NCBI RefSeq assembly: GCF_000732725.1
Contig: NZ_JPNB01000001.1
Span: forward strand, 1,550,001-1,614,000
Length of the DNA stretch: 64,000 nucleotides
Origin: Kineothrix alysoides
GTDB taxonomy: Bacteria > Bacillota > Clostridia > Lachnospirales > Lachnospiraceae
Reading direction: 5' to 3'
Of the stretch, positions 1 through 64,000 are shown one piece after another. The notes below the pieces were generated by a model that made no database searches, was not told the DNA's origin, and worked only from the letters and a program-made list of their open reading frames with translations. A program made the position numbers and the translations under genes. Within the stretch, counting starts at the first letter, position 1, and each line of letters begins with the position of its first letter.

Positions 1-1009
1 CGCCATATTTTTCCTCAAAATATTCCTGATCATAGGTGGAATGCATCCAGTAAAGCCCCTGATAGACTCCATTGATATATACACTAAGAGGACGTACGCT
101 CTGCGTATCAGGAAATCCTGCTTCCTTCACCAATGTCATACCGAGTTCGTCCCGTATAAAGCCCTCTGAACGGTCATTACCTGTATTTCTTATTTTCAAG
201 GTCTTGTATTTTCCTACTACGCTTCCGTCCGCCTCTGAAAACAAATCGTGAAAAAAAGCGAAGCGGAATTTATTCTCCTCGTCATACTCACTTCTGGCAT
301 ATAGCTTAAAGGACTTCTGCTCCGACTGTCTCGTAAAGTTACCCGATATACGAATTCCTCCGTCTTGAGAAATAATTCGGCTGCCATCCTGCTCGAAAAT
401 TTCTATATGAACATCTCGTTCGCTCTCTCTTCCGCGCACATTATAATTTGCAGGGGTATCATAAGTAATCTCCTCATTCGGATGCTCGCTAAGCCAATCC
501 GCGCGAAGCTTTCCTTCCACAAAGATTCCGCTCTCATATCCGTACAGCTCCTCCTCCTCTGCAGTAAGGCTCATCACCAGCGTATCATAACGCTTGTCTA
601 TATTTTTACCTAAGAAATAAGTGTTCGTATAGGTTTCAGACTGTGTGCCGTCCTCATAAACAGCTTTATATTTCAAAACGTTAACCGTTTCTTCCTCTCC
701 GGCTGTTAACGCAATTGCTTCCTCATATAAATAGGTATTGTCATCATTCTCTTCCGGCTCTGAACCGTTCAGCGTATACAAAATGTGCCCCGGCTTTTTC
801 AAACTTACTGTAAGCAAAATATCCGCTTCATAAAATCCGCTTTCCGCGGACAGCACGATACCCCCATTATTTACTTCTTCTATTTTATCCAAGGCTTCTT
901 TTTCAGCCGCCGAGCTTTCACTCTTTAAGTCTTCTCTTACTACGAGTATCATGAATGAAATTAAAGCAATAGAGAATAAGCATATCAATCTTTTTCCGGT
1001 AATTGTCAA
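1..1009 (-). CDS. CotH kinase-family protein, N-terminal part (runs off left edge)
   Basis: An open frame of about 336 codons runs leftward off the window without a stop. It begins with a short hydrophobic segment (signal peptide or membrane anchor). A chitobiase/hexosaminidase C-terminal-like Ig module follows (PGHILYTLNGSEPEE, about residues 70-140). Then comes a region typical of CotH proteins: GIRISGNFTRQ, KSFKLYARSEYD, KTLKIRNTGND, FIRDELGMTL, and VYINGVYQGLYWM near the edge. CotH of Bacillus is a spore-coat protein kinase, but many clostridial relatives are secreted surface proteins, and the Ig module fits the secreted type better. The start is uncertain. TTG at 1009 lies only 2 bases after GAGG, and TTG at 988 is an alternative. 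The catalytic half lies outside the window. Confidence 0.75.
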   Translation of the reverse strand, partial: MTITGKRLICLFSIALISFMILVVREDLKSESSAAEKEALDKIEEVNNGGIVLSAESGFYEADILLTVSLKKPGHILYTLNGSEPEENDDNTYLYEEAIALTAGEEETVNVLKYKAVYEDGTQSETYTNTYFLGKNIDKRYDTLVMSLTAEEEELYGYESGIFVEGKLRADWLSEHPNEEITYDTPANYNVRGRESERDVHIEIFEQDGSRIISQDGGIRISGNFTRQSEQKSFKLYARSEYDEENKFRFAFFHDLFSEADGSVVGKYKTLKIRNTGNDRSEGFIRDELGMTLVKEAGFPDTQSVRPLSVYINGVYQGLYWMHSTYDQEYFEEKYG

Positions 1010-1065
1010 AACCTCTTTTCTTTATTTCTTTATAGATCTCTATGTATAGTAAAGATGCCTCTATA

Positions 1066-1094
1066 ATTTTAGTAGCCTTTTTCCTTCAATTCAA
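1066..1094 (-). promoter_or_regulatory. Putative sigma-A promoter of the CotH-like gene
   Basis: On the minus strand TTGAAT (1094-1089) is followed by a 17-base spacer and TAAAAT (1071-1066). This lies about 57 bases upstream of the proposed start. It is inferred from consensus only. Confidence 0.4.
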
Positions 1095-1450
1095 GTAAAT
1101 ATCCTTTTTTTTAGTATTGGGATATAATTTTTAATACTTATTTTACCTATATTTTACACTTATTTAATAAAATATAAAATTTGCACAATATAAATGCTTT
1201 TCAGACAAATAAAAAATTACCTTACATAACTTTTATACACAATATCGTCAAATCCCATTGCTCAATCAGATACTCTATCCATACCGTCCCATTGATTGCC
1301 GATGATGTGTGAATAGAGGGCAGGCGAAAAAAATAATATAGGTTATTCTATTTATATTATTTCTATTAACTTCATGTACATGAAATTAATAAATAGCATG
1401 AACTTCACAATGCTCATAAAGTCAGGCACATGCAAATAACATTATCCGAT
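1095..1450. other. AT-rich gene-free stretch with a palindrome
   Basis: No plausible coding frame or RNA gene is visible here. The most regular element is the perfect 14-bp palindrome TTCATGTACATGAA at 1371-1384. Its flanks (ATTAAC / ATTAAT) extend it to a near-palindrome over 1365-1390. It could be a protein-binding site, but no gene start lies next to it. Confidence 0.5.
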
Positions 1451-1499
1451 AAAAAGACCCGCTTCACTTAGTATGTTCAAACTAAGTGAAGCGGGTCTT
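1451..1499 (-). terminator. Intrinsic terminator of the gap-pgk-tpiA cluster
   Basis: A perfect 19-bp inverted repeat (1454-1472 with 1481-1499, 8-base loop) has a run of five T on the minus strand at 1455-1451. It starts about 30 bases after the tpiA stop. Confidence 0.9.
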
Positions 1500-1529
1500 G
1501 ATCTATGCATAAATATTGATGTAAATTAT

Positions 1530-2279
1530 TTATTTGTAATTTACGATTTTACCGAAGTCGGGCTTCAAAGCTGCGCCGCCTACTAAGCCGCCGTCAATGT
1601 CCGGCTGTGAGAATAATTCGGATGCACTGGAAGCGGACACAGAACCGCCGTATTGGATGCGGATTGCTGCTGCGGTAGCATCATCATAAATTTCTGCGAT
1701 GCAGTCGCGAATAGCTTTGCATACTTCCTGAGCCTGCTCTGTAGTCGCAACCTTACCGGTGCCGATTGCCCAGATGGGTTCATAAGCGATGACCGATGAA
1801 GCAGCCTGAGCTGCAGTTACGTTTAAGAAAGCGATCTTGATCTGCTGGCGAATCCAGTCGATAGTGATGCCCTGCTCTCTCTGTGTCAAACTCTCGCCGC
1901 AGCAAACGATGGGCGTAATGCCGTGCTCGAATGCCTTCAATACTTTTTTATTTACGGTTTCGTCTGTTTCAGCGAAGTATTCTCTTCTTTCGGAATGTCC
2001 GATGATTACATATTTTACACCTACGTCCGTCAGCATCTTCGGAGAAATCTCTCCCGTATAAGCGCCGCTTTCTTCGTAGTACATATTCTCAGCACCGATA
2101 TGGATGTTAGAGCCTTTTGCAGCTTCCATAGCGGGAATGATGTCGATAGCCGGTACACAGAAAACTACGTCAGCATCTTCCGTAGCTACCAAAGGTTTCA
2201 AAGTGTTTACTAATTCTACAGCCTCACTGGGAGTCATGTTCATTTTCCAGTTTCCGGCGATAATCTTTTTTCTTGCCAT
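1530..2279 (-). CDS. tpiA: Triosephosphate isomerase
   Basis: This cytosolic glycolytic enzyme interconverts dihydroxyacetone phosphate and glyceraldehyde 3-phosphate. The 249 residues match the family length. The phosphate/substrate residues N10 and K12 (GNWKMN), the catalytic H95 (IGHSERR) and the catalytic E167 ([11 protein letters not shown]) are all present, as is the C-terminal GGxV phosphate-binding loop ([10 protein letters not shown]). An AGGAG ribosome binding site precedes the ATG. It is the last gene of the gap-pgk-tpiA cluster and lies 21 bases after pgk, followed by a strong terminator. I see no oddity. Confidence 0.97.
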
Positions 2280-2300
2280 TTTTATTAATCTCCTGATTTT

Positions 2301-3509
2301 TTATTTGTCGTTAGCTGCTGCAACGCCTGGAAGCTCTTTTCCTTCAAGGAACTCTAAGGATGCGCCGCCGCCTGTAGAAATGTGGGTCATCTTGCTGCCA
2401 AAGCCAAGCTGGTTAACTGCTGCTGCGGAATCGCCGCCGCCGATAATCGTAGTCGCATCTGTCTCCGCAAGAGATTCCGCTACCGCAATCGTACCTTTTG
2501 CAAGGATAGGATTCTCGAATACGCCCATAGGTCCGTTCCAAACAACGGTCTTAGCAGATTTAACAGCCTCTGCATAGGTTACTGCTGTCTTTGTTCCGAT
2601 GTCAAGACCTTCTTTATCTGCAGGAATATTTTCAGAAGCCACTACGGATACTTCAATTTCAGCATCGATAGGATTCGGGAAAGAAGCTGCAATCGTAGTA
2701 TCTTCAGGAAGAAGAAGTTTCTTACCAAGCTTCTCAGCTTTGTCCATCATCTCTTTGCAATAATCGAGCTTCTCGAGGTCAACTAAGGAATTACCCACTT
2801 CGTAGCCCTTCGCCTTTAAGAAAGTGAACGCCATACCGCCCCCGATAATAAGGGTATCGCATTTCTCTAACAAGTTAGAGATAACATTGAGCTTATCAGC
2901 AACCTTTGCACCGCCGAGAATAGCTACGAAAGGTCTCTCCGGATTCTCAACAGCATTTCCCAAGAATTCAATTTCTTTCTGCATTAAATAACCAACTACC
3001 GCTGTGTCTACCATGCTTGCTACACCTACATTGGAGCAGTGTGCTCTATGAGCAGTACCGAAAGCATCATTTACGAAAACATCGCAAAGAGAAGCCAGTT
3101 CTTTGGAAAATTCTTCTCCGTTCTTCGTCTCTTCTACTCTGTAACGGGTATTCTCAAGAAGGATTACGTCTCCGTCTTTCATCGCTTCTACAGCCGCTTT
3201 TGCGTTAGGGCCAACTACTTCGGGGTCTGCTGCAAATTTTACTTCCTGACCGAGCAATTCTGACAATTTCTTAGCAACCGGTGCGAGAGATAACTCCGGC
3301 TTCGGCTCGCCCTTAGGTTTTCCAAGATGCGAGCAAAGAATAACCTTTCCACCGTCAGCAATTAATTTCTTAATGGTGGGAAGAGCTGCTGTCAAACGGT
3401 TTGTATCCGTAATAACGCCTTCCTTGAGCGGAACGTTGAAATCGCATCTGCAAAGAACGCGTTTGCCATTAACGTTGATATCATCCACTGATTTTTTGTT
3501 TAATCCCAT
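2301..3509 (-). CDS. pgk: Phosphoglycerate kinase
   Basis: It transfers phosphate from 1,3-bisphosphoglycerate to ADP in glycolysis. Family motifs include RCDFNVPL near the N-terminus, the phosphoglycerate-binding [18 protein letters not shown], and the C-terminal nucleotide loop [11 protein letters not shown]. An ATG 15 bases upstream (3524) is in frame, but its own codons contain the GGAGG that fits the ATG at 3509, so I place the start there, giving 402 residues. It is the middle gene of the gap-pgk-tpiA cluster. Confidence 0.96.
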
Positions 3510-3542
3510 AATGATTTCCTCCATTTGATATAATTATTAAAA

Positions 3543-3565
3543 GGTCCGGTCCATAAGACCGGACC
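3543..3565 (-). terminator. Hairpin between gap and pgk (leaky terminator or processing site)
   Basis: A 9-bp GC-rich stem, GGTCCGGTC / GACCGGACC, encloses a 5-base loop. On the minus strand it is followed by TTTTAATAATT. It lies between two co-directional glycolytic genes, so partial termination or mRNA processing that sets the gap:pgk ratio is plausible. Confidence 0.6.
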
Positions 3566-3601
3566 CTTATAGGTCTTTAAATGCAGTTCAACGTTCTATA
3601 A

Positions 3602-4603
3602 TTAGCCTAATTCAGCAAAGTATTTGATTGTACGAACCATCTGAGATACATAGCTGTTCTCATTGTCATACCAAGCTACAACCTGAACAAGATTGTCAGA
3701 ACCAACCATCGTCTGGGTAGCATCGAATAAAGAACCGAATGTGCTGCCGATAACGTCGCTGGATACGATTTCGTCTGTGGTGTAACCGAAGGACTCAGTA
3801 GCTGCTGCTTTCATAGCTGCATTGATCTCATCTTTCGTTACGGACTTCTCTACAGTTGCAACCAAGATGGTAGTAGAACCTGTAGGGGTGGGTACACGCT
3901 GTGCGGAACCGATTAATTTGCCATTCAAGTCAGGAATAACCAGACCGATTGCTTTTGCTGCACCAGTAGAGTTAGGAACGATGTTGCAAGCGCCTGCACG
4001 GCTTCTTCTCTTATCGCCTTTTCTCTGAGGTCCATCAAGGATCATCTGGTCACCGGTGTAAGCATGAACAGTTGTCATGATACCGGATTTGATTGTAGCA
4101 AGGTCATTCAACACTTTTGCCATAGGAGCTAAGCAGTTCGTTGTACAAGAAGCTGCAGAAATAACTGTATCTTCTTTTGTCAATGACTCGTGGTTTACAT
4201 TGAAAACGATTGTAGGAAGGTCATTTCCTGCCGGAGCAGAGATAACAACTTTCTTAGCGCCTGCTGTAAGGTGAGCAGATGCTTTGTCTTTGGCAGTGTA
4301 GAAGCCTGTACACTCAAGTACTACATCTACGTCCAATTCTCCCCAAGGAAGTTCTGCTGCGTTAGCCTTTGCATAGATTGTAATCTTCTTTCCGTTTACG
4401 GAGATGGAATCTTCACCGTACTCTACAGCACTTGCATATTTGTAATTGCCCTGAGCTGTATCATATTTCAATAAATGAGCGAGCATTTCAGGACTTGTTA
4501 AGTCATTGATTGCTACCACTTCATAACCTTCTGCATCGAACATCTGTCTGAATGCGAGACGGCCAATACGACCAAAACCATTAATTGCTACTTTTACTGC
4601 CAT
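3602..4603 (-). CDS. gap: Glyceraldehyde-3-phosphate dehydrogenase (NAD-dependent)
   Basis: It oxidises glyceraldehyde 3-phosphate to 1,3-bisphosphoglycerate with NAD. The Rossmann motif NGFGRIGRL (8-16) is followed by D34, typical of NAD-specific enzymes. The catalytic cysteine is C153 in [12 protein letters not shown], and the usual sugar-phosphate region ([19 protein letters not shown]) is present. Its 333 residues are the normal length. AGGAGG lies 7 bases before the ATG. It heads the gap-pgk-tpiA cluster. A dyad lies about 40-60 bases upstream. Confidence 0.97.
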
Positions 4604-4644
4604 TTTAGATTCCTCCTAAAAATGTATTTGTTTATATTATTTTG

Positions 4645-4663
4645 CAATCAAACTGACTGATTG
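4645..4663. promoter_or_regulatory. Inverted repeat upstream of gap, possible operator
   Basis: CAATCA and TGATTG form a dyad with a 7-base centre. It overlaps a TTGACA-like -35 sequence on the minus strand. No CggR-type repressor gene is visible nearby, so the ligand and protein are unknown. Confidence 0.35.
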
Positions 4664-4794
4664 TCAAAATTTTATCAGCACGTTTATTCTACCTAATTTG
4701 TCCCAATAATTCAAGTCGTAATTAGAAAATATTTCTTTTTTGTTTGTTTTTTAATAGTTTACTTGCATTTCTTAAGTATAATTGGCGGAAAGTC

Positions 4795-4937
4795 ACAGTT
4801 CAGCCGGAGGCTGAACTGTGACATATATTCACATATATTCACACAAAATGCGATACAACTGTATTTTGGCGCTTGCATCCCTCGCAAAATCGCATAAAGA
4901 CACATTTTTTGCTTCACGATATAAAAGGCTGAATAGT
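4795..4937. repeat. Diverged copy of a MITE-like element
   Basis: The left end starts with ACAGTTCAGCC, which here forms a perfect 14-bp hairpin with GGCTGAACTGT (4792-4822). It is followed by CACACAAAATGCGATA and AACTGTATTTTGGC, and ends with AAGGCTGAATAGT. The same ordered blocks occur in the element at 49397-49487. This copy is longer (about 143 versus 91 bp), its right end has two mismatches to the inverted repeat, and I see no target duplication. It fills much of the gap upstream of the PHP phosphatase gene. Confidence 0.65.
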
Positions 4938-4968
4938 AATAGCAGATGTGCTAAATGTAATTATAGCG

Positions 4969-4997
4969 TTGCCTTTTCCTTCTATTTCCTATAAACT
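4969..4997 (+). promoter_or_regulatory. Putative promoter of the PHP phosphatase gene
   Basis: TTGCCT (4969-4974) is followed by a 17-base spacer and TAAACT (4992-4997), about 60 bases before the ATG. It is a consensus match only, and the -10 is imperfect. Confidence 0.35.
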
Positions 4998-5056
4998 CTA
5001 CTTATAAACTTTATTATTATGCCAAGCGCGAGTAATTACAAAGAAAGGATCTGCAT

Positions 5057-5875
5057 ATGGCTGTTTTATCCGATTATCATTTACACTCATCTTTCTCAGG
5101 AGACTCTGAGACACCCATGGAAACCATGATAGAAAGGGCCATTTCTCTGGGCATGAAAAACATGTGCTTTACCGAACATATGGACATGGATTACGTCTAT
5201 ATAAAGGAAGAGGAGACTGGTATGTTCGACCTAAATACCGATTCCTACCTGTTCGACCTGATTAAATACAAAGAAAAATACTCAGACAAAATCAATATAT
5301 ATTTCGGGGTAGAGCTTGGCCTGCAGCCCCATCTGGCGAGGACACTGTCCAAATATGTAAAGGAATACGACTTCGATTTCGTAATAGGCTCCTCACATCT
5401 TTGTAACAGAAAAGACCCTTATTTTCCCTACTTCTACGAAGGCAGACCTGAGGAAGAGGCTTACCGTGAGTATTTTTCTTCCATACTGGACAACCTGAAG
5501 GTATTCCAGAACTTCGATGTGTATGGTCACCTGGATTACGTAGTCCGTTACGGCCCTAACAAGGACAAGGATTATTCTTACGGAAAATATAAAGACGTCC
5601 TGGACCCCATCCTTGAAAAATTAATCGATATGGAAAAAGGTATCGAAGTAAACACCAGCGGCGTTTCCTACGGGCTAAAAGAGCTAAATCCATGCACAGG
5701 CATCCTTAAGCGTTATAGGGAGCTTGGCGGAGAAATCATTACCATAGGCTCCGACGCCCACTCTCCCGACCGCATCTTGAAAGATTTTAACCGCGCCGCA
5801 GATATCCTGAAGGAATGCGGATACAAATATCATACTATTTTTGCAAAGCGGATGCCTGAATACGTAAAGCTATAA
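5057..5875 (+). CDS. hisJ: PHP-domain histidinol-phosphatase family protein (HisJ-like)
   Basis: It probably hydrolyses histidinol phosphate in histidine biosynthesis, although PHP proteins of this family can act on other phosphate monoesters. Metal-binding PHP motifs are visible: DYHLHSSFS near residue 6, the CFTEHMD motif, GVELGLQ, GSSHL, YGHLDYV, and the C-terminal SDAHSP. The 272 residues match the HisJ family. An AGAAAGGA ribosome binding site precedes the ATG. No other his gene is in the window, so the substrate is inferred. It converges on mnmA with a 3-base gap. Confidence 0.8.
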   Translation: MAVLSDYHLHSSFSGDSETPMETMIERAISLGMKNMCFTEHMDMDYVYIKEEETGMFDLNTDSYLFDLIKYKEKYSDKINIYFGVELGLQPHLARTLSKYVKEYDFDFVIGSSHLCNRKDPYFPYFYEGRPEEEAYREYFSSILDNLKVFQNFDVYGHLDYVVRYGPNKDKDYSYGKYKDVLDPILEKLIDMEKGIEVNTSGVSYGLKELNPCTGILKRYRELGGEIITIGSDAHSPDRILKDFNRAADILKECGYKYHTIFAKRMPEYVKL

Positions 5876-5878
5876 GCC

Positions 5879-6958
5879 TTATCCGATAATGGTGCCTCCG
5901 CCGAGGACATAGTTCTCCTCATAGAATACTATAGCCTGTCCCGGCGTTACTGCCCGGACGGGCTCTTCAAAGCTACATCTGATTTCATCTTCCCCGATTT
6001 TTTCAATAAGGCAGGGAGCTCCTTTATGAGCATATCTAATCTTGGCCGTCACTTTTCTTCTCTCGGGCAAGGCTTCCATTCCCATATAATTGATATGGTT
6101 GCAAATCAATTCCTTCGAAAAAACATCCTCATGTTCTCCTATGATTACCTCATCCGTCTCCGGCAATATCTTCGTAACAAATACCGGATGCCCCATAGCG
6201 AGGTTAAGTCCCTTTCTCTGTCCCACCGTATAATGGCTAATTCCTTTATGCTGTCCCAGAACATCCCCGTTTACCGAGACAAAATTACCCGGTCCGGGTA
6301 CCCGGTCCTTCGCTTCTCTGTCGATGAAACCCGCATAGTCGTTGTCAGGGATAAAACAGATTTCCTGACTGTCAGGCTTATGTGCGACCGGCAGTCCCAA
6401 CTTCTTTGCAATCTGTCTGATTTCATCCTTTTCATAATCCCCCACCGGCATGAGCGTATGGGCCAGTTGATGCTGGGTAAGGTTATAAAGGGCGTAAGTC
6501 TGATCCTTGGCCGCCGTCACCGAATTACAGATAGCGAATCTTTCGTTTGCAAGCTTCGTTATCCGTGCATAATGTCCGGTAGCTATATAGTCCGCTCCGA
6601 TGTCCATACTTCTTTTTAAAAGAGATTCCCATTTTACATATCGATTGCACGCAATGCAAGGGTTAGGAGTCCTCCCGTGAAGATATTCCTCCACAAAATA
6701 ATCCATAACCCTCTCCTTGAACTCCTGCTTAAAATTCATAACATAATAAGGAATTCCCAGAAACTGAGCAACTCTTCTGGCATCATCCACTGCAGTCAAC
6801 CCGCAGCAGCCTCCGTTTTCCTCCCGTTCTCCTTCTTCCTCATCCTGCCATATCTGCATGGTCACTCCAATGACATCATAGCCTTCTTCTTTTAACAAAT
6901 AAGCCGCCACGGAGGAATCAACGCCTCCCGACATGCCTACCACTACTTTCTTTTTCAT
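5879..6958 (-). CDS. mnmA: tRNA-specific 2-thiouridylase MnmA
   Basis: It thiolates U34 of the Lys, Glu and Gln tRNAs, using sulfur relayed from a cysteine desulfurase. The N-terminal PP-loop is GMSGGVDSSVA. The two conserved catalytic cysteines lie in NPCIACN and EICFIPD, and the C-terminal half has the GQRKGL segment of the family. At 359 residues the length is normal. It lies 3 bases downstream of the nifU-like gene and behind nifS. This order suggests that the desulfurase supplies both Fe-S assembly and tRNA thiolation. Confidence 0.96.
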   Translation of the reverse strand: MKKKVVVGMSGGVDSSVAAYLLKEEGYDVIGVTMQIWQDEEEGEREENGGCCGLTAVDDARRVAQFLGIPYYVMNFKQEFKERVMDYFVEEYLHGRTPNPCIACNRYVKWESLLKRSMDIGADYIATGHYARITKLANERFAICNSVTAAKDQTYALYNLTQHQLAHTLMPVGDYEKDEIRQIAKKLGLPVAHKPDSQEICFIPDNDYAGFIDREAKDRVPGPGNFVSVNGDVLGQHKGISHYTVGQRKGLNLAMGHPVFVTKILPETDEVIIGEHEDVFSKELICNHINYMGMEALPERRKVTAKIRYAHKGAPCLIEKIGEDEIRCSFEEPVRAVTPGQAIVFYEENYVLGGGTIIG

Positions 6959-6961
6959 GAA

Positions 6962-7405
6962 TTAATATTCTTCCTCTTCCGCTTCTTCCCCTTCGTGGAT
7001 ATCGGATTTGGGCTTTACCAAGCCTTCAATCTCGATACCGTGCTTCCCGGCATAATCCCAGAGTGCAGCATGAATCGCCTCCTCCGCAAGCAAAGAACAG
7101 TGTACCTTAACCGGCGGCAGTCCGTCAAGAGCTTCCATTACCGCTTTGTTCGTTACGAGCAACGCATCCTGCACGTTCTTTCCCTTTACTAACTCCGTCG
7201 CCATACTGCTGGTTGCCACTGCTGCGCCGCAGCCGAAGGTCTTGAATTTACAGTCCCTTATGATTCCGTCCTCGTCAATGTCCAGATACATACGCATGAT
7301 ATCCCCGCATTTCGCGTTCCCTACCGTACCGACACCGCTGGCATTTTCTATTTCACCCACATTGCGCGGATGCTCAAAATGGTCCATTACCTTTTCCGTA
7401 TACAT
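6962..7405 (-). CDS. nifU: NifU/IscU-type Fe-S cluster scaffold
   Basis: It receives sulfur from the adjacent desulfurase and assembles Fe-S clusters. The N-terminus MYTEKVMDHFEHPRNVG is characteristic. The three ligand cysteines are present in NAKCGD, FKTFGCGAAVA and VHCSLLAEEAI. GGAGG lies 7 bases before the ATG. The core is followed by a tail (about residues 125-147) ending in a run of acidic residues, which is an accessory extension. It lies between nifS (upstream, 22 bases) and mnmA. Confidence 0.92.
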   Translation of the reverse strand: MYTEKVMDHFEHPRNVGEIENASGVGTVGNAKCGDIMRMYLDIDEDGIIRDCKFKTFGCGAAVATSSMATELVKGKNVQDALLVTNKAVMEALDGLPPVKVHCSLLAEEAIHAALWDYAGKHGIEIEGLVKPKSDIHEGEEAEEEEY

Positions 7406-7427
7406 ACTAATTCCTCCGAATCTTATC

Positions 7428-8612
7428 TTATTTCCCCTGCTTCTTTATGAAATCTTCATATAAGGGTGACATTTTTCTCAATTTATCTACAATTTCCTTT
7501 ATCGCATCTATTACGATATCCATCTCTTCTATTGTATTTTCCTCGCTTACTGTCAGTCGGAGAGAGCCGTGAGCGATTTCATGAGGCAAACCGATAGATA
7601 GGAGCACGTGGGATGGATCCAGCGAACCGGAAGTGCATGCAGAACCGCTGGAAGCGCAAATTCCCTTCATATCCAGCATAATCAAAAGAGACTCTCCTTC
7701 AATGAACTGAAAGCTGTAATTCACATTGTTGGGCAGACGTCTTACACCGTCACCATTCAGTCTGCAATAAGGAACCTCCTCTTTAATCCTCTTTATCAAG
7801 TAGTCGCGAAGCTCCTTTTGTTTCGCCGCACTTTCCTCCATACGCGAAAAAGACAGTTCCACAGCCTTTCCCATTCCTACGATGCCCGTTACATTCTCCG
7901 TTCCTGCACGTCTGCCGCGCTCCTGCTGTCCGCCGTGGATAAAGGAACGAATCTTGATACCCGTGCGGATATAGAGAAAGCCGATTCCCTTCGGTCCATG
8001 GAATTTATGACCACTGGCGCTGAGCATGTCAATATTCATCTCATCCACATCGATGGGCACATGAGCATATGCCTGCACCGCATCCGTATGGAAGAGAACG
8101 CCGCGGGCTTTGGCAATCGCCCCAATCTCCTTAATCGGCTGTATCGTTCCTATCTCATTATTTGCAAACATAACAGAAATCAAAACCGTATCCGGCCTTA
8201 TCGCTCTTTCCAGTTCATCCAACTTGACAATTCCGTTTTCATCTACATCCACATAAGTTATTTCATAGCCCTGCTTTTCCAAATAGCTGCACGCATGCAG
8301 TATGGCATGGTGCTCTATCTTCGAAGTAATAATATGTTTGCCCTTCGCCTCATAGGCCTGAGCTGTGGCGATAAGTGCCCAGTTGTCCGATTCCGAACCG
8401 CCGCCTGTAAAATAAATCTCATTGTTCTTCGCCCCCAAACTGGATGCTATACGTTCTCTCACCTTCGTTACCGCCTCTTTGGCCGTTCCTCCGATGGAAT
8501 AGATACTGCTTGGATTCCCGTAATTCTCAGTAAAGTAAGGAAGCATCTCGCTTACCACTTCGGGCGCCGTTTTGGTCGTGGCAGCATTATCTAAATATAT
8601 TAATTTTCCCAT
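7428..8612 (-). CDS. nifS: Cysteine desulfurase
   Basis: This PLP enzyme releases sulfur from cysteine for Fe-S clusters and thiolated tRNA. It starts MGKLIYLDNAATTK, has the PLP-lysine motif SASGHKFHGPKG, and carries the catalytic cysteine in ASSGSACTSGSLDPSHVL. A GTG lies 9 bases upstream at 8621, but GAGGAG is 8 bases before the ATG at 8612, so I use that start (394 residues). It is the first gene of nifS-nifU-mnmA. NifS and IscS cannot be told apart confidently from this reading. Confidence 0.95.
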   Translation of the reverse strand: MGKLIYLDNAATTKTAPEVVSEMLPYFTENYGNPSSIYSIGGTAKEAVTKVRERIASSLGAKNNEIYFTGGGSESDNWALIATAQAYEAKGKHIITSKIEHHAILHACSYLEKQGYEITYVDVDENGIVKLDELERAIRPDTVLISVMFANNEIGTIQPIKEIGAIAKARGVLFHTDAVQAYAHVPIDVDEMNIDMLSASGHKFHGPKGIGFLYIRTGIKIRSFIHGGQQERGRRAGTENVTGIVGMGKAVELSFSRMEESAAKQKELRDYLIKRIKEEVPYCRLNGDGVRRLPNNVNYSFQFIEGESLLIMLDMKGICASSGSACTSGSLDPSHVLLSIGLPHEIAHGSLRLTVSEENTIEEMDIVIDAIKEIVDKLRKMSPLYEDFIKKQGK

Positions 8613-8744
8613 ATTTCTCACTCCTCATTCAATTCCTAGTAAACCACTACGGATTCAGTAATTTCACTATATCACTCCGCTTATGTTCTGTCAATAAATC
8701 AAATTGCATATATTTATAAACAAACCTCCCCTTTAAGGTAATGC

Positions 8745-10082
8745 ATGAAGAAAAAGAATCCTCTCATCGCCGGAACCATTATCTTGACAGTTACCGGCTT
8801 CGCCAGCCGGTTCATCGGCTTTTTTTACCGCATTTTTCTATCCCGCGTATTCGGAGCAGAAGGCATGGGCCTTTATCAGCTGATTTCCCCTGTGCTGGCA
8901 CTCACCTTTTCCGTTACGGTATCCGGCATGCAGACTGCGATATCCAAGTTCGTAGCCAGCGAAACGTCCACCCGGGATTATAAGTACACCTTTCGCATTC
9001 TATTAGTGGGTTTTTCCATCGCTATGTTTTTGTCCTTTGGCTGTACCGCATATATATATACTTTTTCCGAAATGATTGCTGCCAGGTTTTTATTCGAGCC
9101 GCGTACCGCACCTTTACTGCGTATCATTTCCCTTTCGATCCCTATGGCGACGGTCCATTCCTGTATCAACGGCTACTTCTACGGAATTCGTAAGACTGCC
9201 ATACCGGCCGCCACCCAACTGGCAGAACAAATCGTCCGCGTAGGAAGCATTTTCTTTCTTTACGAAATCATTAAGGCTCGTGGTGGAGTTCCTACCATCA
9301 GTTTCGCAGTAGTAGGGCTCGTTATCGGCGAGAGCGCTTCCATGTTAGTATCTTTAATCGCCATCTATCATCGCTTTTATATGCTTACCAATTCTCATTG
9401 TATGCTGTCTAAGGTAAAGCAATCCTTCGGTGTATACTTAAAAGATACAAAACAGCTTCTTAGCCTTGCCGTGCCGCTTTCCGTAAACCGTACCTTGATT
9501 AACTTTCTGCAAAGCATAGAAGCTATTTACATCCCTCAAAGATTGCAGCTATACGGCTATGACAACGCCACAGCACTCGGCGTATACGGGGTTCTCACAG
9601 GAATGGCACTGCCCCTCATCCTCTTTCCCTCCGCCATTACCAATTCTATCTCCGTCCTTCTCCTTCCCTTAGTATCGGAGGCTGAAGCCGTAAATAATCA
9701 GAGTGCCATTAAAAAAGCCGTTCGCAAATCCATTAAGTACTGCTTTATTCTCGGTTTTCTATGCACCGGACTCTTTCTCGTCTTCGGAAGGTACACGGGC
9801 ATGCTTTTATACGACAGCAGTCTCGCGGGCAGCTTTATTATCACCTTAAGTTTTATCTGTCCCTTTCTATACGTAGCGAGCACCTTGAACAGCATATTGA
9901 ACGGCCTTGGAAAAACCGGGCAGACCTTCGCCTACAGTATGGTAAGCCTGGGTGTCCGCCTGCTGTTCGTCTTCTTTGCCCTTCCTATTTTCGGTATTCA
10001 GGGCTATTTGTGGGGATTGCTCGTCAGCCAGCTTGTCCAGACCTCGCTTTGCGTTTTCGCGGTGAGAAAGTATTTGAGATAA
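8745..10082 (+). CDS. SpoVB/MOP-superfamily flippase-like membrane protein
   Basis: This polytopic membrane protein belongs to the polysaccharide-transporter (MOP) superfamily. It starts with the typical amphipathic entry MKKKNPLIAGTIILTVTGFASRFIGFFYRI, followed by about 12 hydrophobic segments. The sequence most resembles SpoVB, which acts on cell-wall or spore-cortex precursor export. It is shorter (445 residues) than Bacillus SpoVB at about 518, with the last segments missing. A better MurJ candidate lies at 40044-41702. AAGG lies 6 bases before the ATG. The gene stands alone and diverges from nifS. Confidence 0.7.
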   Translation: MKKKNPLIAGTIILTVTGFASRFIGFFYRIFLSRVFGAEGMGLYQLISPVLALTFSVTVSGMQTAISKFVASETSTRDYKYTFRILLVGFSIAMFLSFGCTAYIYTFSEMIAARFLFEPRTAPLLRIISLSIPMATVHSCINGYFYGIRKTAIPAATQLAEQIVRVGSIFFLYEIIKARGGVPTISFAVVGLVIGESASMLVSLIAIYHRFYMLTNSHCMLSKVKQSFGVYLKDTKQLLSLAVPLSVNRTLINFLQSIEAIYIPQRLQLYGYDNATALGVYGVLTGMALPLILFPSAITNSISVLLLPLVSEAEAVNNQSAIKKAVRKSIKYCFILGFLCTGLFLVFGRYTGMLLYDSSLAGSFIITLSFICPFLYVASTLNSILNGLGKTGQTFAYSMVSLGVRLLFVFFALPIFGIQGYLWGLLVSQLVQTSLCVFAVRKYLR

Positions 10083-10207
10083 AAGATTAAAAAAAAGCGC
10101 TTTCGACTATTGATTCCTCGTCCGCCAAAACGGACATAAGGTATAAAAATGTATAATATTTCATAAAGCCTGTGACGATTACTCCTCCTCGTTGTCTATT
10201 ATTGCTG

Positions 10208-10246
10208 TTGCCTAAACATTTTTATTATATTATAATTAAAATGTTT
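10208..10246 (+). promoter_or_regulatory. DAHP synthase promoter with overlapping operator-like dyad
   Basis: TTGCCT (10208-10213), a 17-base spacer and a perfect TATAAT (10231-10236) form a strong promoter. The dyad AAACATTTT (10214-10222) / AAAATGTTT (10238-10246) spans the spacer and -10, as expected for a repressor site. The regulator is not identified. Confidence 0.6.
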
Positions 10247-10298
10247 TATCTGTATATTTATGAAAATATTGTAATCAACAGCATTGGAGGTATCTGAA

Positions 10299-11327
10299 AT
10301 GTCATTTGAATTTGTACAAAAACTGCCCACTCCGGACGAAATACGCGAACAATTTCCCGTTCCGGAAAAATTAAGTGAGCTGAAAAAAGAAAGAGATGCC
10401 GAAATACGCGATGTCATTACTGGAAAAAGCAACAAGTTCCTCGTCATTATCGGTCCCTGCTCCGCGGACAATGAGGATGCCGTATGCGAATATGTAAGTC
10501 GTCTGGCGAAAGTAAATGAAAAGGTTAAGGACAAGCTCATCCTCATTCCGAGGATTTACACGAATAAACCTCGCACCACCGGAGAAGGGTATAAAGGAAT
10601 CATCCATCAGCCCGATCCTGAGAAAAAGCCCGATTTTCTCGCTGGTCTTATCACAATGAGAAAGATGCAGATTCGGGCAATTGAGGAATCGGGACTAACT
10701 GCCGCCGACGAAATGCTCTATCCGGAGAACTGGCGCTACCTCTCCGATATTCTCTCTTATGTAGCTATCGGAGCCCGCTCCGTCGAGGATCAGCAGCACA
10801 GACTTACCGTCAGCGGCTTCGATGTTCCCGCAGGCATGAAGAACCCTACCAGCGGCGATTTCTCGGTTATGCTGAATTCGGTTTACGCTTCACAGCATCC
10901 CCACTCCTTTATTTATAGGGGCTGGGAGGTAAATACCTCCGGCAATGAACTGGTTCACACCGTCTTGCGCGGTGCTGTCAATAAATACGGCCGCAGTCTT
11001 CCGAACTACCACTACGAAGATCTGAATACACTTCTTACCTTATATAATGAGCGCGATTTGAAAAATCCTGCCTGCATCATCGATGCCAACCACAACAACT
11101 CCAACAAGCAATTTATGGAACAGTTGAGAATCGTAAGGGAAGTGATGCATAACCGCAAGGTAAACAAGGATATTTACCAATTGGTAAAGGGTGTCATGAT
11201 TGAAAGTTACCTCGAAGAGGGCTGCCAGAAAATCGGCGAAGGCATCTATGGAAAATCCATTACCGATCCATGCCTCGGCTGGGAGGATTCGGAGAAGCTT
11301 ATCTATGATATTGCTGCGTATGAATAA
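10299..11327 (+). CDS. 3-deoxy-7-phosphoheptulonate synthase, class I
   Basis: It condenses phosphoenolpyruvate and erythrose 4-phosphate, the first step of aromatic amino acid synthesis. Motifs of the AroF/G/H class are visible: VIIGPCSADNEDA, the PRIYTNKPRTT phosphate-binding loop, GARSVEDQQHR, GMKNPTSGD and DANHNNSNKQ. The length of 342 residues fits. A TTG-led extension of five codons is possible, but the GGAGG within it fits the ATG at 10299 (8-base spacing). The N-terminal extension associated with feedback control in this class is present. No other aro gene is adjacent. A strong terminator follows. Confidence 0.93.
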   Translation: MSFEFVQKLPTPDEIREQFPVPEKLSELKKERDAEIRDVITGKSNKFLVIIGPCSADNEDAVCEYVSRLAKVNEKVKDKLILIPRIYTNKPRTTGEGYKGIIHQPDPEKKPDFLAGLITMRKMQIRAIEESGLTAADEMLYPENWRYLSDILSYVAIGARSVEDQQHRLTVSGFDVPAGMKNPTSGDFSVMLNSVYASQHPHSFIYRGWEVNTSGNELVHTVLRGAVNKYGRSLPNYHYEDLNTLLTLYNERDLKNPACIIDANHNNSNKQFMEQLRIVREVMHNRKVNKDIYQLVKGVMIESYLEEGCQKIGEGIYGKSITDPCLGWEDSEKLIYDIAAYE

Positions 11328-11350
11328 GAACTACCGGTTTCAATTGCTAA

Positions 11351-11395
11351 GGGCTGCTGTACTTGCATAAAAGTACGGCAGCCCGATATTTTTAT
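11351..11395 (+). terminator. Intrinsic terminator of the DAHP synthase gene
   Basis: GGGCTGCTGTACTT pairs with AAGTACGGCAGCCC (one mismatch) around a 6-base loop, followed by GATATTTTT. It starts about 24 bases after the stop. Confidence 0.85.
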
Positions 11396-11492
11396 TGTAT
11401 ATAAGTTTGAAAGAAAAGCGCTTACACCCTCCTTGATTTGTACGCCCCGCCCCCTAAAGCGGGCAGATGGAGGCAAATATGAAAATTTCCTC

Positions 11493-12377
11493 TTATCCTC
11501 GCGGATGCGCCTTCGCATATACTTCTCTGATACGATTATGATTCATATTCGCATATATTTGCGTCGTAGAAATATCAGAATGCCCCAGCATCTCCTGAAC
11601 GCTTCTTAAATCAGCCCCGTTCTCTACCAGATGTGCCGCAAAGGAGTGCCGCAGCGTATGGGGCGTAATATCCGCCGTGATTCCTGCTTTCTTCGCATAA
11701 TATTTTATCAGCTTCCAAAACCCCTGCCTGCTCATCGGCTGACCGGAACAATTGGCAAAGAGAATATCCGAGTCCGAACAATGAACCATCGTCTCCCTCG
11801 CATTCTCCAGATAGCGAAGCAAAGCGCTTCTCGCCTCTGTTCCAAAAGGAATGACCCTTTCCTTATTCGAATCCTTGCACATGATAAATCCCATTTGTAA
11901 ATTTACATCCTGAGCCTTCAGCGAAATTAATTCCGTAACCCGTATCCCGGTAGCATAAAGGAGCTCCAGCATCGCCTTATCCCTGATTTCCTTCGGAGAA
12001 CTTCCTCCCGGCTGTTCCAAAAGGCGTACTACCTCTTCCGTGGTCAGAATCTCCGGCAGTTTCTTCTCTATCTTCGGAGCCTTCAAAACCTCGGCTATAT
12101 CCTCTTTCACGATTCCTTCTTTGTACATGAAATGATAAAAGGCTTTTATCGACGCGATATTCCTCGAAACGGTAGCTGCCTTAAAGTTATTTTTCTCCAA
12201 ATACAAAACATAAGAATTTAAATTTGTAACAGTAAGCTTCCGTACATCCACAACACCCTGCTCTTCCATGAAACGCTTTACTTTCGTCAAATCCCTTTTA
12301 TAAGACATCTCGGTATTCTCCGAAGTTTTTTTTACGTTATGTAAATACGAAATGAATGATACAATTTCTTTTTCCAT
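11493..12377 (-). CDS. xerD: Tyrosine recombinase XerD-like
   Basis: It is probably the chromosome-dimer resolvase. The SAM-like N-terminal DNA-binding domain (residues 1-85) is followed by the catalytic domain. The catalytic set is visible: R in YATGIRVTELI, the HTLRHSFAAHL box, the GHSDISTTQIY segment with its histidine, and the nucleophilic tyrosine of IYANM. The 294 residues are typical of XerC/D. Its place next to spoIIM and a Nudix gene is a standard clostridial arrangement, which argues against a phage or integron integrase. Confidence 0.88.
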   Translation of the reverse strand: MEKEIVSFISYLHNVKKTSENTEMSYKRDLTKVKRFMEEQGVVDVRKLTVTNLNSYVLYLEKNNFKAATVSRNIASIKAFYHFMYKEGIVKEDIAEVLKAPKIEKKLPEILTTEEVVRLLEQPGGSSPKEIRDKAMLELLYATGIRVTELISLKAQDVNLQMGFIMCKDSNKERVIPFGTEARSALLRYLENARETMVHCSDSDILFANCSGQPMSRQGFWKLIKYYAKKAGITADITPHTLRHSFAAHLVENGADLRSVQEMLGHSDISTTQIYANMNHNRIREVYAKAHPRG

Positions 12378-12568
12378 CTAATATATAACCCTTCCCCATG
12401 CCATTTTATGTCAATCCCCGAGCTGTATAAAGTTCATTATAATAAGAATATGAGAGAAAAGCAAATGGAATTTTTGGCGTTTTTACGCCCTTTTCAGTAG
12501 GTTTTTGTACAAAGCACAACATATCGGCAAGTACATTTTTACGTCATACCACATGTAGAAAATTTGTT

Positions 12569-13243
12569 CTAAAATATTTTTAGAAAACGTGAAATCAGAA
12601 TTGGATTAACATAACTTTCTACCATGCTTCCGATTATGACAACCATCACGATAATAAAGAGCTGTACTACTTTTTTCATATAGTATTGTCTTTTCATTCC
12701 GTATCCGTCCTCATATACCTTATGAGGATAATAGAGGCTCGTGCATATCTGATAGCACCAGTTCATGAGCATGATATAAGCCGGAACGAGCAGAAGGTAC
12801 TGAGGCAGAACCCCTGCCAATATGAGAAAAATTCCCCTAAGCCCATAACGCATAGCTGCCATAGATAAAAATACTCCCGCCATCATCCCCATCCATGCCG
12901 CATACATTGCAATTGTCACCGTACCTACATATGTGGTCGCAAGCAGGCAGAGCACGATAAGGGTTCCCATCCTTTCCTTCAAGATATAGGCGAGAAAGGA
13001 GTTGCCGTTGATATCCAGATATTTCAGCCGGTTTAAGGACGCAGCGCTCAACAGATCCATCTCCCCGAAAAAAGTACCCTTCCATATATTGATTGCCAGT
13101 ATCCCTATCAAAAAACCGCCCAAAAATAAATACAGCCAGCTAATACGCCGGCTGTTTGTACCATTTCTTTTATACATTCGCTGTGCAGCACCGCCATATA
13201 CGAGTTTATACAATATATGTTCCATGCCTCCCATGAATGACAT
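12569..13243 (-). CDS. spoIIM: SpoIIM-like integral membrane protein
   Basis: It is probably the SpoIIM subunit of the engulfment (SpoIID-SpoIIM-SpoIIP) complex. Five to six hydrophobic segments are visible, with the family-like arrangement GGFLIGILAIN, TYVGTVTIAMYAAWMGMMAGVF and a long C-terminal membrane segment. The 224 residues match SpoIIM. It starts 6 bases after the Nudix stop, suggesting translational coupling. An ATG six codons in follows GGGAGG, but only one base away, so I keep the first ATG. It is part of the Nudix-spoIIM-xerD block. Confidence 0.78.
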   Translation of the reverse strand: MSFMGGMEHILYKLVYGGAAQRMYKRNGTNSRRISWLYLFLGGFLIGILAINIWKGTFFGEMDLLSAASLNRLKYLDINGNSFLAYILKERMGTLIVLCLLATTYVGTVTIAMYAAWMGMMAGVFLSMAAMRYGLRGIFLILAGVLPQYLLLVPAYIMLMNWCYQICTSLYYPHKVYEDGYGMKRQYYMKKVVQLFIIVMVVIIGSMVESYVNPILISRFLKIF

Positions 13244-13249
13244 TCATTA

Positions 13250-13792
13250 CTATTTATTACAATATTTATCTTTATAGGTCATAATAGCTGAAATCGTCTT
13301 CGCATCTTCTATCCTGCCACTGTAAATCATCCGGCATAACTCATCGACTTCATAGGCCTCCACATTGATGAATTCATCTTCGTCCAGATTCTGCTCGCTC
13401 TTTATCAAATGCTTTGCCACATAAATATCGATTTTTTCATTGCAGAAAGCGACTGTCGTGCGAATCGTAATAAGCAGCTCCAAATCTTCCGACCGGAAAC
13501 CCGTCTCCTCTTCCAGCTCCCTTGCCGCCGCTTCCTTTGTCGGTTCCTCAGGGGTATTCAGGCCTCCCGCAGGAATTTCGACAGTATAGCGGTCCAAAGC
13601 ATTCCTATATTGCCGCACCATTAGCAGCTTGCCGTCATCCCTTACCGGAATGACAGCTGCAGCTCCTTTATGCCCGATAAAATCCCATTTTACCACATTC
13701 CCATTGGGAACCTGAACGGTATCCTTATAAAAATCAACAATAGCACCATGATATACAAGCTCTCTGTCCAGCCTCTTAAACTCGTTAGCCAT
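13250..13792 (-). CDS. nudF: Nudix hydrolase, ADP-ribose pyrophosphatase type
   Basis: It likely hydrolyses ADP-ribose. The Nudix box is complete (GGLNTPEEPTKEAAARELEEETGF, about residues 77-100), and the upstream VRQYR and VEIPAG segments mark the ADP-ribose pyrophosphatase branch. The 180 residues fit. It lies 18 bases downstream of the aminotransferase and directly upstream of spoIIM. Confidence 0.88.
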   Translation of the reverse strand: MANEFKRLDRELVYHGAIVDFYKDTVQVPNGNVVKWDFIGHKGAAAVIPVRDDGKLLMVRQYRNALDRYTVEIPAGGLNTPEEPTKEAAARELEEETGFRSEDLELLITIRTTVAFCNEKIDIYVAKHLIKSEQNLDEDEFINVEAYEVDELCRMIYSGRIEDAKTISAIMTYKDKYCNK

Positions 13793-13810
13793 ATCTGCTC
13801 TACCTCGTTC

Positions 13811-15121
13811 TCAGACAGCGCATTTCTCTGCCTGAACGGAATCTAACAACTTTTCTGCACTGACCAGCTTTACACATAATACAAATAAGTCAGCCGCCTC
13901 ACACAGCTCTTCTAAAGTAGGGAAAGTAGGCGCAATACGTATGTTGCTGTCCTTCGGGTCGCTGCCATAGGGGAACGCTGCTCCCGCACCGGTAAGCACC
14001 ACTCCCGCTTCCTTGCATTTCGCCACGGTCTTCTTCGCACAGCCGTCCATAGTCTCCAGCGAAATAAAGTAACCTCCCTTAGGTGTAGTCCACTGAGCGA
14101 TTTCCAAACCGCCGAGCTCTCCATCCAATACCTTTAACACCGCTTCGAATTTCGGACGCATAATATCGGCATGCTTCTTCATATGAGTGGTCATACCATC
14201 TAAATTCTTAAAATATCTCACATGGCGCAGCTGATTAATTTTATCATAACCGATGGTTTGCATGGTCATAGCCTTTCGCATATCGTCCAGGTTCGCTTTT
14301 GAGGACGCAATAGCCGCAATGCCGGCTCCAGGAAAACTTACCTTAGAAGTGGAAGCGAATTCATATACCATGTTTGGACTGCCTGCTTTCTCGCATTCAC
14401 TTATAATATCGAGGATTTCATCCTGAGCGCCGTCATACAAATGATGGATTGCATACGCATTATCCCAGAAAATCCTGAAATCCTCCGCCGCAGGCTTAAG
14501 CGCCGCAAATCTCTTCACGGTTTCATCCGAATAAGAATAACCCTGGGGATTGGAATATTTCGGCACACACCAGATTCCTTTGATTGAAGCGTCTTCACTT
14601 ACCAGTTTCTCCACCGTATCCATATCCGGTCCCTGAGGAGTCATCGGTACTATAATCATCTCTATTCCAAAGTGCTCGGTCACCGAAAAATGTCTGTCAT
14701 ATCCCGGTGCCGGACATAAAAACTTCACCTTATCCAACTTGCACCACGGCGTGCTTCCAAGCACTCCATGAGTCATGGAACGGGAAACCGTATCGTACAT
14801 AATAGCGAGACTGGCATTTCCGCATACGATAACATTATCCGCACTGCCCACTCCCATCATTTCAGCCATCAATTTCTTTGCTTCGGGAATACCGTCCACA
14901 ATGCCGTAATTCCTGCAATCCATTCCCGCTTCCGTATTATAATCGGAAGAGGACGTCAGAACATCCATAATGTCCATTTCCACATCTAATTGGGAGGATG
15001 CCGGTTTTCCTCTTGACATGTCGAGCTTCAGTCCTTTACCCTTTGCATCTTCGTATTCTGCTTCAAGTTTTGCGTGCAACTGCAATAATTCTTCTCTGCT
15101 TAAATCTTTGTACGACTTCAT
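13811..15121 (-). CDS. PLP aminotransferase, aspartate aminotransferase Ic-like (MocR-type family)
   Basis: This fold-type I PLP enzyme is close to the aspartate aminotransferase subgroup that lacks a DNA-binding domain. Visible motifs are MSRGKPASSQLD near the N-terminus, NYGIVDGIPEAKKLMAEMM, CPAPGYDRHF, VPKYSNPQGYSYS, the D/Y cofactor region FRIFWDNAYAIHHL, and the PLP-lysine motif EFASTSKVSFPGAG. At 436 residues it is full length. The 5' leader carries a large inverted repeat at 15161-15200. The substrate is inferred from family resemblance. Confidence 0.8.
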   Translation of the reverse strand: MKSYKDLSREELLQLHAKLEAEYEDAKGKGLKLDMSRGKPASSQLDVEMDIMDVLTSSSDYNTEAGMDCRNYGIVDGIPEAKKLMAEMMGVGSADNVIVCGNASLAIMYDTVSRSMTHGVLGSTPWCKLDKVKFLCPAPGYDRHFSVTEHFGIEMIIVPMTPQGPDMDTVEKLVSEDASIKGIWCVPKYSNPQGYSYSDETVKRFAALKPAAEDFRIFWDNAYAIHHLYDGAQDEILDIISECEKAGSPNMVYEFASTSKVSFPGAGIAAIASSKANLDDMRKAMTMQTIGYDKINQLRHVRYFKNLDGMTTHMKKHADIMRPKFEAVLKVLDGELGGLEIAQWTTPKGGYFISLETMDGCAKKTVAKCKEAGVVLTGAGAAFPYGSDPKDSNIRIAPTFPTLEELCEAADLFVLCVKLVSAEKLLDSVQAEKCAV

Positions 15122-15160
15122 CTTTTCACCATCCTATTAATTATCCGAATACTATAATTC

Positions 15161-15200
15161 ATACGATTATCCACCTCATATTGTGATTGGATAATCGTAT
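15161..15200. promoter_or_regulatory. 13-bp inverted repeat upstream of the aminotransferase gene
   Basis: ATACGATTATCCA (15161-15173) and TGGATAATCGTAT (15188-15200) are a perfect inverted repeat separated by 14 bases, about 40 bases upstream of the ATG. No T-run follows on either strand, so an operator or a leader RNA stem is more likely than a terminator. Confidence 0.5.
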
Positions 15201-15311
15201 ACAATCATACACATCCCGTTTATTCTACTACACGGTGTACGATAGCACAAGAACTTTTTATATAAATTAAATTTTTATGTGCGGCTCCGCCTTGCATTTA
15301 CCGCCATAAAA

Positions 15312-15349
15312 TAGAAAAACCGCTATAAACTTTACGTTTATAACGGTTT
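15312..15349 (-). terminator. Intrinsic terminator of rny
   Basis: AAACCGCTATAAAC (15317-15330) pairs with GTTTATAACGGTTT (15336-15349), with one mismatch and a 5-base loop. On the minus strand it ends in TTTTTC. It is 26 bases past the rny stop. Confidence 0.8.
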
Positions 15350-15374
15350 CTTATTTTAGACTTCATCGAAAAAT

Positions 15375-16919
15375 TTACTTCGCATAGTCTATTACTCTTG
15401 ACTCTCTGATTACATTGACTTTGATTTGACCCGGATATTCCAGTTCAGATTCAATCTGCTTCGAAATATCTCTCGCCAGTAATACCATATCTGCGTCAGT
15501 GATTTGATCAGGAACTACCATTACTCGAATCTCTCTACCCGCCTGTATAGCAAAAGATTTGTCAACACCTTTGAAATTGTTTGTGATATCTTCTAATTGT
15601 TTCAGTCTGCTTGTATACGTCTCTAACGTTTCTCTTCTCGCGCCCGGTCTCGCTGCCGAAATAGTATCCGAAGCTTGTACCAGACATGCGATTAAGGATT
15701 GTGGTTCAACATCTCCATGATGTGATTCTACCGCATTAATTACAGTGGCTGATTCTTTGTATTTCTTACAAAGCTCAACGCCCAGTTGAATATGGGAACC
15801 TTCCATTTCATGGTCTACCGCTTTACCTATATCATGCAGTAAGCCCGCGCGTTTCGCCATTCTCACATCGAGTCCCATTTCCGCTGCCAAAAGCCCGGAT
15901 AATTGAGCCACCTCTATGGAATGCTTCAACGCATTCTGACCATAGCTGGTTCTGAATTTCATTTTACCGAGTAATTTTACAAGTTCAGGATGAATGCCAT
16001 GAACGCCTACTTCGAGCGTAGCGGCTTCACCTTCTTCTTTTATCATCACTTCAACTTCTTTTTGTGCCTTTTCAACCATCTCCTCGATTCTTGCCGGATG
16101 GATACGTCCATCCACTATCAATTTTTCGAGTGCAATTCTTGCGACTTCACGTCGAATCGGATCAAAGCCCGATAAAATGACTGCTTCCGGCGTATCGTCA
16201 ATAATGAGATCAACGCCCGTCATCGTTTCGAGAGTTCTAATGTTCCTTCCCTCTCTACCGATAATTCTACCCTTCATTTCGTCGTTAGGAAGCTGTACCA
16301 CAGATATCGTAGTCTCGGACACATGATCCGCCGCACATTTTTGAATGGCGGTAACCACATATTCCTTCGCTTTCTTGTCTGCCTCTTCCTTCGCTCTGAG
16401 TTCCATTTCCTTAATCATTACAGCAGATTCATGTTTTACTTCATCTTCAACAATTTTCAATAAATAATCTTTTGCTTGTTCGGAGGTAAGACCCGAGATT
16501 CTTTCTAGTTCCTGTAATCTCTGTTCGTTGAGTTTCGCAACTTCTTCACGCTGTTTGGCTAAAGATTCCTCTCTCGCTGTCAAGCTCGTTTCTTTTTTCT
16601 CAATGGTCTCTGCTTTTTTATCGATGTTTTCTTCCTTCTGCTGAACTCTTCGCTCATAACGCTGCGCTTCGGCTCTTCTCTCTTTGATCTCTTTATCCAG
16701 TTCATTCTTTGTTCGAATGGACTCTTCCTTGACCTCGAGCAGAGATTCACGCTTTTTCGTCTCAGCAGTTTTCAAAGCTTCATCAATAATTTCCCTTGCC
16801 TTATCTTCCGCATTTCCAATCTTGGATTCGACAATCTTCTTGCGATAAGACGTCGCCAAAATTGCGGAAACCGGCACAGAAATAACCAGAGTTGCGAGTA
16901 CTGCTACAACATACAACAT
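15375..16919 (-). CDS. rny: Ribonuclease Y
   Basis: This membrane-anchored endoribonuclease initiates mRNA decay. An N-terminal transmembrane segment is followed by a long charged coiled coil (about residues 30-200). The KH domain [15 protein letters not shown] and the HD domain ([12 protein letters not shown], with SHHGDVEP) complete it. Two starts are possible. GTG at 16931 overlaps the GGAGG, whereas ATG at 16919 lies 11 bases after it, so I use the latter (514 residues). Position after recA-recX matches many Firmicutes. Confidence 0.95.
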
Positions 16920-17027
16920 GTACAGGAGCACCTCCTTATTTAATTTTCATTGTACTATTATCTATTATAGAATGTAACAAACTTAACACATTCTAACAAG
17001 CGATTTTACAATAGTTAAATTTTAAAC

Positions 17028-17651
17028 TTAAATTGGAGTTATGTCAAGTAAAAGTACTCTTCTTATTGTATCTGCACCGAAACCTTTTCTATATAAAAAT
17101 GCCGCAAGCCTTCTTTTTTCCTCGATAGTTGCCGTATTTACGTCATATTTTTTCTTTTGCAAAAACTTCGCCGCCATAGAAAATTCATCGGGCTCATTTC
17201 CGCCTTCTTTCATTCTTTCGAAGACTTCAAATATAACATTTTTATCGATTCCCTTATTTAGCAGATCCTGTTCCATCCGTTTCCGGCTCTTTTTTTCCAT
17301 CTGATATTCGATGAAGTCCTCACAATATCGTTCATCGTCCACATATCCATACGATTTCACATATTCCAAAGCTATTTCTATCAGTTCCTGTGTATATTCT
17401 CCCTGCCTTAATTTGTCACGAAGCTGTCTCTCCGTATAGGATTTCGATTTTAAAAGATTCATACAACGAAGCTTTGCCCGTTTGGGAAGCACCTCGGACA
17501 TCAGATCGCCGTATGCCTTCCCATCCACTTCTTTCATTTCCTTTAAGCCGTATAGACGCAATTCGCCTTTGTATATTACAAAGGCGAATTCATCATCGAT
17601 ATATACTCTGACCCTTTTCTTATCCAGTTCTTCTATTTTCGTCACAATCAT
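17028..17651 (-). CDS. recX: Regulatory protein RecX
   Basis: It modulates RecA filaments. The helical RecX repeats are visible (KSYTERQLRDKL, YVKSYGYVDDERYCEDFIEY, KSRKRMEQDLLNKGI, and the C-terminal AAFLYRKGFGADTIRRVL). The frame extends upstream through the recA stop, but residues before MIVTKIEEL are an Arg/Lys-rich out-of-frame reading of recA. I therefore set the start at 17651, 7 bases after recA, giving 207 residues. Confidence 0.88.
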   Translation of the reverse strand: MIVTKIEELDKKRVRVYIDDEFAFVIYKGELRLYGLKEMKEVDGKAYGDLMSEVLPKRAKLRCMNLLKSKSYTERQLRDKLRQGEYTQELIEIALEYVKSYGYVDDERYCEDFIEYQMEKKSRKRMEQDLLNKGIDKNVIFEVFERMKEGGNEPDEFSMAAKFLQKKKYDVNTATIEEKRRLAAFLYRKGFGADTIRRVLLLDITPI

Positions 17652-17658
17652 ACTTTTT

Positions 17659-18723
17659 CTACTCAGCTTTTTTCTTCTCTGCAGCCTTCTTCTTTTCCGG
17701 TGTCTCATCCGGCTTTCCCTGAGAATCGCAACTTAAACCGTAATGCTCGCGCACCTTCTTCTCGATTTCCGCACATATCGCAGGATTATCCTTCAGATAC
17801 TGCTTCGCATTCTCCCGCCCCTGGCCTACCTTATTTCCCTCATAGGCATACCATGCGCCGCTTTTATTTACAATATTCACCTCCGATGCCAGATCCAGTA
17901 CGTCGCCTGCAAAAGAGATTCCTTCTCCAAACATAATATCGAATTCCGCTTCCTTAAACGGAGGCGCTATTTTATTTTTAACGACCTTTACTCTCGTTCT
18001 GTTACCGACTATTTCTCCGCTCTGCTTTAAAGATTCGATTCTTCTTACGTCAAGGCGAACAGAGGAATAGAATTTAAGCGCACGACCACCGGTGGTCGTC
18101 TCCGGACTGCCAAACATAACGCCCACCTTCTCACGAAGCTGATTGATGAATATTACCGTACAATTAGATTTGCTGATTACCGCTGTCAGCTTTCTCAGCG
18201 CCTGCGACATCAGACGCGCCTGAAGTCCCACATGGCTGTCACCCATGTCGCCGTCTATTTCTGCTTTAGGTACAAGAGCAGCCACCGAGTCAACTACGAC
18301 AACATCGATTGCCCCGGAGCGCACCATCGTCTCCGTAATCTCCAGCGCCTGCTCACCGTTATCGGGCTGGGAAATATACAAGTTATCCACATCCACACCG
18401 ATATTCTTCGCATAAGCAGGGTCCAGAGCATGCTCCGCATCGATGAAGCCCGCTATCCCGCCTCTCTTCTGTACTTCCGCAATCATATGTAAGGTAACAG
18501 TCGTCTTACCGCTGGATTCCGGCCCGTATATCTCCACGATTCTTCCCCTGGGTATTCCGCCTAAACCCAACGCGATATCGAGACTCAAGGCTCCCGTTGG
18601 AATGGTCTCCACGTTCATCTGCGCACTGGAATCTCCCAGCTTCATAACCGCGCCTTTTCCGTACTGCTTTTCTATCTGCACCAGTGCCGCATCAAGCGCT
18701 TTCAATCTTTCTTCTCTTTCCAT
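17659..18723 (-). CDS. recA: Recombinase RecA
   Basis: It catalyses strand exchange and LexA self-cleavage. The Walker A motif GPESSGKT is at residues 67-74, and the core has the loop L1/L2 region ([22 protein letters not shown]). The frame could begin at 18756, but the ATG at 18723 is preceded by AAGGAG at good spacing and starts the normal [14 protein letters not shown], giving 354 residues. The Lys-rich C-terminal tail is longer than in Bacillus. The promoter region carries two SOS-type boxes. Confidence 0.97.
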
Positions 18724-18780
18724 CTCTCTTCTCCTTAAGCTATAATTAAAACACACTTCTGTGTTTATATGACACGATCA

Positions 18781-18833
18781 GAACATAGGTTCTTTCTATA
18801 AAGAATGATAAAACAAATGTTCGATTTTGTCAA
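18781..18833 (-). promoter_or_regulatory. recA promoter with two LexA (SOS) boxes
   Basis: TTGACA (18833-18828) and TATCAT (18810-18805) are separated by 17 bases. The spacer holds CGAACATTTGTTT (18823-18811), one mismatch from GAAC-N4-GTTC. A second, perfect GAAC-N4-GTTC site (18781-18792) lies just downstream of the -10. This is the Gram-positive SOS box pattern, so LexA repression of recA is expected. Confidence 0.85.
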
Positions 18834-18993
18834 TGTGTTTTCACTCTTTTATTACCCCTTTTCCAATATCACCTCAATATTCTTCACGTATTTATGGAAC
18901 CTTTGGCTGAAACGCCGGATTTGCACTCCGATATCGCTATAGTTTTCAAGAACAATTCTCCTCTAATTTATCATATCTTTCTCGAAATAACAA

Positions 18994-19018
18994 TACCGGA
19001 AGCTTTTATCTTCCGGTA
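18994..19018 (-). terminator. Hairpin after the DUF3298-like gene
   Basis: TACCGGAAG / CTTCCGGTA, a 9-bp stem with a 7-base loop, lies about 50 bases past the stop at 19070. The T-run is weak. The rest of 18834-18993 shows nothing I can identify. Confidence 0.55.
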
Positions 19019-19069
19019 AATATTAACAACTTTATTCCCGCGGCTGTCCGCGAAGCATTTGATGTAAGC

Positions 19070-20278
19070 TCAATATTTCTCCATATAAGGCTTATAATCC
19101 TCAAAGGTAACCGTAAGATAACCGTCGTCATAATTCATCCCCACCTCCATGCCGAGAGGAGTATAGAAAATAATCGCATTTCCTTCGCTTAGATGATACA
19201 TGAGCTCTTGATTCGTCATTCCGTCCAGCATACCGCCGTTCTGGGCTTTGCTCTTCTCTCTGAAAGCCTGCAGGAATTCATCGTTGACTCTAAGGATACT
19301 GCCGTTATTGATGACCACGCCGTTTTCCATATCTATATTGATGCAGTACAGTCCATAATCCTGCCAGTAGTCTGTATAAATTTCTTCGCTGAACACTACG
19401 CTCATGATTTCCTCATCCATGTAAGTAACGTAACCGCCGGAATATGCATAAAAATACTCATCGCTTAGCATATACTTGGAATATTCGCTTGCATATTCTT
19501 CGAAATACGCCTTCTCCCCTGCAATAATTTCATTCAGGATATCTTTATTCGGAGCATCTCCTTTAATGACAGGATAATCAATTTCCACACTAATATTTCC
19601 GTTGTTCTCCTCATAGCTGTAATTTTCCCACCGAATAGAATAATCCAGATCAGTGCGTATGGCATCCTCTAGTTCCATATAATAATCTGTCGAGTCTCCA
19701 CCTTCCCATTCGGAATAATCAGAATCGGAATACGGTTCCCCCCACTCCGGATAATCGAAGCCGGAATAGGGCTCTTCTTCCGTATACGGTATGTTTTTTT
19801 GTATATCGACGCTGCTGCGTTCCCGGCTTTCCTCTCTCCCGGATATATCTGAAATAAGAAATACCGTCAGCAAAAAAGCCGCAAACAACATAAGCACAGC
19901 TGCCGACACGGAAAGTATAAGCCCCGAGTAGTCCGTTTTATCTCTATCATTGTATTTCTTATTCCTGTTTCCCGAAGCGTAATTATTATAATTCTTCCTT
20001 TCGGGAAAATAATTTTGAGGGTAATTTCTTTGGGAATAATTTCTATCAGCAATAGGCCTCCCTGAAACAGTTCCCTTGGAAAAACATTCCTCAGGCAACG
20101 GTCTTTCCAGCAAAAACTTCCCCGTGTTATCCTGATAATAGCTTTCCGGATAATTATTCCCATTATAATTATGTAATGGAGGCGCATACGGCTGATTTTG
20201 GCGGTTATCCTTCTCTCCGCTGAACACCCCGTTTTCATATCTTCTATTGCTGCCGCCGTCTAAACCCGGTTGTTCCAT
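19070..20278 (-). CDS. Single-pass membrane protein with DUF3298/RsiV-like extracellular domain
   Basis: I do not recognise a specific function. Residues 1-115 are hydrophilic and rich in Asn, Tyr, Arg and Gly. One transmembrane segment follows (SGLILSVSAAVLMLFAAFLLTVFLI). Next is an acidic linker with a repeated YSGFDYPEWGE / YSDSDYSEWEG motif. The C-terminal domain resembles DUF3298-type modules (IDYPVIKGDAP, AYSGGYVTYMDEEIMSVVFSEE, NGSILRVNDEFLQAF, AIIFYTPLGMEVG), which occur in PdaC and in anti-sigma factors such as RsiV. No sigma-factor gene is adjacent, so an envelope or sensory role is only a guess. Confidence 0.6.
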   Translation of the reverse strand: MEQPGLDGGSNRRYENGVFSGEKDNRQNQPYAPPLHNYNGNNYPESYYQDNTGKFLLERPLPEECFSKGTVSGRPIADRNYSQRNYPQNYFPERKNYNNYASGNRNKKYNDRDKTDYSGLILSVSAAVLMLFAAFLLTVFLISDISGREESRERSSVDIQKNIPYTEEEPYSGFDYPEWGEPYSDSDYSEWEGGDSTDYYMELEDAIRTDLDYSIRWENYSYEENNGNISVEIDYPVIKGDAPNKDILNEIIAGEKAYFEEYASEYSKYMLSDEYFYAYSGGYVTYMDEEIMSVVFSEEIYTDYWQDYGLYCINIDMENGVVINNGSILRVNDEFLQAFREKSKAQNGGMLDGMTNQELMYHLSEGNAIIFYTPLGMEVGMNYDDGYLTVTFEDYKPYMEKY

Positions 20279-20301
20279 AATCCATCCTCCCCATGATGTT
20301 C

Positions 20302-21567
20302 TTATTTCTTACCGAAAGCCGTCTCTTCATCATGCTTCAAAATACAATGCCTCATTAGAATCAACGCGTTAGACACCGTGGTTTCCCTTATCTTCGCCCG
20401 GTTTCCACTAAAGTGATATTTTTTTACCGTTACTTTTCCGCACACATTACATGCGATATATACAAGGCCCACCGGCTTCTCCTTTGTTCCGCCGTCCGGT
20501 CCTGCAATTCCGGTAACCGCAACCGCCACATCCGCCTTTGAAATCGCAGCCGCTCCTTTTGCCATAGCCACCGCCGTTTCTTCGCTTACTGCACCCTTTT
20601 TCTCAAGCAGAGACTTCTTCACACTGAGTACTTTTCTTTTGGCCTTATTGGAATAGGTAATGTATCCCGATTTATAGGTGTTAGATATGCCGGGAACGTT
20701 GATAAGTCTTGCTGCAAGCATTCCTCCCGTACAGGATTCTGCCGTGCTCACGGTCAAATGCCTCTCCTCGAGCAGATCGGCTACCGCCTTTTCCAATGTT
20801 ACATTTGTATCCATCGTATAGATATTGCTTCCAAACCGCCCCATCAGTTCATCAAGTACAGGCGTAAGAAGCTTCTGCGCTTCCCCTTCATCTGCAGCAC
20901 TGGCTGTCACACGAAGGTGTACCTCGCTGTTTTTCGCATAAGGAGCAATGGTTGGGTTGCTCTGTCCGTCAATCAAATCCTTTACTACCGTCTCCACCTT
21001 GCTCTCCCCGACACCGCAGATTTTTACCGTCCGGGAATAGATGGTCCCATTTTTTTCTCCCGATAAATATGGGATAATACTTTTTTCAAACATTGGTATT
21101 AATTCGTTCGGAGGTCCGGGAAGAAGAATTACCTTCTTACCCTCTCCTTCTATGATCACGCCGGGAGCAGTACCATTCTCATTGTCTACCGCGATAGCGC
21201 CCTCCGGCACCATCGCCTGCTTCCAGTTATTTTCCGTCAGTTCCAGATTTCTCCTCTGAAAAAATTCCTCGATCGTCCTTCTGGAAGGCTCGTGCATCTC
21301 CAATTTCCTGCCCATCACCTTTGCCGCAGTCTCCTTGGTCAAATCGTCCGCCGTAGGGCCTAATCCGCCGGAAAGTATAACGATATCAGAACGCTCAAGT
21401 GCAGTCTTTATTACATTTGCAAGGCGCTCTTCGTTGTCTCCGACCACGCTCTGATAAAAGCAGGACAATCCCAAATCCGCACATCTTTCGGAAAGATAAG
21501 CAGCATTCGTATTTACTATATTACCCAGCAATAGCTCCGTTCCTACCGCGATTAATTCCACTATCAT
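20302..21567 (-). CDS. cinA: Competence/damage-inducible protein CinA
   Basis: It has an N-terminal molybdopterin-binding-like domain (VGTELLLGNIVNTNAAYLSERCADLG, SGGLGPTADDLT, LLPGPPNELIPMF) and a C-terminal CinA domain with NMN deamidase motifs (STAESCTGGMLAARL, VTGIAGPDGGT). The 421 residues match the two-domain form. It may act in NAD recycling. It lies near pgsA and recA, as in other Firmicutes. An in-frame GAGG precedes the ATG. Confidence 0.93.
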   Translation of the reverse strand: MIVELIAVGTELLLGNIVNTNAAYLSERCADLGLSCFYQSVVGDNEERLANVIKTALERSDIVILSGGLGPTADDLTKETAAKVMGRKLEMHEPSRRTIEEFFQRRNLELTENNWKQAMVPEGAIAVDNENGTAPGVIIEGEGKKVILLPGPPNELIPMFEKSIIPYLSGEKNGTIYSRTVKICGVGESKVETVVKDLIDGQSNPTIAPYAKNSEVHLRVTASAADEGEAQKLLTPVLDELMGRFGSNIYTMDTNVTLEKAVADLLEERHLTVSTAESCTGGMLAARLINVPGISNTYKSGYITYSNKAKRKVLSVKKSLLEKKGAVSEETAVAMAKGAAAISKADVAVAVTGIAGPDGGTKEKPVGLVYIACNVCGKVTVKKYHFSGNRAKIRETTVSNALILMRHCILKHDEETAFGKK

Positions 21568-21645
21568 TTTTTCATCCTCATTACGGCATACATTGGCCGT
21601 TCTTCGTCCGCTCGGGCTAACATTTCTATTTCAATTATACTACAA

Positions 21646-22182
21646 TTATTTGACATCTTTCATTATTTCTTTATTCTTTACAATATAATCCACCAGAGAA
21701 ACCACTGTCAATATGAGTGCAACCCACATAACGATAGCCGTAAGCAATCTCAAAGGCTCCAGATCAGCAATCATAAGGCAAATCATTATCATTTGGAAGG
21801 TGGTCTTGAATTTTCCCCAATAGCTGGCTGCAATGACCACACCATTATCGGAAGCCACCAAACGGAAACCGCTGATAATGAACTCACGGGCAATGATAAC
21901 AATGACGATCCAGGCCGGAATGCTCTTAAGCTCCACCAGACAGATGAGCGCCGAACATACGAGCAGCTTATCCGCAAGAGGATCCATAAACTTCCCGAAA
22001 TTTGTTACGAGATTATTCTTCCTCGCAAGATATCCATCGAGCCAATCCGTAAGGCTTGCTACAATAAATATAGTCAAAGCGATCCATTTGCTCGCTTCTC
22101 CCGCAACGGGAACCAGTGCAAAAAGTACAAAAAAGGGAATCATAATTACTCTGAAAATAGTTAATTTATTCGGTAAATTCAT
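21646..22182 (-). CDS. pgsA: CDP-diacylglycerol-glycerol-3-phosphate 3-phosphatidyltransferase
   Basis: This membrane enzyme makes phosphatidylglycerol phosphate. The CDP-alcohol phosphatidyltransferase signature is complete (DWLDGYLARKNNLVTNFGKFMDPLADK), with four or more hydrophobic segments. GGAGAG precedes both GTG at 22185 and ATG at 22182. I choose the ATG (178 residues). The start overlaps the rimO stop by about 17 bases, so the two are probably coupled. Confidence 0.94.
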   Translation of the reverse strand: MNLPNKLTIFRVIMIPFFVLFALVPVAGEASKWIALTIFIVASLTDWLDGYLARKNNLVTNFGKFMDPLADKLLVCSALICLVELKSIPAWIVIVIIAREFIISGFRLVASDNGVVIAASYWGKFKTTFQMIMICLMIADLEPLRLLTAIVMWVALILTVVSLVDYIVKNKEIMKDVK

Positions 22183-23503
22183 CACATATCTCTCCTATCA
22201 AATCATATTCATAAGAACCGGTCACTCTCACCTTTATGAAATCTCCGCTCATCAACGTCTCTTCCGTATTGATGAACAAATAGCCGTCCACGTTAGGCGC
22301 ATCTTTATAGGTTCTGGCAACATACGCGTCCTCATCCGCCATCTTGCCCTCAATCATCGCATACAGCATCTTTCCTACCATATTTTCTGCCGCCTCGTAA
22401 GCGATATCCTGCTGAAGCTCCATAATCTGCGCTTTTCTTTCTTCTTTGACTTCCCCACATATCTGGTCTTCCATCCCGGCAGCCGGCGTATCCTCCTCCG
22501 GCGAATAGGTGAATACTCCCAGACGGTCGAATTTCATCTCCTCCACAAACTCCAGCAAAGTCTCGTGGTCTGCCTCCGTCTCTCCCGGAAAACCGGTAAT
22601 CAGTGTCGTCCGCAGGCATATATCCGGAATGCTGCTTCGCAGCTTCTTAACGATCTGTCTTATTTCCCCGCTGTCTGTCCGCCTTCCCATACGCCGTAAA
22701 ATGGCATCTGAGCCATGCTGAATGGGAATGTCCAGATAATTGCATATTTTCTTTTCCTGCTTTATGGTTTCTATCAATTCATCCGTAATTTCTTCCGGAT
22801 AACAGTATAGAATGCGAATCCAGTAAATTCCTGGGATCTCACAAAGCTTGCGGAGCAGTTGAGGCAACCTCTTTTCTCCGTACAGATCCTTGCCATAAAG
22901 CGTCGTCTCCTGTGCCACCAACACAAGCTCCTTCACGCCGTCCTCCGCCAGCTTTTTCGCCTCGGATACAAGTTTTTCCATGGGAACGCTTCGGTAGTTG
23001 CCTCTGACTTTAGGAATAATGCAGTAGGTGCAATGCTTTTCACACCCTTCCGCAATTTTCAGATACGCATAATGCCCGCCCGTAGTTACAACACGCTTTT
23101 TGTCTCCAAGGGGTTCTGCATCCAAAGGCTCTATATGGTTCTCTCCCTTTCCTATAAGTACCGATTCCACTGTCTCCACAATCTTGTCGATGGCCGACGT
23201 ACCGATGATTGCATCCACTTCCTCTATTTCTTCCTGAATTTCCTTCTGATAACGCTGAGCCAGACAGCCCGTCACAATCAAGGCTTTTAATTGTCCGGTC
23301 TTTTTAAACTCTGCCATTTCCAAAATCGTATTAATGCTTTCCTCCTTCGCATCGCCGATAAAACAGCATGTATTGACTACAATAATATCAGCCTGCGTCT
23401 CGTCGTCCGTAAAAGAATACCCCTTTTCCGACAGCATTCCAAGCATTACCTCGGAATCCACCAGATTTTTATCACATCCCAGTGATACAAATAAAATTTT
23501 CAT
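22166..23503 (-). CDS. rimO: Ribosomal protein uS12 methylthiotransferase RimO
   Basis: This radical-SAM enzyme methylthiolates an aspartate of ribosomal protein S12. The N-terminal UPF0004 domain begins MKILFVSLGCDKNLVDSE with cluster cysteines. The radical-SAM CxxxCxxC motif is CEKHCTYCIIPKVRG, and a C-terminal TRAM domain follows. The 445 residues fit. The VSLGCDKN start favours RimO over MiaB. AAGGAG precedes the ATG. Confidence 0.94.
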   Translation of the reverse strand: MKILFVSLGCDKNLVDSEVMLGMLSEKGYSFTDDETQADIIVVNTCCFIGDAKEESINTILEMAEFKKTGQLKALIVTGCLAQRYQKEIQEEIEEVDAIIGTSAIDKIVETVESVLIGKGENHIEPLDAEPLGDKKRVVTTGGHYAYLKIAEGCEKHCTYCIIPKVRGNYRSVPMEKLVSEAKKLAEDGVKELVLVAQETTLYGKDLYGEKRLPQLLRKLCEIPGIYWIRILYCYPEEITDELIETIKQEKKICNYLDIPIQHGSDAILRRMGRRTDSGEIRQIVKKLRSSIPDICLRTTLITGFPGETEADHETLLEFVEEMKFDRLGVFTYSPEEDTPAAGMEDQICGEVKEERKAQIMELQQDIAYEAAENMVGKMLYAMIEGKMADEDAYVARTYKDAPNVDGYLFINTEETLMSGDFIKVRVTGSYEYDLIGEICDEFTE

Positions 23504-23524
23504 ATGTGCTCCTTAAAAATGAAT

Positions 23525-23547
23525 ATGCCCGCATAATTCACGGGCAT
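23525..23547 (-). terminator. Hairpin between rpoZ and rimO
   Basis: ATGCCCG / CGGGCAT, a 7-bp stem with a 9-base loop, is followed on the minus strand by ATTCATTTTT. It ends just before the rimO ribosome binding site. A leaky terminator or a structure affecting rimO translation is possible. Confidence 0.5.
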
Positions 23548-23562
23548 AAAATTTACAATCGG

Positions 23563-23811
23563 TTATTTTTCAGACTGAGCTTCATCCTCGCTCAAAATCT
23601 TTATTTTCCCCTGATTTAATTCTTCTACCGCAACGGACAGAGGTTTCTTCCCTTCGTCGTCCACCAAAGCATCTTCACCTGCGATTAATTGTCTCGCACG
23701 CTTAGAAGTCGCCATAACAATAGAATATCTGCTATTGACTACCGGAGCCTCACCAGGCTCTACCTCGCTATTTACTACTTTCATTAAATCAGAATAAGAT
23801 GGATGTAACAT
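23563..23811 (-). CDS. rpoZ: RNA polymerase omega subunit
   Basis: This small protein stabilises RNA polymerase. It contains the omega core NSRYSIVMATSKRARQLIAG and KPLSVAVEELNQGKI in 82 residues. It overlaps the gmk stop by one base (ATG/TAA junction) and follows remA-gmk, the usual Firmicute order. Confidence 0.93.
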   Translation of the reverse strand: MLHPSYSDLMKVVNSEVEPGEAPVVNSRYSIVMATSKRARQLIAGEDALVDDEGKKPLSVAVEELNQGKIKILSEDEAQSEK

Positions 23812-24446
23812 TATTTTTCTCCTTTCACAAGGGCGTTAAGCTCTTGTCTCATATTTTCTATAAATTCTTCATTTCTAATCGGGGCGTTATGTGCTGCCGT
23901 AATCAGATTATGCAATCGCCTCGTGCATGATTCCAAATCATCGTTAACTATGATAAAATCATATTTTTCGATTCCCTGTGCCTCTTCCACTGCCCGGCGG
24001 AGTCGCTTTTCGATTACCTCCGGAGTCTCCGTTCCCCGCTTGGTCAGACGCTTTTCCAATTCCTTCGCCGATGGCGGCATGACGAATAACAAAAGTGCTG
24101 TAGGAAATTTCTCCTTTATCTTAAGAGCTCCCTGAATCTCTATCTCCAAAATGATGTCCTTGCCCCTGTTAAGCTGCTCCTCCACATACTTTCTGGGCGT
24201 GCCATAGTAATTCTCGCAATAGGTTGCGTATTCGATCAATCCGTCTTGCTTTATCTCTTTCTCGAAGCTTTCCTTCGTCACGAAAAAGTATTCTCTGCCC
24301 TCCCGCTCCTTCGGTCTCGGTGCCCGGGTCGTCATCGATATGGACAATGAATAATTATCATATGTCTTAAGAAGCTGCTCCATCAAGGTTCCTTTGCCGG
24401 CCCCCGAAAAGCCCGACACTACCACTAAAATTCCCTTACGTTTCAT
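23811..24446 (-). CDS. gmk: Guanylate kinase
   Basis: It phosphorylates GMP to GDP. The P-loop is VVSGFSGAGKGTL, followed by SISMTTRAPRPKEREGREYFFV and the GMP-binding YGTPRKYVEEQL. The open frame extends 49 codons upstream through remA, but that part is basic nonsense. ATG at 24446, preceded by GGAG inside the end of remA, gives a normal 211 residues and overlaps remA by 11 bases. Confidence 0.95.
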   Translation of the reverse strand: MKRKGILVVVSGFSGAGKGTLMEQLLKTYDNYSLSISMTTRAPRPKEREGREYFFVTKESFEKEIKQDGLIEYATYCENYYGTPRKYVEEQLNRGKDIILEIEIQGALKIKEKFPTALLLFVMPPSAKELEKRLTKRGTETPEVIEKRLRRAVEEAQGIEKYDFIIVNDDLESCTRRLHNLITAAHNAPIRNEEFIENMRQELNALVKGEK

Positions 24447-24696
24447 CCGTATCTCCACTTTCTGCCTGTGCCCTGTTAGCAATTGTCTCCGGCAGAAGCG
24501 CCGATAAAACCAACTGATTATTTTCCATAACAAGCACCGCTTTCGTTTTTCTCCCCTGCGTTGCATCAATCGCCATTCCTGACTCCTTCGCATTTTGCAC
24601 CATACGCTTTACAGGTGCAGAATCCGGACTGACGATCGCAATTATCTTACCGGTATTTACTATATTCCCAAAACCAATATGAATCAACTTATTCAT
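24436..24696 (-). CDS. remA: RemA family DNA-binding regulator
   Basis: In Bacillus, RemA activates biofilm matrix and osmoprotection genes by wrapping DNA. The 86 residues begin MNKLIHIGFGNIVNTGKIIAI and contain the conserved SPDSAPVKRMVQNAKESGMAIDAT and GRKTKAVLVMENNQLVLSAL. It sits in the yicC-remA-gmk-rpoZ order common in Firmicutes and overlaps gmk. Which genes it controls here is unknown. Confidence 0.92.
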   Translation of the reverse strand: MNKLIHIGFGNIVNTGKIIAIVSPDSAPVKRMVQNAKESGMAIDATQGRKTKAVLVMENNQLVLSALLPETIANRAQAESGDTDET

Positions 24697-24707
24697 GGTA
24701 TTTTAAC

Positions 24708-25586
24708 CTACTCTATATTCTGTATCTGTTCGCGGACTTTTTCTATCTCCGTCTTCAATTCGATGGCGCGGTTAGAAATCTCCAAATCGTTGGCTTTCGA
24801 CAGTATCGTGTTGGCCTCCCTGTTCATCTCCTGTGCGATGAAGTCCAGTTTTCTTCCGATACTTCCCCCCTCGATCAAAGTGCTCTTTGTCGTCTCGATA
24901 TGGCTCTTTAAACGCACCAGCTCTTCATCCACGCATGCCTTATCCGCAAAAAGAGTAACCTCCATTAGAAGTCTGTTCTCATCCACCTGCGCATCCTCTA
25001 AAAGCTCCCTTACTTTTTCATGGAGCTTGTCCTTATATTCGCTAACCAACTGAGGGGAACGCTCCGTAATGAATTCCACGTGAGAAAGCATTACATTCAG
25101 CTTACTGATTAAATCTTCCCTGAGATTTTCTCCTTCTTTTATCCTCGTCTCCACAAAATTCTCCGAGGCACCCTTGATCGCCTTATCCAAAACTTTCCAT
25201 ATTTCCGCTTCATCCGGACTCTGCTCTTCCATCGCCAGCACCTCCGGATATCTGGAAAGAGCGGAAACGCGAATATCGTTATCCAGATGGAAGTCTTCTG
25301 CCATCTGCTTCAAGTATCCCATATATTCGGCAGCAATGTCTTTATTATATTTGATACAGACGTTGTTTTCCGTAAAGTCCTCATACGTAATGAAAATATC
25401 GACTTTTCCTCTCTGAATATAATTTTTCAGCTCAGCGCGGATTGCCGCCTCGAAAAAGTTGAGTTTTTTGGGCATCTTAATATTTACATCCAAATATCTG
25501 TGATTGACGGATTTCATCTCTACCGTAATCTTACGGTCGGCCTCCGCCGCTTCGTATCTTCCGAAGCCAGTCATGCTCTTGATCAT
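24708..25586 (-). CDS. yicC: YicC-family endoribonuclease
   Basis: YicC proteins are linked to RNA decay, and recent work on the family reports endoribonuclease activity. The N-terminus MIKSMTGFGRYEA, the SVNHRYLDVNIKMP segment and the C-terminal DUF1732-like GRKLDFIAQEMNREANTILSKAND are all characteristic. The 292 residues are full length. It is the first gene of the block leading to remA and gmk. Confidence 0.9.
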   Translation of the reverse strand: MIKSMTGFGRYEAAEADRKITVEMKSVNHRYLDVNIKMPKKLNFFEAAIRAELKNYIQRGKVDIFITYEDFTENNVCIKYNKDIAAEYMGYLKQMAEDFHLDNDIRVSALSRYPEVLAMEEQSPDEAEIWKVLDKAIKGASENFVETRIKEGENLREDLISKLNVMLSHVEFITERSPQLVSEYKDKLHEKVRELLEDAQVDENRLLMEVTLFADKACVDEELVRLKSHIETTKSTLIEGGSIGRKLDFIAQEMNREANTILSKANDLEISNRAIELKTEIEKVREQIQNIE

Positions 25587-25763
25587 CCATTTACCCTCTC
25601 CAACTGCACGCCCTATGCGTACTTCATATTATTATAGAATACCATTTCCGCCTCGTCAAGATGAACCCGCCGAAAAACACGTACACAGTTGAAATACAAT
25701 GCGAAATAATGTAGAATCTAACCTATAGCATTATTTTATTAAGTTGTAAAGAGAGGTATTTAT

Positions 25764-27503
25764 ATGGCATTCGATGGAATTACCATTGCTAATATTATAA
25801 AGGATTTAAATGACAGCCTTTTAGGAGGGCGCATATATAAGATCGCACAGCCGGAAAGTGACGAACTGCTTCTTACCATAAAGGCAAATGGCGGCCAGAA
25901 AAGGCTTTTCATTTCCGCAGGAGCTTCCCTTCCCCTGATTTATCTGACGGACAGTAATAAACAAAGTCCCTTAACTGCGCCGGGCTTTTGTATGTTGCTT
26001 AGGAAACACATTCAAAACGGCAGAATCATCAGCGTTACCCAACCGGGGCTGGAACGTATCGTTGAAATAGGAATCGAGCATTTAAACGAGCTTGGCGATT
26101 TATGTACGAAGAAGCTTATCGTTGAAATTATGGGAAAGCATAGTAATATTATTTTTGCCAATGATGAAAATATGATCATCGACAGCATAAAGCACATTTC
26201 GGGCATGGTCAGCAGCGTTCGGGAGGTGCTGCCCGGCAGACCCTATTTTATACCTGAGACTATGGACAAGGCGGATCCGCTTACTGCCTCTGAAGAGGAT
26301 TTTACCCTTCAAATCGGCAAAAAGAGCATGCCTGTATACAAAGCCATTTACAGTTCTTATACCGGCTTTTCACCAACAATTTCTCACGAGCTTTGCTACC
26401 TCGCGAAGATAGACGGAGATTATCCTGTGGCTTCTCTTTCTCCCGAGAGCATGCACAACCTTTATACAGAATTTTCCGCCCTTATTTGTGCTGTGAAAAA
26501 CGGGAATTTCTCTCCTAACATCGTTTATGAAAACAAAACCCCGGCAGAATTCGCATCCGTACCGCTGACTATGTACGGAGAGCGCCATACGGTTCCCTGC
26601 CCTTCCATAAGCTTTGTACTGGAAGAATATTATGCGCAAAAAAATGCGGTTACAAGAATCCGTCAAAAATCTGTGGACCTGCGCAAGATTGTGCAGACTG
26701 CGCTGGAACGAAATATCAAGAAGTATGATTTGCAGATACGTCAGATGGAGGATACTGAAAAGAGGGAAAAATACAAGGTCTATGGTGAGCTTCTAAACAC
26801 CTACGGTTATGGGGTGGCTCCAGGCGCGAAGTCCATGACGGCACTGAATTATTACACCAACGAAGAAATCATTATTCCTTTGGACCCTACATTAACCGCC
26901 TCGGAAAATGCAAAAAAATATTTTGAAAAATATAACAAATTGAAACGTACCCTGGAAGCCTTGTCCGAATTGACACTTGAGGTAAAGGCGGAAATCGATC
27001 ATCTGGAATCCATCAGTGCTGCCCTGGATATCGCCCTTATGGAAGCGGATCTCGTCCAGATTAAGGAAGAGCTAATCGAAAGCGGTTATGTCCGCAGAAA
27101 GGGCGGCACAAAAAAAGAAAAAGTCACAAGCAAGCCTTTCCATTATGTGAGCAGCGACGGCTTTCATATTTATGTAGGAAAGAATAATTATCAAAATGAA
27201 GAAATCACCTTTAAGCTCGCTTCGGGAAACGACTGGTGGTTTCATGCCAAGGGCATTCCCGGTTCCCACGTCATCGTAAAGTCAGGCGGTGCCAAGCTGC
27301 CCGACCGTACTTTTGAAGAGGCATCCAGACTCGCCGCCCACTATTCTAAGGCAAAAGGTCAGGATAAGGTGGAAATTGATTATACGGAAAAGAAAAACAT
27401 TAAGAAGCCTAATGGGGGAAAGCCCGGATTTGTGGTATATTATACTAACTATTCCATGGTAATCGATTCAGATATCAGTTCTTTGCAGCCGGTAAGCGAA
27501 TAG
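25764..27503 (+). CDS. rqcH: Rqc2 homolog RqcH (NFACT protein)
   Basis: It binds obstructed 50S subunits and adds alanine tails that mark stalled nascent chains. The NFACT-N domain starts MAFDGITIANIIKDLNDSLLGGRIYKI, and the helical/coiled-coil middle runs from about 290 to 430. The C-terminal NFACT-R domain has FHYVSSDGFHIYVGKNNYQNEEIT and HAKGIPGSHVIVK. The 579 residues match. Older annotations call it a fibronectin-binding protein. AGAGAGG lies before the ATG, and the gene diverges from yicC. Confidence 0.94.
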   Translation: MAFDGITIANIIKDLNDSLLGGRIYKIAQPESDELLLTIKANGGQKRLFISAGASLPLIYLTDSNKQSPLTAPGFCMLLRKHIQNGRIISVTQPGLERIVEIGIEHLNELGDLCTKKLIVEIMGKHSNIIFANDENMIIDSIKHISGMVSSVREVLPGRPYFIPETMDKADPLTASEEDFTLQIGKKSMPVYKAIYSSYTGFSPTISHELCYLAKIDGDYPVASLSPESMHNLYTEFSALICAVKNGNFSPNIVYENKTPAEFASVPLTMYGERHTVPCPSISFVLEEYYAQKNAVTRIRQKSVDLRKIVQTALERNIKKYDLQIRQMEDTEKREKYKVYGELLNTYGYGVAPGAKSMTALNYYTNEEIIIPLDPTLTASENAKKYFEKYNKLKRTLEALSELTLEVKAEIDHLESISAALDIALMEADLVQIKEELIESGYVRRKGGTKKEKVTSKPFHYVSSDGFHIYVGKNNYQNEEITFKLASGNDWWFHAKGIPGSHVIVKSGGAKLPDRTFEEASRLAAHYSKAKGQDKVEIDYTEKKNIKKPNGGKPGFVVYYTNYSMVIDSDISSLQPVSE

Positions 27504-27563
27504 ATGGAAATATCCCCAAAGATTAGGATAAAGATAAAAAGAAGAATTTAGGAGTTGTATGTA

Positions 27564-28163
27564 ATGATAAATAATAAAGAAGATTTAGTAATCAATAAAT
27601 TAACTAAGGAGGAATTGATTTCCGTATATACTACACATTCTGTGAGACATTTTCCGGCAGATGAACGGAAGCCGGTTTCTTCTATCAGCCGGATGACTGA
27701 GGCGGGACGATATGTCGGTTATGGGTTGTACCGGGAAAAGGATGCAGAGCTATTATGTTATGCTTTCTTTACGGTTCTACCCGGATGCCGGAATATCTTG
27801 TTGGATTATTTTGCAGTAATGGAACAATACCGCAGCGAAGGAATCGGTTCTTATTTTCTTGAGAGGATGAAGCGTTCTCTTACGAATTGCGACGGTATAT
27901 TGATAGAGACGGAAAATCCTGATTATGCAAAGGATGAAAGCGAGCGGATTATCCGAAATAAGCGAATCTCTTTTTATGAAGGTAACGGCGCTTATTTTGC
28001 GGATATTGCGGCAAAAATATTCGGCGTACATTATAAGATTCTTTTTCTGCCGATTCTGCAATCACCTGCGCTGGAAACGCTGCTTTCGGATTTTGATGCC
28101 ATTTACAGGTATATGGTGCCTCAGGAATATTATGCGGCACATATTCATATATCCGCTTCTTAA
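27564..28163 (+). CDS. GNAT-family N-acetyltransferase
   Basis: The middle of the protein contains the acetyl-CoA binding pattern (LLDYFAVMEQYRSEGIGSYFLERM, about residues 80-103), with Q/RxxGxG-like YRSEGIG. The C-terminal half (RNKRISFYEGNGAYF) fits the last strands of the fold. The substrate is unknown. A TTG is in frame 9 bases earlier, but AGGAG is 9 bases before the ATG at 27564, so that start is preferred (199 residues). It follows rqcH on the same strand. Confidence 0.8.
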   Translation: MINNKEDLVINKLTKEELISVYTTHSVRHFPADERKPVSSISRMTEAGRYVGYGLYREKDAELLCYAFFTVLPGCRNILLDYFAVMEQYRSEGIGSYFLERMKRSLTNCDGILIETENPDYAKDESERIIRNKRISFYEGNGAYFADIAAKIFGVHYKILFLPILQSPALETLLSDFDAIYRYMVPQEYYAAHIHISAS

Positions 28164-28180
28164 ATAGGCTTTATTATGTA

Positions 28181-28211
28181 CAAACGGCGTTGCTTACCGC
28201 ATCGCCGTTTG
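28181..28211. terminator. Bidirectional terminator-like hairpin
   Basis: CAAACGGCG (28181-28189) pairs with CGCCGTTTG (28203-28211) between the convergent acetyltransferase and coat-protein genes. The T-runs are weak. Confidence 0.6.
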
Positions 28212-28230
28212 GGATTAATATATCCTGATT

Positions 28231-28485
28231 CTATAGCACTCCACTTGTAAATAAGCCTTTTACGTGATTCACCTCTTCCTGTGTTGCTTTGGAAGCCGGT
28301 ACGTAGTATGATTTATCCCTTGCAATCTGATATAATTCTTCCTGCGACTGCTCACATGTGTTTCTGAATTGCTTTAATGTCTGCTTCAGTTCCTTGTTCT
28401 CCGTCTGAGGAATCATCTCGCCGAAACGAACGAGTTCTCCGTTAATACCTGCTAAGGTATCCGCTACCATTGTTTTTTCCTGCAT
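28231..28485 (-). CDS. CotF-like spore coat protein
   Basis: This small helical protein of 84 residues resembles the coat F (COG5577) family: MVADTLAGINGELVRFGEMIPQTENKELKQTLKQFRNTCEQSQEELYQIARDKSYYVPA. Such proteins are spore coat components or ferritin-like four-helix relatives. GGAGGG lies 7 bases before the ATG. It is 12 bases downstream of a second short gene of the same kind, probably as one operon. Confidence 0.8.
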   Translation of the reverse strand: MQEKTMVADTLAGINGELVRFGEMIPQTENKELKQTLKQFRNTCEQSQEELYQIARDKSYYVPASKATQEEVNHVKGLFTSGVL

Positions 28486-28497
28486 TCTCTTACCCTC

Positions 28498-28683
28498 CTA
28501 CTGCAAAAATTTCATAAGCTGCTGTTTGTTGTCCATCGCCGATTTCGCGCCTTTTTCAAAGAATTGTTTTACATTGGAGTCAGTGGCGCATTCCGCATAT
28601 TCTGTCAGCTTGCAGTGAGTAGTGTCATATCCGCCGATTAAATGGCGAAGATTCTGTAAGTCTAATTCTGATAAATTAGTCAT
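28498..28683 (-). CDS. Small CotF-like protein, partner of the downstream coat gene
   Basis: A 61-residue helical protein (LSELDLQNLRHLIGGYDTTHCKLTEYAECATDSNVKQFFEKGAKSAMDN) that resembles the N-terminal half of coat F-like proteins. GGAGG lies 12 bases before the ATG. The pair may represent a split coat F unit. Function is inferred from family resemblance and adjacency. Confidence 0.72.
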   Translation of the reverse strand: MTNLSELDLQNLRHLIGGYDTTHCKLTEYAECATDSNVKQFFEKGAKSAMDNKQQLMKFLQ

Positions 28684-28789
28684 GATCTTGTGTAACCTCC
28701 TAATAAAATATTTTCATTCCTATTATTACCAGGGGGTTCTTTTCTATACATGTAATTCTTTCTATTCTTAACAAAGTTCATTTGTCAAA

Positions 28790-29097
28790 TTAGAATATTC
28801 CAATATGCTCCGCTAAAATTTTTATCCCAAAAATATCAGTACTGCACCTCCTGCAATTTCCGCCTTTGCCTTATATTTCATTCTGAACCGGTTCCCTGCT
28901 TTCACTCCTGCCATGGATAAAATAAATGTAACTGTACCGATAACGACTACCGCCGTAAAAATATTTACATTTAGAAATGCAAAGGTAATTCCTACCGCCA
29001 GCGCATCGATACTTGTCGCAGCCGCTTTTTTCACTGTTATCCTCCGCATAGCGAGTCCCTTGCAAACAGCTACTGCAAATGTGAACGATCTTATCAT
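28790..29097 (-). pseudogene. mntP: mntP manganese efflux pump pseudogene
   Basis: The 91-residue open frame (28822-29097) joins an N-terminal MntP piece ([19 protein letters not shown]) directly to the second half ([21 protein letters not shown] to [13 protein letters not shown]). About 75 residues that normally lie between them are missing. The residues before FAVAVCKG do not match the family. After IFLG the frame hits TAA, but one base added there restores KILAEHIGIF and a stop at 28792-28790, which is the expected C-terminus. An internal deletion plus a 1-base loss are therefore both visible. Normal length is about 185 residues with six membrane segments. It is almost certainly non-functional. 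Confidence 0.88.
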
Positions 29098-29282
29098 TAT
29101 CGAATATATAATATACGGATAAATTTAAATTTTATCCCGTTTCTCTTTTACTTTTTTATAAATTCCCATTCATTGTAAGGCTGACGGAAATATGTGGAAA
29201 TTGAAAAAATAATGTAGTATAATTTCTCTGATAACCACGAAACCAGAGAAGAGACAAATTTGTATAATATGAGGTAACATAT

Positions 29283-30038
29283 ATGACAGCAAATAACGCA
29301 GATACAGAAAAAGAAATAAGTCTATTAAGATTGCTTTGTTTTATTTTTATTCCCACTTCAATACTGACCATAATTTATATTTTCATAGGATTTTTACAAA
29401 ATAAAATCCCTTCCCTTTTATTGTTTTTTCTTTTAGCAGTTATTATCTTATTTCCAATTGAAATAGGTATTGTTCTATATGTGAGCAAAAAAGAATATGG
29501 CAGTTATTCATTAAAAAGTTCGTTTTTCTTTCATAATAAAATGAGCTGGTGGAAAATATTTTTGTACGGATTTTTCCTCTTTGCTTTTGCAGGCCTTATG
29601 TCTGTAACGATAGTACCTCTGGAAAATTTCTTGCTCGCTCCGATATCCAATCACTTGGCACCACTTATACCCGCATATTTTGATTGGACTAATATGGAAT
29701 ATCTCAAGCAATATTCCAATGATATATTATTATTAACTTGTATTGGGTATTTTGTTCTCAATGTTATCGTTGGCCCGATTGTTGAAGAACTCTTTTTCAG
29801 AGGGTATCTCACATCAAGAATAAGAAGATTTGGTAATTGGGCACCATTCATAATCACTGTATTGTTTTCATTATATCATCTTTGGCTTCCATTCAATAAT
29901 CTATTTAGGATTTCTGTGTTTTTGCCTGCCGCATTTATTGCTTGGAAAAAGAAAAATATTTACATATCGATGACGTTCCATTGTATGTGCAACTTGTTTT
30001 CGACTATAGGCTTTATTACTGCGGTATATTCTATGTAA
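29283..30038 (+). CDS. CPBP-family intramembrane metalloprotease
   Basis: A polytopic membrane protein of 251 residues with about seven hydrophobic segments. The CPBP (Abi) motifs are present: EELFFRGYLTSRI (about residue 172 on), a conserved histidine in LYHLWLPF, and HCMCN near the C-terminus. Members process prenylated proteins or act in bacteriocin immunity. The role here is unknown. GAGG lies 8 bases before the ATG. Codon use is more AT-rich than its neighbours, which may point to later acquisition. Confidence 0.82.
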   Translation: MTANNADTEKEISLLRLLCFIFIPTSILTIIYIFIGFLQNKIPSLLLFFLLAVIILFPIEIGIVLYVSKKEYGSYSLKSSFFFHNKMSWWKIFLYGFFLFAFAGLMSVTIVPLENFLLAPISNHLAPLIPAYFDWTNMEYLKQYSNDILLLTCIGYFVLNVIVGPIVEELFFRGYLTSRIRRFGNWAPFIITVLFSLYHLWLPFNNLFRISVFLPAAFIAWKKKNIYISMTFHCMCNLFSTIGFITAVYSM

Positions 30039-30117
30039 AGCACATTAAAATGACTCTTACCAAGATACCATCTGACCAAGCTATTGGTAACGCTGTTTAT
30101 AACAATGGGAATTACAT

Positions 30118-30534
30118 GTGAATTTATATCATTATTTTGAAAAGGAAAAAGGACCATTCGTCAATCTTTCAGAATTACCGTTGGACGAAGCGCAGAAAAT
30201 TCAAGATAACTTACAAAATGAGGGCAAAGTCTTATGTCCTTGGCTAAATACATGGTATAAAGCCACGGACCATATTAGAATTCCAATAAGCGAATTTGAC
30301 TTAAAAGCCATATCGTTTACTTATGGAGATACTTTTCCTACTTTCAGCCCTAAAGTTACGGATCACTTGGAATTCAGAAAAATGGTTTATACTTTTTATG
30401 AAATACTAAAAGTTATCGACAAATATGGGCTCCCTCAAAATGATTGGAAGGAGCCCATATTTGCACAACCTGCTTACGTTGAAGTCCAGATATGGTCTGA
30501 TTGGCCCATCGCACAATATCGGTTGCAGAAATAA
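30118..30534 (+). CDS. Hypothetical protein
   Basis: An unrecognised 138-residue soluble protein rich in aromatic residues. It has no signal peptide or membrane segment. The start is GTG (the overlapping ATG is followed at once by TGA), and the ribosome binding site (GGGA) is weak. It follows the CPBP gene on the same strand after 79 bases and shares its AT-rich codon use, so both may have arrived together. Its convergent neighbour is opuAC. Confidence 0.55.
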   Translation: MNLYHYFEKEKGPFVNLSELPLDEAQKIQDNLQNEGKVLCPWLNTWYKATDHIRIPISEFDLKAISFTYGDTFPTFSPKVTDHLEFRKMVYTFYEILKVIDKYGLPQNDWKEPIFAQPAYVEVQIWSDWPIAQYRLQK

Positions 30535-30569
30535 TTTACCACTTTCTATCTGACTTTTATTACGATTTT

Positions 30570-31436
30570 TCAAAAATTTATCCATTCGTTGATAAGATCT
30601 TCATTGTCATTCATCCAACTATGTGCCGCATCCAGCGGTTCACCATCATATTCTTCAATCACACCCATCAAATCACCAAGTTCAACCTCTGTCATTTTAA
30701 ACTTCTTTAGAAATGCCGTAACCTCCGGCATATCTTCTTCCAGACCTTTTCTGGAATATTTATGAATATTCTCAACCTCACCAAATACACCTTTGGGGTC
30801 CTCCAGCACTTTTAAATCCCATTTTGCAAATTTCCAATGAGGCGCCCATCCTGTAACTACAATAGGACTGTTTGCATCAATTGCTTTTCCTAATGCGGCT
30901 GTCATGGTTGGTCCGCTGCCGGTAAGGAGTTTATAATCCAGAGCATATTCCTCTACCGCCTTTTCTGCAGCTGCCATTAAACCTGCACCTGCATCGATCC
31001 CCACGATTTCGCCGTCAAATATATCTTTATTTGCATTAAGTTCTTCAATACTGTCGATTTCAACATAGGAAGGTACGATCAATCCTAAAAGTGCGTTTTC
31101 ATAGGAAACGCCCATATCTACCATTTCATCTCCATATTTTTCAATATAACTTTCATGGGTTACCGGGAGCCAGACGTCCAGAAAAGCATCCGTATTGCCG
31201 GTGGCGACAGAAGTAAATACAGGCGCGGCATCAGCCATCGTCAACTCAACCTTATATCCCATTTTCTCCTCGAGCACAGCTGCCGCAAGGTTCGTCATCG
31301 CGATGCCCTCCGCCCAATTGACATATGCCAGTTTAACAGTTCCTTTCGCGTCTATATCTTCGGTTCTGCCACACCCTGTTACAGCCACGGCTATCAATAA
31401 CGCTGATACAAGCATTAAAGTTGTCTTTTTTAACAT
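30570..31436 (-). CDS. opuAC: Glycine betaine/proline-type ABC substrate-binding lipoprotein
   Basis: It captures a quaternary-amine osmoprotectant outside the membrane. The signal peptide ends in a lipobox (AVTGCG, C22). The OpuAC-type domain follows: VKLAYVNWAEGIAMTNLAAAVLEEKMGY, VATGNTDAFLDVWLPVTH, and VVTGWAPHWKFAKWDLK, whose tryptophans would form the aromatic ligand cage. The 288 residues fit. It is the last gene of opuAA-opuAB-opuAC. The exact ligand is inferred. Confidence 0.93.
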   Translation of the reverse strand: MLKKTTLMLVSALLIAVAVTGCGRTEDIDAKGTVKLAYVNWAEGIAMTNLAAAVLEEKMGYKVELTMADAAPVFTSVATGNTDAFLDVWLPVTHESYIEKYGDEMVDMGVSYENALLGLIVPSYVEIDSIEELNANKDIFDGEIVGIDAGAGLMAAAEKAVEEYALDYKLLTGSGPTMTAALGKAIDANSPIVVTGWAPHWKFAKWDLKVLEDPKGVFGEVENIHKYSRKGLEEDMPEVTAFLKKFKMTEVELGDLMGVIEEYDGEPLDAAHSWMNDNEDLINEWINF

Positions 31437-31473
31437 AATTTCCTCCTATTTCTTAGCTTAATTGATTGAAAGA

Positions 31474-32346
31474 TTATTTACTCAGTAAATTTTTTATGAA
31501 TCTTTTCCCTGACTTTTGCGGCGTTGAGCCGAGGCATTGTGTAATGCGGTCAAGCAACATGGCCATGATAACTACAGCCAGTCCCCCCTCAAAGCCTTTC
31601 CCGATATTCATTTGTGTAATGCCTTCATAGACGGTTTTACCAAGACCGTCGGCCCCAATCATAGCTGATATGACCACCATGGAAAGGGAAAGCATGATAG
31701 TTTGATTCAGCCCTGCCATAATAGTAGGAACTGCAAGGGGAATCCTAACTTTAAGAAGCAGCTGAGCCGGGGTCGAGCCAAAAGATTTAGCCGCTTCCAC
31801 TACATCTGCAGGCACTTGACGGATTCCAAGATTTGTCAGACGTACAATAGGCGGCATGGCAAATATTATGGTTGCTACCGCACCTGGGACAGTGCCCAGA
31901 TCAAAGAAATATACCGCTGGAATTAAGTACACAAAGGCCGGCATTGTCTGCATAAAGTCCAATATCGGCCGTATAATTTTATTTGCAGCATCACTTTTCG
32001 ACATAAGAATACCAAGCGGCAAACCGATAAGCAAAGCAATCAAAGTTGAGGCACCAACTAAAGCCAGCGTTTGCATTGTCTTATCCCAAAGGTTGAGATT
32101 ATGTACGAGGAAAAGACCAATTCCCGCAAAAATCGCAAGTCCTTTTCCTGCAATCCACCACGCAAAAAGAGAGATCAGTATTATAAAAACAAAAGCCGGG
32201 ATAATGGTAAGAAACCAGCTCGTGCCATCAATAACTCCGGAGAGGACTTCCTTTACTGCTGTAAAGAAACCACTAAAATTTTGCGTCATCCAGTCTATGC
32301 CTTTTTCTACAAAACTACCCACTGGAAGTTTTTCACTAAGCACCAT
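31474..32346 (-). CDS. opuAB: Glycine betaine/proline ABC transporter permease
   Basis: The inner-membrane channel of the osmoprotectant importer. Six or more membrane segments and the binding-protein-dependent transport motif (EAAKSFGSTPAQLLLKVRIPLAVPTIMAGLNQ) are visible. The frame starts at 32379, but MVLSEKLPVGSF at 32346 has GGGAGAG 6 bases upstream, giving 290 residues. It overlaps the end of opuAA by 11 bases. Confidence 0.93.
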   Translation of the reverse strand: MVLSEKLPVGSFVEKGIDWMTQNFSGFFTAVKEVLSGVIDGTSWFLTIIPAFVFIILISLFAWWIAGKGLAIFAGIGLFLVHNLNLWDKTMQTLALVGASTLIALLIGLPLGILMSKSDAANKIIRPILDFMQTMPAFVYLIPAVYFFDLGTVPGAVATIIFAMPPIVRLTNLGIRQVPADVVEAAKSFGSTPAQLLLKVRIPLAVPTIMAGLNQTIMLSLSMVVISAMIGADGLGKTVYEGITQMNIGKGFEGGLAVVIMAMLLDRITQCLGSTPQKSGKRFIKNLLSK

Positions 32347-33535
32347 ATGATTCTCTCCCTTCCCCTGCAATACCAGCAAGCACAGTAGACTTAAAAATAA
32401 TTCCTTTTAGCTTTTTATCTCTGTCCACTACGGCAACGGGATAATTTGAATACAAAAATAAAGGGATAATTTCATCAATAGACGATTCGCAGCTTACGGT
32501 TTTGATGTTGTCATCAATTATAGATTCCAGTGCTTCCTTACCTTCCTTTATCAGAGAAGACACCTGTTCAATTGTGACGATTCCCAGCAGCGTATTGCTT
32601 TTATCTGTTACAAAAAGGCTGGAAATACCTAAATCTTTCATTTTACGAACAGCCATGCGGATTCCTGATTTTTCAAGAACCAGTGCTTCAGCGTCACGCA
32701 TAATTGCAGAAGCTGTAATAATCTTTGCCCGATTTACATCATGTGTAAATTCACGGACATAATCGTCCGCAGGACTTTGAAGAATTTCTTCAGCAGTACC
32801 GATTTGAACAATATTACCATCCTTCATAATTGCAATTCTGTCTCCAATTTTCAGCGCTTCGTCCAAATCGTGTGTAATAAATATTATTGTTTTTTTCAGT
32901 TTATGCTGCAAGGATAGAAGTTCATTTTGCATGTCCTTACGAATCAACGGGTCAAGAGCGCTGAATGCCTCATCCATGAGAAGAATATCCGCTTTTGTTG
33001 CGAGGGCTCTTGCAAGTCCTACCCTTTGCTGCATACCGCCCGAAAGTTCATTTGGTTTTGCATTTCCATAACCTTTTAGCCCGACAGTTTCCAGCATTTC
33101 TTGTGCTTTTTGTCTGCGTATTTCCGCTTTTACATCTTGTATTTCCAATCCGAATGCCACATTTTCCAGCACAGTCTTATGCGGCAAAAGTGCAAAGTTC
33201 TGAAAAACCATCGCGATTTTTTTTCTCCGCACTTCCCGAAGATGTGCGGCAGATACTTTCGTAATATCTTGGTCATCAATGAAAACACTACCGCCTGTAG
33301 GCTCTATTAAACGATTTAAACAGCGTATAAGCGTTGACTTTCCGCTGCCTGATAAGCCCATAACAACAAATATTTCTCCTTCTTCAACCGTGAAGGAAGC
33401 ATTATTTACACCAACACTATGCTTGTGTTTTTTTAAAATATTGGCTTTATCGGCACCGCTTTCCAACATGGGTATGACTTGTCTTGGCGTCGGACCAAAT
33501 ATTTTATATAACCCTTTGATTTCAACTTTTGGCAT
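32336..33535 (-). CDS. opuAA: Glycine betaine/proline ABC transporter ATP-binding protein
   Basis: It powers osmoprotectant uptake. The Walker A GLSGSGKST, the Q-loop, the signature LSGGMQQRVGLARAL and Walker B ILLMDEAFSALDPL are intact. The C-terminal third (about 275-395) contains two CBS domains, which in OpuA/BusA-type proteins sense ionic strength or c-di-AMP. GGAGGAG lies just before the ATG. It is the first gene of the operon and sits downstream of the busR-like gene. Confidence 0.95.
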   Translation of the reverse strand: MPKVEIKGLYKIFGPTPRQVIPMLESGADKANILKKHKHSVGVNNASFTVEEGEIFVVMGLSGSGKSTLIRCLNRLIEPTGGSVFIDDQDITKVSAAHLREVRRKKIAMVFQNFALLPHKTVLENVAFGLEIQDVKAEIRRQKAQEMLETVGLKGYGNAKPNELSGGMQQRVGLARALATKADILLMDEAFSALDPLIRKDMQNELLSLQHKLKKTIIFITHDLDEALKIGDRIAIMKDGNIVQIGTAEEILQSPADDYVREFTHDVNRAKIITASAIMRDAEALVLEKSGIRMAVRKMKDLGISSLFVTDKSNTLLGIVTIEQVSSLIKEGKEALESIIDDNIKTVSCESSIDEIIPLFLYSNYPVAVVDRDKKLKGIIFKSTVLAGIAGEGRESYGA

Positions 33536-33594
33536 ACATCTCCTCCTTATTTTTCAAAGTAACAACACTGTATTATTTTTGAGTTGTCTCTTTA

Positions 33595-33623
33595 ATGCTA
33601 ACATAAATAAAAATATGTGTCAA
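33595..33623 (-). promoter_or_regulatory. Promoter of the opuA operon
   Basis: A perfect TTGACA (33623-33618), a 17-base spacer and TAGCAT (33600-33595) lie about 60 bases upstream of opuAA. The operon can therefore be transcribed separately from the upstream regulator. Confidence 0.75.
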
Positions 33624-33678
33624 ATTTAAAGCATATACAAAATAAGTGAGATTTCAGCACTATAAATATCATTTAGAC

Positions 33679-33711
33679 AAAAAAGCAGATTCTCCGTTAT
33701 GGAAAATCTGC
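33679..33711 (-). terminator. Intrinsic terminator of the busR-like gene
   Basis: GCAGATT-N-TCC pairs with GGA-N-AATCTGC (33685-33711), followed on the minus strand by TTTTTT. It separates the regulator from opuAA. Confidence 0.8.
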
Positions 33712-33727
33712 TCAATATATCAGTTAT

Positions 33728-34345
33728 TTATTTTGAATACAAAAAATTCTTCACTCTCTCATGACAGTTTTCATCACCGACGTAATAAAGAATATCTCCC
33801 TCTGTGATTACCGCATATGGTCCAGGAGATATAATAATTTGTTCTCCGCGCCGGATCGCAATGACAGTTGCCGCAGTATTGTGCCAAAAATTACTTTCCG
33901 AAAGGTTTTGACCTATATAAGATGCATGTTCCGTAATCGCAATTTCAAAAGGTGAAAATGGATTCACTACGCGAAAACGCTCTGTTTTGTACATCAACTC
34001 GGTAACCATCGTTTTTAACTCGGTACTTTGCGTAATTTGTTGCTCTATACTGTTTAAAATATGCTTTTTCAGCTCACTCATCTGACTGACTGAATCAAAT
34101 TTATTAATGAAATCCATGGCTAGTTTTCTGGACTTAATAAGAACTCCGCTGCCCTTTGTAATTTCCACAATTTTCATATCCGACAGTACGCATACTGCAC
34201 GCCTGGCCGTTTCGGAGGAAACCCCATATTGGCTTGCTAAAGAGGAGCGGACGTATATCTTTTCGCCTTCCAAATAATCACCATAAGCGATCTTGGCGGC
34301 GATATCTGCAGCAATCTGCTGATATTTTGGAATGTCAATTTTCAT
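33728..34345 (-). CDS. busR: BusR-type regulator (GntR HTH plus RCK_C/TrkA_C domain)
   Basis: Residues 1-75 form a GntR-type winged helix (PKYQQIAADIAAKI, ASQYGVSSETARRAVCVL). A helical linker follows. Residues 120-205 look like an RCK_C (TrkA_C) domain (FEIAITEHASYIGQNLSESNFWHNTAATVIAIRRGEQIIISPGPYAVITEGDILYYVG). This architecture is that of BusR, which binds c-di-AMP and represses the busAB/opuA betaine transporter in streptococci and lactococci. The gene is directly upstream of opuA on the same strand. I infer the same role and ligand here. It has its own promoter, an operator-like dyad and a terminator. Confidence 0.85.
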   Translation of the reverse strand: MKIDIPKYQQIAADIAAKIAYGDYLEGEKIYVRSSLASQYGVSSETARRAVCVLSDMKIVEITKGSGVLIKSRKLAMDFINKFDSVSQMSELKKHILNSIEQQITQSTELKTMVTELMYKTERFRVVNPFSPFEIAITEHASYIGQNLSESNFWHNTAATVIAIRRGEQIIISPGPYAVITEGDILYYVGDENCHERVKNFLYSK

Positions 34346-34378
34346 GCTAAACCTCAGTTATTACTAAATAATTATGGA

Positions 34379-34441
34379 AGCGATAATGCAACTTGTATCG
34401 CTATCGATATATAGTATAAAACAATCCATGTAATTTTACAA
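34379..34441 (-). promoter_or_regulatory. busR promoter with downstream operator-like dyad
   Basis: TTGTAA (34441-34436), a 17-base spacer and TATACT (34418-34413) form a promoter. Just downstream lies AGCGATA / TATCGCT (34379-34402, 10-base centre). Its position suits autoregulation. I do not see the same arms at the opuA promoter. Confidence 0.5.
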
Positions 34442-34533
34442 GATAATAAAATATTTGCTGATTTTAATTTCTCATACTCTTTTATAAGGTCTGTTGATTC
34501 ATTATTTTATTTATATCTAAATACTGAAAAATG

Positions 34534-34563
34534 TTGCAAAATAATAGCAAAACAAGGTAATAT
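34534..34563 (+). promoter_or_regulatory. Putative promoter of the TIGR04076 gene
   Basis: TTGCAA (34534-34539), an 18-base spacer and TAATAT (34558-34563) lie 32 bases before the ATG. Confidence 0.45.
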
Positions 34564-34595
34564 ATTTAGATAAATAATGTGAAAGGTGAAAAATT

Positions 34596-34844
34596 ATGGG
34601 AAAAGTAAAGTTGACTGTTGTGAGCAGTAAATGCAGATGTGGATATAGTAAAACAGGAGACGAATATATCATTGACGATCTCTGCCCTCCCCTATGCCAC
34701 GAGCTTTGGAATTGTGCTTATCCAATGGTGTATGCACTCAAAAACGGTGCTTCTCTCGATTATGGTAATCAAACAGCAAAAATGTTTGATTTAAAATGTC
34801 CGGATAACGGCAGAGTCGTTCTGCATGGTGAAGTGATTGAATAG
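34596..34844 (+). CDS. TIGR04076 family small cysteine-containing protein
   Basis: An 82-residue protein (VKLTVVSSKCRCGYSKTGDEYIIDD, PLCHELWNCAYPMVYALKNGA, LKCPDNGRVV) matching the TIGR04076 pattern, with five cysteines that could bind metal. Function is unknown. AAAGGTG precedes the ATG. It stands alone between busR and the thi operon. Confidence 0.78.
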   Translation: MGKVKLTVVSSKCRCGYSKTGDEYIIDDLCPPLCHELWNCAYPMVYALKNGASLDYGNQTAKMFDLKCPDNGRVVLHGEVIE

Positions 34845-34872
34845 TTTTGCAAATTACATATCTTCTTCTCCC

Positions 34873-35202
34873 TTATTCCGGCAGTGGTGCGTCTTTAAAA
34901 TTATATAGAACACCATCTGTGGAACAAACGACGTCAAACATCTCTATTTAGCGCAACGGTATGGCCGTATGCATATGCCGCCATAGCATTCCATTCCTTC
35001 AGCAGTTCATCTACGCTGACCTGCAGGCCGAACCTTTCAATAGTATATGCGGCAGTTTCCTGAAAGCTGAGCGCACAGACAGCGTTAATATAATCGAGCG
35101 GCATCTCGATTCCCCGTTTGGCCAGAAATTCCGCATCAATCTGCTCCTATACGCCCATAGATCCAGCAAGGGGCCGTCCAAATCGAATATATACGCCTTC
35201 AT
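34873..35202 (-). pseudogene. HAD-superfamily phosphatase pseudogene at the end of the thi operon
   Basis: The start MKAYIFDLDG overlaps the thiE stop (ATGA), as in a functional coupled gene. After LLD the frame breaks. Restoring one base gives SMGV, then TAG where W is expected, then EQIDAEFLAKRGIEMPLDYI and on to AYAYGHTVAL. A further break then leads to MFDVVCSTDG, a motif that normally lies well downstream in these enzymes, so an internal deletion follows. The reading ends at TAA 34875-34873. Frameshift, nonsense and deletion are all present. The full gene would have been a beta-phosphoglucomutase-like hydrolase of about 215 residues. Confidence 0.85.
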
Positions 35203-35840
35203 GCCTTGGCCCTCCCCTTAAGGAACAAGTTTTTCAGCTCATGTGCCGCACCTGCCGCATCCTCCTGGGAAACAATGGCAGAAACTACTGCCAGCCCGTC
35301 GATGCCTATGCCATGAAAAAGCGGTATCGTTTCTTTGTTAATTCCCCCAATCACGACAATGGGAAGCGGAACCTCATCCCGTATACGCCTCAGCACCTGA
35401 ATAGGAGTAATATTGGCATTTTTTTTCGTTCCCGTAGCGAACATGGCGCCTACTCCCAGATAGTCTGCACCTGCATCAGCGGCGGAAAGCGCCTCGGTAA
35501 GACTGCCCGCCGATACACCGACGATCCGATCCGGTCCGACCATTTTCCGTATTACATCGACAGGAATATCCCCCTGCCCCACATGCACTCCGTCCGCCTC
35601 CACTGCGAGGGCAATATCTGCCCTGTCATTAATGATAAGCGGTACGCCCAGCCGGGATGCTACCTTCCGTACCCTTACAGCCGTTTCATAAAATTCCCGC
35701 GAGGATACACTTTTCTCCCTAAGCTGCACCAATGTGCAGCCGCCCCTGACCGCCTGTTCCACCGATTCTTCTATGGTGGTCTGGGCCATAAGTTCTCTGT
35801 CTGTAACAAGATATAGCGTATAGTCGATATCAGGCTTCAT
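35199..35840 (-). CDS. thiE: Thiamine-phosphate synthase
   Basis: It joins HMP-pyrophosphate and thiazole phosphate to make thiamine phosphate. Motifs are YLVTDRELM, GCTLVQLREKS, PLIINDRADIALAVEADGVHVGQGD, VGVSAGSLTEA, DYLGVGAMFATGTK and VVIGGINKE. The ATG at 35840 is preceded by GGGAGGGCGAGG, and the upstream frame is read-through of thiM. This gives 213 residues and overlaps thiM by 11 bases. It is the third gene of thiD-thiM-thiE. Confidence 0.95.
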   Translation of the reverse strand: MKPDIDYTLYLVTDRELMAQTTIEESVEQAVRGGCTLVQLREKSVSSREFYETAVRVRKVASRLGVPLIINDRADIALAVEADGVHVGQGDIPVDVIRKMVGPDRIVGVSAGSLTEALSAADAGADYLGVGAMFATGTKKNANITPIQVLRRIRDEVPLPIVVIGGINKETIPLFHGIGIDGLAVVSAIVSQEDAAGAAHELKNLFLKGRAKA

Positions 35841-36648
35841 ATAGCCTCGCCCTCCCCACAAGAATTTCCCCATCCAGTTTGCTCACTGCGTCATGCAAAG
35901 CCGCATGGAAGCTACCGTTACCGTTATGCCCTGCCCGCTCAAAGGCGAGTTCTCCGGCAATACCCATAGAAAGCAAGGCCGTGACCGCAGCTTCTAACGG
36001 AGCTTCCGGGGCTGCTCCGCAGAAGGATCCGATAAGCGAAGAACACATGCAGCCGGTTCCCGTGAGATTTGACAACATGGAATGACCGTTTTCTATGCAG
36101 ACGCATCTCCTGCCATCTGATACCACATCCACCGCTCCGGTAATCGCAACCACACAGCCTGACCGGACTGCCATTGTCTTTGCCACGGATATGGCATCCT
36201 CTATATTTTGCAGATCGGCTTCTGCCGCATCCACGCCTTTTGTTTCCGCATGCAAGCCCGCAAGGAACCGTATCTCTGAAATATTGCCGCGCAGGACGCT
36301 GATTTTCACCTCCTGTAAAATTCTGACAGCCGTTTCATTACGAAGTTTAGAAGCCCCGGCTCCTACCGGATCGAATACAACCGGAACTCCTGTCTCGTTT
36401 GCCGCCCTGCCTGCCGTGATCATTGCTGGAATGGTGCGCTCGTTAAGTGTTCCCATGTTGAGCACAACTGCTGAGGCTATGCCGGCAATGTCTTCAGCCT
36501 CTTCCAGCGCATCGGCCATGATGGGCGACGCACCGATGTCCAGCGTAATGTTTGCGCAGTCATTTACCGTAACGTAATTTGTAATATGGTGGACCAGCGG
36601 CTTTTTCACGCGCACCTGCTCCACAAGTCCCATATATATTTCTCTCAT
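35830..36648 (-). CDS. thiM: Hydroxyethylthiazole kinase
   Basis: It phosphorylates the thiazole moiety for salvage. Family motifs include PLVHHITNYVTVNDCANITLDIGASPIM, VVFDPVGAGASKLRN, VLRGNISEIRFL, and the catalytic LTGTGCMCSSLIG. The ATG at 36648 follows GGAGG and shares a base with the thiD stop, giving 272 residues. With thiD and thiE it forms a salvage pathway. No thiC or thiG is present in the window. Confidence 0.95.
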   Translation of the reverse strand: MREIYMGLVEQVRVKKPLVHHITNYVTVNDCANITLDIGASPIMADALEEAEDIAGIASAVVLNMGTLNERTIPAMITAGRAANETGVPVVFDPVGAGASKLRNETAVRILQEVKISVLRGNISEIRFLAGLHAETKGVDAAEADLQNIEDAISVAKTMAVRSGCVVAITGAVDVVSDGRRCVCIENGHSMLSNLTGTGCMCSSLIGSFCGAAPEAPLEAAVTALLSMGIAGELAFERAGHNGNGSFHAALHDAVSKLDGEILVGRARLYEA

Positions 36649-37472
36649 TAAAAATCCTCCATCCATCTTCTCACATCAGATAATCCATTTTGAAACAAAT
36701 CGTAAAAATGGTCCGTTGGCCCGTTGCCCTTCCCAATTTCCAGAGAATGGGCAATCGCGGTAGTGACATACTGCTTAGACCGCGCGACAGCTTGCCGTAT
36801 CGGCAGCTCCAAGGCAAGATTAGAGGCAATAGCCGAAGAATACGTGCAGCCAGTACCATGGGTGTTTTTTGTTTGGATGCGCGGAGCGGAAAAACAGTAA
36901 AATTCGCTGCCGTCAAATAAAATATCCGTAGCGTCACCCTCACTGTGCCCTCCCTTCACCAGTACCGCCCTACAGCCCATATCGTGGATGATCCGAGCCG
37001 CTTTCTTCATATCCTCCTGCGTATGAACGCTCATTCCAGCCATCTTCTCCGCTTCGGGAATGTTAGGAGTAATTACATCGGCAAGCGGCACCACCTCGGC
37101 AATCAATGTATCTATGGAATCCGGGTCCATGAGCGCACAACCGTTTTTGGCGTACATTACCGGATCAATAACCACATTGACCGGCTTCCATTCACGCAGC
37201 TTGCCTGCCACTGCCAGCATACCTTCCTTACATGACAGCATACCAATTTTCAGCGCATCGGGCGGGATGTCCTCGAAGACAGCATCGATTTGTTTCTCGA
37301 TGATATCGGGCCGTATGTCCTGATATTCAATCACCCGAAAGGTGTTCTCCGCAACCACCGAAGCAATGACTGTCATGCCAAACACCCCATGGGCGGAAAA
37401 GGTCTTTAAATCAGCCTGGATGCCGGCACCGCCGCTGCAATCCGAGCCTGCAATACTCAATACCTTTTTCAT
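36648..37472 (-). CDS. thiD: Hydroxymethylpyrimidine/phosphomethylpyrimidine kinase
   Basis: It phosphorylates HMP and HMP-phosphate. The ribokinase-like motifs SIAGSDCSGGAGIQADLKTF at the N-terminus, VIDPVMYAKNG, ITPNIPEAEKMAG, VLVKGGH and the anion-hole THGTGCTYSSAIASNLA are present. GGAGG lies 6 bases before the ATG at 37472 (274 residues). It is the first gene of the thi operon, about 125 bases after the second TPP riboswitch terminator. Confidence 0.95.
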   Translation of the reverse strand: MKKVLSIAGSDCSGGAGIQADLKTFSAHGVFGMTVIASVVAENTFRVIEYQDIRPDIIEKQIDAVFEDIPPDALKIGMLSCKEGMLAVAGKLREWKPVNVVIDPVMYAKNGCALMDPDSIDTLIAEVVPLADVITPNIPEAEKMAGMSVHTQEDMKKAARIIHDMGCRAVLVKGGHSEGDATDILFDGSEFYCFSAPRIQTKNTHGTGCTYSSAIASNLALELPIRQAVARSKQYVTTAIAHSLEIGKGNGPTDHFYDLFQNGLSDVRRWMEDF

Positions 37473-37596
37473 GTTCAACCTCCTATATTTTTCCGTATTA
37501 AATCACAACCGTCTGCCCGGCCTGCCGCTGTAAGGCTTCCGGTAAATATAAAACAAAAGTGTGCTTCCCGCCGAAACAGAAAACACCCCTATATGT

Positions 37597-37629
37597 AAAA
37601 AGGACGCTTCGCGTATACACGAAGCGTCC
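37597..37629 (-). terminator. Expression-platform terminator of TPP riboswitch 2
   Basis: GGACGCTTCG (37602-37611) pairs with CGAAGCGTCC (37620-37629), then TTTTT on the minus strand. It sits between the second aptamer and thiD. Confidence 0.85.
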
Positions 37630-37647
37630 GAATCACCAAACAGATGA

Positions 37648-37729
37648 TTTGCTTCCCTACGTCGGTATTAACCAACAGGTTCAAAGGGTCAGGTTCTGCC
37701 TTCTCAACTCCAAAGAGTCCCCCCGCAAA
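37648..37729 (-). promoter_or_regulatory. TPP riboswitch 2 (proximal to thiD)
   Basis: On the minus strand the thi-box is clear. P1 is TTTGC/GCAAA, followed by CTGACCCTTTGAACCTG, then GTTAATACCGACGTAGGGAAG. It differs from riboswitch 1 mainly in the P3 arm. TPP binding should favour its terminator. Confidence 0.93.
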
Positions 37730-37797
37730 CTTGTATCATATTCAATTGTAATGCAGCAGGCAAATTCTTTAACGTAGCAAGACATTTCTTATAGAAC

Positions 37798-37821
37798 AAA
37801 AAAACCTTCCCCATCAGGAAG
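37798..37821 (-). terminator. Expression-platform terminator of TPP riboswitch 1
   Basis: CCTTCC / GGAAGG (37804-37809 with 37816-37821) is followed by TTTTTT on the minus strand. It lies between the two aptamers. Confidence 0.75.
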
Positions 37822-37844
37822 GCATCTCAAACGTCAACTTGTTT

Positions 37845-37925
37845 GAATGCTCCCTACGTCGGTGTTAACCAACAGGTTCAAAGGGTCAGGTTTTACCTTC
37901 TCAACGCTCAAGCGTCCCCCTGCAT
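37845..37925 (-). promoter_or_regulatory. TPP riboswitch 1 (promoter-proximal)
   Basis: P1 is AATGC/GCATT. The conserved CTGACCCTTTGAACCTG and GTTAACACCGACGTAGGGA segments are present. It starts about 10 bases after the -10 element and has its own terminator. Confidence 0.93.
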
Positions 37926-37935
37926 TTGTTTTATT

Positions 37936-37964
37936 GATTGTACATCTCTTTATCCTAAAAAGCA
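37936..37964 (-). promoter_or_regulatory. Promoter of the thi operon
   Basis: TTGCTT (37964-37959), a 17-base spacer and TACAAT (37941-37936) place the transcript start right before the first TPP aptamer. Confidence 0.75.
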
Positions 37965-38066
37965 AGCTTATTTGCACAAACTTCTATATATATTTTTTTA
38001 TTGATGAAATAAGAAAATAAGGACTTGTAAACCCGGACAGCAACTGATATCCATTTCCAAATTACT

Positions 38067-39071
38067 TCACATCCATGTTTTTAAAGCCAGAAACTCATCA
38101 ATAAAAATACAATGAGCCAGAGTGCCGTCTCGCATAGAGGCGAGGCATTTTTCGTAATCCATCCATACCACAGACTCGATCTCCTCTTTTTGCAAGCGAA
38201 AAGAGGGAACAGGAATATCCAAAGATAAGACATAGACAGCACTGAACTCATGGTTGTGGAAGGGATTGCCATAAAATGAGGTCACGACCTCTCCGTCGTG
38301 ATAGCCGATAAGTTTTAAGTCTTCGGGCAACGCAGTGATTCCAAGCTCTTCATCCAGCTCCCGAAGCGCAGATTCCAAATAATCCATTCCGGCAGGAATA
38401 TGCCCAGCGGAGGAAATATCGAAACAGCCGGGAAAGGAATCTTTGTCGGCTACGCGTTTCTGCAAGAGCACATCAAAGCTGCCGCTTTCGTTCCTGCGGA
38501 CAATCCATACGTGGGCGGTCCGGTGTAAATCTCCGTAGCGGTGAACGAGAGAACGTTCCCTCACCCGACCGGTAGGAATGCCGTTTTCATCCACAATGTC
38601 AAAGAGCTCCATCGTTTTACCGTTTAGGACAGCATCCTTTAATATGTTATCTATATAGCGTAACTTCAAGGAAAAGAAGGGAGCATTTTCCTCCAGAAGC
38701 CGGAAGAAAATAAGATCACCCTCCCACAAGTTCAAAGATGGAATTTTATCCTTCGCTACCCACTCTAACGTTCCTTCATTACAGCTTTTCAAATCTCCTT
38801 CAAAACCGTCGGCGGTATATATGAATATGTAATAATCCGTAATGTCATCGCACAGAAAGGTGAGGACTCCGCGAAGCCGATAAGAGGTGAGCGTCAGCCC
38901 GGTCTCCTCCTTCGCTTCCCGAACGACACAATCGTCCGGACTTTCGTCGGTTTCAAAATGGCCGCCGATACCGATCCATTTATCCTTGTTGATATCATGC
39001 TCCTTTTTGATGCGATGAAGCATAAGGTAGGAGTCGTCTTTTTCTATGTAGCAAAGCGTTGTCAGTGTCAT
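38067..39071 (-). CDS. Two-domain Nudix protein (MutT-like plus IPP-isomerase-like)
   Basis: Residues 1-140 form a MutT-like Nudix domain (TLCYIEKDDSYLMLHR, box GGHFETDESPDDCVVREAKEETGL). Residues 150-334 form a second Nudix domain of the Idi/YfcD type (ELFDIVDENGIPTGRVRERSLVHRYGDLHRTAHVWIV, box GHIPAGMDYLESALRELDEELGI). Both boxes keep the REUXEE residues. The first half suggests nucleotide sanitising (8-oxo-dGTP). The substrate of the second is unclear. The open frame begins at 39116 (TTG), but MTLTTLCYIEKDD is the typical start of the first domain, so I use 39071, although the ribosome binding site is distant. Confidence 0.82.
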   Translation of the reverse strand: MTLTTLCYIEKDDSYLMLHRIKKEHDINKDKWIGIGGHFETDESPDDCVVREAKEETGLTLTSYRLRGVLTFLCDDITDYYIFIYTADGFEGDLKSCNEGTLEWVAKDKIPSLNLWEGDLIFFRLLEENAPFFSLKLRYIDNILKDAVLNGKTMELFDIVDENGIPTGRVRERSLVHRYGDLHRTAHVWIVRRNESGSFDVLLQKRVADKDSFPGCFDISSAGHIPAGMDYLESALRELDEELGITALPEDLKLIGYHDGEVVTSFYGNPFHNHEFSAVYVLSLDIPVPSFRLQKEEIESVVWMDYEKCLASMRDGTLAHCIFIDEFLALKTWM

Positions 39072-39361
39072 AGTAGTTGGCAGAACCTTTCTAAAAAAGT
39101 TATGGTTTTCTTGCAAGCTGCAAATCTATCGTACCGTAGAGTGTAATTTTATCTCCTGAAGTTTCATTGATATTTTACGATATTTCCAAGCCTTTGGGAA
39201 GCGATTTCTCTATTTTCTCCCACCCGCCGGGGAAAAAAATCCTCCATGGAGTGCTTTAGGATGTTTTTGCATTGGTTTAAGAAAAACGCATAGGAACCCA
39301 CGGTGGAAACATGCCGGTAAAGATAAAAAATTTTGTTCTATGAAAGATAAAAAATTTCAAC
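39072..39361. other. Gene-free stretch between divergent genes
   Basis: No gene is visible. AGATAAAAAATTT is directly repeated (about 39319 and 39344) just upstream of the promoter at 39362. Otherwise I see nothing to annotate. Confidence 0.4.
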
Positions 39362-39390
39362 TTGAAAAAATTTGTTTGATTTGTTATACT
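39362..39390 (+). promoter_or_regulatory. Promoter of the DUF2798-like gene leader
   Basis: TTGAAA (39362-39367), a 17-base spacer and TATACT (39385-39390). Transcription would begin near 39397, only about 10 bases before a strong terminator. Confidence 0.6.
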
Positions 39391-39407
39391 ACTCCTTGTC
39401 GTGTAGT

Positions 39408-39448
39408 AAAAGTACGTAAATCCAGACAGTGGTTTACGTACTTTTTTT
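39408..39448 (+). terminator. Intrinsic terminator inside the DUF2798-like gene leader
   Basis: A stem of about 15 bp with one bulge (AAAAGTACGTAAA-T-CC with GGTTTACGTACTTTT) encloses a 7-base loop and ends in seven T. It lies between the promoter at 39362-39390 and the gene at 39493, so it can act as an attenuator or end a roughly 50-nt RNA. A smaller hairpin, ACTAC/GTAGT, precedes it. Confidence 0.75.
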
Positions 39449-39492
39449 GTTGTACATTGTTTGCAAAAAATATTCATATAAGGAGGCATTTT

Positions 39493-39969
39493 ATGTTTAC
39501 ACCAAAAACACGGATCGAAAAAACAGTCTTCGGCGTCTTAATGGCGTCGGTCATGGTTTATGGGATGGAAACTTACAATACGGCACTTCTTCACGGAGGA
39601 ATGACGAACTCGTTCTTCTTACTCCCCTTAAGCGAATTCCTTGGATTCGTAGTTATCGTCATGGTTCTGCAGGAATTTATAGGCGGACCGATTGCCAGAA
39701 AAATGGCCTTTCGGTTGGTGAATCCCTCTTCTGATAAACCTCTGACCGTAACCCTGATGATTCAGGCTATGACCGTCTGCGTTATGTGTCCGATGATGAG
39801 CATGGTCGCTTCCCTGCTGTTTAAGGGAATCGATATACAAATACCCGCCAAATGGGTTCAGGCTGTCATCATCAATTTCCCTATGGCCTTTTTCTGGCAG
39901 ATTTTTGTCGCTGGCCCTCTGGTTCGCTTTATCTCCAGAATATTGTTTGTAAGGCCCCAGTCCAACTAA
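39493..39969 (+). CDS. DUF2798-like membrane protein
   Basis: A 158-residue protein with four hydrophobic segments (TVFGVLMASVMVYGMETYNTALLHGG, LSEFLGFVVIVMVLQEFIGGPIARKMAF, VTLMIQAMTVCVMCPMMSMVASLLF, VIINFPMAFFWQIFVAGPLVRFIS). It looks like two DUF2798-type two-helix units in tandem. Function is unknown. The frame extends upstream through the leader, but GGAGG 6 bases before the ATG at 39493 sets the start. Confidence 0.75.
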   Translation: MFTPKTRIEKTVFGVLMASVMVYGMETYNTALLHGGMTNSFFLLPLSEFLGFVVIVMVLQEFIGGPIARKMAFRLVNPSSDKPLTVTLMIQAMTVCVMCPMMSMVASLLFKGIDIQIPAKWVQAVIINFPMAFFWQIFVAGPLVRFISRILFVRPQSN

Positions 39970-40043
39970 GAAGGAGGCAGACACCGGGAGACTGATGTTC
40001 CCGGCATTTGCCTCCGTATAAATTCATATCTTACCTATGTCAT

Positions 40044-41702
40044 CTATAGCAGCCGCAGCTTCTTTGCTGCCTTCACAAATAAATGTCCTTTGGGTAGCCC
40101 CTTCAAATCCGTCTCCTTTACTGCCTTCAGCTTAATGACAAGAACGAAATAAATAGGTATCGCTGTTCCCACCGCTATGACCAAAGAAATTAAATTGACA
40201 AAATACAGTGAAGACATAAACAGCTCCAAAAGGTACGAGGTCCCTTCGTAGATTCCAAATGCCGCCGCTCCCATAATCAATGAGGAAAATACCGGTCTTA
40301 CAAAAGTCTTATCGAATTCCTGCTTATAATCCAAATATTTTCTTAAAGATATGCTGTTCAATATGCACATGATGAGCGAATACACCATCGTTGCCAGCAT
40401 CACTCCGTAAATCCCTAAGTCTGTAAACCATATGATAGGAACTAACACCGCCGTTTGTAAAATAAGAGCGATTGCCGCATTGATGACCGGAGTGTTTACC
40501 CTTCCGATTCCTTGCAGTACCGCATTAGTCAGCGTAGATAGTCCGTAGAAAATAACCGTTATTGAAAGCCCTGTCAATAGTCTGGATGCTAATTCCAAAG
40601 ACTCCAGCTGGGGAAACAATGCCAGAACCACGGGTCTCGCCAGTACACCAATTCCTACCGCAGCAGGTATTGAAATCAGCATCGTCACCTTTATTGCAGA
40701 GGCAGTCTTTTTCCTCGCCTGCTTAAATGCCCCCTGCGCATAGACTGATGCTATCGTAGGTATGATTGCTGCAGACATCGCAGAAGAAAGGGCGATGGGA
40801 ATATTGGAAATCGTCACTGCCTTTTGAGCCAGAACTCCATAGCTCGTGGACGCCTCTGAAAAGTTCATATCCTTTAAATGCACCATAAATCTCAAGTAGA
40901 TAGTCTGATCCAGTGCTGTTACCAAATTGTAGATACAGGTACCCAAAATAAAAGGTGTCACTACTGAGGTTATCGTCTTAAATATTTCCTTATAGGATTC
41001 CTCATCCGTTGTCATATCGCGCTTGATGCGTTTGTTTATCGTCTTACGGTTCATTGCATATACCGCTGTCATGAATAAAAGGGCAATCAATACACCGCTT
41101 CCGGTTCCCAGGGCGCTGCCGATGGCTCCATACATCGCCTGCTCGCTTCCGTCCTTCCCTGAAGCTCCTGCCACCCGCATGAGAAAATATGCCGCGCCCA
41201 TGCTCACCGCTGCGTTGAGTATCTGCTCTAATATCTGGGATACGGAGGTCTGCATCATCGTCCTATGGGCCTGAAAATATCCCCTGAGCACTCCCAACAG
41301 TCCATAGAAAAAAATGGTCGGCGCAAAGATGCGGAGTACCGGAACCGAATGGCCCATAACGATATAAGGCGCACCGATAAACAAAATGAGACTTGCAGTC
41401 CCTCCGACCACCATAACATACAGCACAGCGCATTTAAAGATTCTCTGTGCGTTACGGTATTCTTTCAGCGCAAGTCTCTGTGCGAGCACCTTGGCAATTG
41501 CTGACGGAATGCTGTAGGATGAAATCAGAAGGATAATCGTATAATATGTATACGCCGTCGCATAATAGCCGTTGCCTTCGTCCCCGATAATCGCTGTCAA
41601 CGGGCTCTTATAAAGTAATCCGATAATTCTGCATATTATGGACGCTGCGGCGAGTATTCCTGCCTGCATAATAAATCCGTCTTTTTTCTTATTGTCAGAC
41701 AT
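40044..41702 (-). CDS. murJ: Lipid II flippase-like protein (MurJ/YtgP-type)
   Basis: A 552-residue MOP-superfamily membrane protein with about 14 hydrophobic segments. The N-terminus (FIMQAGILAAASIICRIIGLLYKSPLTAIIGDEGNGYYATAY) and length match YtgP/MurJ of Bacillus, which flips lipid II for peptidoglycan synthesis. It lies 15 bases downstream of glgA. A SpoVB role is the main alternative. The shorter paralogue is at 8745-10082. Confidence 0.82.
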   Translation of the reverse strand: MSDNKKKDGFIMQAGILAAASIICRIIGLLYKSPLTAIIGDEGNGYYATAYTYYTIILLISSYSIPSAIAKVLAQRLALKEYRNAQRIFKCAVLYVMVVGGTASLILFIGAPYIVMGHSVPVLRIFAPTIFFYGLLGVLRGYFQAHRTMMQTSVSQILEQILNAAVSMGAAYFLMRVAGASGKDGSEQAMYGAIGSALGTGSGVLIALLFMTAVYAMNRKTINKRIKRDMTTDEESYKEIFKTITSVVTPFILGTCIYNLVTALDQTIYLRFMVHLKDMNFSEASTSYGVLAQKAVTISNIPIALSSAMSAAIIPTIASVYAQGAFKQARKKTASAIKVTMLISIPAAVGIGVLARPVVLALFPQLESLELASRLLTGLSITVIFYGLSTLTNAVLQGIGRVNTPVINAAIALILQTAVLVPIIWFTDLGIYGVMLATMVYSLIMCILNSISLRKYLDYKQEFDKTFVRPVFSSLIMGAAAFGIYEGTSYLLELFMSSLYFVNLISLVIAVGTAIPIYFVLVIKLKAVKETDLKGLPKGHLFVKAAKKLRLL

Positions 41703-41717
41703 AATGGTATCCGTCCT

Positions 41718-43163
41718 CTATCCTATCAGCCAATCATACATTTCCTGATATTTTTTCGCAGATACATGCCAAGAGAAATCTGCCGCCATTCCTCTGTCGA
41801 TAATCTTATTCCACTCCCGCTTCTTATCATAATAAATATGCTCCGCATAACGAATCGCCGTCAGCATCTCATGAGCGTTGTAGTTAGAAAATGAAAAGCC
41901 GGTTCCCTGGCTCTCATATTCGTTATAAGGCTCTACGGTATCCTTCAGGCCGCCAGTCTCCCTTACAATCGGTACTGTCCCGTAACGAAGCGCCATGAGC
42001 TGACTGAGCCCGCAGGGTTCGAATAAAGATGGCATAAGGAAAGCGTCGCACGCTGAATAAAACTTATGGGACAGCGCCTCCGAGTAAAAAATGTTAGCAG
42101 AAACCTTATTGTTATATTTCCAGTCAAAATGGCGGAACATATTTTCATACTGTTCCTCACCGGTTCCCAATATCACGATTTGAACCGCATCCTGACACAT
42201 TTCTTCCATCATATAGTTGATCAGGTCGAAGCCCTTTTGGTCCGTCAGTCTGGATACGATGCCGATCAGCATCTTCTTATCATCCTGCTCCAAACCAAGC
42301 TCCGCCTGAAGTGCGCGTTTATTCTTGATTTTTTCCTTTCGGAAATTCACCGCATTGTAATTATGTTCAATATATTTATCGGTCTCGGGATTGAAGTCAT
42401 CGTAATCGATGCCGTTTACGATTCCCCGCAGGTCCTTTTCCCTCGCGCGAAGGAGTCCGTCCATACCTTCTCCGTAAAAAGGAGTCTTGATTTCCTCCGC
42501 ATAAGTATCGCTTACCGTAGTTATTGCGTCCGCATACACAATACCTCCCTTTAACAGGTTAGCATCCTTATAGGCTTCCAGCTTATCCGGGGTGAAAAAA
42601 TAATCCGGCAATCCGGTAATGGATTTTACGGTCTTCACATCCCATTTTCCTTGGAACTTCAAATTGTGAATAGTCATTATGGATTTTATTCCGCGGAAGA
42701 ATTCACTCCCCTGAAAACGCTCTCTTAAATATACCGGAACGAGTCCCGTCTGCCAGTCGTGGCAATGAATCACATCCGGCCTGAAATCGATAAGCGCAAG
42801 AGCAGATAACGCCGCCTTGGAGAAAAAGGAAAACTTGGTGACTTCTTCCAAAACATTATCACTATATGGCTTAAATCCTGAAAACATAGACTCGTTATCG
42901 ATGAAATAATAGGTTACTCCATCCTCCTTCGCCTCCATGATGCCCACATATTCGTTCTTCCAATTAAAATCCATATGAAAATAGGTTTTAAACGTCATTT
43001 TTTGTTTCATTTCTTCCGTAATACAGCTATATTTGGGAATCATGACCCTGACGTCAAAATACTCTTTATCTATACATTTCGGCAAAGAACCGACTACATC
43101 GGCCAAACCGCCGGTCTTAATGAAGGGCACGCCTTCCGATGCCACAAATAAAATTTTCTTCAT
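41718..43163 (-). CDS. glgA: Glycogen (starch) synthase
   Basis: This GT5 enzyme extends glucan chains from ADP-glucose. The ADP-glucose motif KTGGLADV is at residues 16-24, followed by HCHDWQTGLVPVY and MTIHNLKFQG. The C-terminal GT-B domain contains GIVSRLTDQKGFDL and the donor site FEPCGLSQLMALRYGTVPIVRETGGL. The 481 residues fit. GGAGG lies before the ATG. It is downstream of spo0A, and no other glg gene is nearby. Confidence 0.94.
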   Translation of the reverse strand: MKKILFVASEGVPFIKTGGLADVVGSLPKCIDKEYFDVRVMIPKYSCITEEMKQKMTFKTYFHMDFNWKNEYVGIMEAKEDGVTYYFIDNESMFSGFKPYSDNVLEEVTKFSFFSKAALSALALIDFRPDVIHCHDWQTGLVPVYLRERFQGSEFFRGIKSIMTIHNLKFQGKWDVKTVKSITGLPDYFFTPDKLEAYKDANLLKGGIVYADAITTVSDTYAEEIKTPFYGEGMDGLLRAREKDLRGIVNGIDYDDFNPETDKYIEHNYNAVNFRKEKIKNKRALQAELGLEQDDKKMLIGIVSRLTDQKGFDLINYMMEEMCQDAVQIVILGTGEEQYENMFRHFDWKYNNKVSANIFYSEALSHKFYSACDAFLMPSLFEPCGLSQLMALRYGTVPIVRETGGLKDTVEPYNEYESQGTGFSFSNYNAHEMLTAIRYAEHIYYDKKREWNKIIDRGMAADFSWHVSAKKYQEMYDWLIG

Positions 43164-43249
43164 AGCCTAACCTCCAATATACTTAGAGTTATTATACATC
43201 ATATCGGAGTGCTTTGAAAGTATTAAAAATGCTAATTTATCCTATTTTA

Positions 43250-43771
43250 TCAGTTTTTGTACTGCAAGCGAATCTTATCCGCGATCAGTGCAATGAACTC
43301 CGAATTAGTCGGTTTTCCCTTGCCCGTATTGATTGTATAGCCGAACAATGCATCCAAGGTCTCCATTCTCCCCCTGCTCCAAGCCACTTCAATAGCGTGT
43401 CTGATCGCTCTTTCCACGCGGCTGGAAGTGGTCTGATATTTTTTCGCAATGGAAGGATAAAGCACTTTGGTGATAGAGTTGAGCATCTCTGTGTCCTCAA
43501 CCGACATCATAATAGCTTCCCTCAAATATTGGTAGCCTTTAATATGGGCCGGAACGCCTATTTCGTGAATCATTTCGGTAACATCCTTCTCCAGATCCCT
43601 CTCCGTATTTATGCTTTTGACAACCGTCTCCTGCCCCGCTATGGAGGAATCCCTATGACCGGACGGTACCGTTATCATAATCTGAAATTCCTTATCCATA
43701 TTCATCAGGTCACCAAGTATTTTGTATACCCTTTCATTATCCTTTGTTGCTGTTAGATTCAGTTGCTCCAT
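43250..43771 (-). CDS. spo0A: Spo0A with most of the receiver domain deleted
   Basis: This is the sporulation master regulator gene at its normal position after spoIVB. The ATG at 43771 has GGAGG 6 bases upstream and gives 173 residues, against about 260-275 for the family. Residues 1-38 align with the start of the receiver ([20 protein letters not shown], compare Bacillus MEKIKVCVADDNRELVSLLS), but the first acidic-pocket Asp is Lys10. Residues 39-62 are an unrelated linker. Residues 63-173 are a complete Spo0A DNA-binding domain ([20 protein letters not shown], recognition helix [32 protein letters not shown]). The phospho-acceptor Asp and the conserved Thr and Lys are missing. There is no room in any frame for them, so it is not a simple frameshift. 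I infer a phosphorylation-independent or crippled regulator. Confidence 0.93.
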
Positions 43772-43852
43772 ATCAAACCTCCGACTTTTTTCTTTGCTAA
43801 TATCTGAAAATCCAATCCAAATGATATTTATTTCCAAATATTGCTAGTGTCT

Positions 43853-43884
43853 ATTATAAAGGAACACTATTTGATGATTCAACA
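43853..43884 (-). promoter_or_regulatory. Promoter of spo0A with 0A-box-like sequence
   Basis: TTGAAT (43882-43877), an 18-base spacer and a perfect TATAAT (43858-43853). TGTTGAA at 43884-43878 overlaps the -35 and is one mismatch from the 0A box TGTCGAA. The promoter argues that the shortened gene is still transcribed. Autoregulation is speculative. Confidence 0.55.
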
Positions 43885-43907
43885 GTAAAGCATCGCACAA
43901 AAGATAG

Positions 43908-43950
43908 AAAAGCTTCCATTTCCGCATATATGTGCGGTCCGGAAGCTTTT
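43908..43950 (-). terminator. Intrinsic terminator of spoIVB
   Basis: AAAAGCTTCC / GGAAGCTTTT (43908-43917 with 43941-43950), with an inner CCGCA/TGCGG stem, lies about 17 bases past the spoIVB stop. Confidence 0.8.
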
Positions 43951-43966
43951 TCATTCCTTATTTTTT

Positions 43967-45268
43967 TCAATGCAGCAGCATATTCTCAATAAAAATGCCG
44001 TATCCGCTGGTCGCGTCCTGAACGAGCACATGGGTTACCGCTCCGATTATTTTTCCATTCTGCACAATGGGTGAGCCACTCATTCCCTGTATGATTCCTC
44101 CTGTTAAAGAAAGCAGCTCCTGATCCGTGATCCGAAGAACGATGCCTCTGTTAATGTTGTCGTTATTCAAATGCACCTCCAGTATCTCTATATCATAATA
44201 CTTTGGCTCTCCTTCAATACTGCAGATAATTTGTGCCGGTCCCTTTTTAATCTCCTGCTTTAAACCGATGGGAAGCTCTCCAAAGGGCACCTGTGCTTTT
44301 AACTGGTCATTACAGTAACCGAATATGCCCTCCGATGTGTTTTCGGTTATCTGCCCTATGATCTTTGAATCATCGTATTCGATATATCCCGTCAACTCCC
44401 CGGGAGAGCCGTTGCTCCCTCTCGTAATGCCCACAATTTCTGTCTGATACAGCCTGCCTTCTTCCAGATTCATGAGCGTGCTCGTATCTACGTCATTTAT
44501 TCCGTGTCCTAATGCTCCGAAGCCGGAACCTTCATTTAAGTAGGTCATCGTTCCTACCCCTTGCGCGTTATCCCTGATCCATACGCCAATTTTATAATCT
44601 CCGGCCTGATTCGTCTCAGGCCTTACCTTCAGCGTGAGTATCTCTTCTTCTCTCTTTACCGTAAGAACCATCTCCTGCCCTTCGGAATGCTTTACCATAT
44701 CCACAAAGGCCGTCTTACTAGTTACCTTCTCCTCATTGACCTGCGTGATATAGTCTCCCGATTGCAAAATATATTGAGAGGGAGAATACTTCTGTCCGTC
44801 CTCCCCGGTGAATTCCCCTATGCCGATTACCAAAACCCCCTCTGTCTTCACATAAATACCGATGGGTATTCCTGCCGGTATTAGCGTCTTATCCTGAATT
44901 ACCTGAATATCTACCGTCTTAAGCGGGATAATTCCAAACAACTTCAAATCCAGTACATATTTATTGATCTCATTGGCTTTAAGGGTTACTGGTTTAGCCA
45001 AATCTATGTGAATACTGTCTCTGGGGATATTGGATGCCGTAAGCCCGCTTACCTCTATGGCGTCCTTATACAGATTTCCCGAAGCGGGAAGCTGTAAATC
45101 CAACGTTTGATCCACGCCGGCTTTTATTTTAATATTGGAAGGCACCATTTTCCATAAAGTAAAATAGCAGGTGCAAATGAGTGCGGCCGTGCTGCAAAAC
45201 AGCGCAAGGTACAGAAATATTCTATAATTACCGATTCTGTCTCTCTTTTTATCTTTTAAGCTCTTCAA
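43967..45268 (-). CDS. spoIVB: SpoIVB serine peptidase
   Basis: Made in the forespore, it cleaves SpoIVFA to trigger sigma-K activation in Bacillus. An N-terminal membrane anchor (about 16-38) is followed by a PDZ domain (about 140-215). The S55 peptidase domain keeps a full triad by spacing with Bacillus: H255 (GALGHGIND), D382 (ITDQELL) and S397 (QGMSGSP). The 433 residues are full length. The start appears to be TTG with AAGGA 9 bases upstream. Its intact state contrasts with the adjacent spo0A. Confidence 0.93.
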   Translation of the reverse strand: MKSLKDKKRDRIGNYRIFLYLALFCSTAALICTCYFTLWKMVPSNIKIKAGVDQTLDLQLPASGNLYKDAIEVSGLTASNIPRDSIHIDLAKPVTLKANEINKYVLDLKLFGIIPLKTVDIQVIQDKTLIPAGIPIGIYVKTEGVLVIGIGEFTGEDGQKYSPSQYILQSGDYITQVNEEKVTSKTAFVDMVKHSEGQEMVLTVKREEEILTLKVRPETNQAGDYKIGVWIRDNAQGVGTMTYLNEGSGFGALGHGINDVDTSTLMNLEEGRLYQTEIVGITRGSNGSPGELTGYIEYDDSKIIGQITENTSEGIFGYCNDQLKAQVPFGELPIGLKQEIKKGPAQIICSIEGEPKYYDIEILEVHLNNDNINRGIVLRITDQELLSLTGGIIQGMSGSPIVQNGKIIGAVTHVLVQDATSGYGIFIENMLLH

Positions 45269-45323
45269 GTCCTCACATCCTTTCGTCGTTCGCAGCCAAA
45301 CGATAAATGATTTCTAAACAAAC

Positions 45324-45379
45324 GAGGGATGTATCCTATATGAAATTCCTTCCGAAATTCCACATGACATACATCCCTC
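45324..45379. terminator. Large hairpin after recN
   Basis: GAGGGATGTAT (45324-45334) and ATACATCCCTC (45369-45379) form an 11-bp stem about 30 bases past the recN stop. The 34-base loop contains GAAATTCC twice as a direct repeat. The T-run is poor, so it may end recN transcription or act as another structure. Confidence 0.5.
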
Positions 45380-45409
45380 TTAGTATGTGATAAACTTGCA
45401 CATTTTACT

Positions 45410-47095
45410 TTAGTATTGTTTTGTATTTCTTGCCAAATCTTTCATTTCTTTTGCATTTTGAAGCGCTGCCTCCGTAAGTCTGTCGCCTCCCAGCATTCTG
45501 GCCAGCTCCTTCAGGCTATCCTGCCCTGCAATTTTATTTATGGTAGTAACTGTCCGTTCTCCTTTTTCACTTTTTTCTATTAAAAAATGAACATCTGCTC
45601 TCGCTGCAATCTGCGGAAGATGAGTAATACAAATGACCTGATGGGACATTCCTAAGATTCCCAGCTTTTCGGAAACCTTCCATGCAGTCTTTCCGCTGAT
45701 TCCAGTGTCTATTTCATCAAAAATCAAAGTCTGGATATCGTCCTTATCCGCAAGAACGGTCTTAAGAGCCAGCATGATTCTGGAAAGCTCACCGCCGCTG
45801 GCCACCTGGCTCAAAGGCTTCATCGCCTCTCCTCTGTTGGTGGATATCACGAACTCCACATCGTCATAACCGTCTGCAGTCATATTCCCGCTGTCAGGCC
45901 TAACCTGTATCTCAAACTCTACATTTTCAAAATTTAAATCTAACAATGCTTTTTTCAGGCTCGCAGTAAGTTCTTTCGCATACTTTTTGCGAACAGCAGA
46001 AGCTTTCTGGCATAGAGCGGCCAGCTCTTCCTTTAGCTTTTCGTATTCGGTAAGCTTCCCTGAGCGGTAAGCTTCGTAATTTTCCAATACACTTAGTTTT
46101 TCTTCTCCGGCTTCTTTATATTCGAATATTTCCTTTATATCATTTCCATATTTTGACTTCAAATGATTCATTAAATTCAGACGGCTTTCCGTATGTACGA
46201 AGTCCTCCTCGTCGAACTCCAAATCCTCCAGATAATCCTTTATGGTACGGTTGAAATCGTTCAAAATACCGTCTATATCCTGAAGCTGTCCCTCCATGTC
46301 GGACAGTGCTTCGTCATAATTGCTTACGCCCTTTATTTCCTTAAGAGCCCTTCCTATATTTTCTCCGGCGCTCTCCTCCTCATCATAGCCTGTCAGACGA
46401 TAGACGCAGGAAACTGCTTCCTTTATTTTACGTCCATTGGTCATCAAGCGGTACTGCTTCTCCAGAAGAACGTCCTCACCTGCCGAAAGGGACGCATCCT
46501 CGATCTCATTTATTTCGAAGCGAAGTAAAGAGGCCTCTTTTTCTCTCGCTGTTTCGTCAGCGTTCAGTTCCTTCAGTTCTCTTCCAACTTGTTGATAGTT
46601 ATTATATTTCTCTCTGATCTCACTTTTAATCTTTGCAAGAGCTGCCCCTGCATAGCCGTCCAAAATTTCTTTATGCTTCTTCGTCTGAAGAAGGGACTGG
46701 TGCTCATGCTGTCCGTGGATATCCAAGAGAACACCTGCAATTTCCTGAAGCTGCCTCGTTCCTACCGTTTCCCCGCACACCTTGCATACGCTTCTGCCTG
46801 CCATTATTTTCCTCTGTATGAGCAGCATATCATCCTCCTCAGGGAAAATATCCATTTTCTTCAATTCCTCTTTTTGTCCGTCATCCAGTCTGAACGTCAA
46901 TTCAATCAAAGCGTACTCTGCTCCCGTACGAATCAAGTCCTTATCCGCCTTGGCACCAAGCGCAAGGTTCACGGAACCGATAATAATCGATTTTCCCGCT
47001 CCGGTCTCACCGGTCAGAATATTAAGACCTTCCTCGAAGCAGACTTCCTCTTCATCGATCAAAGCCAGATTTTTCACATGCAAACTTGCTAACAT
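45410..47095 (-). CDS. recN: DNA repair protein RecN
   Basis: This SMC-like ATPase is involved in double-strand break repair. The Walker A LTGETGAGKSI and the start MLASLHVKNLALIDE are typical. Central coiled coils (about 150-370) are followed by the signature VASGGELSRIMLALK and Walker B TLIFDEIDTGISG. AGGAG lies before the ATG at 47095 (561 residues). It belongs to the tlyA-nadK-argR-recN block. Confidence 0.95.
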   Translation of the reverse strand: MLASLHVKNLALIDEEEVCFEEGLNILTGETGAGKSIIIGSVNLALGAKADKDLIRTGAEYALIELTFRLDDGQKEELKKMDIFPEEDDMLLIQRKIMAGRSVCKVCGETVGTRQLQEIAGVLLDIHGQHEHQSLLQTKKHKEILDGYAGAALAKIKSEIREKYNNYQQVGRELKELNADETAREKEASLLRFEINEIEDASLSAGEDVLLEKQYRLMTNGRKIKEAVSCVYRLTGYDEEESAGENIGRALKEIKGVSNYDEALSDMEGQLQDIDGILNDFNRTIKDYLEDLEFDEEDFVHTESRLNLMNHLKSKYGNDIKEIFEYKEAGEEKLSVLENYEAYRSGKLTEYEKLKEELAALCQKASAVRKKYAKELTASLKKALLDLNFENVEFEIQVRPDSGNMTADGYDDVEFVISTNRGEAMKPLSQVASGGELSRIMLALKTVLADKDDIQTLIFDEIDTGISGKTAWKVSEKLGILGMSHQVICITHLPQIAARADVHFLIEKSEKGERTVTTINKIAGQDSLKELARMLGGDRLTEAALQNAKEMKDLARNTKQY

Positions 47096-47155
47096 CTTCC
47101 TACTCCTTATTTGCCAGAAGCAAACATCATAACACATGAGGCTTTAGGCCTGCGG

Positions 47156-47608
47156 CTAATTTCCTATCATTTTTCGTATTTTATCCATCACGATAACCGT
47201 GTCGTCCACAGTCCTTATGGCCATCATAATCGTATCGTCGCCCGCGATAGAACCTACAATCTCTTTCAGTTTCATAGCGTCGATTGCGGCAGCAACCGCC
47301 ATCGCCATGCCGGAGACAGTCTTAATAACGAGAATATTCTGTGCCATATCCATGGAAACAAAGCCGTCCCGCAGCACTCTGATAAATTTCTCTCCTAGGT
47401 GGCTGTCGTCCTGCCTAAACACCACATATTTTTGTTTTCCGTCCCCGGTAGGGATTTTCGACAGTTTCAGTTCTCTTATATCCCTCGAAACGGTGGCCTG
47501 CGTCACGGCGAATCCCGCCTCCTTCAGCTTGTCCGCCAGCTCATCCTGCGTCTCTATATTATAATTCTCGATGATTTCGACGATTTTACCATGTCTGCTC
47601 TTTTTCAT
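47156..47608 (-). CDS. argR: Arginine repressor
   Basis: It represses arginine biosynthesis when arginine is bound. The N-terminal winged helix (HGKIVEIIENYNIETQDELADKLKEAGFAVTQATVSRDIRELKL) and the C-terminal hexamer/ligand domain with GSIAGDDTIMMA are complete in 150 residues. It lies between nadK and recN. Confidence 0.95.
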   Translation of the reverse strand: MKKSRHGKIVEIIENYNIETQDELADKLKEAGFAVTQATVSRDIRELKLSKIPTGDGKQKYVVFRQDDSHLGEKFIRVLRDGFVSMDMAQNILVIKTVSGMAMAVAAAIDAMKLKEIVGSIAGDDTIMMAIRTVDDTVIVMDKIRKMIGN

Positions 47609-47658
47609 ACCTTTTATCTGCTCCTTTCAAGCCAGACAGTCTATACTGCCCGTACTCT

Positions 47659-48522
47659 TTAATCGCTCATTTTCTTATGCAATACTTCTAAAAAGCTGAC
47701 CTTGCTCAATTTCACAATATCGGTCGTCTTTGCCGCCCTTTTTACTTCCACTCTGTCTCCGGTATATAAAGTAAGTTTATGACTCCCGTCAAAGTTCACT
47801 TCTACCTGCTGTACGGAATCCTCTCTGCCGGACACAATTTCTATCTCTATCTCATCTTCAGGTGCTAAAACTATGCTTCTCGTATTCAAGGTATGAGGGC
47901 AAATGGGAGTTACCAGCAAAAGTTTCGCCTTAGGCTCCACAATCGGACCTCCTGCGGACATATTATAGCCGGTAGAGCCGGTGGGCGTTGCAACGATTAC
48001 TCCATCCGCGTTATACCTGTTTAAAAATTGCCCGTTCACATAGAGGTTAAATTTAATGATTTGAAGACTTCCGCTCCTCGTTATGACAATATCGTTCAGG
48101 GCATAGGAATCTTTCCTGTCATAATCCAGAATTCCATTCTCCTTATGGAGGTTTTTATGGAATTCGTTCCTTATTACCCTCCCGCTTAGCATCATCCGCT
48201 GCTCGATTCCGTATTCGCCCTTTAATAGCTGCTCTAAGGCCGCCTCCAGCCCAACTTCTTCTACCTCAGCCAGATAACCGAGAGTGCCCAGATTGATACC
48301 GAGAAGAGGCGTATCCCTATCGATCATATCTCTGGCCGCCTGAAGGAGAGTCCCATCTCCTCCCAGCACAAGCACACAGTCCGCGTCCGCGGGTATTCCA
48401 TCCCCGCCTATGCTGCACCTTTTACCGTGGGCCTCCAGATATTTCCTAATATAGTTTGTCTTCTCCAAATTACAATCTTTATGATTGTTCGCAATAATAT
48501 AAAAATGTTCCATACCTTCCAT
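47659..48522 (-). CDS. nadK: NAD kinase
   Basis: It makes NADP from NAD. The GGDGT motif (VLVLGGDGTLLQAA), GINLGTLGYLAEVE, the NE/D-type LNDIVI and the glycine-rich TPTGSTGYNMSAGGPIVEP are visible. The 287 residues fit. A second ATG three codons in is also possible. The gene starts 5 bases after tlyA. Confidence 0.94.
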   Translation of the reverse strand: MEGMEHFYIIANNHKDCNLEKTNYIRKYLEAHGKRCSIGGDGIPADADCVLVLGGDGTLLQAARDMIDRDTPLLGINLGTLGYLAEVEEVGLEAALEQLLKGEYGIEQRMMLSGRVIRNEFHKNLHKENGILDYDRKDSYALNDIVITRSGSLQIIKFNLYVNGQFLNRYNADGVIVATPTGSTGYNMSAGGPIVEPKAKLLLVTPICPHTLNTRSIVLAPEDEIEIEIVSGREDSVQQVEVNFDGSHKLTLYTGDRVEVKRAAKTTDIVKLSKVSFLEVLHKKMSD

Positions 48523-48527
48523 ACTCT

Positions 48528-49337
48528 CTACAATTCCCGATGTGCTTCCCTTACTGTTTCTGTGATTCTTTCTTTTTCTTCCTGCACAGCCTTAAGCTTC
48601 TCTTCCTCTTTTTCGATATACAGCAGATATTCTATATTGCCCTCCGGCCCCTTGACCGGAGAATATTGAAGTCCCAGAATGTGAAAACCAACAGATACGG
48701 CATAATCCATCACCTTCTCGATTACCTCTTCGTGAATTTCCGGTTCCCTGACGACTCCTTTTTTTCCTACCTTCTCTTTGCCCGCTTCGAACTGCGGCTT
48801 TATCAGACATACCATCCGCCCGTTCTCCTTTAGCAAATCCCTGGCGGGAACCAGTATCTTTGTCAAGGATATGAAGGATACATCCACCGAAGCAAAATCG
48901 AGAATATCTCCGATATCTTCCGGCTTCACATAGCGGAAGTTGGTCTTTTCCATACACACTACCCGTTCGTCGTTTCTAAGCTTCCAGTCCAACTGTCCGT
49001 GGCCTACGTCTACGGAATATACTTTCACCGCACCGTTTTGCAGCATGCAATCTGTAAAACCGCCCGTGGAGGCTCCGATATCCATGCAAATCATACCTTC
49101 CAACGAAATATCGAAGGACTGAATCGCTTTTTCCAGCTTCAGGCCTCCTCTGCTCACATATTTGAGCACGCTCCCTTTTACCTCGATATGCGATTTCTCC
49201 TCTTCGAAAGAGGTCCCGGCCTTGTCTTCCCTCTGCCCATTCACGAAAACGTTTCCTGACATAATAATCGCTTTCGCCTTTTCCCTGGACTGGGCATATC
49301 CTAACTTGACCAGAAGAACATCCAAACGCTCTTTCAT
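48528..49337 (-). CDS. tlyA: TlyA family rRNA 2'-O-methyltransferase
   Basis: It contains an N-terminal S4 RNA-binding domain (MKERLDVLLVKLGYAQSREKAKAIIMSGNVFVNG) and an FtsJ-like Rossmann methyltransferase domain (MDIGASTGGFTDCMLQNGA, VYSVDVGHGQLDWKLR, FISLTKILVPARDLL, CLIKPQFEAGKEKVGKKGVV). In actinobacteria TlyA methylates 16S/23S rRNA. In Firmicutes the target is less certain. The 269 residues match. It heads the nadK-argR-recN block. Confidence 0.92.
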   Translation of the reverse strand: MKERLDVLLVKLGYAQSREKAKAIIMSGNVFVNGQREDKAGTSFEEEKSHIEVKGSVLKYVSRGGLKLEKAIQSFDISLEGMICMDIGASTGGFTDCMLQNGAVKVYSVDVGHGQLDWKLRNDERVVCMEKTNFRYVKPEDIGDILDFASVDVSFISLTKILVPARDLLKENGRMVCLIKPQFEAGKEKVGKKGVVREPEIHEEVIEKVMDYAVSVGFHILGLQYSPVKGPEGNIEYLLYIEKEEEKLKAVQEEKERITETVREAHREL

Positions 49338-49383
49338 CCTTCGCCCTTCCTCATTCCATTGCCATTTGTCCTTCGGCTTCCTG

Positions 49384-49500
49384 ACAATAAGTATTTACAG
49401 TTCAGCCTTCGGCTAAACTGCAACATATATGCACACAAAATACGATAAAACTGCATTTTGGCCTCGCGGTATTGAAGGCTGAACTGTTACAATAAGTATT
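49384..49500. mobile_element. MITE-like element with target duplication
   Basis: The element at 49397-49487 (91 bp) has perfect 14-bp terminal inverted repeats, ACAGTTCAGCCTTC and GAAGGCTGAACTGT. It is flanked by a perfect 12-bp direct repeat, ACAATAAGTATT, at 49384-49395 and 49489-49500. It encodes nothing. It lies between the dxs stop and the tlyA start. The related copy is at 4795-4937. No transposase with matching ends is in the window. Confidence 0.8.
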
Positions 49501-49507
49501 CCATTCT

Positions 49508-51376
49508 TTACTTCAGTACCGCATATTCTGTAATAATACGCTTTACGACGGAATCGGCATCTATGCCGATTTCCTGCCTCAAAAGGTCCACATTGCCGTG
49601 CTCCACATATTCATCAGGAATTGTCACCGTAAGCAGCATCTTGCCGATTTCCTTCCGGTCCATGAATTCTCTGACTTTCTCTCCAAAGCCTCCGCTGGCC
49701 ACATTCTCCTCCATCGTTACGAAGAGCTTGTGCTCCGCCGCAGCTTCCTCTATCAGCTCCTCATCAATAGGTTTAACGAACCTGGCATTTACCAGTGAAC
49801 AAGAATATCCCTTCTCCTTTAATTCCGTCCTCACCTGCTCCGCCACCTTCACCATACTGCCTACCGCAAGAAGGCAGATATCCTCTTCCTCGTAGAGATA
49901 TTCTCCTTTTCCATATATGATAGGCGCCCGGTATTCCTTCAGCCCGTCATAAGCCTCTCCTCTCGGATAGCGCAAAGCTATGGGGGCCTCGAAGCCTACT
50001 GCGAACTTCATCATATCGGACAGCTCCCACTTATTCTTAGGCGCCATAATATGCATATTAGGTATGGAGGAAAGGTAGGACAGGTCGAAAATACCTTGAT
50101 GCGTTTCGCCATCGCTTCCTACAAGTCCTGCCCTGTCGATAGCAAAAACTACCGGCAGATTCTGTATGCAAACGTCATGCAGTACCTGGTCGTAAGCCCT
50201 CTGCAAAAAGGAAGAATAAATAGCCACGATAGGCTTGAGCCCTCCCGCTGCTAAACCCGCCGCAAAGGTAACCGCATGCTCCTCAGCAATCCCCACGTCA
50301 AAAAAGCGGTCGGGATACATGTTTTTGAACCGTTTTAGCCCGGTTCCGTCGGGCATAGCCGCCGTAATTGCCACTACCTTTTCATCCCGCTGCCCCAGCT
50401 TCGTCATTACCGTAGAGAAAATGTCCGTATAATTTGCTTTCGTCCTTGAGCGAAGGGGAAGCCCCGTCTCCACATCGAAGGGCTCTGCCCCGTGAAATCT
50501 TGCCGGATGCCGCTCTGCAGGCTCATAGCCTTTTCCCTTTTCGGTAATTACATGGATGAGTACGGACTTCTTTATCTTCTTCGCTTCCTGGAATACGCGC
50601 ACCATCTGGCCGATATTATGTCCGTCCACCGGCCCTAAATAAGTAATTCCCATATCCTCGAAAAACATCCCGGGAATGACCAACTGCTTGAAGCTGTTCT
50701 TCGCCCTTCGGATGAACTTTACCATTTGGTCTCCATATTTAGGCATGTCCTTTAACGTATTATATACGCCGTCCCTCAAATCCAAATAGCTTCCCGCAGT
50801 GCGGACATTATTCAAGTACCTCGACACTCCTCCAACATTTTCAGAGATGGACATGTTGTTATCATTTAAGATTATCATGAAATTGGTTTCCTGTCTCGCG
50901 GCATTGTTCAGCGCCTCGTAAGCCATTCCTCCTGTTAAAGAGCCGTCCCCGATAACGGAAACCACAGTATGTTTCTCGCCGTTTATATCTCTGGCCTTCA
51001 CCAGTCCTAATCCGGCCGATATGGAGGTAGAGCTGTGCCCTGTATCGAAGCTGTCACAGTTGCTCTCCTTACGTTTGGGAAAACCACTCATTCCGCCGTA
51101 TTTGCGCAATGTTTCAAAACCGTCTCTTCTTCCGGTCAATAACTTATGAGTATAGGACTGATGCCCTACATCCCATATTATTTTATCCTCTGGAAGCTTT
51201 AACGAAAGATGAAGCGCCATAGTAAGCTCCACAGCTCCCAAATTGGAGCCCAGATGACCGCCCGTCACACTTATCTTTTCAATCAAAAATTCCCTAATTT
51301 CCTCCGCCAGTGCCGGATAATCCTTTTCATCGATATTTTTAATATCGTTAACCGTCCGAATATTGTCTAACAGCAT
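49508..51376 (-). CDS. dxs: 1-deoxy-D-xylulose-5-phosphate synthase
   Basis: It catalyses the first step of the MEP isoprenoid pathway. The thiamine-diphosphate motif runs from VIGDGSLTGGMAYEALNNA to ILNDNNMSIS. The transketolase pyrimidine domain has DVGIAEEHAVTFAAGLA, and HVGHQSYTHKLLTGR is present near residue 70 (as WDVGHQSYTHK). The 622 residues are full length. It lies 13 bases after ispA, within the nusB-xseAB-ispA-dxs-tlyA block. Confidence 0.96.
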   Translation of the reverse strand: MLLDNIRTVNDIKNIDEKDYPALAEEIREFLIEKISVTGGHLGSNLGAVELTMALHLSLKLPEDKIIWDVGHQSYTHKLLTGRRDGFETLRKYGGMSGFPKRKESNCDSFDTGHSSTSISAGLGLVKARDINGEKHTVVSVIGDGSLTGGMAYEALNNAARQETNFMIILNDNNMSISENVGGVSRYLNNVRTAGSYLDLRDGVYNTLKDMPKYGDQMVKFIRRAKNSFKQLVIPGMFFEDMGITYLGPVDGHNIGQMVRVFQEAKKIKKSVLIHVITEKGKGYEPAERHPARFHGAEPFDVETGLPLRSRTKANYTDIFSTVMTKLGQRDEKVVAITAAMPDGTGLKRFKNMYPDRFFDVGIAEEHAVTFAAGLAAGGLKPIVAIYSSFLQRAYDQVLHDVCIQNLPVVFAIDRAGLVGSDGETHQGIFDLSYLSSIPNMHIMAPKNKWELSDMMKFAVGFEAPIALRYPRGEAYDGLKEYRAPIIYGKGEYLYEEEDICLLAVGSMVKVAEQVRTELKEKGYSCSLVNARFVKPIDEELIEEAAAEHKLFVTMEENVASGGFGEKVREFMDRKEIGKMLLTVTIPDEYVEHGNVDLLRQEIGIDADSVVKRIITEYAVLK

Positions 51377-51389
51377 GTCTGCACCTCAT

Positions 51390-52292
51390 CTATTTTTCTC
51401 TGGTAATCAACTGTTTTATCAAGGCTTCCAGAAATTCATTTCTGTTGTCAAAGGAACTTAAAATACCTGCGGCTTCTTCCGAGAGCCTCTCCACCTCTGC
51501 TTTCGCCCGTTCCATCCCGTTCAGCGCAACATATGTGGACTTATGGTTCTTCTCATCGCTTCCCGTCTGTTTGCCCAATACCTCAAGACTGCCGGTAATA
51601 TCCAGAATATCATCCTGAATCTGAAATGCGATACCCACGCTATAGGCACATGTTTCGATTTTCGAAAGTTCCTCGTCTGAGGCTCCAGCTAACGTCGCCC
51701 CTATCATCATAGCACTTTGAATAAGAGCCGCCGTCTTATATCCATAAATGAACAGAAGCTGATCCTGCGTCACCTCGCTGCCTATATTCTCCGCTTCGAT
51801 ATCCGCAGTCTGTCCGCCAATCATGCCAAATATACCTGCCTTGCCTGCCAAAATAGAAAGAGCCCGGTACACCCGTTCCATCCCCTGTGCATTCTCAGTC
51901 CTTGAAAACGCCGTAACCGCCGTCTCGAAGGCGAAATTCAAAAGTGCGTCTCCCGCCAATACTGCCATACCTTCCCCGTAAACAGCATGGGTCGTCTTCC
52001 TTCCCCTCCGATACTCATCATCGTCCATACACGGCAAATCGTCGTGCACCAGAGAATACGTATGTATCATCTCGAGAGCAGCCATAAACGGCTCCTCCAA
52101 ACCTTCTTCTCCATGGAACATTTTATAGGTTTCCTGCAAAAGCATAGGACGAAGCCTTTTTCCACCCGCAAGGATGCTATAGTTCATCGCCTCTATCACC
52201 GTCTTCTGATATCCTTTTTCCTCCGGCAGAAAACGGAGGATGATCTCTTCTATCTGCATGGTCCTCTTTGCCATCTCGTCTTTAAAATTCAT
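51390..52292 (-). CDS. ispA: Polyprenyl (farnesyl) diphosphate synthase
   Basis: It condenses IPP units to farnesyl or geranyl diphosphate. The first aspartate motif (SLVHDDLPCMDDDEYRRGRKT) and second (IAFQIQDDILDITGS) are intact, with GGKRLRP near the N-terminus. The 300 residues fit. It overlaps the end of xseB by 11 bases. Chain length is inferred from the family. Confidence 0.94.
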   Translation of the reverse strand: MNFKDEMAKRTMQIEEIILRFLPEEKGYQKTVIEAMNYSILAGGKRLRPMLLQETYKMFHGEEGLEEPFMAALEMIHTYSLVHDDLPCMDDDEYRRGRKTTHAVYGEGMAVLAGDALLNFAFETAVTAFSRTENAQGMERVYRALSILAGKAGIFGMIGGQTADIEAENIGSEVTQDQLLFIYGYKTAALIQSAMMIGATLAGASDEELSKIETCAYSVGIAFQIQDDILDITGSLEVLGKQTGSDEKNHKSTYVALNGMERAKAEVERLSEEAAGILSSFDNRNEFLEALIKQLITREK

Positions 52293-52497
52293 CTACTTCA
52301 CCATCTTCATTTATCTGAAGCACCTTTTTTTCCACTTTATCAATCTTTTCGTTGCAGTATTTCAGTATATTCATCCCTTCCTTATACACAAGGAAGGAGT
52401 CCTCCAAAGAGATATCTTCGGATTCCAGCTTAGCCACCGCTTCTTCCAGCTCGGAAAATGCTTCCTCTAATGTCAGTTCTTTTTTTTCTTCTCCCAT
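52282..52497 (-). CDS. xseB: Exodeoxyribonuclease VII small subunit
   Basis: A 71-residue helical protein (LTLEEAFSELEEAVAKLESEDISLEDSFLVYKEGMNILKYCNEKIDKVEKKV) that matches XseB. GGAG lies 8 bases before the ATG. It starts inside the 3' end of xseA (25-base overlap), so translation is probably coupled. Confidence 0.94.
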   Translation of the reverse strand: MGEEKKELTLEEAFSELEEAVAKLESEDISLEDSFLVYKEGMNILKYCNEKIDKVEKKVLQINEDGEVDEF

Positions 52498-53696
52498 ACA
52501 ACGTTCTCCTTGTCTACCACCTTAGCTTTGATTAGTCCGTTCTTCACATGGACATGCAGCATATCGCCGATTTTCACGCTATGAATATCCGTCATCGTAC
52601 TGCCCTTTTCATCTGAAACATAGGAAAATCCCTGATTCAGCTTGTCTAATGGCGACAGCCCCTTCAGTCTCTCTATGTAAACTTCCAGTCTATGCCTCTT
52701 CTTGGATACTTTACCGCGCATGGCTTCTTCGATCCTCTCCTCCAGCTTAAGCGCGAGGGTACGCTTTTCCCGAATCTGACCCGCCGGACTCAAATATCTC
52801 AATTTTATTTTCAAATTGTCCAGCCTGCCCTTGTATAAATTCAACTTGTTCCTAAGCAGACGCTTCAATGTATAATCGTAATCTCTAAGCGTTTCTTCAT
52901 ATTTTCTATATTCGTATACTGCCAGCTCCGCTGCCGCAGAGGGCGTTGGTGCGCGCAGATCCGCCACATAATCGGCAATCGTCGTATCCGTCTCATGTCC
53001 TACCGCAGAAATGACCGGCACGCTGCAGTCAAAAATCGCCTGTGCCACCACCTCTTCATTAAATGCCCATAAATCTTCTATGGAGCCGCCTCCACGCCCT
53101 GCGATAATCACATCCGCACCATAATGCTCAAGTGTTCTTATTCCTCTCACTATGGAGGAAGCTGCCTGTTCCCCCTGTACGATAGCCGGATATATCACAA
53201 TCTGCACATAAGGATTTCGCCTGGACGCGATATTGATAATATCTCTTACTGCCGCTCCGGTAGCGGCCGTAACCACTCCCAGCTTTCTTATATATTTAGG
53301 AATCGGCTGCTTATAAGAGCTATCGAACATCCCTCTTTCTTCCAACTCCCTTTTTAATTGCTCAAACCTTTCGTACAAAAGCCCCGCGCCGTCTAATACG
53401 ATCTGCTTGACATAAAGCTGATACTTTCCGTCCCTTTCGTATACATCTATGGTTCCGCCTGCAACTACAGACTGTCCCTCCTGCATCCGAAAAGCAAGAC
53501 CGGAACGGTTCCCTGCAAACATCACACAGGAAATCGTTCCTTTCTCATCCTTTAACGTAAAATAAATATGCCCCGAAGAATGATATTTGCAATTGCTCAC
53601 TTCGCCTCTGACGAACACCGATTGCAACATAAAATCCTGCGTAAACATATTTTTAATATATGAATTTATTTGTGCTACGCTATATACATTCTGCAT
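52473..53696 (-). CDS. xseA: Exodeoxyribonuclease VII large subunit
   Basis: It degrades single-stranded DNA with XseB. The N-terminal OB fold starts VYSVAQINSYIKNMFTQD and contains VRGEVSNCKYHSSGHIYFTLKD. The catalytic domain has TAATGAAVRDIINIASRR and GRGGGSIEDLWAFNEE, and SAVGHETDTTIADYVADLRAPTPSAAAEL follows. A coiled coil follows that. The 407 residues fit. Confidence 0.96.
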   Translation of the reverse strand: MQNVYSVAQINSYIKNMFTQDFMLQSVFVRGEVSNCKYHSSGHIYFTLKDEKGTISCVMFAGNRSGLAFRMQEGQSVVAGGTIDVYERDGKYQLYVKQIVLDGAGLLYERFEQLKRELEERGMFDSSYKQPIPKYIRKLGVVTAATGAAVRDIINIASRRNPYVQIVIYPAIVQGEQAASSIVRGIRTLEHYGADVIIAGRGGGSIEDLWAFNEEVVAQAIFDCSVPVISAVGHETDTTIADYVADLRAPTPSAAAELAVYEYRKYEETLRDYDYTLKRLLRNKLNLYKGRLDNLKIKLRYLSPAGQIREKRTLALKLEERIEEAMRGKVSKKRHRLEVYIERLKGLSPLDKLNQGFSYVSDEKGSTMTDIHSVKIGDMLHVHVKNGLIKAKVVDKENVVWEKKKKN

Positions 53697-53707
53697 AACT
53701 ATCCCGC

Positions 53708-54103
53708 CTAAGCAAATTTAGCAAGTACCCCGTTGATAAATCCGGGAGAATTGTCCTGCCCAAACTTTTTTGCCAATTCTACAGCTTCATTGATTGCCAC
53801 TCCCGTGGGAATTTCGTCATCATACTTTATTTCATAAATAGCAAGACGAATAAGAGTCAGATCTACCTTCCCCATACGGGAAGTATCCCACCCTTTCGTT
53901 TCTTTATTAATCATCTCGTCGATGACATCAAGCTTGGAAACAATATCTTCATACTTTTTTAAAATATAGCGTTCACTTTCTTCATCCGCCGTATTCTCGT
54001 CTTCAAAAAACAGCTTTTCCTGCTCCGGCATATCCTCTCTCGCATTGAATTCCACGCGAAAGAGCAATTTGAAAATCTGTTCCCGCAGTTCTCTTCTTCC
54101 CAT
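53708..54103 (-). CDS. nusB: Transcription antitermination factor NusB
   Basis: It acts with NusE in rRNA antitermination. The start [18 protein letters not shown] and the C-terminal [49 protein letters not shown] are classic. The 131 residues fit. It lies between the Asp23 gene and xseA. Confidence 0.95.
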
Positions 54104-54116
54104 GGGTATACTCTTC

Positions 54117-54509
54117 CTATCTGTCTTTTTGCATATTCACGCCTGCGATGCGGATGTTCACACTTGATACCTCGAGTCCTGTCATATTTTCAATGGCATT
54201 CTTCACCTTTTCCTGAACCTTGCGGCTGGTTACAGGAATATTGTATCCGTATTCCATGATAAGCGCCAAATCGACCTCTACTACCTTATCCAGAACATCG
54301 ACCTTTACACCCTTTTTCATATTTTTTACACCGACCATACTCATCAACTCGTTGGTCGCATTGCCCGCCATAGACGCAACACCTTCCACCTCCGTAGATG
54401 CGATTCCAGCTATCATTGCAACCACATCGTCCGCTATTTTAACCGCTCCGGTGCTTTCATCCTCCTGCAATACATATGTGCTTCTATCTAATTCCTTTTC
54501 CATATTCAT
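54117..54509 (-). CDS. Asp23/Gls24 family protein
   Basis: A 130-residue protein with the Asp23 core ([82 protein letters not shown]). Relatives such as Bacillus YqhY are encoded next to nusB and affect envelope or lipid homeostasis. It lies 13 bases upstream of nusB. Confidence 0.9.
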
Positions 54510-54621
54510 AACCCTGCCTTTCTCATAACCTGCTAACTATATCTATTTGTATAATATACCAAAATTTACGACTTTTGCATAGACCTTTCTTTCAAGGCAG
54601 ACGAGTATAACTACAAGCATT

Positions 54622-55905
54622 TTACAGCCAGAAGCTTAGGCTTAACTGTTCTTGGTTGTCCGCATAGGCAATGACCCCGTCCGGGCTGTCCAAATACTCG
54701 AAAATTTCCTGCGCTTCGATTAAAGCCGCCTCCATCTCCTCATACACGAAAGCATCGCTGCACTTTAATGTAACGTAAGTGCTCCCTTCTTCGTATTCCC
54801 TTATAAAGAGTTCCTTCAGCTTGTCCCTATCCACAGAAGAAAAATAAGCGCCTTCCCGCACGTAATAATTCGCCAGCATGGAATTACATTCCGGCAAGGC
54901 TACCACATTTTCTATGGTATGTGTTTTACCCAGCTGTTCGGTAGTAACACATAGGTAATCGTAATTGATGGTCGGCAGATGCTCTTTCTCATATCCCGTA
55001 TCATCTTGTGCTTCCTCCATCTGATAAGAAGCGTCTCCCCATGTGGGGTCCACATAATAATAATTTCCGTCTATCATTACCAGATTCCATGCATGGCCTT
55101 CTCCATCAGAGACCCTTCCGATTACCAGCGTCGAAAAAATATCCAGACGCCCTAACAGATACTGCATCGCCTTCGCATATCCCTGACATACAGACTCCCC
55201 ATACAAAAAGACGGAACAAATATTTTGATTATCGGCGGCCTGAGAGTTATATTCGGTGGTACTTATGATATAATCATAAATATACTTCACTTTCTCATAT
55301 TCATCCGCACCCGCCGGAAGTCCGGCAAGGCATTTTTCCACATAAACATCAATAAGCCTCTGTCTGCGCTTCGCCTCTTCCTCATCGATGTGATAGGTTC
55401 CGGTAAAAGTAATCTTTTTCAGTTCTTCGCCCAGCGTGTATTTGGTAAAAGTGTAACCATCCACATAAAAAATCTCAGGATGGTCGTTTAAGACACACTG
55501 AAAAACCTTATCTATGCTGTTAATATCCATGCTGGAAATGAGCACATCTTCTCCCCAGCCGGAAAGCACCTGAAATATTTCTGCATAAACGACTTGCTCT
55601 TCTTCGGTAAGCCTTTCAAAATTGTAATTTCCCTTTTGTGCATAAAGAAGCCCCGGCAACTCTTCCTCTGTAAGGCCAAGAGCGGCTCGAACCGTATCGT
55701 CGTTCTTCTCCGACTCTCCTAATGTCCGGGAAGCCTCCGCCCCCTCCTCATTTGTCTCTTCCGCGAGTGTTCCATACTCATTTTCTTCCGCACTTTTTTC
55801 TTCGGCCATCGTTACAGGCAACTTCTCGGGCGTTTTCACTTCCGGAGCACATCCCATAAGCAGAAGAAATACTAGTAAAAAGGCAATCCGATTTTTTTTC
55901 ATCAT
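54622..55905 (-). CDS. Transglutaminase-like lipoprotein
   Basis: A signal peptide ends in a lipobox (LLLMGC, C19), followed by an acidic linker to about residue 70. The transglutaminase-like core has a complete catalytic set, C240 (GESVCQGYA), H271 (GHAWN) and D286 (VDPTWGD). It is therefore a surface enzyme, probably a protease or peptidoglycan-modifying protein, but the substrate is unknown. The 427 residues are intact. It is 1 base from the prfC stop, so it is likely co-transcribed. Confidence 0.85.
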
Positions 55906-57498
55906 TTAATCACGTCCAAATTCAGATAATATTAATCCTTTATTTCTGTCGAGTGTCATACCGATACTCCATTGATTGATGAAAAGAAGCAAGGGGTTCC
56001 CCTTCATATCCTTCACCTTTTTCATATCGGAGGTCCCCGTCAGCTTTACCATATCGATATCCTTATTCTCCACCCAGCGAATGTATTCGTATGGCAGATT
56101 CTCAAGTCTTATTTCTACATTATATTCGTTTTCCAACCGGTATTTTAAAACCTCGAACTGCAGCACGCCTACCACGCCTACTACAATTTCCTCCATACCG
56201 GTATTGAATTCCTGAAAAATCTGAATCGCGCCTTCCTGCGCAATCTGTGTAATACCCTTTACGAACTGCTTGCGCTTCATCGTATCCATCTGACGTACCC
56301 GCGCGAAATGCTCTGGCGCAAAGGTAGGAATTCCTTCATACTGAAATTGTTCCTTAGGCATGCAAAGAGTATCTCCAATGGCGAAAATTCCCGGATCGAA
56401 CACTCCGATAATATCCCCTGCGTATGCCTCGTCCAATATCTTCCTCTCGCTTGCCATAATCTGCTGCGGCTGAGACAGTCGCATGATCTTCCCACCCTGA
56501 ATGTGTTTCACTTCCATGCTGGCTTCGTATTTCCCGGAACAAATCCTCATGAATGCGATTCTATCCCGGTGGGCCTTATTCATATTCGCCTGAATCTTGA
56601 ATACAAATGCCGAAAAGTCGTTCTCTACCGGATGTATCAAGCCTATATCCGCTTTCCTGGGAAGTGGAATAGTCGTCATCTTGAGGAAATGCTGCAAAAA
56701 TATTTCCACGCCGAAGTTTGTCAGGGCAGAGCCGAAAAATACAGGAGTCAATTCGCCGGCCTGCACTACTTCCAGGTCAAATTCCGCACTGGCTCCGTCT
56801 AAAAGCTCCACTTCCTCCAAAAACTGCTTCTTCACGTCCTCTCCGATATATTTGGAAAGCTCGTCCTTTTCCTCAATAGGGATTACTGTAGTCTCCCCCT
56901 CCTTCGTTCCTTTTTGCGTATCCGTATACATGATTACGCTTTTTTCTTCTCTGTCATAAACGCCCTTAAAGTTCTTACCGGAGCCTATGGGCCAGTTGAC
57001 AGGACATGTAGCAATACCGAGTTCCCGCTCTATTTCGTCCAAAAGCTCAAACATATCGCCTGCATCTCTATCCATCTTATTGATAAAGGTAAAGATGGGA
57101 ATCTTCCGCATGACACATACCTTAAAAAGTTTTCTCGTCTGAGCCTCCACACCTTTGGAAGCATCGATGACCATAACTGCCGAATCCGCCGCCATCAAGG
57201 TACGATAAGTGTCCTCGGAAAAATCTTGATGTCCCGGGGTATCCAATATATTAATACAATATCCGTCATATTCAAATTGCAGAACGCTGGAAGTAACAGA
57301 AATACCTCTCTCCTTTTCTATCTCCATCCAGTCGGAAACCGCATGTCTGGCGGTAGCCTTTCCCTTTACGCTTCCGGCCAGATTGATGGCTCCTCCATAG
57401 AGCAGGAATTTCTCCGTCAAAGTGGTCTTTCCCGCATCGGGATGCGAAATAATCGCAAAAGTCCTCCGCTTGTTTATTTCCTCTGCATAGTTGCTCAC
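55906..57498 (-). CDS. prfC: Peptide chain release factor 3
   Basis: This GTPase recycles RF1/RF2 after termination. The G1 motif is ISHPDAGKTTLTEK, with DTPGHQDFSEDTYRTL and FINKMDRDAGD for G3 and G4. Translation-factor domains II and III follow. The 530 residues match. The start is GTG with GGAGG 8 bases upstream (the ATG two bases earlier is followed at once by TGA). Confidence 0.96.
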   Translation of the reverse strand: MSNYAEEINKRRTFAIISHPDAGKTTLTEKFLLYGGAINLAGSVKGKATARHAVSDWMEIEKERGISVTSSVLQFEYDGYCINILDTPGHQDFSEDTYRTLMAADSAVMVIDASKGVEAQTRKLFKVCVMRKIPIFTFINKMDRDAGDMFELLDEIERELGIATCPVNWPIGSGKNFKGVYDREEKSVIMYTDTQKGTKEGETTVIPIEEKDELSKYIGEDVKKQFLEEVELLDGASAEFDLEVVQAGELTPVFFGSALTNFGVEIFLQHFLKMTTIPLPRKADIGLIHPVENDFSAFVFKIQANMNKAHRDRIAFMRICSGKYEASMEVKHIQGGKIMRLSQPQQIMASERKILDEAYAGDIIGVFDPGIFAIGDTLCMPKEQFQYEGIPTFAPEHFARVRQMDTMKRKQFVKGITQIAQEGAIQIFQEFNTGMEEIVVGVVGVLQFEVLKYRLENEYNVEIRLENLPYEYIRWVENKDIDMVKLTGTSDMKKVKDMKGNPLLLFINQWSIGMTLDRNKGLILSEFGRD

Positions 57499-57521
57499 AT
57501 TTTTATCCTCCTGTTTCTCTT

Positions 57522-58673
57522 TTACAGCATCGTTTTTCCGTCAAACTGAGGCTCTATTTCAAAATAATCCAGCACCGTTGCGCCAATATCCGCAAAGGTG
57601 TCTCTCGTCCCCAGATTCTTCGGTTCTATATTTTTTCCGTACATAAGAAACGGCGTGTGTTCCCTCGAATGATCCGTTGATACCGTATAGCCCGGGTCGC
57701 ATCCGTGATCCGCCGTAATCATAAGCACATCCTCAGTCCCCATTTTTCCAAGAATCTCCGGCAGCCTCGTGTCGAAATAGGTAAGAGCCGTCGCATAGCC
57801 GTCGATGTCGTTCCTATGTCCGTACAGCATATCGTAGTCTACCAGATTGATAAAGCACAGTCCACAAAAATCTTTTTCCATCATTTCCAGCGTCTTATCA
57901 ATTCCGTCTTCATTGCTTTTTGTATAAGTGAATTCCGTAATTCCTTTTCCTGCAAAAATATCGTTTATTTTTCCTACAGCAATGACATCTCTGCCTTCCT
58001 CTTTTAGCTGATCCAGCATAGTAACAGAGGGCGGCTGTAAGGAATAATCATGTCTTCCCGAGGTACGCACATAATTGCCGCTGACGCCTGCAAAAGGTCT
58101 GGCTATTACTCTTCCCACCCCGTGCTTTCCGGCAAGCAGCTTTCTTGCCATAGCGCAGTATTCATATAAGGTATCAAGAGGCACAACATCTTCATGGGCG
58201 GCAATTTGAAATACGCTGTCCGCAGAAGTATATACTATGAGCTTTCCGGTCTTCACATGCTCATCGCCGTAATCTTTGATTACCTCCGTACCTGAATAGG
58301 GTTTGTTACATAGTATTTCCCTTCCGGTCAGGGCTGTAAATTCATCGATGACCTCCTTCGGAAATCCGTCAGGATAAGTAGGAAGCGGTTCCTTCGATAG
58401 AACTCCCGCAATTTCCCAATGTCCGATTGTCGTATCCTTTCCCTTGGAAGCCTCTTTCATGCGGGCGATTGTGGCCATCTGCTTCTGCGTTTTCTCCCCG
58501 CAGGTAACTCCGTCTATATTGAATAATCCCAAGCCTTTCATATTAGGCATGGAAAAATAAGGACTGGATGCGGCAGAAGACAGGGTATTGGTCCCTTCAT
58601 CCCCATATTCCTTCGCATCCTCCATCTCTCCAATTCCTACACTGTCGAGTACAATTAAAAATATACGTTTCAT
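57522..58673 (-). CDS. deoB: Phosphopentomutase
   Basis: It interconverts ribose 1- and 5-phosphates in nucleoside catabolism. Alkaline-phosphatase-superfamily metal sites are visible: IVLDSVGIGEMEDA near the start, the Thr-containing GKDTTIGHWE, and MITADHGCDPG with STDHSREHTPFLMYG. The 383 residues fit. It lies 23 bases upstream of prfC. No other deo gene is nearby. Confidence 0.95.
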   Translation of the reverse strand: MKRIFLIVLDSVGIGEMEDAKEYGDEGTNTLSSAASSPYFSMPNMKGLGLFNIDGVTCGEKTQKQMATIARMKEASKGKDTTIGHWEIAGVLSKEPLPTYPDGFPKEVIDEFTALTGREILCNKPYSGTEVIKDYGDEHVKTGKLIVYTSADSVFQIAAHEDVVPLDTLYEYCAMARKLLAGKHGVGRVIARPFAGVSGNYVRTSGRHDYSLQPPSVTMLDQLKEEGRDVIAVGKINDIFAGKGITEFTYTKSNEDGIDKTLEMMEKDFCGLCFINLVDYDMLYGHRNDIDGYATALTYFDTRLPEILGKMGTEDVLMITADHGCDPGYTVSTDHSREHTPFLMYGKNIEPKNLGTRDTFADIGATVLDYFEIEPQFDGKTML

Positions 58674-58850
58674 AAGTACACCTCTCTGCTTCTCTTTGCA
58701 TGGCGCATCCTCTGCCGGACACGTTTAAATTACTGACTAGCGTTACATATTATAGCACATCTTTTCACTCAAATAAACTCTTATATTTTTGCGTAAAGCT
58801 CTTTTGCAGACGGAAGCTTATTTTCTTATTTTAACTTCTTTTTTCATTCC

Positions 58851-59594
58851 TTATTCTGCCGCAGTCGTGCTTATAATAATCGTTTCAGGCGCTACTCCGG
58901 TTTTGCGGATGATGATATCTTCAATCTGAGCGCGCTGTGCCTCCGACAGCTCCGTCGCATTCACTACTACGTCCACACCGGTGGTGCTGATGCTCACTAC
59001 TACATCGGAAAAGCCTTTTGCTTCCAACAGGATCTCTGCGGACGTCTCTTTTTCCGCAATATCCGTAAGGGCTATCATATTGTCAACGGCTTCCTGTTTC
59101 TGGCTTTCAGTAATATTAGCGTTGTTGATGATTTCCAATAACGTTTCTTTATTCTTTGCTCTTGTCTGTTCCTTTAACAGCTTAGCTCCGGAAAGTGAGC
59201 TCGTGTTGGAGGTAGAGGTAAATACAGCTTCACCAGGCACTCCGCTATCCGCAGGAGTGGTTTCATTCACGTTCTCCGCCATTCCTTCATCTAGATAATC
59301 AGAAACAACTACACCCCCATCGGAATCGAGGCTTTCAATGTCTCCATAGGCGGAATCCAAAGCAGCATCTTCATCGGAAATATCAAAGAGTGAAGCAACA
59401 TCCTTATCCACTGTGCCGGAGTCGGTGCTGTCTGCATTCAAACCGTCATCGTCGCTAACCACCGTGTCACTTTCTACTGTCATGATATCCTCTTGTGTAA
59501 CCTTTGTACCTGCAAAATTCAGGTATCCTGCAACTGCAATCATAATTGCAAGTGCAGTAATCATAATCTGGTTCTTTTTAAGCATATTTTTCAC
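58851..59594 (-). CDS. spoIIIAH: Stage III sporulation protein AH
   Basis: A mother-cell protein that pairs with SpoIIQ to form the feeding-tube channel. An N-terminal membrane segment (about 9-28) is followed by an acidic linker of about 110 residues. The C-terminal ring-building domain runs from about 140 (ETLLEIINNANITESQKQEAVDNMIALTDIAEKETSAEILLEAKGFSDVVVSI). The start is GTG with GGGGAG 6 bases upstream. It is the last gene of the operon. Confidence 0.92.
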   Translation of the reverse strand: MKNMLKKNQIMITALAIMIAVAGYLNFAGTKVTQEDIMTVESDTVVSDDDGLNADSTDSGTVDKDVASLFDISDEDAALDSAYGDIESLDSDGGVVVSDYLDEGMAENVNETTPADSGVPGEAVFTSTSNTSSLSGAKLLKEQTRAKNKETLLEIINNANITESQKQEAVDNMIALTDIAEKETSAEILLEAKGFSDVVVSISTTGVDVVVNATELSEAQRAQIEDIIIRKTGVAPETIIISTTAAE

Positions 59595-59625
59595 GCGATT
59601 CTCCCCTTTTCTTTATTCGGTTTCC

Positions 59626-60297
59626 TTATTCGGATTTCATTTTGATTATTTTAATTTTATGTGACTCTATATCAAATAATGCCACAATTGCTTCAGTAAT
59701 ATTTTTCCTTACTTCAGGTTTGTCACCTCCCTGAACTACGACTACCACGCCTTCTATTTCGGGCTGCAAGGTTTTCACCACATAGGGTGTGCTGCTTCCG
59801 TCACTTTCTTTCACATATACCGTTTCTTCCTGAATGTCAGATTCTTCTATGTTTCTGCTTCCGCCCCCCGCATCGCTTTCCGCCGTAGTGCTCTTCGTCT
59901 CAGGAATATCCTTCTCTACGACAGCCTCTTTCGAAGTACCCGCCGTTATCGCTACCTTTACTTTTCCAGCCCCCTCCATTGAGGAAATTACCTGTTCTAA
60001 TTTATTCTCCATATATTGCTCATATGCCTCGGCGTCTCCATTTATGGATGCCGGGGCATATATTTCTTCGCTGTTTTTATTTTCTTCCGAGCCCGCATTC
60101 TGCGTTATTTTCATTTTATCCGAATCCATGCTCCATATTCCGGAGTCCTTAGAACTTTTTTCCGAGGTCTGGGAAGTGGGAAGTGCAATGATGATGAGCA
60201 GTATTCCTACAAGGATGAAAATAACGAATTGATCCTTTCCCGGCTTTTTTCCTTCTTTAATTTTTTTCCATATGCCAATTTTTTTTTCTTCTTCCAC
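59626..60297 (-). CDS. spoIIIAG: Stage III sporulation protein AG
   Basis: A ring-forming component of the SpoIIIA-SpoIIQ complex. It has a single membrane segment (about 23-40), a linker, and a C-terminal domain (EQYMENKLEQVISSMEGAGKVKVAITAGTSKEAVVEKDIPETKST and the end VVVVVQGGDKPEVRKNITEAIVALFDIESHKIKIIKM). It lies 31 bases before spoIIIAH and is of normal length. Confidence 0.92.
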   Translation of the reverse strand: MEEEKKIGIWKKIKEGKKPGKDQFVIFILVGILLIIIALPTSQTSEKSSKDSGIWSMDSDKMKITQNAGSEENKNSEEIYAPASINGDAEAYEQYMENKLEQVISSMEGAGKVKVAITAGTSKEAVVEKDIPETKSTTAESDAGGGSRNIEESDIQEETVYVKESDGSSTPYVVKTLQPEIEGVVVVVQGGDKPEVRKNITEAIVALFDIESHKIKIIKMKSE

Positions 60298-60306
60298 AAG
60301 AGCCTC

Positions 60307-60975
60307 CTATTTTACGATTATTTCCACGTATGATTCATCCGTTCCCAAGCGGGTGCAGAATTCTTTTTTCATTTCTGTTATTTTTTCTGCATCTTCTCCG
60401 GTTCCGTTTATATAAGATCCCTCCGCTTCTTTTTTAGCTCCATCCGGATATGTTCCTTTTTCTTCCGAAAGGGAAGACGATACCTTCACATCGATCTTCA
60501 CTTCATCTACCATATCGATGCCATAAGCCCCCTCCTCTTCTCTGCCGGCAATTCCTCCATATCCATCTTTTTCCTGAAATACCTTTACCGTAAGCTTAGG
60601 CGGCTCTTCATATAAAAAGACCTCACTTACCCCATATCCATAGTTTCCTGCAATCTCTGCCAGATTCTCTTTGATTTCTTCCTCAAGAGCCTGCGTAAGT
60701 TTCCCATCTTCCTCTTTTTCATATACCACTCCGACATCTTCCATCGCCTTATCCATTTCCCGCTGAAATTCCTCTACAGCCGACCATATTTCTCCCTTGT
60801 CCGCCCCTAAAAGCAGTGCCCTTACCGGAACGATGAACTGTGCCAATATCATGATACCAACTAAAACTTTGATATACTTTTCGTAGGATTTCTCCGCCGC
60901 AAAGTGCATGATACTCTGCGCACATATAATAAAAATTCCTATCTGTTTCATGAATTCCAAAAAAGAATATCCCAC
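60307..60975 (-). CDS. spoIIIAF: Stage III sporulation protein AF
   Basis: Two N-terminal membrane segments (IGIFIICAQSIMHFAA and KVLVGIMILAQFIVPV) are followed by a soluble domain that ends with KEFCTRLGTDESYVEIIVK. The 222 residues fit the family. The ATG is 2 bases after the spoIIIAE stop. Confidence 0.9.
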   Translation of the reverse strand: MGYSFLEFMKQIGIFIICAQSIMHFAAEKSYEKYIKVLVGIMILAQFIVPVRALLLGADKGEIWSAVEEFQREMDKAMEDVGVVYEKEEDGKLTQALEEEIKENLAEIAGNYGYGVSEVFLYEEPPKLTVKVFQEKDGYGGIAGREEEGAYGIDMVDEVKIDVKVSSSLSEEKGTYPDGAKKEAEGSYINGTGEDAEKITEMKKEFCTRLGTDESYVEIIVK

Positions 60976-60977
60976 AA

Positions 60978-62207
60978 CTACATCCCCTTACCTGTCGTAT
61001 ATGCAACAATCGCTATTGTAATGATAAACAGCGCCACAGATGTAAACGTCGTGCGAAACAGCAATAGACTTCCATCCCCCACCCTGTCTGTACATCCTGT
61101 AATTCTCTTATCGCTTACGATTCCTACTAAGGCCGCACTCCCCTTCATAATGCAAGCTATAACAAGCAGCTTCGCTAAAGGAATAAGGCAAATTGCAAGA
61201 AGAAGAAGCAACATGAGAATGCCGATGCTGTTTTTTATTAATACCGCCGAACCGATGAGCATTTCTGTTACCCCCTCCGCAAGATTCCCGATTCCCGGTA
61301 TAGCAGATACCGCTTTCTTCACTGCGGTCGTCCTGAGAGAATCTATAACAGGTGTTATCATTGATTGGAACAGACTTAATCCTGTGATTGCCCCCATCGC
61401 CACCTTAAGCCCCAGCACAATTCCTTTTTTTAAAAATTCTAACATAAGGGTAAGACGTTCCTCTGCCCATATCCCGTTCATCAGCGCCATCAGCACATAA
61501 CTGTATATGAGAGGCATCATAATACATAACAACAGTTTTTCTACTCCATATACTAAAAATAACGTAAATTGGTAATATGCAGCCGCCGTTGCAGCCCCCG
61601 TCGCCGCTCCGATAGCCATGAAATAAGTAGGAATGAACATCTTGATGAACAACACGATATTTTCCACCGCTTCAGAGGCAATTCCGGCCGCGGCCAAAAA
61701 CGATTTCATCAGCACCGCCATCAGTAATAAATAGAGAAAGTAAAATCCAATATCCGCTATTTGATGGCTTTTAAACATATCTGAGAAGTTGGAAAAAAGC
61801 GCCGAAATAATGCCCAGAATCAGAATGGATACGAAAATATTTCTCATTCCGGACAGTTCATTAAAAAGCATCCCCTTTACTCCATCCCAAAGCAGTTTAA
61901 TCGCATTCAAAATATCTCCCTGCAATATACTGGACAGGACTTCGTGTACATCAAATTCATAATTGGGCAGTATGCGGTCAAGGTTATCTGATATTTCATC
62001 CATTCCGTATTCTCCCCACATATTTGCAAAGTTCACTGTAGCTTCTGCGGCATGGACCGGCTTGTCCATGAAAAAAGAAAGCACTAATACGAGCGCTGCA
62101 CTTAGCAATATTTTCTTCATTCTTATACCCCATTTCCTCTTTGGCGGACTCAAAATCAATAGTTGAAACCGCCTTTCTTTCAACTTTCTCTTCCCCTTTT
62201 CACTCAT
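60978..62207 (-). CDS. spoIIIAE: Stage III sporulation protein AE
   Basis: A polytopic membrane protein of the SpoIIIA channel. About eight hydrophobic segments lie in 409 residues, with the family-like ISALFSNFSDMFKSHQIADIGFYFLYLLLMAVLMKSF. A signal sequence (KKILLSAALVLVLSFFM) is preceded by a 29-residue charged lead. I keep the first ATG because AGGAG is 8 bases upstream and it overlaps the spoIIIAD stop (ATGA). ATG at 62120 is the alternative. Confidence 0.92.
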   Translation of the reverse strand: MSEKGKRKLKERRFQLLILSPPKRKWGIRMKKILLSAALVLVLSFFMDKPVHAAEATVNFANMWGEYGMDEISDNLDRILPNYEFDVHEVLSSILQGDILNAIKLLWDGVKGMLFNELSGMRNIFVSILILGIISALFSNFSDMFKSHQIADIGFYFLYLLLMAVLMKSFLAAAGIASEAVENIVLFIKMFIPTYFMAIGAATGAATAAAYYQFTLFLVYGVEKLLLCIMMPLIYSYVLMALMNGIWAEERLTLMLEFLKKGIVLGLKVAMGAITGLSLFQSMITPVIDSLRTTAVKKAVSAIPGIGNLAEGVTEMLIGSAVLIKNSIGILMLLLLLAICLIPLAKLLVIACIMKGSAALVGIVSDKRITGCTDRVGDGSLLLFRTTFTSVALFIITIAIVAYTTGKGM

Positions 62208-62590
62208 CCCGCTATCTCCTGAATGCTTTCAATAATAGCTAACAGAATTGGCATACCGGCAATTAGCACCGATAGCTTCCCGAAAATTTCCACCTGCCCG
62301 GCTATGGAAGAATATCCTGCGTCCTTGCATATCCCCGAGCAAAATTCACAAATATATGTGATTCCTATTACCTTGAGTAAAATCTGAAAATATGTATTAT
62401 TAGCGGTCATATATTGCTTCAGCTCTCCCATGCTGTTAAGCAACGAGCCAAGTCCCAAAACCGCTGAGGAAAAAATAATCAGACACACGCCAAAGCCGAT
62501 ATATAATCCATATTCCTGCTTGCCCGACTTGAACTGCAAAGCAATCATAACACCCGCTATTCCCAACATTCCTATCTTCAGCACATCCAT
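62204..62590 (-). CDS. spoIIIAD: Stage III sporulation protein AD
   Basis: A membrane protein of 128 residues and four hydrophobic segments, ending EFCSGICKDAGYSSIAGQVEIFGKLSVLIAGMPILLAIIESIQEI, which is typical. It is paired with spoIIIAC (16-base gap) and overlaps spoIIIAE by 4 bases. Confidence 0.92.
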   Translation of the reverse strand: MDVLKIGMLGIAGVMIALQFKSGKQEYGLYIGFGVCLIIFSSAVLGLGSLLNSMGELKQYMTANNTYFQILLKVIGITYICEFCSGICKDAGYSSIAGQVEIFGKLSVLIAGMPILLAIIESIQEIAG

Positions 62591-62606
62591 AACAATACCA
62601 TTCCTC

Positions 62607-62801
62607 CTATAATTCGAACAGATTTTGAATCATGGTAAACAAATCGTAAATGTATGGAATAATCCATGTCAAAACGAGTATCAAGCCGGCCAGACTAATT
62701 AAAAAGGCGTGCTCTTCCCTGCCGCTATGCTTTAATATCTGGCTCAAAATGGTTATCAATATTCCTACTGCCGCAATTTTAAATATTAGACTAACGCCCA
62801 T
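62607..62801 (-). CDS. spoIIIAC: Stage III sporulation protein AC
   Basis: A 64-residue two-segment membrane protein (MGVSLIFKIAAVGILITILSQILKHSGREEHAFLISLAGLILVLTWI). It matches SpoIIIAC in size, motif and position. Confidence 0.92.
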   Translation of the reverse strand: MGVSLIFKIAAVGILITILSQILKHSGREEHAFLISLAGLILVLTWIIPYIYDLFTMIQNLFEL

Positions 62802-62821
62802 ATTTCCCCCTTATGTACCGG

Positions 62822-63340
62822 TCATATTAGTATAATAGCGACAAGCAGACCGCCCATTACACTTAAACTCATAATTACCTTACTTTTATTTATCATATCT
62901 TCTTCCAGCTTCTTCACCGACAGTTCCAGACGATGTAAATACTGTTCGATTGCTTCCGCCTGCATTTTCCCATCCATATATCCGGCACAATCTCCGAAAT
63001 CCAGGCATACTCGCTTTTCCTCTTCGGACAATACCGCACCTTTTAAACACTTTTTCATGCATTCCTTCCATACTTCAGAAAAAGAACATCCGTTATTTAA
63101 CAGCATTTTTTCATATATTTCTTTAAAAGCCTTTCCGTAAGGCTCTTTTATCCTGCTCCCTATTCTCCGGCAGGCCTCCGGCAAGGGTGCCTTGCTGTAT
63201 GTAATTTCATTTTGCAGCATCTTAAATATCTGTTGTATCTGATATAAGGCATTTAGGTTATCTTTCATCCGGTTCTTAAAAGATAGGCCCAGCCCAAAGC
63301 TTCCGCCCATCAAAAATAAGATTCCTATCAGCCGTAACAT
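62822..63340 (-). CDS. spoIIIAB: Stage III sporulation protein AB
   Basis: An N-terminal membrane segment and a cytosolic helical domain related to GspF (LYQIQQIFKMLQNEITYSKAPLPEACRRI) precede a C-terminal membrane segment (KVIMSLSVMGGLLVAIILI). It has 172 residues. It overlaps spoIIIAA by 13 bases. Confidence 0.92.
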   Translation of the reverse strand: MLRLIGILFLMGGSFGLGLSFKNRMKDNLNALYQIQQIFKMLQNEITYSKAPLPEACRRIGSRIKEPYGKAFKEIYEKMLLNNGCSFSEVWKECMKKCLKGAVLSEEEKRVCLDFGDCAGYMDGKMQAEAIEQYLHRLELSVKKLEEDMINKSKVIMSLSVMGGLLVAIILI

Positions 63341-64000
63341 AATTCGAAGCTCCTGTCATAAATGGCTTTTACACCACATTTTCCGCCCACCTTTTCAAGC
63401 AATATATAGCGCCCGAAACTTTTATTTTTCTTTAAATCAAATAAAAAGCTTTTATTCATCACATCCTCCAGAGAATCCCCGTGTATGGTAGCTATGACCT
63501 TGCTCCCGCACTGCATGACCTGATGTACCGCCTTCATGTCCTCTTCGCATCCCAGCTCGTCTACCGCTACCGCCTGAGGGGACATGGAGCGTATCAGCAT
63601 CATCATTCCAAGCACCTTCGGACACGCGTCCAGGATATCCGTTCTTATTCCCACGTCGTTCTGAGGCCTTCCAAGATAACTGCCCGCAATTTCTGAACGC
63701 TCGTCCACTACTCCTACCGCCATCCCCTTACCATATGAATTCCCGTCGGATATTTGTCGTATCATATCCCTAAGCAGCGTAGTTTTTCCACAGCCCGGAG
63801 GTGAAATCAATAAAGAATTAAACAGCCTCCCCTCTTCATATATATAAGGGAGGAGCATATCTGCCGCCCCTTTGATTTCATGGGAAACACGTATATTCAT
63901 ATAACTGATATGCTTTATATTTCGTATGATATTGCCTTCCTGCAATATGACTTGTCCGGCAAGTCCAATTCTGTGCCCTCCGGGTATCGTCATAAAGCCT
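63328..64000 (-). CDS. spoIIIAA: Stage III sporulation protein AA, C-terminal part (runs off right edge)
   Basis: The AAA-type ATPase of the SpoIIIA complex. The frame stays open to the window edge, and the first methionine visible (in GFMTIPGGHRIGL) is internal. The Walker A is LISPPGCGKTTLLRD and Walker B is AVAVDELGCEED, followed by HQVMQCGSKVIATIHGDSLED. About 100 N-terminal residues lie outside the window. Confidence 0.94.
   Translation of the reverse strand, partial: GFMTIPGGHRIGLAGQVILQEGNIIRNIKHISYMNIRVSHEIKGAADMLLPYIYEEGRLFNSLLISPPGCGKTTLLRDMIRQISDGNSYGKGMAVGVVDERSEIAGSYLGRPQNDVGIRTDILDACPKVLGMMMLIRSMSPQAVAVDELGCEEDMKAVHQVMQCGSKVIATIHGDSLEDVMNKSFLFDLKKNKSFGRYILLEKVGGKCGVKAIYDRSFELCYG

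Follow-up and report, generated by a model that had tools for sequence, protein, structure and literature searches.

The short spo0A gene and its product

We examined spo0A in the window, the whole 64,000-nucleotide stretch of DNA under analysis. The gene lies on the minus strand as one uninterrupted frame of 173 codons plus stop. It begins at an ATG preceded by the ribosome binding site GGAGG, and adjoins spoIVB (TIGR02860), as expected at the native spo0A locus; frame, ribosome binding site and locus are as the original prediction had them. On the other side is a gene whose product we take to be GlgA. The features are as follows.

43250..43771, minus strand, short spo0A coding sequence, 173 aa plus stop (ORF list, Pfam, NCBIfam)
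43661..43771, minus strand, N-terminal piece, residues 1-37: relic of receiver beta1-alpha1 (about residues 1-29) and the conserved FQIMITVP (identity, dN/dS)
43601..43660, minus strand, variable linker, residues 38-57 (9% mean pairwise identity; pLDDT below 50 at 36-56)
43271..43582, minus strand, Spo0A_C DNA-binding domain, residues 64-167 (Pfam, 1fc3/1lq1 matches, alignment)
43778..43782, minus strand, ribosome binding site GGAGG (read from the sequence)
43853..43882, minus strand, spo0A promoter TTGAAT-18-TATAAT (conserved in the genus alignment)
43883..43897, minus strand, conserved element beginning TGCGATG, just upstream of the spo0A -35 (alignment, matrix)
43967..45268, minus strand, spoIVB, the upstream neighbor (TIGR02860, 376.1 bits, cut-off 305.25)
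41718..43163, minus strand, glgA, the neighbor used for the tree (presumed name)

A TTG at 43837 might open a longer frame; this start is unlikely, because only 16 bases separate it from the -10 and other genera have a different frame upstream. No structural RNA reached Rfam gathering scores in 43000-45400. At the short-form loci mapped outside the window's genus (L112-L129), spoIVB and recN are mostly not beside spo0A and glgA usually is; some of the loci lacking spoIVB have little flanking sequence.

The DNA-binding domain is complete, as had been claimed: Pfam Spo0A_C covers residues 64-167 (E 3.2e-47), and NCBIfam TIGR02875 aligns residues 49-172 with profile positions 135-260 at 205.8 bits, above its cut-off of 200. 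Neither Pfam nor NCBIfam lists a receiver family in the 173-aa protein, and the only solved structures matched by its sequence are 1fc3 and 1lq1, the same two that its predicted model matches. The acidic pair and GVPAHIKG are 62 residues apart, vs. a median of 153 in 74 full-length relatives; about 90 receiver residues are gone, and with them the segment holding the phospho-acceptor Asp and the conserved Thr and Lys. Acidic-pocket position 10, mostly Asp in relatives, is Lys, while Asp11, the second acidic-pocket Asp, is invariant in 55/55 short sequences. The original prediction had read these losses correctly, and the phosphorylatable receiver with phospho-acceptor Asp that defines Spo0A as a two-component response regulator is absent from the short protein. 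The original prediction had also given about 38 residues as receiver-derived, and here the figure shrinks. An HMM of residues 1-37 does find the starts of full-length receivers, 60 of 75 outscoring the best of 1500 shuffled decoys, but its top matches cover model positions 1-29 or 1-31, so only about 29 residues are clearly of receiver origin.

AlphaFold2, run with a 55-sequence alignment, modeled the DNA-binding domain mostly with high confidence and residues 12-24 as a helix with low confidence; pLDDT was below 50 at residues 36-56, with block values of 47-64 over residues 1-40. No fold was recognized for the N-terminal piece, either in this model or by Foldseek, whose 7 rows at E <=0.001 all hit the Spo0A DNA-binding domain. 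A third Spo0A_C gene in another genome (G229 contig 52, L243) has an N-terminus that by eye resembles this piece, which on that evidence may recur as a module.

The genome (4.68 Mb in 3 contigs, listed as 100% complete) holds two Spo0A_C places, the short spo0A and a 132-residue DNA-binding-domain-only paralogue on contig 2, which the original prediction had no way of seeing. The original prediction had raised a second full-length spo0A; none was found in this genome, nor was a full-length Spo0A found in the 19 short-form genera described below or in 19 short-form genomes with named contigs (19 of 23 such loci were searched, leaving out L039, L040, L045 and L046). Among the latter genomes, G230 encodes a Spo0A_C-like regulator of 273 aa that does have a receiver but is a distant relative (E 1.8e-20). 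With the Spo0A receiver of a relative as query, the window's genome gave 30 places at E <=1e-8, and since none exceeds 36% identity no displaced Spo0A receiver is seen there. The best match sits in a 519-aa frame, and two frames of single-receiver size (124 and 129 aa) reach 35% and 33%.

Distribution, descent and selection

The short form, with the same N-terminus, is found in 16/16 genomes of the window's genus. Among 200 Lachnospiraceae genera (one genome each), 132 gave Spo0A profile matches at E <=1e-40: 111 with a match from profile position 1-5, 19 with the short form only (full-length match in 0/19), and two with contig-end pieces that were dropped (L130 in G152; L131 in G122, which includes receiver). 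In the 19 short genera the match begins at profile position 114-143 and the frames measure 179-223 aa. In the species-genome collection 23 (L031-L053) of the best 80 of 591 relatives have the short form, a ratio that is not a frequency, the 80 being ranked by likeness to the short protein. The short set comprises 55 distinct sequences (L001 is the window gene, and the spo0A of L112 equals that of L045), and since these come from many genomes an assembly error is very unlikely as the source of the deletion. Clade-wide occurrence likewise rules out an allele of one strain; the observation is confirmed as real and is no oddity of a single isolate.

In a tree of the neighbor GlgA, a branch with SH-aLRT 100 separates the 44 short rows from 64 full-length rows, which takes a single change. 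This tree sampled 43/55 distinct short rows plus L126, and 64/75 full-length rows; ten genus rows were left out by choice, and L003, L123 and 11 full-length rows had no GlgA. The distribution fits a single event of receiver loss on the neighbor-gene tree, which could also reflect transfer of the whole locus, since GlgA is linked to spo0A. In a tree of the DNA-binding domain alone (33/55 short, 47/75 full-length and 24/31 paralogue rows, with 3 others) the short rows do not come out as a single group and two changes are needed, the domain being too short.

Several other loci have altered Spo0A genes. Outside the short clade, L101 (CALWLV010000196.1) has beside glgA a 205-aa Spo0A with a half-eroded receiver, and that genome has no other Spo0A_C match; receiver erosion apparently took place here a second time, independently. 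Extra receiver-eroded copies accompany a full-length Spo0A in the same genomes at L150 (G121) and L151 (G068), and neighboring pairs of Spo0A-like frames with divergent receivers occur on ruminant Lachnospiraceae contigs (L107, L095). The short spo0A of L126 (G043) has one in-frame TAG, which may be a sequencing error or mark recent decay in that one species.

Selection differs among the three parts of the protein. Within the genus, median dN/dS is 0.02 for residues 1-37 and 0.46 for the linker (74/120 pairs usable for each), and 0.003 for the DNA-binding domain (20/120 usable, most others having saturated dS). Over all 1485 pairs, where dS is near saturation, the figures are 0.125 (248 usable), 1.16 (492) and 0.051 (173). 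Mean pairwise identity among 25 representatives is 60% for the N-terminal piece, 9% for the linker and 88% for the DNA-binding domain. These values indicate strong purifying selection on the N-terminal 37 residues and the DNA-binding domain and not on the linker, in line with the well-preserved DNA-binding domain of the original prediction; low dN/dS together with 60% identity argues that the N-terminal piece is not decaying either.

The paralogue, target promoters and sporulation genes

The second Spo0A_C gene of the genome is placed as follows.

Contig 2, 1722053-1722364 (locus L002 1444-1842), plus strand, DNA-binding-domain-only paralogue (Spo0A_C match)

It is flanked by sugar-nucleotide-type and glycosyltransferase-like genes. 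The paralogue occurs in 18/19 short-form genera, the exception being G180 (E <=1.2e-43, 63-75% identity to the own-genome copy), in 14/16 genomes of the genus and in 18/19 short-form genomes with named contigs, where G227 has a diverged 119-aa copy. As all these genomes belong to a single clade, the counts do not represent independent events, and a Fisher's test of co-occurrence was set aside on that account. The two genus genomes without it, G005 (97% complete) and G014 (81% complete), both keep spoIVA. No full-length genus appears among the paralogue matches listed (E 4.4e-37 or better); weaker genes of this DNA-binding-domain-only type may exist in full-length genomes. In the DNA-binding-domain tree the paralogues are one clade (24/24, support 100/100) on a long branch. 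Glycosyltransferase-like genes lie near 16/18 copies and sugar-nucleotide-type genes near 10/18, these neighbor names being presumed ones read off the sequences. In some species of the genus there are also small Spo0A_C-like frames (114-155 aa; L238, L239, L240, L241, L242), two or three together, a type with no match in the window's genome.

Residues 210-221 (B. subtilis numbering), the Spo0A recognition helix, are invariant in 55/55 short sequences and in 71/71 full-length ones save for one residue (219) in one row, the full-length set leaving out L107, L095, L098 and L110. The paralogues show S210Q (29/31), R211K (29/31) and H218N (31/31). Elsewhere in the DNA-binding domain short and full-length proteins differ most clearly at 178 and 230, and also at 232, 234 and 240-242, the last stretch presumably near the sigma-A-contacting surface.

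Regions upstream of spoIIGA (L192-L206, L208-L237) were compared for a sigma-A-like promoter, with a TTGACA-like and a TATAAT-like box and at most one mismatch per box. Such pairs 20-22 bp apart were found at 14/15 genus loci, in 16/18 other short genera and in 11/12 full-length genera, where base shuffles predict 0.55, 0.70 and 0.61; at the ordinary 16-18 bp spacing there were 0, 0 and 0 (0.51, 0.67 and 0.63 expected). Allowing two mismatches in all gave 14/15, 17/18 and 12/12 (0.95, 1.11 and 1.07 expected), and under a looser rule the spacing is exactly 21 bp except for two cases at 22. In B. subtilis, long spacing of this sort characterizes the Spo0A-dependent spoIIG promoter. A TGTCG core lies within 80 bp upstream of the pair in 10/14 genus, 15/17 other short and 6/12 full-length cases (1.0, 1.0 and 0.5 expected), mostly 33 or 42-43 bp from it; L195, where a contig end shifts the fixed offset, is left out of this count and scored as a miss in the -35/-10 count. 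In the window's genome spoIIGA has TGTCGTT as its upstream core, which makes a weak box, and TTTGACAAA overlaps the -35. Upstream of spoIIAA the same genome has TTCGACAAA, a perfect reverse 0A box that most other genus loci lack, and near-matches number 5 in 16 genus regions (1.2 expected). We regard these 0A-box-like sequences upstream of early sporulation genes as putative sites. Across the 64-kb window there is no excess of 0A boxes (13 matches vs. 20.9 expected).

Sporulation genes are largely kept. SpoIVA is present in 16/16 genus genomes and in 18/19 short-form genera, G189 (94% complete) being without a match. SpoIIAA was found in 16/16 and SpoIIGA in 15/16 genus genomes, all below curated cut-offs. 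Fourteen of the 16 SpoIIAA matches cross one stop; since spoIIAA of the window's genome finishes at profile position 99, we read this stop as the natural end of the gene. SpoIIGA was also found in 30/30 further genomes (18 short, 12 full). The window's genome carries spoIIGA-sigE-sigG and spoIIAA-spoIIAB-sigF, and the window itself holds three spoIIIA genes.

59626..60297, minus strand, spoIIIAG (below curated cut-off)
60978..62207, minus strand, spoIIIAE (below curated cut-off)
62822..63340, minus strand, spoIIIAB (below curated cut-off)

Decay does occur in places: the stop in spo0A of G043, the missing SpoIVA match of G189, and in G180 a SpoIVA gene with an in-frame TAA (contig 55, 65346-66821) together with lack of the paralogue, a hint that loss of the paralogue and loss of sporulation may go together.

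For the TGCGATG element of the spo0A promoter, a matrix was built from 24 short-form promoters including that of the window gene, whose score of 24.3 bits is therefore no independent evidence. The matrix finds a site (about 9 bits or more) at 13/14 genus paralogue promoters, but beats shuffles at 0.05 in only 5/17 paralogue promoters from outside the genus. These sites hint that some factor may control transcription of both spo0A and the paralogue in the genus. A stricter TGCGATG pattern occurs at 40/55 short and 8/75 full-length spo0A promoters (0.36 and 0.54 expected). As a candidate operator of the short clade alone the element is ruled out, because 13/75 full-length spo0A promoters also score >=10 bits. 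A further matrix match is at L249 6384 (minus strand, 15.9 bits).

Interpretation and relation to known Spo0A forms

We favor, with a probability of roughly 0.6, the reading that the window gene is an orthologous Spo0A that lost most of its receiver once in a Lachnospiraceae lineage and was kept as a phosphorylation-independent activator of the spo regulon. Clade-wide occurrence, purifying selection, an unchanged recognition helix and retention of sporulation genes and spoIIGA promoters make it look like an old, functional and phosphorylation-blind Spo0A, neither a sad67-like allele nor a decaying gene. The original prediction had offered a natural sad67-like allele uncoupled from the phosphorelay: uncoupling from phosphorylation stands, as far as sequence can tell, and the strain-level allele does not, given 16/16 genus genomes and 19/200 genera. 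Its other suggestion, an early step in the loss of sporulation, falls with the clade-wide form, the single event on the GlgA tree and the persistence of sporulation genes and target promoters. That the protein still works but is controlled in a new way, which the original prediction had also allowed, we consider likely, with the DNA-binding domain so well preserved.

The short Spo0A would bind its targets whenever present, and since it could do so, control may have moved to the amount of Spo0A, to a partner or self-association of the conserved 37-residue N-terminal piece, and to the paralogue, which may compete or pair with the short Spo0A at 0A boxes. More tentatively, and with somewhat worse than even odds, two Spo0A-type proteins might share the work, one joining the ancestral recognition helix to a receiver relic re-used as an interaction module, the other a bare DNA-binding domain with altered recognition; dosage and cross-talk would then provide control, and the cell would sporulate without a phosphorylated master regulator.

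The paralogue could instead have taken over as the sporulation activator, leaving the short Spo0A a vegetative or repressing role. Its single clade (24/24, 100/100) and its presence in 14/16 genus genomes, 18/19 short genera and 18/19 named-contig genomes agree with this, as does the in-frame stop in SpoIVA of G180, the sole short genus without it; the spoIIGA promoter pattern, moreover, would look the same were the paralogue the activator, which tempers the favored reading. We nonetheless judge such a takeover unlikely: the recognition helix of the paralogue has changed while the spoIIGA sites stay 0A-like, its branches are longer, it often lies near glycosyltransferase or sugar-nucleotide genes, and G005 and G014 show no paralogue yet keep spoIVA. 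Quite unlikely, in our view, is a split receiver, in which the beta1-alpha1 relic attaches to another protein, a receiver or a kinase, and a phospho-signal reaches Spo0A in trans. The relic is still receiver-like (60/75 full-length above all 1500 decoys), its Asp11 is invariant (55/55) and the N-terminal piece is under purifying selection, but the phosphorylated half of the domain is missing and the genome offers no Spo0A-like orphan receiver, the best candidate being the 36% match in the 519-aa frame.

That the protein is vestigial, a relic in a lineage losing sporulation, seems very improbable. The in-frame stops in G043 spo0A and G180 SpoIVA and the lack of a SpoIVA match in G189 are what such loss would leave. 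Against it, two of the protein's parts have dN/dS well under 1, the form is fixed across the clade, SpoIVA occurs in 18/19 short genera and SpoIIGA in 18/18 short genera tested, and the target promoters are kept. An artefact of assembly or gene calling has a negligible chance, the N-terminal piece being common to 55 distinct short sequences from many genomes. We thus return to the retained, phosphorylation-independent activator: a clade-wide, selected and apparently phosphorylation-blind Spo0A with preserved targets is supported by the sequences.

Retention of regulon and promoters without the phosphorylation domain suggests that the sporulation gate can be rebuilt. How a cell with a phosphorylation-blind Spo0A avoids constant sporulation becomes a testable question, one with a bearing on spore-borne transmission of gut bacteria. 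It also follows that spo0A in a genome does not imply an upstream phospho-signaling pathway. PMC8340488 scores sporulation genes at 30% identity, a rule that need not separate short from full-length spo0A. In PMC6136694 and PMC11210211, Spo0A is made up of a receiver and a DNA-binding domain and acts once phosphorylated, with that phosphorylation treated as the gate to endospore formation. Our search of open-licence papers, with subscription papers and preprints outside its scope, found no description of a natural receiver-less Spo0A.

Compared with Spo0A of B. subtilis and the clostridia (TIGR02875; Spo0A_C, PF08769), the short protein shares the native locus, DNA-binding domain, recognition helix and putative 0A-box targets, and differs in lacking about 90 receiver residues, in place of which it has the conserved 37-residue N-terminal piece and a variable linker. 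The sad67 allele of B. subtilis is a small, laboratory-made internal deletion. Both it and the short Spo0A are receiver deletions that keep the receiver start, and phosphorylation, dispensable in sad67, would be so in the short protein as well; the deletion in the latter is large, arose in nature, has become fixed in a clade and goes together with a paralogue. Constructs of the isolated DNA-binding domain (C. difficile, PMC3485338; structures 1lq1, 1fc3) are equally receiver-free, and the C. difficile domain is described as binding 0A boxes without phosphorylation, but these were truncated in the laboratory and do not have the conserved N-terminal piece. Another parallel, regulation without phospho-Asp, comes from aspartate-less receivers (PMC4395418); those proteins apparently keep the receiver, whereas the short Spo0A has mostly lost it.
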